Source: a virus. From it: 23,556 bases of DNA. A model generated the notes under the pieces. That model made no database searches. It was not told where the DNA came from and was given only the letters and a program-made list of their open reading frames with translations. The stretch covers positions 1 through 23,556 of IMG/VR virus record IMGVR_UViG_3300030119_000236; one strand, 5' to 3'. Each line of letters begins with the position of its first letter. Positions within the stretch are counted from its first letter, which is position 1. Made by a program: the position numbers and the translations under genes. Positions 1-23,556 of this stretch are shown here, piece after piece.

Positions 1-345
1 CTTGGGTTCTGGCATCTGTTCATAGAGTCTTACCATTGCTGGTGCCATCTTCATGGTTACAGTGCCTGCCACTATAAGTAAATCAGCCTGCCTTGGAGAT
101 GATCTTGGAACCAGACCAAACCTATCAAAGTCAAACCTTGACCCCAATAAGGCAGCAAACTCAATGAAACAGCAGGCTGTCCCATACAATAAAGGCCACA
201 ATGAAGACAACCTTGCCCAGTTGTGAAGGTCATCTAGTGACGTTAGGATAATATTTTCTGACAGGTCAGTGGTAACCTGAGGACCAACAGGACCACAGGA
301 GGCTTCCCTTAAATCACGCACTGCTCTTACTGATGGAGTGGTCAT
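1..345 (-). CDS. ndhK: NADH dehydrogenase-like (NDH-1) subunit NdhK, 5' part, cut by window edge
   Basis: The first 115 codons of an NdhK/NuoB-family protein start at 345 and run off the left edge. The family forms the connecting module of photosynthetic NDH-1 and binds the [4Fe-4S] cluster N2 that passes electrons to plastoquinone in cyclic electron flow. Seen here: a short polar N-terminus, [19 protein letters not shown] at 26-44, the cluster-ligating Cys-Cys at 58-59 in [10 protein letters not shown], then [20 protein letters not shown] at 70-89 and [20 protein letters not shown] at 96-115. These blocks match cyanobacterial NdhK as I remember it, with no frameshift. The other two cluster cysteines should lie outside the window. 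Full-length NdhK is about 240 residues, so whether this copy is intact is unknown. It lies downstream of hli and two tiny membrane-protein genes, behind a hairpin terminator. I am confident of the family; that the gene is phage-borne is inferred from the flanking genes. Confidence 0.93.
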
Positions 346-366
346 ATCTCTTTTTATCTTATGTAG

Positions 367-391
367 AAAAAAAGGGACCTTTTCAGGCCCC
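367..391 (-). terminator. Rho-independent terminator between the small membrane-protein gene and ndhK
   Basis: On the minus strand, AGGGGCCT-type sequence forms a seven-pair stem (one G-U pair) with AGGTCCC around a GAAA loop, followed by seven T. The stem overlaps the stop codon of the 47-residue gene and ends 22 nt before the ndhK start. Expression of ndhK would therefore need read-through or its own promoter, and no clear promoter is visible in the gap. Confidence 0.75.
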
Positions 392-526
392 TGCTCCCTG
401 ATAAACAGGGGTCATAACACCACCATCAGGTGGCCCATTGTCATCATCATCAGTCTCAACCATCAGTAGCATAAAAAAGAATGGTGTGAGAAAAAAAATA
501 ATAGTTTGTGACCATTCAAAACTCAT
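383..526 (-). CDS. 47-residue single-span membrane protein with acidic, Gly/Pro-rich tail
   Basis: I do not recognise a named family. The predicted protein starts MSFEWSQ, has a very hydrophobic helix of about 16 residues (positions 8-23, [15 protein letters not shown]-like) and then a DDDD run at 26-29 and a Gly/Pro-rich end with VMTPVYQG near the C-terminus. The start ATG overlaps the stop of the gene upstream as ATGA, which argues for translational coupling and a real gene. It ends inside a rho-independent terminator. Its place between hli and ndhK suggests a small thylakoid or membrane-complex subunit, for example a small NDH-1 or photosystem protein, but this is only positional inference. 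Confidence 0.6.
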
Positions 527-621
527 GACTCTTGACCTTGTGATTGTTCACTGGTAGCACGAGTGGCAGCAACTAAGGGCAAGAGGAGTAATACCGCTGC
601 CACATAAAAACCCCAAGCCAT
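523..621 (-). CDS. 32-residue single-span membrane protein, faintly PsaM-like
   Basis: A tiny gene coupled at both ends: its ATG overlaps the hli stop as TGATG, and its TGA overlaps the next start as ATGA. The protein is MAWG followed by a hydrophobic helix at about 5-19 (FYVAAVLLLLPLVAA), then TRATSEQ and a polar tail. The pattern YVAxVxxLLPxVxAxR followed by an S/T-S/T-E resembles photosystem I subunit PsaM as I remember it. At this length such similarity can arise by chance, so I name it only as a membrane protein. The overlaps on both sides are the main evidence that it is expressed. Confidence 0.55.
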   Translation of the reverse strand: MAWGFYVAAVLLLLPLVAATRATSEQSQGQES

Positions 622-728
622 CACCAGATACCAGGGATGAGTTGACCTGTTGCTGCATAAGATCCCATTGCTGCAATGACTCCAATCATTGCTGCCCAAC
701 CATTGATGCGTTCTGCTTTTTCGTTCAT
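621..728 (-). CDS. hli: High-light-inducible protein (Hli), 35 residues
   Basis: One-helix chlorophyll-binding protein of the Hli/ELIP superfamily. It contains the core EKAERINGWAAMIGVIAAMG (3-22) followed by SYAATGQLIPG, the C-terminal pattern of picocyanobacterial and cyanophage Hlips. The motif Glu and Asn ligands (E6, N9) are present, with Trp where longer Hlips often have Arg. Hlips bind chlorophyll and carotenoid near photosystem II and dissipate excess energy; phage copies are thought to protect photosynthesis during infection. The protein is nearly all core, with only five residues before the motif. An AAGG lies about ten bases before the ATG. It is the first of three coupled small genes. 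Confidence 0.92.
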   Translation of the reverse strand: MNEKAERINGWAAMIGVIAAMGSYAATGQLIPGIW

Positions 729-776
729 TGTTTTATACCTTAGAGAGTTTTTTTAAAAGTTTGATCATTAATTAGA

Positions 777-1010
777 TCAGGCAAGGAAGGTTCCTGCATT
801 GCGAAGAAGACCAAAAAAGAATACATCACCAGTGGATGCATATGAAACCAGTGCTGCAACAAAACCAAGCATTGCAACCCTGCCATTTAACTTCTCAGCC
901 TTTTCATTATGGGTGACATACCCATAACGCTGTGCCTCTGTATCATAGTACATTCTGGGCTCTTTTGCCCACATGTTTGTCTGGCCAAATTCATTAGTTG
1001 TTACAGTCAT
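777..1010 (-). CDS. hli: High-light-inducible protein (Hli), 77 residues, long N-terminus
   Basis: A second Hli with a polar N-terminal extension of about 35 residues before the core EKAEKLNGRVAMLGFVAALV (36-55), which keeps the full ExxNGRxAMxGF chlorophyll-binding motif, then SYASTGDVFFFGLL. The expected location is the thylakoid membrane, next to photosystem II or chlorophyll-synthesis complexes. It has its own strong sigma70-like promoter immediately upstream (TTGACA-17-TATAGT, 1037-1065), consistent with host-polymerase transcription early in infection. The short palindrome TGATC-N8-GATCA just after the stop could form a weak hairpin. The two hli genes differ enough to be separate acquisitions or an old duplication. 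Confidence 0.95.
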   Translation of the reverse strand: MTVTTNEFGQTNMWAKEPRMYYDTEAQRYGYVTHNEKAEKLNGRVAMLGFVAALVSYASTGDVFFFGLLRNAGTFLA

Positions 1011-1036
1011 TTACCTAATGTAATGATTCTTTACAT

Positions 1037-1065
1037 ACTATATATGTTTTCTTAACTTTTGTCAA
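1037..1065 (-). promoter_or_regulatory. Sigma70-type promoter for hli
   Basis: On the minus strand, TTGACA (1065-1060) is followed after exactly 17 nt by TATAGT (1042-1037), 27 nt before the hli ATG at 1010. The -35 box matches the consensus fully and the -10 at five of six positions. It lies across the 3' end of the preceding small gene, so hli can be transcribed independently of pstS. Confidence 0.7.
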
Positions 1066-1279
1066 GCTGTTCGCTTCTTAGACTGGCAACCTCCCTGATC
1101 AGATCATTGTGATCCCTGACCAGTAACATATGTTCATTCTCAAGATCCTCAACACGATATTGAAGTCTCTCTATAAGTTCATAAAGATTCCTACAACGTG
1201 CTATATTTTCCTCTCCCCTATCTGTATTGGTAAAGAACCATTTAAAAAAGTTCTTCTTTTTCTTCTTACTCTTTTTCAT
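1052..1279 (-). CDS. Small Lys-rich coiled-coil protein, unknown function
   Basis: A 75-residue product not assigned to a family. It begins MKKSKKKKKNFFKWFF, a basic amphipathic head that could touch membrane or nucleic acid, then NTDRGEENIARCRNLYEL, and continues as a heptad-like coiled coil (about 30-68, LIERLQYRVEDLENEHMLL and following). An earlier in-frame ATG at 1300 exists. I prefer 1279 because GGAGAG sits 4 nt upstream and the overlap with the pstS stop is then only 14 nt. It would be co-transcribed behind pstS. The poly-Lys stretch comes from an A-rich tract. Confidence 0.65.
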   Translation of the reverse strand: MKKSKKKKKNFFKWFFTNTDRGEENIARCRNLYELIERLQYRVEDLENEHMLLVRDHNDLIREVASLRSEQLDKS

Positions 1280-2234
1280 TAATGCTCTCCACTGCTGCAA
1301 GTGCCTTCAGTCTCACACTCTCAGGCAGGGCAACATATCCCATCCCTTCAGACATACCCTGTGCCTCTTCACTCAACATAAAGTTAAGGGCTTCCTTCAC
1401 TCCAGGTTTTGATTCAGGGTAAGCAAGGATCCAGGTCAGTGAGACAATGGGATAGGATAGTTCACCAGCAGGGTTAGGGTCTGTTCCCCTCATTTTGTCA
1501 TCTAGTTTAATATTAGCAAGACCATAAGCAGAGGATATTGGATTTGCTTTCAGGAAAACACCTGCCTTGTTCTGTAATGAAACCTGTTCCAATCTAGATG
1601 TCATCACATAATTATAGTTCAGATAACCAATAGAACCCTCCCTTTGAAGCATCTGCGCAGCAACACCAGAGTTTCCCTTTGCACCTATACCCACAGGCCA
1701 CTGAACTGTTTTTGCTGCGCCATATTTACTCTTCCATTCAGGAGAGAATGCTGACAATGAGTTGGTGAATCCATAGGTTGTCCCAGCACCATCAGCACGA
1801 TATACAACAGTGATAGGTACATTACCACAACCAAATTCTTTCCAGTTGTGTATCTTGCCCATGAAGACATCAGCAACTTGTGTCTGTGTCATCTTAACAT
1901 CACACCCTGGAACATTGAATGCTGGGACTATGGCACCCCCTGTGACAGGAATATGAATCATACCACCCTCAGGTATCTTTGAGTCCTTTACAGCAGCATC
2001 TGAGGCACCAAAGTCAACTGTCTCCCTTACAAACTGTCTGACACCTGCACCACTACCTACCGCTTGATAGTTGACCTGATTACCAGTCCTGGATGAGAAC
2101 CTAGCAAACCAAGACTGATAAAGTGGTGCTGGGAATGTTGCTCCTGCCCCTGAGATCTTGAAAACATCCTTCTTTTCTCCACAGGATGCAAGAATGGGTG
2201 CTAACAGGGCAGCAGCGAGAAATGCTTTTTTCAT
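1266..2234 (-). CDS. pstS: Phosphate ABC transporter substrate-binding lipoprotein PstS
   Basis: Periplasmic high-affinity phosphate-binding protein of the Pst transporter; phage copies are thought to keep phosphate flowing into the infected cell. From the chosen start the product is 322 residues: a signal peptide MKKAFLAAALLAPILASC with lipobox LASC (lipidated Cys18), then the PstS blocks GAGATFPAPLY (29-39), VGSGAGVRQF (59-68) and DFGASDA (74-80), and a later RADGAGTTYGFTNSLS segment, all of which line the phosphate site in the family. The length is normal. In-frame GTG/ATG starts at 2255/2252 would add a polar leader before the signal peptide and are less likely. PhoB-box-like TTAA repeats lie upstream (2242-2286). 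Confidence 0.95.
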   Translation of the reverse strand: MKKAFLAAALLAPILASCGEKKDVFKISGAGATFPAPLYQSWFARFSSRTGNQVNYQAVGSGAGVRQFVRETVDFGASDAAVKDSKIPEGGMIHIPVTGGAIVPAFNVPGCDVKMTQTQVADVFMGKIHNWKEFGCGNVPITVVYRADGAGTTYGFTNSLSAFSPEWKSKYGAAKTVQWPVGIGAKGNSGVAAQMLQREGSIGYLNYNYVMTSRLEQVSLQNKAGVFLKANPISSAYGLANIKLDDKMRGTDPNPAGELSYPIVSLTWILAYPESKPGVKEALNFMLSEEAQGMSEGMGYVALPESVRLKALAAVESINEKE

Positions 2235-2241
2235 ATTAGGT

Positions 2242-2286
2242 CTTAATGACATCACTATTTTAACATGCTTAATGGGGTTTTAACCA
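2242..2286 (-). promoter_or_regulatory. PhoB-box-like TTAA repeats upstream of pstS
   Basis: Read on the plus strand, CTTAATGA (2242), TTTAACAT (2259), CTTAATGG (2268) and TTTAACCA (2279) resemble the cyanobacterial Pho-box half-site PyTTAAPyPy(T/A). Spacings are 17, 9 and 11 nt, so the 11-nt period is only partly kept. A TAAAAT on the minus strand could act as a -10. Host PhoB control of cyanophage pstS is known from other phages. Here it is an inference from imperfect, AT-rich motifs. Confidence 0.4.
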
Positions 2287-2315
2287 TAAAAAAGGGACCT
2301 CTCGTCAGAGGTCCC
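2287..2315 (-). terminator. Rho-independent terminator after the beta-barrel-like gene
   Basis: On the minus strand a perfect nine-pair stem, GGGACCTCT / AGAGGTCCC (2315-2307 with 2302-2294) around a four-base loop, is followed by a run of six T. It lies between the stop of the secreted-protein gene (2358) and pstS (2234), so pstS probably has its own promoter. Confidence 0.88.
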
Positions 2316-2357
2316 ATACAAGTGTCATGACAACTTGTTATATTATCCTACAACCTA

Positions 2358-2723
2358 TCAGAAGCTGTACTTAAGTCCAAGCTTACCACCCAAACCAAAA
2401 TCATCCTCATCATCAGCAGTCAGGAACGACAGCTCACCATAGACGCCAATGGCATCAGTTACAGGAACGCCAACACCAGCCTTACCAGAGAACTGAGTGT
2501 CAGTGTCCTCTCCATCAACTGCTACAATAGCAGGGCCAGCCTGGACATAGTAGGAAGCAGAACCTGCGGTTCCTTCGTAACCAACGTGAATGTCAGTGGT
2601 TGAACCAGAATAATCATCGCCAACCCAACCAGCATTGGTTTCTACATTTACATATGGACCTGCAACAGCAGCGCCAGCAGACAGGAACAGTGCAGCACCA
2701 GCTGCGAATACAGATTTGATCAT
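2358..2723 (-). CDS. Secreted small beta-barrel (porin-like) protein
   Basis: 121 residues. There is a clear Sec signal peptide (MIKSV, then AAGAALFLSAGAAVA) with likely cleavage after AVA at 19-21, leaving about 100 residues. The mature part alternates short polar and hydrophobic beta-strand-like stretches (for example SYYVQAGPAIVAV, GVYGELSFLTA, LGGKLGLKYSF) separated by Asp/Gly turns, and it ends in Phe, the usual terminal residue of BAM-inserted outer-membrane proteins. I therefore expect a small outer-membrane barrel of perhaps six to eight strands, in the host envelope rather than the virion. It sits between its own promoter region (2832-2865) and a strong terminator, next to pstS. A role in phosphate entry is only positional inference; a surface-exclusion role is also possible. 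Confidence 0.7.
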   Translation of the reverse strand: MIKSVFAAGAALFLSAGAAVAGPYVNVETNAGWVGDDYSGSTTDIHVGYEGTAGSASYYVQAGPAIVAVDGEDTDTQFSGKAGVGVPVTDAIGVYGELSFLTADDEDDFGLGGKLGLKYSF

Positions 2724-2770
2724 AAGAAATTACCTCTTTTTACTTGTGGAATGGTTACCCACAGATGAAA

Positions 2771-2829
2771 GGAACCTCGACTTGGTTCCGTGTTAAGTAT
2801 AACCCTTGCTATTTTTAAGCAAAAGGTTA
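2771..2829 (-). other. Two hairpins in the 5' leader of the porin-like gene
   Basis: The leader of about 100 nt holds two stems. The first (2800-2829) pairs TAACCTTTTGCT with AGCAAGGGTTA (one bulged T, one G-U) around TAAAAAT. The second (2771-2789) pairs GGAACC with GGTTCC around a seven-base loop. Neither is followed by a real T-run, so they look like leader or mRNA-stabilising structures rather than terminators. CTTAA motifs within the first stem also resemble Pho half-sites. Confidence 0.5.
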
Positions 2830-2831
2830 AG

Positions 2832-2839
2832 TATTTATA
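2832..2839 (-). promoter_or_regulatory. T4-type late promoter TATAAATA
   Basis: Exact TATAAATA on the minus strand, the late-promoter box recognised in T4 by gp55-directed polymerase. It lies in the only sizeable intergenic gap between the sugar operon and the porin-like gene, about 109 nt before that ATG. It overlaps the -10 of a sigma70-like candidate. Confidence 0.55.
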
Positions 2840-2865
2840 CTACCATAGATCTGATAATATGTCAA
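2837..2865 (-). promoter_or_regulatory. Sigma70-like promoter candidate overlapping the late promoter
   Basis: TTGACA (2865-2860) and TAGTAT (2842-2837) are separated by 17 nt. The -35 is perfect and contains the TGA stop codon of the upstream glycosyltransferase; the -10 matches four of six. With the overlapping TATAAATA this would give the porin-like gene both early and late expression. Confidence 0.45.
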
Positions 2866-3662
2866 GTTGGTGGGGGTTTCCCACCTGATGGTTCAGCAAC
2901 CCTGCCCAGATATGGGTCATAGTTCATCACCTCATCAATGGACAAACTGGCACCTGTTTGTTGCCAGTAGTTCATCTGACAATCATAGTTCCCTTTGTGA
3001 AATGCGTCAACATGCTCAGGGTGGATACTGGAACCCAGTTCAATGCGATAAAGAAGAAGAGGAACAGCATAGGAGTTGCCTGAATTATAGATAAGGTCAT
3101 CTGCTACTGGTCTTGGTTTAACTCCATTATCTAGTTTGTACTTGTCACCTCTACAGTGTAGATTGATAAGTTTCTTAGCATGGTGTCTGGTGATCAGATA
3201 ACAGGCAGTGGAGAACTCATTCACAAATCTTTTGTGAATCTTTGTGTAAATGTCACCTGTGCAAATGATGGCAATTTGAACCACATCCCAATCATAGGGC
3301 AACTTTGCCACGATGTCCTTCCATGTAAAGTTCCAACACTTTACAGTGTCAAAGGCACAATCATCCTCCATGATAATAGCATATGGAGCATCAGTCTCCT
3401 CATAGAACTTTTTGATTGCTTTGAGGTGTGATGTGGTACAACCCACCTCACCTGGCGACATCATGTCAGGGTATCTTCCTTTAAGGATGTGACCCAAATC
3501 ATCATCCCTGCCATCATATCCAGAGATTCTTTGGTAATTATCAACCTGCCAATACTTAAACTGATCCTCCATGTATTCCCATCTCTCTGGTTGTCCATCA
3601 AGATTGATACAATAGATAGGACCCATTCCTTGAAGTTTATATGCTGCCTTGTTCTTATCCAT
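2862..3662 (-). CDS. Glycosyltransferase family 25 (LPS-type)
   Basis: 266 residues. GT25 enzymes (LgtB/LpsA type) transfer galactose or glucose to lipopolysaccharide from UDP-sugars. Visible motifs: the N-terminal YCINLDGQPERW (17-28), GEVGCTTSHLKAI (71-83), and YAIIMEDDCAFD with EDD at 99-101, the metal/nucleotide-sugar site; a further ADDLIY lies near 188. It is the last gene of the sugar operon and overlaps the fucosyltransferase-like gene by 8 nt. The Pro/Gly-rich C-terminus is short and probably disordered. Its acceptor and sugar cannot be read from sequence. Confidence 0.85.
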   Translation of the reverse strand: MDKNKAAYKLQGMGPIYCINLDGQPERWEYMEDQFKYWQVDNYQRISGYDGRDDDLGHILKGRYPDMMSPGEVGCTTSHLKAIKKFYEETDAPYAIIMEDDCAFDTVKCWNFTWKDIVAKLPYDWDVVQIAIICTGDIYTKIHKRFVNEFSTACYLITRHHAKKLINLHCRGDKYKLDNGVKPRPVADDLIYNSGNSYAVPLLLYRIELGSSIHPEHVDAFHKGNYDCQMNYWQQTGASLSIDEVMNYDPYLGRVAEPSGGKPPPT

Positions 3663-4464
3663 TGATCACCTTCCACCCATGACAATAAAGGTCCTTAGTA
3701 TTTAAGTGTGCATTATTTGGTCCAAACCATTTACTAGGTGCTATCACCCTCTCACCCTGTCCTAACCATGCTCCCCACCAGGAGAATGAGGAGTTAGCAA
3801 TGATATGATCACTACACTGGGTCATCAGATATAGGTCATGATATGGTCCTGCTGCCTCTGAGACAAGGAATCTATCCCCATTGAATAATTGTTGTTTCAT
3901 ACACCACTTAGGATCATCACTAAAGATTATAACCTGCCTTTTTTTATCAATCTTACTCAATGCCCTCTCATAATATTCAAGTGGTAGGTTGTGATGATTG
4001 GCAGAGTTTATAAGAAAATCCCCCCTGCGTATGTGTAAGGCAACAGGATCCTCAAAACAGGAATCCACAATCTCCCTACACTCATCCACAATCTGTTTCT
4101 TAAATGTGAAATGCTGTCTTATCTCATCCTCACAGTGTTGAAAATATTTGTCTGTCTGAAAGAATCCATACAGTGTAAAGTTCACACTGGGATCTGTTGC
4201 AAAGGCATAACTGTTGAATTGAAATCCCTTTTCAGCAAGGACATTCTGTTCCCTCAATAGTCCAATACTATCTGGTTTGATATTAAAACAATCAAACAAT
4301 TCTATCCGTAATTTGTTACCAATACCATCATCAAATACCTCATCATGATTTGGTATCATAAAAGGCACCCCCAGTTTCCTGGCGATGCCTAATGTTGCTG
4401 CATACTGAAACATTTGATTTCCAAGTTGTCCCAGTTTGCCAAGATAATTAAATGCTACAGTCAT
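3655..4464 (-). CDS. GT11 alpha-1,2-fucosyltransferase-like glycosyltransferase
   Basis: 269 residues, close to typical bacterial GT11 length. The family moves L-fucose from GDP-L-fucose to a galactose 2-OH. Motifs visible in order: GQLGNQMFQYA (12-22), the donor-binding HIRRGD (144-149), IIFSDD (179-184), and SSFSWWGAWL (225-234). The start overlaps the upstream stop as ATGA. No GDP-fucose synthesis genes (gmd, fcl) lie in the window, but a GDP-mannose 3,5-epimerase heads the same operon. GDP-L-galactose, the 6-hydroxy analogue of GDP-fucose, is therefore a possible donor (inference). The family call is strong; the substrate is open. Confidence 0.92.
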   Translation of the reverse strand: MTVAFNYLGKLGQLGNQMFQYAATLGIARKLGVPFMIPNHDEVFDDGIGNKLRIELFDCFNIKPDSIGLLREQNVLAEKGFQFNSYAFATDPSVNFTLYGFFQTDKYFQHCEDEIRQHFTFKKQIVDECREIVDSCFEDPVALHIRRGDFLINSANHHNLPLEYYERALSKIDKKRQVIIFSDDPKWCMKQQLFNGDRFLVSEAAGPYHDLYLMTQCSDHIIANSSFSWWGAWLGQGERVIAPSKWFGPNNAHLNTKDLYCHGWKVING

Positions 4465-5426
4465 GAAAGAAGTAGATTACAAATTTCTTTTGTCTTGTTT
4501 ATACCCATGAGGGATTCCTCAAGCAGGATGTCCACCTTAGAATTATAATCCACAAACACCTCATAGTCAACCTGATTCAGAAGACAGTCAATCCAACAAC
4601 TGGATGGATTAGTCACATAATACTTTGAACCAAGAGAGTACAACTGTGATCTATTAATTTTATTGTGAACTAACCAGGCATTATCAACTAAAAACTTATC
4701 CTCTCTTTCAAGAATTTTTGCAAGTTTAGGATGAAGTTTACCACCATTACAGGTTGGATGCCTGACAAAGAAACAGGTTCCCTCTGACAGTTCATCAATA
4801 CTATCCCAGGTCTCCTCTTTCCACTTCTCAGTATAAATTCCTGCCCACTCCCCATTGTTGGTATCAAGTTTGATATCCTGAGAGTTTGGTTTATCAAATC
4901 CATTAGTAAAGAAGAATACCTTACTCCCTTTGATAGGTGGTATCTTTGAATAGAAATGATTTGGTACACCAACATGTAGAATCTTTTGTTTTGGTGTAGT
5001 AATATTTGGATTCAGATAATCCTCTTTGACCCAGGTGATCACATGGTCAGCACTAAAAAAATATTTTGGAAGCCTGGTGAGTGCTTCCTGTGAAATACCA
5101 TGCTGTATGGCAAAGGTTTTACACTTGACCTTAGTACAAAGGTTGAAATCATAATGATGATACTTGTTACTTGTACCAGATGTAACAAGCATGGAGTTGG
5201 CATCCTCTGAGTATTCTATAAGTCTCTTCTCCTCCTTTATATCAAGGGTATAAAACTTTGAATACCTATCCACATACTCATTCACCTTGTATGCCAGGGC
5301 ATCATTACTAAGTTCATCAAAATTTGTGTAAAGAAGAACCTCATGCCCCTCCTCACACATATTTTTAATCATAGGAATCAAGAATCTCAGATGATTCCTA
5401 GTTGTGGTGCATAATATAACTTTCAT
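4461..5426 (-). CDS. Putative GT-B-fold glycosyltransferase / glycerophosphotransferase-like protein
   Basis: 321 residues, not confidently assigned. It opens with a Rossmann-like strand MKVILCTTTRNHLRFL and a helix before HEVLLYTNFDEL, carries CKTFAIQHGISQEALTRLPK, an HG motif typical of CDP-glycerol/UDP-sugar GT-B transferases, then DHVITWVKEDY and QKILHVGVPN. A later segment with FVRHPTCNGGKLHP and YYVTNPSSCWIDCLL matches the HP and NPS/SS pattern of the C-terminal donor-binding half. The stop of the methyltransferase upstream abuts this start (TAATG-type junction at 5426), so the two are probably coupled. Polysaccharide chain extension is likely; the sugar is unknown. Confidence 0.6.
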   Translation of the reverse strand: MKVILCTTTRNHLRFLIPMIKNMCEEGHEVLLYTNFDELSNDALAYKVNEYVDRYSKFYTLDIKEEKRLIEYSEDANSMLVTSGTSNKYHHYDFNLCTKVKCKTFAIQHGISQEALTRLPKYFFSADHVITWVKEDYLNPNITTPKQKILHVGVPNHFYSKIPPIKGSKVFFFTNGFDKPNSQDIKLDTNNGEWAGIYTEKWKEETWDSIDELSEGTCFFVRHPTCNGGKLHPKLAKILEREDKFLVDNAWLVHNKINRSQLYSLGSKYYVTNPSSCWIDCLLNQVDYEVFVDYNSKVDILLEESLMGINKTKEICNLLLS

Positions 5427-6055
5427 TACTTGAATGTAATAGCAAATATAAGATCATCATATCTATTTTTAAGGTGTCTCAGGTCAACACCCCTACCCAC
5501 ATACCTATCACCACCAACCTCTTCCAATTTCTTATCAAGTGCTTCAAAGTCCTCAACCCTTTGCACATCCTCAATAAACAATGTGCCTCCTTCCTTAAGC
5601 ATGGGGAGATAGTATTCAATACACAACTCCTGTGATTCTAAGGTGTGGGGTCCATCATCAAAGATAATATCAAAACCCTCTGGTCTTACCTTTTTAACCT
5701 CTGCTGGTGTGTCCTCATCATAGGCATCACAGTTTGCATACATGAATCTCTTATTGTCCATGATCTCCCAGCATTTTGGATTCATGGTCTCCTGAATGTC
5801 AAGTAGGAGGAGTCTTGATTTGGTGAGATAATCATGCCATAGGATAGCAGAACAACCATAGTTTGTACCCAGTTCTAAGACTGAGACATCCTTATCCTTA
5901 TACTTCTCAAGGTTCTCAACATAGAAGTCACAATAACCATGCTCAGTATCCTTGTCAGTTCCCCAACCACCAAGATGTCTTCCCTGACTATCATACCTAC
6001 CATTGAATCCATTCATGTTATACTTTTCAATGATTTCTACTAATTGATTTTTCAT
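5426..6055 (-). CDS. Class I SAM-dependent methyltransferase
   Basis: 209 residues from the ATG at 6055, 4 nt after the preceding stop; a longer reading from 6151 would overlap the upstream gene by about 90 nt and is unlikely. Motif I is VSVLELGTNYGCSAILW (around 58-74). An acidic ribose-contacting strand follows (LLLLDIQE), then FDIIFDDGPHTLESQ and a LKEGGTLFIEDVQ strand-turn typical of the Rossmann methyltransferase core. The FDDGPHT pattern recalls small-molecule/sugar O-methyltransferases of the MycE/cephalosporin-hydroxylase type. In the operon it probably caps or decorates a sugar. The acceptor is not predictable. Confidence 0.75.
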   Translation of the reverse strand: MKNQLVEIIEKYNMNGFNGRYDSQGRHLGGWGTDKDTEHGYCDFYVENLEKYKDKDVSVLELGTNYGCSAILWHDYLTKSRLLLLDIQETMNPKCWEIMDNKRFMYANCDAYDEDTPAEVKKVRPEGFDIIFDDGPHTLESQELCIEYYLPMLKEGGTLFIEDVQRVEDFEALDKKLEEVGGDRYVGRGVDLRHLKNRYDDLIFAITFK

Positions 6056-6059
6056 AATT

Positions 6060-6911
6060 CTAAGTTGGATACTTTGCTCTTGGTAAATATGCCCTATTGG
6101 GCAAATGCTTTGGATCAATACTAATATATTTCTTGTTGCCATTGAGCACAAAGTAATTATAACACAAGACAGATTCTAATTGCGTCTTGATGTCTGCTCC
6201 TTTGCACCTGTTTTCATACTCTTTTGAGGATAGATTCTCATCCTGATAAACCCTACTGAATACATCCTCCTTTCCAATCTCACACCAGGTCTTCATTGCC
6301 AATGGATCACCAAAGACAACAATATCACTCAGGATCTTATTGAATACACCATTGTCAAGGGTAACAGAGAAGTCATAATCCATACCAAATAGTGTATTGT
6401 CCTCAATAAACTTCTCATAGTAGTTTAGATCCAACTGTGATACCCAGGCATCATATCTTGATTTGATAATCAGATCATATGTCTCTGGATTCTCAATCAG
6501 TTTGTATGATTTATAAATGTTTCTGACCTGTCCATAGTAGCTCCTAAGGGTGGATTGTTCATTTTCAGCGCATCCCATCTTGGCAGATTTACTTTTCACA
6601 AATCCAGGTGATGATCTAATCAGATGACAATACTTACTGGCAAAGTTACTAATCTCCTCATCAACAGTCTCATAATTTTCAATGTTAATACTCTTATAGT
6701 CAAGGTATCTCTCAAAGAACAACCAATCAATCCTTGGTGAGTTTACGTATCCTTTTTTATCAGCAGGTTCCTTATGTGGTGCCCCTAAAACATCATATGT
6801 ATTTGAATAGAGGTCAATCTCATGACATAAATTTAATTTTTTAAATTTAAAAATCTCCTCTAAATATTTTGCATCCCTCACAAAACCAGGGAGAAGATAA
6901 GCTACCCTCAT
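6060..6911 (-). CDS. Unknown protein of the sugar operon, possibly a glycosyltransferase
   Basis: 283 residues. I do not recognise a firm family. It starts MRVAYLLPGFVRDAKYL, a Rossmann-like strand followed by HEIDLYSNTYDVLG, and contains SYYGQVRNIYKSYKLI followed by YDLIIKSRYDAWV. This R-Y-D after two hydrophobic strands is a pattern seen in uncharacterised carbohydrate-biosynthesis proteins of the GT-A kind. Later come DIVVFGDPLAMKTWCEIG and QLESVLCYNYF. There is no signal peptide or membrane helix. It overlaps deoD by 4 nt (ATGA). Glycosyl transfer is inferred from position and weak pattern only. Confidence 0.5.
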   Translation of the reverse strand: MRVAYLLPGFVRDAKYLEEIFKFKKLNLCHEIDLYSNTYDVLGAPHKEPADKKGYVNSPRIDWLFFERYLDYKSINIENYETVDEEISNFASKYCHLIRSSPGFVKSKSAKMGCAENEQSTLRSYYGQVRNIYKSYKLIENPETYDLIIKSRYDAWVSQLDLNYYEKFIEDNTLFGMDYDFSVTLDNGVFNKILSDIVVFGDPLAMKTWCEIGKEDVFSRVYQDENLSSKEYENRCKGADIKTQLESVLCYNYFVLNGNKKYISIDPKHLPNRAYLPRAKYPT

Positions 6912-7600
6912 AGAATGCTCCTCAATACATTCTCAATCATTATACCTAAACCCTGTTCCCTTTCTACACTTGACATACACATATCCTTTTCAAGATGATC
7001 AGACACTGTATTTACTGACAATGCTTTCTTGTTAAATCTGTTAGCAATACTATAAAGAACATGGGTCTCCATATCTACTGCCAGGATACCAATATCCCTT
7101 AATGGTTTATACCAATCAAGATTGGGTTGATAAAAGTAATCATTGGATACCATCTGACCAACATAGGCAAGAGGATCTACACTCATATATTTTTCCAACA
7201 TATAATAATCACAACAGGGTGATAATCTAAAACCAGGAGCAAGGTTATCTGTCATGGAATTGTCAGTGGCAGAACTCATAGCCACCACGATATCACCAAC
7301 AACAACATGGGGTGAAATACCACCACAACTCCCTACTCTGATGATCTTTTTGACATTATACTCTTTGAATAGTTCATGAGCATATATTCCAAGACTTGCC
7401 TGACCCATTCCACTTGCCTGAACTGATACAGGTTTGCCCATGTATGTTCCACTAAACCCCATACAATTTCGTATGGTGTTTACAGTTTTAACATTATCTA
7501 AAAACTTACCAGCAATCCACACTGCTCTCAGTGGATCACCAGGCATGAGAACTATGGGATTGTACTCTCCCTTCTTTGCTTCAATGTGAGGTGTTGGCAT
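6908..7600 (-). CDS. deoD: Purine nucleoside phosphorylase, DeoD type
   Basis: 230 residues, close to the 239 of E. coli DeoD, and alignable by eye from the first residues (MPTPHI, MPGDPLRA at 19-26). Key residues seem kept: H5 and R44 of the neighbour-subunit site, R25, R88 and S91 (IRVGSCGG) for phosphate, M177 and E178 (VDMETH) for ribose, and D201 in VSDH, the proton donor to the base. The family catalyses reversible phosphorolysis of purine (deoxy)nucleosides to base and (deoxy)ribose-1-phosphate, in the cytoplasm as a hexamer. The gene overlaps the HAD hydrolase gene by 20 nt and sits inside a glycan operon, an unexpected place. Small changes near the ribose site leave substrate preference open. 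Confidence 0.88.
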   Translation of the reverse strand: MPTPHIEAKKGEYNPIVLMPGDPLRAVWIAGKFLDNVKTVNTIRNCMGFSGTYMGKPVSVQASGMGQASLGIYAHELFKEYNVKKIIRVGSCGGISPHVVVGDIVVAMSSATDNSMTDNLAPGFRLSPCCDYYMLEKYMSVDPLAYVGQMVSNDYFYQPNLDWYKPLRDIGILAVDMETHVLYSIANRFNKKALSVNTVSDHLEKDMCMSSVEREQGLGIMIENVLRSIL

Positions 7601-8168
7601 TAGTTATAATTTGATAAACTTGTTTCCAGTTTTTTACACGAGGTCCATCCCAATCTTGATTGTATGGATGATCTATTAAGACACTTCTGAGACCAACTCT
7701 TTGTCCTGCCTGAGCATGGTTTACAGAATCCTCAATCCAATAATAATCCTTTCCATCATATCTGTCAAGAAGATATTGTTCTTTTCCAACGCTGAAATCT
7801 AAAGCACAATCAATAAAATCAAATACATCTCCAAATAGATGAACAAGATTATTGCGCCTTAGTCTCTGAGCATACTTATCTTTATCAAGACAACTGATAA
7901 CCTCAAATCTCCATCCCTCCCTGTTGAGTCTGGTCACATACTCAACAGAATCCCTGAAAGCAGGGATGAATCCAACACAACCAGATTGGTTGAATTCCCT
8001 GGTAAGGTAGATTGCTAAGTGCTGAGTGATTCCATATCTTATTGATTGATCATAATACTTGTCAGTATCCTCTTGTCTCTTATAACATTTTTCTGCCATC
8101 CAGACATCAAAGGCATATGCCCAATCAAGTAGCACACCATCACAATCAACAATTATTTTCTTTTCCAT
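7581..8168 (-). CDS. HAD-superfamily phosphatase, 5'-nucleotidase (NT5C)-like
   Basis: 195 residues. HAD motif I is IIVDCDGVLLDW (5-16), with nucleophile D8 and D10. A plausible motif II is VISCLDKDK, and motif IV is YYWIEDSVNHAQAG with the acidic pair ED. The overall order, with a helical cap after DWAYAFDVWM, is like deoxyribonucleotidases of the NT5C group. It is flanked by a sugar nucleotidyltransferase (23-nt overlap) and deoD (20-nt overlap). Two readings fit: dephosphorylation of purine nucleotides feeding DeoD, or a sugar-phosphate phosphatase in glycan synthesis. Motif evidence for HAD is good; the substrate is inference. Confidence 0.7.
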   Translation of the reverse strand: MEKKIIVDCDGVLLDWAYAFDVWMAEKCYKRQEDTDKYYDQSIRYGITQHLAIYLTREFNQSGCVGFIPAFRDSVEYVTRLNREGWRFEVISCLDKDKYAQRLRRNNLVHLFGDVFDFIDCALDFSVGKEQYLLDRYDGKDYYWIEDSVNHAQAGQRVGLRSVLIDHPYNQDWDGPRVKNWKQVYQIITNANTSH

Positions 8169-8886
8169 TTAAGAATTTGTAGATTTGATCCCAGGTTCCA
8201 AGGTCAACATAGTCATCAACCTCAATTGCCTTAGATTTATATATTGGTGTCTCTTTAATTTCTCCAACAATGAGTCTATGATTCAATGTTGATTTCTCCA
8301 TAAACTCAATACAATTATCAAAGACACGCTTCCTAAAAGCAAAGGCTGTCCAGAAAGCATTAAACCTTTCTAGTTCTTCTTGAGGTTTATCTTCATACTC
8401 TTCAACCAAATTATCTTGATCAATCCAGAGAGCACCTTTAGTTTTTAACATCTCATCATCATCCATCTCCCTTTTATAGAAGAATGTGAATCCAGTCTCA
8501 TTCAAACTATCACCCACAAGACTCACAATGTCCTGAGATGATTTAAGTTTTAGGAAGGTATCAGGTAGAAGCACAAGATTCTTCTCACCAAACAGATGCT
8601 TGGCACTCTTAATTGATCCTGTATATTCAGTCTCTGCTGGATTGAAGAATGTGAATGAGATGTTGTATCTAGACTTGTATCTACTCAAATACTTGATTAA
8701 TTCAGTCTTATTCTCATTCAATGTCACAACAAATTGAACATCCCTTCTACCATAGTTCTGAAATAGATCAAAACTATAATCAATCAGTGATTTATTCTTT
8801 TCAATAGAGTGAATCTCTTTTGGATAGGGAAGGGATAATCTGGTTCCCTCACCAGCACATGGAAGTATAACAGTTAGTTCAGACAT
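8146..8886 (-). CDS. Sugar-phosphate nucleotidyltransferase
   Basis: 246 residues, NTP-transferase family (RfbA/GlmU N-domain type), which makes NDP-sugars from a sugar-1-phosphate and an NTP. The signature loop is LPCAGEGTRLSLPYPKEI (8-25), a variant of GxGxRxxPxTxxxPK with K23 as the expected catalytic lysine. LVLLPDTF (104-111) carries the metal-binding Asp, and VDDYVDLGTWDQI near the end is the usual VDxGTW sugar-binding strand. No C-terminal left-handed beta-helix is present, so it is a single-domain enzyme. It is probably cytoplasmic, supplying an activated sugar for the operon's transferases; which sugar or NTP is unknown. Confidence 0.8.
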   Translation of the reverse strand: MSELTVILPCAGEGTRLSLPYPKEIHSIEKNKSLIDYSFDLFQNYGRRDVQFVVTLNENKTELIKYLSRYKSRYNISFTFFNPAETEYTGSIKSAKHLFGEKNLVLLPDTFLKLKSSQDIVSLVGDSLNETGFTFFYKREMDDDEMLKTKGALWIDQDNLVEEYEDKPQEELERFNAFWTAFAFRKRVFDNCIEFMEKSTLNHRLIVGEIKETPIYKSKAIEVDDYVDLGTWDQIYKFLNGKENNC

Positions 8887-9739
8887 TTTCTAGTGCAAAG
8901 GTGCCATTGCCAAATTCTAGCATGGAATACTGGGAGTACGCAAGGGTGTTCAACCATTGTTTTTTATAGGGATCAGGAGGATAGAAGGGACTTTCAATTA
9001 ATCTAAAATCTGAAAATGAGACAGGTGCTGCTGGTGAATTATCATCAGTGAATGTAGGAATGCCCTCCAAATGAGCAGTAATGGCAGTGCAGGATGAGTG
9101 TGTCACCAATGCCCAACAATCCTTGAGATCCTCCTCTAATGTGGTCCTGGTTGATGGTGACATAACAGAATTGATTGCTGGTTTATCCCTGATGACAATC
9201 TCCCTGTCTGTGTATTCCCTAAGGGTTTGTAGGGTATTAGTTCTCCAATTCTTCTGATCATACAGGGCTAGGACATGCTTTGATGGGGGGCATACAAGAA
9301 TCTTAGATCCAGTCCTCTTATACTCCTTACCATATCCATTAAAGTGATCATAAAAATACTTTCTCCATCTTGAATCATCAATAGCAAGGGGACTCTGATG
9401 AATTTGGTTTTGAACATGACAATTCTTTGATACCCTGAACCACTCACACCTAAAGGGATTCTTGTTTCCAGTATCCTGTGCATATCCTCTCCAAAAATAT
9501 GCATGATCAATGTGGTAATAATCTAAATTATTCTCTCTCCTATACTTAATAAAATCATGTGTCAGACTACTGGTGGTCATATCACATAGGATAGGCACAG
9601 TGTCATCAAATTTAGAGTAAGATTCAGGTGATAGTTTTGAATTATCAATTACTTTGAATCCATAGTGATCACAGATATTAGCAATCACATCATTAAATCC
9701 ACCCCTCTTCCTAGTGCTTTGAATACCAATACTAGACAT
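8879..9739 (-). CDS. Capsule-synthesis (KpsC/KpsS)-like putative glycosyltransferase
   Basis: 286 residues from the ATG at 9739, which overlaps the FkbM stop by 8 nt; an upstream in-frame ATG at 9766 is less likely. The C-terminal half has DREIVIRDKPAINS, then DLKDCWALVTHSSCTAITAH and LEGIPTFTDDNSPAAP. THSSxxAxxAxLxGxPxF is the donor-site pattern of capsule polysaccharide synthesis proteins (Capsule_synth, KpsC/KpsS). The N-terminal half, with NNLDYYHIDHAYFWRGYA, fits a nucleotide-sugar enzyme that checks a companion domain. No membrane segment. The family match is moderate and the sugar unknown. Confidence 0.5.
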   Translation of the reverse strand: MSSIGIQSTRKRGGFNDVIANICDHYGFKVIDNSKLSPESYSKFDDTVPILCDMTTSSLTHDFIKYRRENNLDYYHIDHAYFWRGYAQDTGNKNPFRCEWFRVSKNCHVQNQIHQSPLAIDDSRWRKYFYDHFNGYGKEYKRTGSKILVCPPSKHVLALYDQKNWRTNTLQTLREYTDREIVIRDKPAINSVMSPSTRTTLEEDLKDCWALVTHSSCTAITAHLEGIPTFTDDNSPAAPVSFSDFRLIESPFYPPDPYKKQWLNTLAYSQYSMLEFGNGTFALENV

Positions 9740-10307
9740 AAGCAACCATGTTGCCACCCTCAGCAACTTTAAATTTATAATCCAATCCCAGACTCCTAAT
9801 CAGATCAGTGGTTGGTTGTTGATCCTTTTGCTTGACCTCATAGAACATAACTGGTTTATATTCCGTGATAGTTTGCATGCCACCCTGAATAATTTGAAAC
9901 TCACTGCCCTCAGTGTCAATCTTAATGAAGGATACATCAGTAAAGTTATATGAGTCCAGGGTCTTGACAGCCACATCCTTGATTACATATGGATTTCTAC
10001 TCTCATTCTCCCAAAATCCACCCTTCTTAAACCTACTGATACTGGCATGACCAGGGATATCCTTACCATTAGGAAGGATAAGGTCAGTGGTGGTCTCAGT
10101 ATCACTCAGGGCAACATTGTACTTCTCAACATCCTCAGAGAGTTGTTCAAAGGTATATGGATTTGGTTCAAAACAAACCACACGCTCAAAATCCTTTACA
10201 AGGGCAGTGGATGTGTCACCATCAAGGGCACCAATATCAATGTAGGTATTAAATTTTTGAATGTGTGGATAGGCATGTCTCCTAATCCTTGCAAGTTCAA
10301 CACTCAT
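9732..10307 (-). CDS. FkbM-family methyltransferase
   Basis: 191 residues. SAM-binding motif I is YIDIGALDGDTSTALV (around 22-37), followed by VVCFEPNPYTFEQL, a nucleotide-contacting Glu on the next strand. The FkbM hallmark VKTLDSYNFTDVSFIKIDTE, ending in GSE, lies about 114-136. FkbM-type enzymes O-methylate sugars or natural products and are common in surface-glycan clusters. It overlaps the glycosyltransferase upstream by 4 nt (ATGA) and the KpsS-like gene downstream by 8 nt. With the class I enzyme at 5426 it gives the operon two different methyltransferases. Confidence 0.88.
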   Translation of the reverse strand: MSVELARIRRHAYPHIQKFNTYIDIGALDGDTSTALVKDFERVVCFEPNPYTFEQLSEDVEKYNVALSDTETTTDLILPNGKDIPGHASISRFKKGGFWENESRNPYVIKDVAVKTLDSYNFTDVSFIKIDTEGSEFQIIQGGMQTITEYKPVMFYEVKQKDQQPTTDLIRSLGLDYKFKVAEGGNMVAYV

Positions 10308-11026
10308 CTTAGTAACTCTGGACTTCTTTTCATGCCCTTTCTACCACCCTTTCTGTGGTCAACATAGGGACTCAAGATGGGACACCTTGCCATGACATGT
10401 CTGTGAAATTCATGATCATTGATGGCATCACCACCACCATGAAACTTTGCTGTTGCCTCAGGGAACATCTCCATTACCCTGTCAAATATGTAGGAGTCAT
10501 TCTGTTGCTTGTAATCAAATATCTTACCAGTATCATATACCTCCTGAAACTTATCAAAGAATTTTTGAACCACCTTACTCTTACAATTATAGGTTACAAA
10601 TCCAGTCTCAGTATAATAACTTGGTCTGGGATAGTATGAAAAATCCCTATCACCAATAAAGTTATCATACCATTCCAATGGAATTTGTTTCAGGAAGACA
10701 CAATCAGCATCAATAAAGAACTGTCTATTCCCTAAATGTCTACCACCACATTGGGCATACACCTTATATGCAAATCTAACAGCATCCATGATGTAATTAT
10801 CCACATCACCCCTCTGATACTTCTTGACAAAAGCAGCAATGGGTGTCTCCCTAAAAATATTAAGGTATTTAATTTTTGGATGCTGGGGATAGAGCAAGAT
10901 ATTATCCTCCTCCACATAACAATACAATGGGGGATACTGATGGGTATCAAGATATGACTGGATTAGGTCCTTGGCATACTCATCATAGAGTTTCTTATTG
11001 AATGTGGTTAAAAAATAATTACTCAT
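10304..11026 (-). CDS. GT-A glycosyltransferase with DxD motif
   Basis: 240 residues. The central signature is AVRFAYKVYAQCG followed by RQFFIDADCVFLKQIPLEW, a DxD-type metal site (IDADCVF, 105-111) after the nucleotide-binding half, as in GT8/GT32-like retaining enzymes. The later block YYTETGFVTYNCKSK and the aromatic, Gly-rich KFHGGGDAINDHEFHRH look like the acceptor side and second metal/His site. The end is basic (HRKGGRKGMKR), which may help membrane or acceptor contact. It starts inside the end of the GT2 gene (8-nt overlap). The precise GT family is uncertain. Confidence 0.7.
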   Translation of the reverse strand: MSNYFLTTFNKKLYDEYAKDLIQSYLDTHQYPPLYCYVEEDNILLYPQHPKIKYLNIFRETPIAAFVKKYQRGDVDNYIMDAVRFAYKVYAQCGGRHLGNRQFFIDADCVFLKQIPLEWYDNFIGDRDFSYYPRPSYYTETGFVTYNCKSKVVQKFFDKFQEVYDTGKIFDYKQQNDSYIFDRVMEMFPEATAKFHGGGDAINDHEFHRHVMARCPILSPYVDHRKGGRKGMKRSPELLR

Positions 11027-11729
11027 GTTTCATTAAACAATAATCTACTTCTGCCTGAATTATGTTGTCCTTATTATCATCCCCATTAATCTTTGATGAC
11101 AATTGTTCTGAGTGAACCCTATTAGTTATAAGGTCATCCATCAGATAGAATGGTTGACCATGATTCTTATCAAGATGATAATACATCTCAACATCCATCA
11201 TCATTCTAACATTCTCATCAAATCTTTCCACCACCTTATCATTCTTAAATGCCAACACTGATGGAGAACTGATTGAGTTTACACCCCTGATAATATCATC
11301 ATTCCAACCTGGCATCATGGTCCAATAGAAATCATTACCATCAGTCTGTGTGTGATTACATCCACACACTAACCAATCCTTATCACTCTCCATCAGGGAT
11401 GTGTATATCTTTTCAAGTGCCTCATCATCATAGAAGAAGTCATCCTGAAATAATACCTTTACCACCTCTCCATTGCAATGATTGATGGCATTGTTGGCAT
11501 TAAAGGAGATACTTCCCCTCTTCTCCCTGTTTCTGACATATTTGATATTTACACCATTCCTCTCATAAAACTTGACAACATTCTTTACCTCATTACCCTC
11601 ACAATGATCAGATACAATGATCTCCCAATCAGTAAGGGTTTGGATCTGCACTGTACGCACAAGATCATCCAGGAACTCAGCACCCCTTCCGTGTGCTTCC
11701 CATGTGGGAACTGCTATTGAAACTTTCAT
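11019..11729 (-). CDS. Family 2 glycosyltransferase
   Basis: 236 residues. Classic GT2 N-terminus: MKVSIAVPTWEAHGRGAEFL, then QIQTLTDWEIIVSDHCEGNE and KYVRNREKRGSISFNANNAI, with VKVLFQDDFFYDD carrying the DDxxY/DxD metal site near 95. The ending MMMDVEMYYHLDK resembles the ED/acidic catalytic region. Inverting transfer of a hexose from an NDP-sugar is expected. The ATG shares its A with the epimerase TGA (TGATG), so the two are translationally coupled. There is no C-terminal membrane helix, so it is cytosolic. Confidence 0.88.
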   Translation of the reverse strand: MKVSIAVPTWEAHGRGAEFLDDLVRTVQIQTLTDWEIIVSDHCEGNEVKNVVKFYERNGVNIKYVRNREKRGSISFNANNAINHCNGEVVKVLFQDDFFYDDEALEKIYTSLMESDKDWLVCGCNHTQTDGNDFYWTMMPGWNDDIIRGVNSISSPSVLAFKNDKVVERFDENVRMMMDVEMYYHLDKNHGQPFYLMDDLITNRVHSEQLSSKINGDDNKDNIIQAEVDYCLMKHE

Positions 11730-12781
11730 CACATAGTTCTCATTTGAATTTGCTTTTCAATCCATTTATATGTTGTTGTAATGCCCTCTTCAAGGGTCAT
11801 TGAGTAATCCCATCCAAGTTTCTCCCTGATAAGATCATTATTAGAATTACGTCCTCTAACACCAAGGGGTCCATCAATGTAAATTTTGGTGACTTGCTTA
11901 CCAGAAACCTTGGCAACAGTGTCAACCAGTTGATTAATTGAGACCATCTCCTCAGAACCAATATTGACTGGTCCCATGAAGTCACTATCCATCAATCTTC
12001 TGGTTGCTTCAATGCATTCAGTAACATACAGGAAGGAACGAGTTTGTGTGCCATCTCCCCACACTTCAATCGCTCCACCCTCCTTTGGAAGATGGGCGAC
12101 CTTACGACAGATTGCAGCTGGACTCTTCTCTCTTCCTCCCTCCCAGGTGCCCTCAGGTCCAAAAATATTGTGATACCTAGCAATGCGAACAGGGATAGCA
12201 TGATTCCTGTTGTAAGTAAGGTATAGACGTTCAGAGAATAGTTTCTCCCATCCATACTCTGAATCTGGTGCTGCTGGATATGCTGATTCTTCACGACAAT
12301 CAGGATTATTGGGGTCAAGTTGGTTATACTCAGGGTACATACAGGCAGAACTAGAATAGAAGATCTTGGTACAATTCTTACCCTTCTCTTCATTCATTTT
12401 GCGCACACCCTCCAGCACATTCAGATTAATAGAAACTGAATTGTACATGATGTCTGCATCATTTTCACCTGTAAATACAAAACCAGCACCACCCATATCA
12501 GCAGCAAACTGATAGATCTCATCAAATTGCTGAATGTATTTGTAAGGAACAGAATTATAGAAGTTACCCCTATCCCCCTTATATTCCAAACATCTTTCTA
12601 CAAATCTTGTATCTGTCAGATCTCCCACCACAAATTCATTAGCCTGATGGTCACTAAATTCAGGTAGTTTTACATCAACACCCCTAACCCAGTATCCATC
12701 TTCACGTAGTCTTTTAACCATGTGACTACCAATGAATCCACCAGCACCAAGAACAAGTGCCTTTTTTACATATTGAACCAT
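11729..12781 (-). CDS. gme: GDP-mannose 3,5-epimerase-like SDR enzyme
   Basis: 350 residues, extended short-chain dehydrogenase/epimerase. NAD site GAGGFIG (12-18). FAADMGGAGFVFT and NDADIMYNSVSINLNVLEG match GDP-mannose 3,5-epimerase more closely than UDP-sugar epimerases. The catalytic set appears complete: C147 in SSSACMYPE, Y176-x3-K180 in YGWEK, K219 in GGREKSPAA, and VRGRNSNND (308-316). ARYHNIFGPEGTWEGGREK and WGDGTQTRSF are near-diagnostic. The family converts GDP-D-mannose to GDP-L-galactose (and GDP-L-gulose); it is best known from plant ascorbate synthesis but has bacterial members. It is first in the operon, right after the promoter at 12805-12833, with AGGA upstream of the ATG. 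The GDP-mannose would come from the host. Confidence 0.87.
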   Translation of the reverse strand: MVQYVKKALVLGAGGFIGSHMVKRLREDGYWVRGVDVKLPEFSDHQANEFVVGDLTDTRFVERCLEYKGDRGNFYNSVPYKYIQQFDEIYQFAADMGGAGFVFTGENDADIMYNSVSINLNVLEGVRKMNEEKGKNCTKIFYSSSACMYPEYNQLDPNNPDCREESAYPAAPDSEYGWEKLFSERLYLTYNRNHAIPVRIARYHNIFGPEGTWEGGREKSPAAICRKVAHLPKEGGAIEVWGDGTQTRSFLYVTECIEATRRLMDSDFMGPVNIGSEEMVSINQLVDTVAKVSGKQVTKIYIDGPLGVRGRNSNNDLIREKLGWDYSMTLEEGITTTYKWIEKQIQMRTM

Positions 12782-12804
12782 GATAAATTAAATCCTATGC
12801 AACT

Positions 12805-12833
12805 ATTATATCAAGCAGAGTATTTTTTGACAA
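12805..12833 (-). promoter_or_regulatory. Sigma70-type promoter heading the sugar operon
   Basis: TTGTCA (12833-12828), 17 nt, TATAAT (12810-12805) on the minus strand, 24 nt upstream of the epimerase ATG. The -10 is a perfect consensus and the -35 matches five of six. It overlaps the end of the preceding gene. No comparable site is evident in the next 9.9 kb, where genes overlap or nearly touch. Confidence 0.72.
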
Positions 12834-13038
12834 GTGCATCAAAATTGGGTTCCATTGCCCTTACAATCTTCCTAAGCAGTGCATCCTCACCACCCTCTGC
12901 TGGTGCTGCTGCGTGCTGATGATTCTTGAGTTCTGCTACTACTTTCTCCAATGCTTGGAGTCTTGCTTCCACCTCAACATCATACTTGGACATTGCTGCC
13001 CCAGTTGCAGATCTAGCTGCTGATCCTCTTGCTGGCAT
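12811..13038 (-). CDS. Small Ala-rich coiled-coil protein, unknown
   Basis: 75 residues. N-terminal Ala/Ser/Arg-rich segment MPARGSAARSATGAA, a predicted coiled coil KYDVEVEARLQALEKVVAEL (18-37), an Ala/Pro/Gly linker and a C-terminal helix LRKIVRAMEPNFDALVKKYS. It looks like a small oligomeric protein; I recognise no domain. It stands alone between a terminator (13073-13098) and the operon promoter, with a late-like TCTAAATA 22 nt before its start. An internal ATG at codon 16 (MSKYDVEVE) is an alternative start that would drop the disordered head. A virion role is possible but not shown. Confidence 0.65.
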   Translation of the reverse strand: MPARGSAARSATGAAMSKYDVEVEARLQALEKVVAELKNHQHAAAPAEGGEDALLRKIVRAMEPNFDALVKKYSA

Positions 13039-13059
13039 TTTTATAAATTAGACTACCCC

Positions 13060-13067
13060 TATTTAGA
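13060..13067 (-). promoter_or_regulatory. Late-promoter-like TCTAAATA
   Basis: TCTAAATA on the minus strand, seven of eight matches to TATAAATA, 22 nt before the ATG at 13038 and just after a terminator. The position is right for a T4-like late start, but one mismatch and AT-richness keep this tentative. Confidence 0.35.
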
Positions 13068-13072
13068 TACAC

Positions 13073-13098
13073 AAAAAAAGGCAGGGGTCACCTGCCTT
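13073..13098 (-). terminator. Rho-independent terminator of the 13785-13097 gene group
   Basis: On the minus strand AAGGCAGG pairs with CCTGCCTT (eight pairs, 13098-13091 with 13085-13078) around a five-base loop, followed by a T-tract. It overlaps the stop codon of the 80-residue gene, as is common in this window. Confidence 0.85.
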
Positions 13099-13339
13099 AT
13101 TGATCAGTGGTATTGAGGTTCATTCTTGACTTAATTAAATCAATCCTTGCCCTCAAGTATTCTTCAGACTCCCTTTGATAAATGCCATAAGCAATATTCA
13201 TGAGAGTCTGAACTGTCCTCCATCCACCATATTTTTTTTGTGATCTTACCTTCATGTATTGATTATGAAGTAAGAGTTTAGCATCAGATACTGTCATCCA
13301 CTCATGAATAAGAGTAAGATTGATGGCATCTTCTTCCAT
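13097..13339 (-). CDS. Hypothetical phage protein, 80 residues
   Basis: Not recognised. Mostly helical, with acidic start MEEDAINLTLIHEWM and amphipathic stretch VQTLMNIAYGIYQRESEEYL; basic KVRSQKKYGGWRT in the middle. No membrane segment, signal peptide or Cys pair. Its start follows the upstream stop directly at 13340, and its stop lies in the terminator hairpin. It is the third and last gene of a compact trio (13785-13097). Confidence 0.65.
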   Translation of the reverse strand: MEEDAINLTLIHEWMTVSDAKLLLHNQYMKVRSQKKYGGWRTVQTLMNIAYGIYQRESEEYLRARIDLIKSRMNLNTTDQ

Positions 13340-13579
13340 TTACCTGGCAGATACTTTGTCCTTTATATAGCAAGGAACACCATCAGGATCTAACCACTTG
13401 GTGTATTCAAAATCCTCCATGGCAAGAAGAAACTGCATTTGATTATCACAAAGATACATGTCTTTGTATTTACCAGTCCAGGAATCTACTTTCTGAATTC
13501 TGTAATCAGGCATGCCATTGAGTTCAATGATGCCCTTCTCCACATAACGATATGGGAATTGTTCAAGAATAACTTTCAT
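13340..13579 (-). CDS. Hypothetical phage protein, 79 residues
   Basis: Not recognised. Mixed alpha/beta: FPYRYVEKGIIELNG, then IQKVDSWTGKYKDMYLCDNQ and FLLAMEDFEYTKWLDPDG, ending in a short basic segment YIKDKVSAR. The start overlaps the preceding stop as ATGA and its end abuts the next start with no gap. The regular overlaps are the main evidence that it is real. Confidence 0.65.
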   Translation of the reverse strand: MKVILEQFPYRYVEKGIIELNGMPDYRIQKVDSWTGKYKDMYLCDNQMQFLLAMEDFEYTKWLDPDGVPCYIKDKVSAR

Positions 13580-13785
13580 GCTAAAGTATTGAGGTCAGAA
13601 GCAAGATAATCAAGAAGAATGTCATAGTCATCCAGGGGATCACCTGAAAAAACCACCCCACTGTTTTCATAAAACTTACGAACTTTTTTGTAAAGTTTTG
13701 GATTCTTTACATCCAAGAAAAAGTCACCTTTAACAGCACTCTGCAGAGTGTTGATGTCCTTTTTAAACTTTGTAGAGATTGTCAT
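13576..13785 (-). CDS. Hypothetical phage protein, 69 residues
   Basis: Not recognised. Basic N-terminal half (TISTKFKKDINTLQSAV, NPKLYKKVRKFYENS) and acidic C-terminus (GDPLDDYDILLDYLASDL). Compact alpha-helical protein without membrane segments. First gene after the tRNA-Met, with a plausible promoter (TTGACC-17-TAGAAT) 23 nt upstream. Confidence 0.6.
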   Translation of the reverse strand: MTISTKFKKDINTLQSAVKGDFFLDVKNPKLYKKVRKFYENSGVVFSGDPLDDYDILLDYLASDLNTLA

Positions 13786-13807
13786 TGCTCTGATTGATTA
13801 CCTTGAT

Positions 13808-13836
13808 ATTCTATAGCAATTGACCCAAGGGGTCAA
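13808..13836 (-). promoter_or_regulatory. Sigma70-like promoter candidate after tRNA-Met
   Basis: TTGACC (13836-13831), 17 nt, TAGAAT (13813-13808), five of six matches at each box, 23 nt before the ATG at 13785. The -35 is embedded in a perfect eight-pair hairpin (13819-13837). Confidence 0.5.
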
Positions 13837-13859
13837 TGGGGACAGCAATAAAACTGTCC
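13819..13859 (-). other. Two hairpins downstream of tRNA-Met
   Basis: ATTGACCC/GGGTCAAT with a three-base loop (13819-13837) and GGACAG/CTGTCC with an eight-base loop (13840-13859), both between the tRNA 3' end and the next gene. No long T-run follows. They may stop or process the tRNA transcript, or act as an operator over the promoter at 13808-13836. Confidence 0.45.
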
Positions 13860-13861
13860 AA

Positions 13862-13934
13862 TGCTGGTTACAGGAGTCGAACCTGTTTTTATCCTGTTAT
13901 GAGCAGGGTGCTATTACCAAATGGCTAAACCAGC
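13862..13934 (-). tRNA. tRNA-Met (CAU)
   Basis: 73 nt. Acceptor GCTGGTT/AACCAGC with A73; D-arm GCCA/TAGC (one C-A mismatch) with TTTGGTAA loop; anticodon loop CTCATAA; T-arm ACAGG/CCTGT with TTCGACT loop. The loop CTCATAA is the elongator-Met form. The closing anticodon pair is C-A. CCA is not encoded. An Ile-CAU reading (lysidine) is less likely. Confidence 0.88.
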
Positions 13935-13937
13935 AAG

Positions 13938-14009
13938 TAGGACTGCTGGGAATTGAACCCAGTTTACACCGTTATAAGCAGTGAGCATTAACCAATATGC
14001 GACAGTCCC
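13938..14009 (-). tRNA. tRNA-Ile (UAU)
   Basis: 72 nt. Acceptor GGGACTG/CAGTCCT (G1-U72 wobble) with A73; perfect D-stem GCAT/ATGC; anticodon arm CACTG-CTTATAA-CGGTG, anticodon TAT reading ATA; T-arm CTGGG/CCCAG with TTCAATT. It supplies the rare ATA codon, as in many cyanophages. Three bases separate it from tRNA-Met, and its first base abuts the stop codon of the antitoxin-like gene. Confidence 0.9.
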
Positions 14010-14183
14010 TCAGGATGCCTCGTTGTTCTGTTCTTTGTAGAGAATATCCATTTCTATATCCATGGGAGTTAACACTGCCTTTGCTCCTTTTTTATTCACT
14101 ATACCTATGGTCTCCCCCTTCTCAACCCTTTCAATGAGTTGCTCCCAGTTCTTCTGCCAATGTTCCACAGAATAAAATTTCAT
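14010..14183 (-). CDS. Phd/YefM-family antitoxin-like protein
   Basis: 57 residues. N-terminal MKFYSVEHWQKNWEQLIERV, then EKGETIGIVNKKGAKAVLTP and MDIEMDIL. This has the Phd/YefM order: a start strand, a helix ending L(I/L)xRVExGE, a short strand with a positively charged turn, and xAVLxPMxxxE. The family dimerises, binds DNA at its own operator and neutralises toxins such as Doc or YoeB. Length fits the DNA-binding core without a long toxin-binding tail. No toxin gene is adjacent: purC is upstream, and downstream the stop codon touches tRNA-Ile. It may be an orphan that targets a host toxin or serves as a regulator. Confidence 0.6.
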   Translation of the reverse strand: MKFYSVEHWQKNWEQLIERVEKGETIGIVNKKGAKAVLTPMDIEMDILYKEQNNEAS

Positions 14184-14201
14184 ATCTAAGATATATATGG
14201 G

Positions 14202-14891
14202 TTAAATGAATGTTTGTAATTTGTGCAAAATTACTTTGTATGGCTCTATTATATCACCCTCATCCAATCTAAACAAATCCTTATCATATCTCTCCATGTT
14301 ACTCTTGCCCCACAATCTCATTGAGTCAGGTGATATCTCATCAGCAAGTAGAAGTTCACCATGAGCATCAATGCCAAACTCAATCTTGAAGTCAATAACA
14401 TCAAAACCAATTATGTTGAACATATTAATGAGATAATCATTGATCAGCTTTGCTTGTTCAACAATGGGAACATAGTCATATCCCATCAACTTAACCCTAT
14501 CCCTAGTGAGTAAGGGGTCATGCTTGTTATCATCTTTAAGAAAGAATTCTACAATAGCAGGTAGGATTGGTTGTCCCTCCTTAAGGGTTGTAGATTTTAA
14601 GATAGACCCTGCTGCCCTGTTTCTTACAATAACCTCCAATGGAATTATGTTCACCTTTTTACATAACATCCTGTTAGGACCAACCTGTGTGATATAGTGA
14701 TTTCTGATACCAAGATCTGCTAACTTTTCAAAGATAATGGATGAGATTTGACAACAGAGGGAACCCTTACCAGCAGGATAATCCTCCTTCTCACCATTTC
14801 CAGCAGTAACTTTATCATGGAAATGAATCAATACCTCCTCTGCATTATCAGTATTGAATACTGTTTTGACCTTACCCTCAACAACAAGCAT
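14202..14891 (-). CDS. purC: SAICAR synthetase (phosphoribosylaminoimidazole-succinocarboxamide synthase)
   Basis: 229 residues, near the 237 of E. coli PurC. It joins CAIR with aspartate using ATP in de novo purine synthesis, in the cytoplasm. Motifs: GKVKTVFNTDN (6-16), the ATP site; PLEVIVRNRAAGSI (84-97) with the family's VRNxxAGS; and LLLADEISPDSMRLW (180-194), the substrate/metal segment. There is no frameshift. The start forms a TAATG junction with the zinc-binding-like gene upstream. Phage pur genes are thought to help meet the DNA demand of replication; no other pur gene lies in the window. Confidence 0.95.
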   Translation of the reverse strand: MLVVEGKVKTVFNTDNAEEVLIHFHDKVTAGNGEKEDYPAGKGSLCCQISSIIFEKLADLGIRNHYITQVGPNRMLCKKVNIIPLEVIVRNRAAGSILKSTTLKEGQPILPAIVEFFLKDDNKHDPLLTRDRVKLMGYDYVPIVEQAKLINDYLINMFNIIGFDVIDFKIEFGIDAHGELLLADEISPDSMRLWGKSNMERYDKDLFRLDEGDIIEPYKVILHKLQTFI

Positions 14892-15139
14892 TAGCGTACC
14901 TCAAAGTCTAGTCTTTTAACCTTTCTTTTTCTCCTCTCTTCCTGATAGATGAGTTCCTCTCTTGAGAAGTGACTGCCAATCTTTTCCTCTACACGATTGC
15001 ATACCATAACGACCTTATCTAGGTCATTAGCACCTACTTTATTATCCACAACTGCCATCTGATTTGGGCAACCACAGAATTGAACCTTTCCAGTGCTAGT
15101 GAGTTCTTTGTTACATTCTTTGCATCTAACTATAATCAT
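14891..15139 (-). CDS. Small zinc-ribbon-like protein
   Basis: 82 residues from the ATG at 15139; the longer frame from 15205 would run through tRNA-Val and is not credible. It begins MIIVRCKECNKELTSTGK, then VQFCGCPNQ: CxxC and CxC pairs about 13 residues apart form a likely zinc knuckle. The rest is helical and basic (NRVEEKIGSHFSREELIYQE, then ERRKRKVKRL). A small nucleic-acid- or protein-binding role is plausible. The gene ends in the start codon of purC. No family identified. Confidence 0.7.
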   Translation of the reverse strand: MIIVRCKECNKELTSTGKVQFCGCPNQMAVVDNKVGANDLDKVVMVCNRVEEKIGSHFSREELIYQEERRKRKVKRLDFEVR

Positions 15140-15155
15140 TGTTCTGAAAAATAGA

Positions 15156-15227
15156 TGGGAGATACTGGATTTGAACCAGTGACACCCTGCGTGTAAAGCA
15201 GACATTCTACCACTGAACTAATCTCCC
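15156..15227 (-). tRNA. tRNA-Val (UAC)
   Basis: 72 nt. Acceptor GGGAGAT/ATCTCCC with A73; D-arm GTTC/GAAT (one G-U); anticodon arm TCTGC-TTTACAC-GCAGG, anticodon TAC for GTA; T-arm ACTGG/CCAGT with TTCAAAT. The stop codon of the Cys-rich small gene lies inside its 5' acceptor region. Confidence 0.9.
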
Positions 15228-15370
15228 TTGTTTGCATGCTCCTGTTTTAACCAACAAGGTTTACACATTGAACCAACCCATATATGTAGTTCCTCATTCC
15301 AATAACCTAATGTAGGACACTTATTGGCAGGAGTCATCTGACTACATACACAACACTCTGTCTCCCACAT
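15218..15370 (-). CDS. Cys-rich 50-residue protein, zinc-finger-like
   Basis: A small gene starting 11 nt after the preceding stop, with GGTATGGAAG just before the ATG. The protein MWETECCVCSQMTPANKCPT (1-20) and MCKPCW near 35-40 has five or six cysteines: C6, C7, C9, C18, C36 and C39, enough for one or two zinc sites. The TAG stop lies in the first ten bases of tRNA-Val, so translation to the end would need an unprocessed transcript. Function unknown; it lies next to another zinc-binding-like gene. Confidence 0.55.
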   Translation of the reverse strand: MWETECCVCSQMTPANKCPTLGYWNEELHIWVGSMCKPCWLKQEHANKGD

Positions 15371-15380
15371 CTTCCATACC

Positions 15381-15623
15381 TTATTCCTGTCCAGCATTCT
15401 TCTCTTCTTTTTTGGTTTTAAAGTAGAGTTTATAATACCTCCTCTTCATCTCTGCAATCACCTCCATATCATCACCAAATCCCATATATTTAAGATGTTG
15501 ATAGGTGCCTTCCATCTCACTAATAAGACAGAGAATATTTATAGCACTTTGAGGTCTACCTCCAAAATCATAGTGAGACATTGGTGGTGGATTGCCTGTT
15601 GATGATACTAGAGATTCACTCAT
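15381..15623 (-). CDS. Hypothetical phage protein, 80 residues
   Basis: Not recognised. A disordered start MSESLVSSTGNPPPMSHYDF, then a helical core (INILCLISEMEGTYQHLKYM) and a basic, Lys-rich helix (MKRRYYKLYFKTKKEEKN). An internal M15 start would remove the Pro-rich head. It is the first gene after the long structured gap downstream of tRNA-Arg, so it probably shares that transcript. Confidence 0.6.
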   Translation of the reverse strand: MSESLVSSTGNPPPMSHYDFGGRPQSAINILCLISEMEGTYQHLKYMGFGDDMEVIAEMKRRYYKLYFKTKKEEKNAGQE

Positions 15624-15638
15624 AAGTATGTAGAATGG

Positions 15639-15790
15639 GTAACCAAGAGGTGTTTAGTTAGGGGTTTCCCTAATCTATTCCTCTTGGTTGTTTTGGGTGG
15701 GTAGAGGGATTTACTTTTCACCCCCAACAAGATGGTCTCACTAGTAAGATAGTGATCTTGTTCTTTTCAGTCCTCTTGGTTAGAGTTCTG
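15639..15790 (-). ncRNA. Candidate structured non-coding RNA between tRNA-Arg and the 80-residue gene
   Basis: There is no credible gene between 15624 and 15894. The left part is dense in inverted repeats. AACCAAGAGG (15641-15650) pairs with CCTCTTGGTT (15680-15689), enclosing a perfect inner hairpin TTAGGG/CCCTAA (one end at 15657, AAAC loop on the minus strand). ACAAGAT (15727-15733) pairs with ATCTTGT (15754-15760), with an internal CACTA/TAGTG stem. GGGTG pairs with CACCC between 15694 and 15722. A second copy of CCTCTTGGTT at 15772-15781 could compete for the first stem. The arrangement looks like a multi-stem RNA, or a pair of alternative stems; it matches no family I recognise. The remaining stretch 15790-15894 shows only one short hairpin, CTGTG/CACAG near 15789-15802. 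The strand is assumed from the flanking genes. Confidence 0.4.
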
Positions 15791-15894
15791 TGTCATCCAC
15801 AGCGGGCACCACCCCTGACTTACTTCACCATTACAGAGTGCATGACCACATCTGTTATTCTGGCATACCCTAAGGAGAATGATCAGTTCTCCAA

Positions 15895-15966
15895 CAGGCC
15901 ATCCAGGACTCGAACCTGGGATATCCGCTTAGAAGGCGGAGGTTATTTCCACTTAACTAATGGCCC
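15895..15966 (-). tRNA. tRNA-Arg (UCU)
   Basis: 72 nt. Acceptor GGGCCAT/ATGGCCT (G1-U72) with G73; D-stem GTTA/TAAC; anticodon arm TCCGC-CTTCTAA-GCGGA, anticodon TCT reading AGA; T-arm CCAGG/CCTGG with TTCGAGT loop. First gene after a strong promoter at 15994-16022. Confidence 0.92.
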
Positions 15967-15969
15967 AAA

Positions 15970-15989
15970 GGGTGGTCTCTCAACCACCC
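15970..15989 (-). other. Hairpin in the 5' leader of tRNA-Arg
   Basis: GGGTGGT pairs with ACCACCC around a six-base loop, between the predicted transcription start (about 15987) and the tRNA. It would form the very 5' end of the transcript and could protect it or assist processing. Confidence 0.45.
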
Positions 15990-15993
15990 CCTA

Positions 15994-16022
15994 ACTATAA
16001 GACATTGACCAGTCCCTGTCAA
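15994..16022 (-). promoter_or_regulatory. Sigma70-type promoter for tRNA-Arg and downstream genes
   Basis: TTGACA (16022-16017), 17 nt, TATAGT (15999-15994). The same two boxes and spacing as the hli promoter at 1037-1065, suggesting one early promoter class read by the host sigma factor. Confidence 0.72.
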
Positions 16023-16047
16023 GGAGAGTCAATTTAAGGACTGGTCA
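16006..16047. repeat. 10-bp inverted repeat around the -35 box
   Basis: TGACCAGTCC (16006-16015) and its perfect reverse complement GGACTGGTCA (16038-16047) are separated by 22 nt. The -35 TTGACA lies between them and one arm lies in the promoter spacer. On the minus-strand transcript it would form a hairpin overlapping the stop of the 16034 gene, but no T-run follows. It could be an operator or a weak terminator. Confidence 0.5.
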
Positions 16048-16255
16048 GGTAGTATGCCTCACAATATTTTACAATACCTGCTGTGTGCATATTACCTTGT
16101 GAAACCCAGTCATTAGCACATTCATAGATTGCTTTTGTGCTGTATTTGGGTAGGGTTCCTTCCATTTGTCCACCAAACTTAGAAAGGAGAACCTTCAATG
16201 CCTGTTCCCTCACCCTCATCTTTTGATCACTGTATCTCCAGTCATCTATGGACAT
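16034..16255 (-). CDS. Hypothetical phage protein, 73 residues
   Basis: Not recognised. From the chosen start, MSIDDWRYSDQKMRVREQAL, then helices around VLLSKFGGQ and STKAIYECANDWVSQG, ending in GIVKYCEAYYLTSP. It could be a small DNA- or protein-binding helical protein. The ATG at 16255 gives a 14-nt overlap with the gene upstream and has GGGGG about 10 nt before it; the earlier ATG at 16270 is less favoured. The stop lies in the 10-bp inverted repeat ahead of the tRNA-Arg promoter. Confidence 0.65.
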   Translation of the reverse strand: MSIDDWRYSDQKMRVREQALKVLLSKFGGQMEGTLPKYSTKAIYECANDWVSQGNMHTAGIVKYCEAYYLTSP

Positions 16256-16685
16256 TTTCTGAACCCCCAATGAAGTTTTCTGACCCCCCTATATTACCAG
16301 CATCAAACCAAGCATCAGTGGTATGTTTACCACCCTCTGTGGCCATATCATACATTACCTGATGTATATTTTCAGGTTCTTTTGTACCATAAAACTTGTG
16401 TGCCTCCTCCTTGAATGCCTCAAACTCAAGTTTGTACTTCATGTTAGTGTCAGAGATTACAGCATCCCCAAACCAGGGATCATTATTCAACGCTTGTGGT
16501 GCAGGGACACCAGTGTAATCAAGTTCAGAACATGGAATTGTCTCATCATCTTCAAGACACTCTACCCTCCATGATCCACCAACACCACCATCCATATTAA
16601 CAATGATATCCTGCTTGAAGATGTTTGCTTTCTTTTGGAGGAGGGTGGTTTGTGTTTCAAAAAATTGTTTGATCTTCTTAATCAT
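16242..16685 (-). CDS. Hypothetical phage protein, 147 residues, with C-terminal repeat
   Basis: Not recognised. Starts MIKKIKQFFETQTTLLQKKA, an amphipathic basic helix, followed by a Gly/acidic region (NMDGGVGGSWRVECLEDDET) and a helical segment (KLEFEAFKEEAHKFYG). It ends with the duplicated IGGSENF / IGGSENV, encoded by a 21-nt tandem repeat (16255-16289). No signal peptide or membrane segment. It overlaps the lysozyme-domain gene by 4 nt (ATGA), so a lysis or structural link is possible but unproven. Confidence 0.6.
   Translation of the reverse strand: MIKKIKQFFETQTTLLQKKANIFKQDIIVNMDGGVGGSWRVECLEDDETIPCSELDYTGVPAPQALNNDPWFGDAVISDTNMKYKLEFEAFKEEAHKFYGTKEPENIHQVMYDMATEGGKHTTDAWFDAGNIGGSENFIGGSENVHR
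16255..16289. repeat. 21-bp period tandem repeat at the gene end
   Basis: TTTTCTGAACCCCC (16255-16268) recurs as TTTTCTGACCCCCC (16276-16289), one base different, 21 nt apart. It encodes the IGGSEN duplication and supplies the G-rich ribosome-binding region of the next gene. Confidence 0.7.
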
Positions 16686-17242
16686 GAGAGGATTAATCTT
16701 GCTTTATATTCATGTGAATAAATCTCCCTGTTACCCTTAATTCCCCATCCTAACCAGTAATATGCAGGAGCCATATATTGAGAGATGGAGAATCCATGTC
16801 CTTCAAACTCAGGGAGGTATCTTTGAAAGATTGGTTCATTAATCATGTATCTGGTTTGACACTCAAGTTCACTAGGATCACAACCATACTTCTCAGCAAA
16901 GAGTCCTAGTCCATTGTATCTACCTATTGAGGTCCACTGAATAATCCCATAACCACCACTATGGCAATTGAAGTAAGAAACTCTGCTCCCTCCCTCGCAT
17001 ATGTTGGGAATAAACTTGCTCTCCTGTTTAATATTGCCCATAATTGCAGCAAGGGCATTAGGATCACTAATCTTTGTTTTTTCTTGGAGTTGTTCCAGGA
17101 CATGTTGTTCGTTAGGATTGCAACTTGGACACTTCCAAGTTTCTACATAAGGTTCTACAACAACCTCTATTGGTTCTACATACCTCTGTTCTTCTATGGA
17201 TTGAGGCAGACCTGCCAGTAGTGTAATGAATTCAAGAATCAT
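16682..17242 (-). CDS. Phage tail-lysozyme-domain protein (candidate lysin)
   Basis: 186 residues from the ATG at 17242; an in-frame ATG at 17308 would add a hydrophobic 22-residue head but overlap the nuclease gene by 77 nt. The domain ALAAIMGNIKQESKFIPNIC, followed by GGYGIIQWTSIGRYNGL, has the ExS and QW-x-GR pattern of the phage tail lysozyme (Phage_lysozyme2) family, with the Glu of KQESKF as likely catalytic acid. Further on YYWLGWGIKGNREI. The family cleaves peptidoglycan. A Cys pair (CPSC) lies before the domain. It could be a tail-associated or a lytic enzyme; the hydrophobic start MILEFITLLAGL suggests secretion or membrane anchoring. Confidence 0.72.
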   Translation of the reverse strand: MILEFITLLAGLPQSIEEQRYVEPIEVVVEPYVETWKCPSCNPNEQHVLEQLQEKTKISDPNALAAIMGNIKQESKFIPNICEGGSRVSYFNCHSGGYGIIQWTSIGRYNGLGLFAEKYGCDPSELECQTRYMINEPIFQRYLPEFEGHGFSISQYMAPAYYWLGWGIKGNREIYSHEYKARLILS

Positions 17243-17696
17243 GGGGGAAATAATCTTTGCGGTAATAACGGCCAAGGATGTTGCTATTATAAAAGGCAGG
17301 CGTCCCATCTGTCAAGCGCTCAACTAGGACATTATTTAGGAAAAGCTGCCTTGTTTCTTCATAGTTGACTTTACCAGGGGTCAGATGTAAGGAGAGGATA
17401 GTTCTACTAAAGGAACTACATCCAAATTTTTTAACATCTTGCTTAAGCTCTGGACAACTTCCATAGTAGTTGCGCCAGTTACTCTCAGACGTAACTCTTG
17501 TCCTTCGTTTATTTTTAGTAGTATTTCTAGGCTTTCGTTTTTGCCAAAAATACTTTCTCCCAATGTATTGTCGTTGGTTCTGGAGATTGGTAATGTTATA
17601 AACAAACCCATAGTAGTCCCCAACATCGCTCCCACTAAAGCAGGTGCCCATATATTTCCAGGGATTTTCATAATCAGACTCCTGGTTCTCTTCCAC
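17232..17696 (-). CDS. GIY-YIG-like endonuclease
   Basis: 154 residues from a GTG start. The nuclease core is YYGFVYNITNLQ with YIGRKYF (28-50): the GIY-YIG motif with VYNI and YIG, and the catalytic Arg47 two residues on. Basic KRKPRNTTKNKRRTRV and NWRNYYGSCPELKQDV follow; a conserved-looking Glu lies in NYEETRQLF (about 120-128). T4-like phages carry such Seg-type nucleases, some acting as homing enzymes next to nrd genes. An ATG at codon 16 (17651) is an alternative start. It overlaps the small bridging gene by 23 nt. There is no intein or intron in nrdB here. Confidence 0.75.
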   Translation of the reverse strand: MEENQESDYENPWKYMGTCFSGSDVGDYYGFVYNITNLQNQRQYIGRKYFWQKRKPRNTTKNKRRTRVTSESNWRNYYGSCPELKQDVKKFGCSSFSRTILSLHLTPGKVNYEETRQLFLNNVLVERLTDGTPAFYNSNILGRYYRKDYFPHDS

Positions 17697-17823
17697 ATAA
17701 TTTTTTCAATTCAGTTTTATATATGTTGCTTTTTGTATCCAGGGGAGTGAGAGGTTCTATGGCCTCCATCTCCCACCAGATAGCCTCAAAGTTTGAATCC
17801 TGAGAAGGTGTCTTTCTTGACAT
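17674..17823 (-). CDS. 49-residue protein bridging nrdB and the GIY-YIG gene
   Basis: A small frame that starts inside the end of nrdB (38-nt overlap) and ends inside the start of the nuclease gene (23-nt overlap). It fills what would otherwise be a 90-nt gap. GGAGG lies about 11 nt before the ATG. Product: MSRKTPSQDSNFEAIWWEME, then AIEPLTPLDT and a basic helix KSNIYKTELKKLCG. No recognised domain. The composition is protein-like and the overlaps match the style of the genome. Confidence 0.5.
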   Translation of the reverse strand: MSRKTPSQDSNFEAIWWEMEAIEPLTPLDTKSNIYKTELKKLCGREPGV

Positions 17824-18955
17824 CCTGCTTGATTCCTCCAACGACATAACTCTCTACCTCTGTCTCTTGTGGTGCTACCTGAAGACCCTTGGAGGAGATC
17901 CAATGTTGGGTCCAAGGTAGTGGATTAGCATTTGCTGCTACATCATACATGGGTTTCATACCAAGCGCCTTAAGTCTACGATTAGCAGTCCACTCAACAT
18001 ACTTCTTTAGAAGGGCATCATTTAGACCAATCATACTACCATCCTTAAACAGGTAGTCTGCCCATGCCCTTTCCTCATTGACTGCCCTATCAAACATGGC
18101 ATAGACATTCTCCTCTTCTTCCTTGGCAATTTCTTTCATCATGGGATCATCACCCTGCTGCCATTTCTTCAAAATATTTTGTGTGATGGCAAGGTGTTGG
18201 TTCTCGTCTCTTGCAATAAGGGAGATAATCTTTGCTGATCCCTCCATAAGCTTAAGTTCACCAAAGGCAAAACTACAAGCAAAAGAAACATAAAACCTGA
18301 TACCTTCCAGTATGTTGACATTGGCAACTGCCCTGTAAAGTTTTCTCTTAACCTCTTTGAGCTCAGTCACACCCATATAGTGTCCTTCATTATTCATCTC
18401 CCACATGGTGCTAGTTCCATATAGCTGGGCAGCATTAATGAACTCATCATAGGCACCAGTCACGCTAGCAGCACGCTCAAGGATGCGATCATCATACAGG
18501 ATCTTATCAAAGACCTCTGCTGGATCAGCATAAACATTCTTGATGATATATGTGTATGACCTACTATGGATCATTTCCATAAATCCCCAAACCTCCATAC
18601 AGGATTCAAGCTCAGGTAGTGAACAGTATGGAATGAAAGCCATACCAGGACCACGACCTTGTACGCTATCCAGTAGGATCTGGTATTTAAGGTTTGATGT
18701 ATAAATGTGCTTTTGTTCTGGACGAAGCGTCTGATAGTCACCACGATCTTTTTGTAATGAAACTTCCTCAGGTCTCCAAAAATACCCCAACTGTTGAGTT
18801 GTTAGTTTCTCAAAGACAGGATACTTATAGGAGTCATATCTTTGAACACCAAGTGGTTGTCCAAAGAACATTGGTTGCTTTTTGTAATCATGGGGAGTGC
18901 TGTTGAAGACAGTCATTCCCTTGATTTTTCTATCCTCTTCTGTTGTACTGTTCAT
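17786..18955 (-). CDS. nrdB: Ribonucleotide reductase class Ia, beta subunit NrdB
   Basis: 389 residues from the ATG at 18955, with AAGG in TAAGGTCAGC before it; an upstream ATG at 18982 would overlap nrdA. The beta subunit holds the di-iron tyrosyl radical. Ligands and radical site are visible: LLDSVQG with D96, FMEMIHSRSY with E127, H130 and radical Y134, ILEGIRFY with the fourth glutamate, and ARDENQHL with the Glu/His of the second iron. The C-terminal tail ends in KKDTFSGFKL, which docks to NrdA. There is no intron or intein. Needed with NrdA for dNTP supply. Confidence 0.97.
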   Translation of the reverse strand: MNSTTEEDRKIKGMTVFNSTPHDYKKQPMFFGQPLGVQRYDSYKYPVFEKLTTQQLGYFWRPEEVSLQKDRGDYQTLRPEQKHIYTSNLKYQILLDSVQGRGPGMAFIPYCSLPELESCMEVWGFMEMIHSRSYTYIIKNVYADPAEVFDKILYDDRILERAASVTGAYDEFINAAQLYGTSTMWEMNNEGHYMGVTELKEVKRKLYRAVANVNILEGIRFYVSFACSFAFGELKLMEGSAKIISLIARDENQHLAITQNILKKWQQGDDPMMKEIAKEEEENVYAMFDRAVNEERAWADYLFKDGSMIGLNDALLKKYVEWTANRRLKALGMKPMYDVAANANPLPWTQHWISSKGLQVAPQETEVESYVVGGIKQDVKKDTFSGFKL

Positions 18956-18962
18956 GCTGACC

Positions 18963-21263
18963 TTAAACTGCACAGGATTCACACTCCCCCTCCTCTACTT
19001 GCTCTAATTCGTTTAGTAGACTATTTAGATTTGTTGTGTTGTCCTCCTCAAGCTCATCACTCTTCATATCATGAGTATTCTGATAGTAAGAGGTCTTCCA
19101 ACCATATTTGTAGGTGGTTAGCAGATCATTTGCCATCTGGGATACAGGCACCTCATTATCTGGGTAGTCCTCTGGATTATAGGACCAATTGCCTGAGATT
19201 GCTTGGTCAAAAAACTTTTGCATCACGGAAACGATGTTAATATAACCCTCATTGCCACCCATTTCCCACAGCAGGGTGTAGCTATTTTTCAGGGTTGTAT
19301 AAGATGGCACAATCTGTTTAAGAGGCCCCTTCTTGGATTTCTTGATTGACAAGAAGTCTCTGGGTGGTTCAATTCCATTGGTGGCATTTGAGACAACACT
19401 GCTGCTCTCTGATGGCATCTGTGCTGAGAGTGTTGAGTGTCTAAGACCATACTCTGAGATAGAATTACGTAAGCCATCCCAATCATGTTGCAACTCCTGA
19501 GATGTAATCTCATCAACATCCTTCTTATATGTATCAATTGGTAGGATACCATCAGAATATTTTGTTCTACCAAAGTATTCACAATGTCCCTTTTCTTGTG
19601 CCAATTGGTTTGAGGACTTCAACAGGTAATACTGGAAGGACTCTGACAGACCATGAACAGCATCCCATGCCTCCTGAGAACCATAAGAATATCCAAGTTT
19701 AGCAAGATAATGTGCTAGTCCAATAAATCCAATTCCAAGGGATCTACGTGCCTTTGTAGCAACCTCAGCAGCAGTAACAGGATACTCCTGGTAGTCAATC
19801 AGTTCTTCTAAACCCCTTACTGCCAGGTCACAAAGATCTTCCAGTTCATCATCATGCCTCACCTTACCAACATTGATAGCAGACAGGATGCAAAGGGCAA
19901 TCTCACCAGTATGATCATCAATATGTTGTAGGGGATAGGTAGGAAGTGTAATCTCCTGACATAGATTACTCATCTCAACCTTGTCCTTAAAGGATGAGTG
20001 TGTGTTACAATGATCAATGTTCATCAGATAAAGACGACCTGTCTCTGCCCTTTCCTTTAGTAGATTAAGAAAGAGTTCCTGAGCTCCCACAGTTTTTCTT
20101 GGTACAGATTTATCTGCCTCGTAACTTGTATAAAGCTTATCGAACTTATCAGTACCAAAAGCATCAAAAAGCCCAGGCACATCATGAGGACTGAATAGGG
20201 ATATGTCTCCATTCTGGATGAATCTCTCATAGAAGATCTTTGAGAGTTGAATTGAATAGTCAAGTTTCCTTACCCTGTTATCTTCTGTTCCTTTATTATT
20301 CTTCAGGACAATAATATCTTCTATCTCCTGGTGCCAAATGGGGAAGTGAACTGTTGCTGATCCACCCCTGATTCCATTTTGCGTGCAGCATCGTACAGTT
20401 GATTCAAATTTCTTAAGGAAAGGAACAACACCAGTGTGTTGAACTTCTCCACCTCTGATTTTACTGTTGATACCACGGATTCTCCCTGCATTGATACCAA
20501 TCCCAGCCCTCTGTGCAACATAACGACCAATGGCCATATCAGAACTAAAAATGCTATCCAGGGTGTCATCAACATCAACGAGAACACAACTCGCAAATTG
20601 ACGCAAGGGCGTCCTAACTCCCGCCATGATTGGTGTTGGAATGTTGAGTTTGTGTTTACTGATTGCGTCATAGTACCTCTTAACGTATGACATTCTAGTT
20701 GCTTTAGGATAGTCCCTGAAAATAGTCAAGGCAATCATCATATACATGAACTGGGGGGTCTCAAACACCTCACCAGAACTTCTATCCTGCACTAGATATT
20801 TATCCACAACCTGTCTAAGACCAGCATATGTGAACAGGAAATCCCTATCATGATCAATGAATGTGTCTGCTTTCTGAATCTCCTCTTTAGAATACTTTAC
20901 AAATATATCCTTGTCATATAGATCATTATATGCTTTTTCTGTAATATGATCAATCAATGAGGGTAAGGTTCTCATTCTGCCATACATCTGCTTTCTAATA
21001 GCAAACAGGAGAAGTCTAGCTGCAACAAACTGATAGTTAGGATGTTCCAAATCAATTAGATCAGAAGCGCTCTTAATGAGAATTTCTTGAATCTCTCCAG
21101 TGGTAATACCATCATAAAATTGGATACCAGAAGTCATCTCCACTTGACTAGCAGAGACCCCTGAAAGACCCTTAGTTGCCTCTTCAACCATCAAGTGCAT
21201 CTTATCTAGGTCAAGAGGTTCAACTCTACCATCTCTTTTTTTTACCTTAGTGCCATTACTCAT
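18963..21263 (-). CDS. nrdA: Ribonucleotide reductase class Ia, alpha subunit NrdA
   Basis: 766 residues, the large catalytic subunit that reduces ribonucleoside diphosphates. An ATP-cone opens it (KKRDGRVEPLDLDKMHLMV, 8-26). Active site: C226 (FASCVLVD) and C458 (ALCILSAIN) as redox pair; N433, C435 and E437 in SNLCQEITLP. Near the end KTSYYQNT carries the tyrosine pair for radical transfer, and the C-terminus GECESCAV has the CxxC that is re-reduced by thioredoxin/glutaredoxin. All key residues appear intact. It overlaps the primase gene by 4 nt and nrdB follows 7 nt after its stop, so the three form one transcript. Confidence 0.98.
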   Translation of the reverse strand: MSNGTKVKKRDGRVEPLDLDKMHLMVEEATKGLSGVSASQVEMTSGIQFYDGITTGEIQEILIKSASDLIDLEHPNYQFVAARLLLFAIRKQMYGRMRTLPSLIDHITEKAYNDLYDKDIFVKYSKEEIQKADTFIDHDRDFLFTYAGLRQVVDKYLVQDRSSGEVFETPQFMYMMIALTIFRDYPKATRMSYVKRYYDAISKHKLNIPTPIMAGVRTPLRQFASCVLVDVDDTLDSIFSSDMAIGRYVAQRAGIGINAGRIRGINSKIRGGEVQHTGVVPFLKKFESTVRCCTQNGIRGGSATVHFPIWHQEIEDIIVLKNNKGTEDNRVRKLDYSIQLSKIFYERFIQNGDISLFSPHDVPGLFDAFGTDKFDKLYTSYEADKSVPRKTVGAQELFLNLLKERAETGRLYLMNIDHCNTHSSFKDKVEMSNLCQEITLPTYPLQHIDDHTGEIALCILSAINVGKVRHDDELEDLCDLAVRGLEELIDYQEYPVTAAEVATKARRSLGIGFIGLAHYLAKLGYSYGSQEAWDAVHGLSESFQYYLLKSSNQLAQEKGHCEYFGRTKYSDGILPIDTYKKDVDEITSQELQHDWDGLRNSISEYGLRHSTLSAQMPSESSSVVSNATNGIEPPRDFLSIKKSKKGPLKQIVPSYTTLKNSYTLLWEMGGNEGYINIVSVMQKFFDQAISGNWSYNPEDYPDNEVPVSQMANDLLTTYKYGWKTSYYQNTHDMKSDELEEDNTTNLNSLLNELEQVEEGECESCAV

Positions 21264-22246
21264 ATTTTTTTCCAGGTGTTGAATTTAAGTTTTGCTTGTA
21301 GACCTGTATATGTGTTTGATTCTACTACTTTTTGAACATTATGTCCAGCAAGAATCATATCATTTAGGTCTTTTTCATTAATATTAGAAGGCCAGATAAC
21401 TACCTTCTCTCCTCTTTCAATAACATCACTGATCCTTCTTGTAATCTCTCTACTACGGGGTTCGTTATCAAATACCCAGCAGCAATCGCTAATACCCCAA
21501 TCACGCTGAACAAGATCAGCTCCACACATAGCAATCGCATTAGAAAGGAACGTTGAGTCAAACGGTCCTTCAGTGATGTAGACAGTAGACTCTGAGTTAA
21601 TATTGTCAAGTCCATAAATTTTGGGGGCATCTTCATCTAACATTATGGTTAAGTATTTAATAGGGTTAGAAGATAGTGCTCTTCCCTGAATCCCTATAAG
21701 TTGTTCATCCCTAATAAGAGGGATAACTATTCTTGGTTCACCAAATCTAGTGTCCTCAAATGTATTTGGTTTGATTGTGTTTACATACTCCTGGAAGTTC
21801 TCAGCATAATAAAACTTACCATTAAAGATTGCTCTTGATTCAAGGTATCCCCTTGATTTTTCCACAGAATATGCTGATGGTAAGTCAATCATAGATTTTT
21901 TAAAAACAGGTTTTTTAGATAATCTCTTGAAGATATCCTCAGGTTTTTCTGCTTGAAAATTCTTTCCAGCGTGTCCTTCCTTAAACTTCTCAAAGACATA
22001 GTGCTTATGACTCTGAGGGTCAATCTGCTTTAAGAAGTTATTAAAGGACATATTGACACCACAATTATGACACTTGTAGTTGGTGTTATTCTTTATCCTA
22101 TAAAGATAACCTCGTGCCTTATTCTTATTCTTCTGTGAGTCACCACATATGGGACACCTTAGATTATAAAGATGTGGTTTTACCTTTTTAAACTTCTGGA
22201 ATCTTGATGATATCAGATTGATATATTTAATATCAATGAAATCCAT
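21260..22246 (-). CDS. 61: DNA primase, T4 gp61-like
   Basis: 328 residues, close to T4 gp61 (342). It makes RNA primers for lagging-strand synthesis with the gp41 helicase. The N-terminal zinc site is RCPICGDSQ (C31, C34) and YKCHNCGVN (C59, C62). The TOPRIM core has TVYITEGPFDSTFLSNA with the Glu, then SDCCWVFDNEPRS holding the DxD-like acids. The middle SRGYLESRAIFNG and IPLIRDEQLIGIQGRAL are typical of bacterial-type primases. The gene is coupled to nrdA (ATGA) and follows a small coiled-coil gene by 4 nt, all in keeping with T4-like replication modules. Confidence 0.93.
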   Translation of the reverse strand: MDFIDIKYINLISSRFQKFKKVKPHLYNLRCPICGDSQKNKNKARGYLYRIKNNTNYKCHNCGVNMSFNNFLKQIDPQSHKHYVFEKFKEGHAGKNFQAEKPEDIFKRLSKKPVFKKSMIDLPSAYSVEKSRGYLESRAIFNGKFYYAENFQEYVNTIKPNTFEDTRFGEPRIVIPLIRDEQLIGIQGRALSSNPIKYLTIMLDEDAPKIYGLDNINSESTVYITEGPFDSTFLSNAIAMCGADLVQRDWGISDCCWVFDNEPRSREITRRISDVIERGEKVVIWPSNINEKDLNDMILAGHNVQKVVESNTYTGLQAKLKFNTWKKI

Positions 22247-22250
22247 TCAA

Positions 22251-22637
22251 CTAACTACCAGCACCTCTCTGTATTGTAGGTGGTTCTGGTGCTGGTGTCA
22301 AGATCTTACTGACAATACCATTGTTGTTAAAGACAAAAGTAAGAACAGCAAGACCACCCACTGCCATCCACACCCTCTTTTCTAATCCACGTAGTCTCTG
22401 CAACACACTGTCATGATCTGAGTCCATTTTATCACGGAGTTTGTCAATCTTTGCAAAGAGTACAGTGTCAATCTCTTCTTGTTTACTAATTCGTTCTTCA
22501 TGGACAGCAAGCATTCTGCTAACTGTTGTATTTACCTCAGATAATTTTTCTATTGCAGCATCAATCCTGAGGACAATTGGTTTTAAATCCTCAATCTTCT
22601 GCTCTAAGACTGCCAATTTAACTTGATTTTCTTCCAT
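22251..22637 (-). CDS. Coiled-coil protein with one C-terminal membrane helix
   Basis: 128 residues. Residues 1-85 are a long heptad coiled coil (VKLAVLEQKIEDLKPIVLRI and KIDKLRDKMDSDHDSVLQRL). It ends in LEKRVWMAVGGLAVLTFVFN (86-105), a single transmembrane span, then a short Pro-rich tail. This layout resembles XhlA-type/hemolysin-like phage proteins and tethering factors, though I see no clear family signature. It could anchor something at the membrane or act in lysis timing. It starts inside the end of the upstream gene (20-nt overlap) and ends 4 nt before the primase. Confidence 0.65.
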   Translation of the reverse strand: MEENQVKLAVLEQKIEDLKPIVLRIDAAIEKLSEVNTTVSRMLAVHEERISKQEEIDTVLFAKIDKLRDKMDSDHDSVLQRLRGLEKRVWMAVGGLAVLTFVFNNNGIVSKILTPAPEPPTIQRGAGS

Positions 22638-22824
22638 CTGTAGGACTCCAAGTTTTTCTCAGTCCCTTCTGATAAATATATCTCTTCTTCCTTCTTACTG
22701 GTGGATCATCACCTGCCTCAACAGATCCAGCAATATTTCCACCACTAATATTGTTGGCTGGCATACCAACTGCATCTTCTTTAAGAGATCTTACAATATC
22801 AATAATTCTATCAATTCTTTGCAT
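22618..22824 (-). CDS. Hypothetical phage protein, 68 residues
   Basis: Not recognised. From the chosen start, MQRIDRIIDIVRSLKEDAVG forms a helix, followed by a flexible Gly/Asn/Asp linker (MPANNISGGNIAGSVEAGDD) and a basic tail PPVRRKKRYIYQKGLRKTW. AGAGG lies about 8 nt before the ATG at 22824; an earlier in-frame start at 22863 is deeper in the upstream gene. Basic tail and helix could be nucleic-acid- or protein-binding. Confidence 0.6.
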   Translation of the reverse strand: MQRIDRIIDIVRSLKEDAVGMPANNISGGNIAGSVEAGDDPPVRRKKRYIYQKGLRKTWSPTDGRKSS

Positions 22825-23197
22825 TTGTAATCCTCTTGAGTTCTTTAAGACAGTTCTCATCAATATCTATTTCATGAATGTATGAATGTGGATAATCAGG
22901 TAATCTATTCAAAAAACATATAAAAGTTTTGATTACATCCCAGTAATCCCTCTCTATCTTATAGAATAACATGGGTGTCGCTGCTTCACCAAAAAGATTA
23001 TACAAAATTATAAAGTGATTGATAAGCAAATGAGACCTTAGATCCCCATTGTTACGATATCTCTTAAGTAATCTTTTGATGTACTTAAAGTGATTTAAAT
23101 CCTTTTCAAAATCCTCTCTGGTTACAGCATGGGGATTTTCATAATGTTTAATAGCAAAGATGAGAAAGTTTTTCTCATTCAATTCAGTAAATCTCAT
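22811..23197 (-). CDS. Conserved-looking phage protein of unknown function, 128 residues
   Basis: Not recognised. Almost entirely helical, with charged surfaces and hydrophobic cores: MRFTELNEKNFLIFAIKHYE, HFKYIKRLLKRYRNNGDLRS, HFIILYNLFGEAATPMLFYK and IKTFICFLNRLPDYP. There is no transmembrane segment. The position beside the primase in a T4-like genome suggests a conserved accessory of replication or assembly, but this is unproved. It starts 7 nt after the end of the partial gene upstream. Confidence 0.7.
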   Translation of the reverse strand: MRFTELNEKNFLIFAIKHYENPHAVTREDFEKDLNHFKYIKRLLKRYRNNGDLRSHLLINHFIILYNLFGEAATPMLFYKIERDYWDVIKTFICFLNRLPDYPHSYIHEIDIDENCLKELKRITNAKN

Positions 23198-23203
23198 GAC
23201 CTA

Positions 23204-23556
23204 TTATGAAGGCAGTACGGCACCACTTGCTTGTGTGTTGGTGCTGATACCGGACATTGCTACCAATACTTCACTCTTAACTCTCAGGTTGCCATGTGCA
23301 TCCATATAAGTTTGGATACCAACCCAACCAGCATGAGCAGGTTCGTATTGTGATCCTGATCTTGCCTCCAGAATAGCCTCATTCACACCATATACCTTAG
23401 AGGTATAATCTCTCTCAGCGTTAGAGGACGTGGGAGCAAACTCAGGATCAACAACATTGGATGTAGGTCTATCACCAACGATGAAACCGCCAGCAGCAGC
23501 CTGATGAATATTAGTTGCCTGCTCAGTAGAGGTGGTCGTAATAGTAAGGTTGCTAT
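23204..23556 (-). CDS. Possible virion protein, C-terminal 117 codons, cut by window edge
   Basis: Only the 3' part is inside the window; the frame stays open to base 23554. Segments include ITTTSTEQATNIHQAAAGGF and IVGDRPTSNVVDP, then GVNEAILEARSGSQYEPAHA, GWVGIQTYMDAHGNLRVKSE and VLVAMSGIST, ending GAVLPS. Thr/Ser/Gly-rich with beta-strand-like stretches and a final structured block; I believe similar proteins occur in other marine phages, but I cannot name the family. An apparent start at 23386 (GTG) is internal and should be ignored. Confidence 0.6.
   Translation of the reverse strand, partial: SNLTITTTSTEQATNIHQAAAGGFIVGDRPTSNVVDPEFAPTSSNAERDYTSKVYGVNEAILEARSGSQYEPAHAGWVGIQTYMDAHGNLRVKSEVLVAMSGISTNTQASGAVLPS

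Follow-up and report, generated by a model that had tools for sequence, protein, structure and literature searches.

Single genes for subunits of NDH-1 are already known from phages. They include ndhI, which is present in P-TIM40, P-TIM68 and a set of IMG/VR contigs, and ndhD and ndhP, whose products are subunits of the membrane arm. The latter two have also been reported from phage-like metagenome scaffolds, as cited in two papers (PMC10452541, PMC3877843). The route of electrons within the complex, as set out in two further papers (PMC7021789, PMC6992706), leads from ferredoxin through clusters N6a and N6b, both held by NdhI, to cluster N2, which NdhK holds beside the plastoquinone site, and from there to plastoquinone, in a cavity formed by NdhK, NdhH and NdhA. 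A review reports stronger cyclic flow during infection by P-TIM68 (PMC6359870), and the database record of this phage notes its NdhI as 'confirmed using proteomics'.

The DNA analysed here, referred to as the window, comes to 23,556 bases and is a linear record of viral sequence (IMGVR_UViG_3300030119_000236). Judged by its sequence, it ends inside a genuine phage auxiliary metabolic cassette, ndhK-ndhI, the whole of which is visible in a second contig, L002. As regards P-TIM40, P-TIM68 and the IMG/VR ndhI contigs, the NdhI encoded in L002 is grouped with theirs by the branch that separates virus from host rows and would be expected to have the same role in NDH-1 cyclic flow. In those loci, however, ndhI is found without ndhK, whereas in L002 the two genes overlap. 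The position also differs, ndhI being in a photosystem-gene region in P-TIM68 and the viral locus L084, in a purC/nrd region in the viral locus L083 and in a pstS/hli/gnd island in L002. The ndhD and ndhP genes are likewise NDH-1 subunit genes on phage-like scaffolds but, unlike ndhK, specify membrane-arm rather than N2-bearing proteins.

The ndhK-ndhI cassette and its surroundings

DNA matches to the window were found in 191 phage records, the 15 best listed having 73-77% identity and nearly all of these covering the nrdA, nrdB and primase region; they come from Synechococcus or Prochlorococcus phages or, in one case, a marine single-cell virus. With nrdA, nrdB and primase genes similar to those of cyanophage records and a pstS-hli region, the window belongs with the T4-like cyanomyoviruses (Kyanoviridae), in agreement with the preliminary description of this DNA, which had spoken of ndhK in a T4-like genome with nrd and primase genes. 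Using the 115-residue NdhK fragment as a query, L002 (IMGVR_UViG_3300020430_001757, 9,335 bases) was found in IMG/VR. The two contigs overlap by 2,510 bases with 22 mismatches (window position = 2511 - L002 position), the 345 bases of ndhK common to both are identical and the hli-ndhK junction is present in each of these assemblies, which differ elsewhere; both ndhK carriers are metagenomic and they are possibly not independent. Twenty of the 22 differences are inside an 84-base patch of pstS (window 2018-2101, L002:410-493), a pattern that would fit the exchange of a short segment between strains.

The 5' part of ndhK, 115 codons from the ATG, occupies window 1..345 on the minus strand, the reading frame being open at the left edge where it runs off the contig. 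The encoded fragment matches the NAD(P)H-quinone oxidoreductase subunit K of PDB entry 6hum_K (E=1.3e-50) and exceeds the cut-offs of NCBIfam NF005012 (138.3 bits, cut-off 116) and Pfam PF01058 (30.5, cut-off 27), while it falls short of those of the remaining NuoB models (TIGR01957, for instance, at 120.2 with a cut-off of 142.7), as expected of a half-length piece. These matches bear out the preliminary description, which had read the 115 codons as cyanobacterial NdhK with its Cys-Cys pair and had proposed to look in an extension to the left for the remaining cluster cysteines and a length of about 240 residues. In L002 the full gene (L002:2166-2879) encodes 237 amino acids and is above the cut-offs of TIGR01957 (220.2 against 142.7), NF005012 (246.6 against 116) and PF01058 (106.9 against 27), though below the higher cut-offs of lineage-specific NuoB equivalogs. 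Its cysteines are C17, the pair C58-C59, C123 and C154, the last four of which are invariant in a 14-row NdhK alignment; we take these four to be the ligands of cluster N2. An AlphaFold model computed with this alignment as input had a pLDDT of 33.7.

Downstream, and sharing 56 bases with ndhK, ndhI starts at an ATG at position 2824 (L002:2824-3393) and encodes 189 amino acids; gene and overlap are outside the window and so were invisible to the preliminary description. NdhI is above the cut-off of the equivalog model TIGR00403 (311.1 against 302.35) and, among nine cysteines in total, has two CxxCxxCxxxC motifs formed by Cys 63, 66, 69 and 73 and by Cys 103, 106, 109 and 113. It matches phrog_29963 (E=3.2e-107), a family that carries the label 'unknown function'. 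On these predictions, phage NdhK and NdhI are intact and retain the expected Fe-S cysteines.

The limits of the cassette are given by two related loci with empty sites, L174 and L175, in which the order is pstS, o82, hli1, hli2, o32, o47, o143, o79, gnd without ndhK or ndhI; comparison with these defines an insertion of 1,263 bases (L002:2148-3410), bounded by a terminator on one side and by the phage gene o143 on the other. The part inside the window is 1..363 (minus strand), with the inner edge at 363/364. Just upstream of the cassette is an intrinsic terminator-like hairpin followed by a T-run (window 373..392, minus strand; L002:2119-2138), found by folding. A 71-base stretch with this hairpin has a predicted energy of -24.1 kcal/mol (z -3.3), and the hairpin also folds in the empty-site locus L174. 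The insertion sits right after the T-run, between TCTA at L002:2144-2147 and TCTA at 3407-3410, and base-level comparison reveals an imperfect 8-base direct repeat, with the left copy TCTACATA at window 360..367 (minus strand) and the right copy TCTAAATA at the far edge of the cassette (L002:3407-3414). A late-promoter motif was also considered at the cassette edge, but TATAAATA with at most one mismatch was found 42 times against 37.2 expected and CTAAATA four times against 3.9 expected; as these counts are close to expectation, nothing is claimed beyond the imperfect repeat. A promoter-consensus search gave no convincing promoter for ndhK itself after the hairpin. With a hairpin before the gene and no clear promoter, expression would need either read-through or an unrecognised phage promoter. 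Among the viral loci fetched with o143, of which the best 80 of 499 confirmed were kept, neither ndhK (0/80) nor ndhI (0/80) was found.

The genes on either side are those of a phage. Moving away from the cassette within the window, all on the minus strand, are a 47-residue phage reading frame, o47 (phrog_17393, 383..526), a 32-residue reading frame, o32, hydrophobic by eye (526..621), hli2, for a short high-light-inducible-type protein of 35 residues in L002 (624..728), hli1, for a high-light-inducible protein (phrog_178, 777..1010), the 82-residue reading frame o82, pstS, for a phosphate-binding protein (phrog_5385, 1266..2255), and a cyanophage outer-membrane-like beta barrel (PF24653, 2358..2723). 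The neighbouring hli genes that the preliminary description had pointed to are thus present, with hli2, hli1 and pstS on the same strand as ndhK. Both o47 and o32 are between hli2 and the cassette, and many of the cyanophage loci in the comparison likewise have o47 next to hli2. A sigma-70-like promoter match, TTGACA-17-TATAGT (11/12), is present upstream of hli1 (window 1037..1065, minus strand; L002:1446-1474), in a stretch with 18 such consensus matches against 11.0 expected. Past ndhI, L002 continues with o143 (a 143-residue reading frame, phrog_2714), a 79-residue reading frame, gnd, a 158-residue reading frame, an endonuclease and plastocyanin, the last called by phrog_515 with TIGR02656 just below its cut-off (79.6 against 87.85). 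The extension to the left therefore enters cyanophage genes after ndhI and not the host ndhC-ndhK-ndhJ region, an outcome against which the preliminary description had guarded. A host-type ndhK with phage genes on both sides is an auxiliary metabolic gene, and the cassette is within a pstS/hli/gnd/petE metabolic island. The Synechococcus phages Bellamy and RB11-B have a related pstS-hli-o47 order, and Bellamy, S-SM2 and S-SCSM1 also carry gnd.

Further into the window, between 2862 and 12781, glycosyltransferases, methyltransferases, a sugar epimerase and a nucleotidyltransferase were recognised by eye, as were a purine-nucleoside-phosphorylase-like gene (6908-7600) and a purC-like gene (14202-14891). 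Four tRNA genes are present between 13861 and 15967, for Met, Ile (TAT), Val and Arg (TCT), and beside them a 57-residue reading frame (14010-14183), Phd/YefM-type antitoxin-like by eye, has a counterpart at L083:5033-5206.

Relation to host and viral homologues

Phage NdhK was compared with the best 80 of 559 confirmed host sequences. It is orthologous to the product of the host ndhC-ndhK-ndhJ operon, with amino acid identities of 79-91%, nucleotide identities of 65-72% and dN of 0.12-0.21 over all 80 pairs. Of 157 sites that are at least 97% constant among the hosts, 156 are kept, the exception being L104M. The NG86 estimate of dS was undefined through saturation in all 80 comparisons, and identity at fourfold sites was 20-45%. 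As the two phage copies are identical over their common 345 bases, the comparison of selection was made pairwise against hosts only; the combination of conserved constant sites and saturated synonymous change points to long-term purifying selection rather than fresh capture. When 400 genomes from the nearest host family were searched at the DNA level, 359 gave a match; the highest-scoring one has 77% identity over about 520 bases, and among the matches listed identity does not exceed 79%. The GC content of ndhK, 0.428, is like that of its flanks, 0.424 and 0.400.

The arrangement also separates phage from host. Host ndhK lies between ndhC and ndhJ (by eye in the host loci L003 and L004), whereas phage ndhK lies between the terminator and ndhI, and ndhI was found in 0/80 of the flanks fetched with host ndhK, 63 of these loci having full or near-full 3-kb flanks (at least 6.6 kb). 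A fragment of a host ndhC-ndhK-ndhJ region was considered and ruled out, as ndhI comes after ndhK in L002; with the adjoining ndhI, the limit of 79% in the host matches listed, and 156/157 constant sites kept under synonymous saturation, phage ndhK is not a piece of host DNA.

Two trees were built against host NdhK, as the preliminary description had called for. In a quick tree with 81 rows, the phage protein and Synechococcus CPC35 form a pair (support 95), and a more careful tree of 36 chosen rows recovers this pairing at 83/92 with a bootstrap that had not settled; grouping with six Prochlorococcus rows of the other large clade was not rejected (p-AU 0.345). In these trees phage NdhK sits on a long branch and is related to the NdhK of marine Synechococcus/Prochlorococcus.

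For ndhI, the best 80 of 182 stretches in a scan of viral DNA were kept. A quick tree of 106 rows splits 82 viral from 24 host rows by one branch (support 80), and in it NdhI of L002 groups with L083, L084 and L085 in a four-row virus set (support 98). L083, a close relative, is part of the same 115-kb contig as L175, so that the hli site is empty in a virus that has ndhI elsewhere. There ndhI (L083:5998-6561) is found without ndhK between homologues of window 13340-13579 and 12811-13038, a slot that in the window holds an 80-residue reading frame (13097..13339, minus strand); ndhI was not found in the window. In L084 ndhI is between psbA and psbD homologues (by eye). The best reading of these relationships is that a phage lineage that already had ndhI gained ndhK, and the simplest account would be that ndhI moved and was joined to the acquired ndhK.

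Occurrence of ndhK among phages

Phage ndhK appears to be rare. Scans of IMG/VR with the N-terminal half, a profile and the C-terminal half of NdhK confirmed one of 10, one of 15 and one of 14 pattern-matched stretches, respectively, each time L002, and two junction patterns both returned L002 as well. Among the best 80 of 182 ndhI loci, ndhK was absent from 79 and present in that of L002 only, so the pair is not generally needed. A protein search for NdhK, run with no positive control, was negative in all 50 whole records covered, out of 79 other than L002. With PF01058, two of 51 records, the window and L002, were above the cut-off, against 11 of 14 control genomes, and two others at 12.8 and 12.2 bits were below it and were not counted. 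In the same 51 records, many of them fragments, neither PF00346 (ndhH-type; controls 11/14) nor PF00361 (ndhB/D/F-type; controls 13/14) was detected; record G011 was left out of all three scans. Distant relatives escape pattern scans of this kind, many of the records are fragmentary, and records near the window were possibly left out. Besides the window, L002 was the one source of ndhK among the IMG/VR contigs and cyanophage records searched.

In a collection of 50,697 phage records NdhK matched eight and NdhI 20, and Bellamy, RB11-B, S-SM2 and S-SCSM1 are not among either set. The eight NdhK matches were set aside, since none is named as a cyanophage and seven have less than 60% identity; two are annotated as nuoB, one as NADH ubiquinone oxidoreductase and five not at all. 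At a threshold of E = 0.001, NdhK has no match among the PHROG families. In the literature, the only mention of ndhK with a cyanophage was a table for infection by YongM, in which NdhK, apparently that of the host, is listed as down (PMC8875764), and there was none with an auxiliary metabolic gene; some primary papers from 2011 and 2017 were not covered and an earlier mention is possible. The ndhK-ndhI pair looks new.

Possible role in infection

Since the clusters of the path are in NdhI and NdhK, the pair encodes the holders of every Fe-S cluster between ferredoxin and plastoquinone within NDH-1. The cassette itself, carried by a T4-like cyanophage, is evident from the DNA; that it supplies matched Fe-S subunits to the host NDH-1, sustaining cyclic flow, seems to us probable. 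NdhK and NdhI would be made during infection, with the overlap of their genes favouring balanced synthesis, and would enter newly assembled host NDH-1 as a matched pair, replacing or supplementing the host copies, with the remaining subunits supplied by the host. In that case every step of the Fe-S wire between reduced ferredoxin and plastoquinone would be of viral origin, and cyclic flow around photosystem I that depends on ferredoxin, together with ATP, would be kept up or raised as host gene expression declines. More tentatively, a wholly viral N6a/N6b/N2 wire from a co-translated pair might give a hybrid NDH-1 with a rate or regulation unlike that of the host complex.

The preliminary description had expected a phage NdhK to act on cyclic electron flow or respiration, and an effect on one or the other would follow from its place in the path. 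A main role of the pair in respiration, dark metabolism or CO2 uptake by NDH-1MS, in preference to cyclic flow around photosystem I, is rather unlikely. In its favour, gnd, which feeds NADPH, and plastocyanin are in the same island, and NdhK and NdhI are in the NDH-1M module, which is common to all four forms of NDH-1 (PMC7021789), so that the sequence cannot tell which form the phage subunits join. However, NDH-1 receives its electrons from ferredoxin via NdhI (PMC6992706, PMC7021789), and related ndhI genes are beside photosystem I and II genes in P-TIM68 and between the psbA and psbD homologues of L084.

It is very unlikely that the cassette travels along as a passenger or acts as a dominant-negative decoy, with phage NdhK and NdhI competing against the host's own subunits so that the complex is blocked or redirected. 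In favour of this, just two of NDH-1's many subunits were detected, with PF00346 and PF00361 in none of the 51 records scanned, many of which are fragments, and the hairpin precedes the cassette, but the conserved host-constant sites, the expected cluster ligands and the saturated synonymous change point to selection for working subunits. An assembly chimera or host contamination, with a host ndhK fragment joined to a phage contig, is highly improbable: ndhK is at the contig end in the window and in just one other contig, the terminator at the junction is common to related phages and marks a point at which short-read assemblies can break or be joined, and L173, a contig of the metagenome that also gave L002, starts with an empty junction, but the divergence from all host matches listed, the overlap with an ndhI that falls with viral ndhI, the lack of ndhI in the fetched flanks of host ndhK, the flank-like GC content and the phage synteny on both sides all argue against it.

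Supply of a matched pair to the host NDH-1 thus has the better claim. That one phage carries both cluster-bearing subunits, arranged as in none of the host loci inspected, suggests the Fe-S module as the part under pressure in infection, whether through turnover or through matching of the pair. The pair also bears on why carrying a single NDH-1 subunit would help a phage, and it provides a compact two-gene system for testing effects on cyclic flow.
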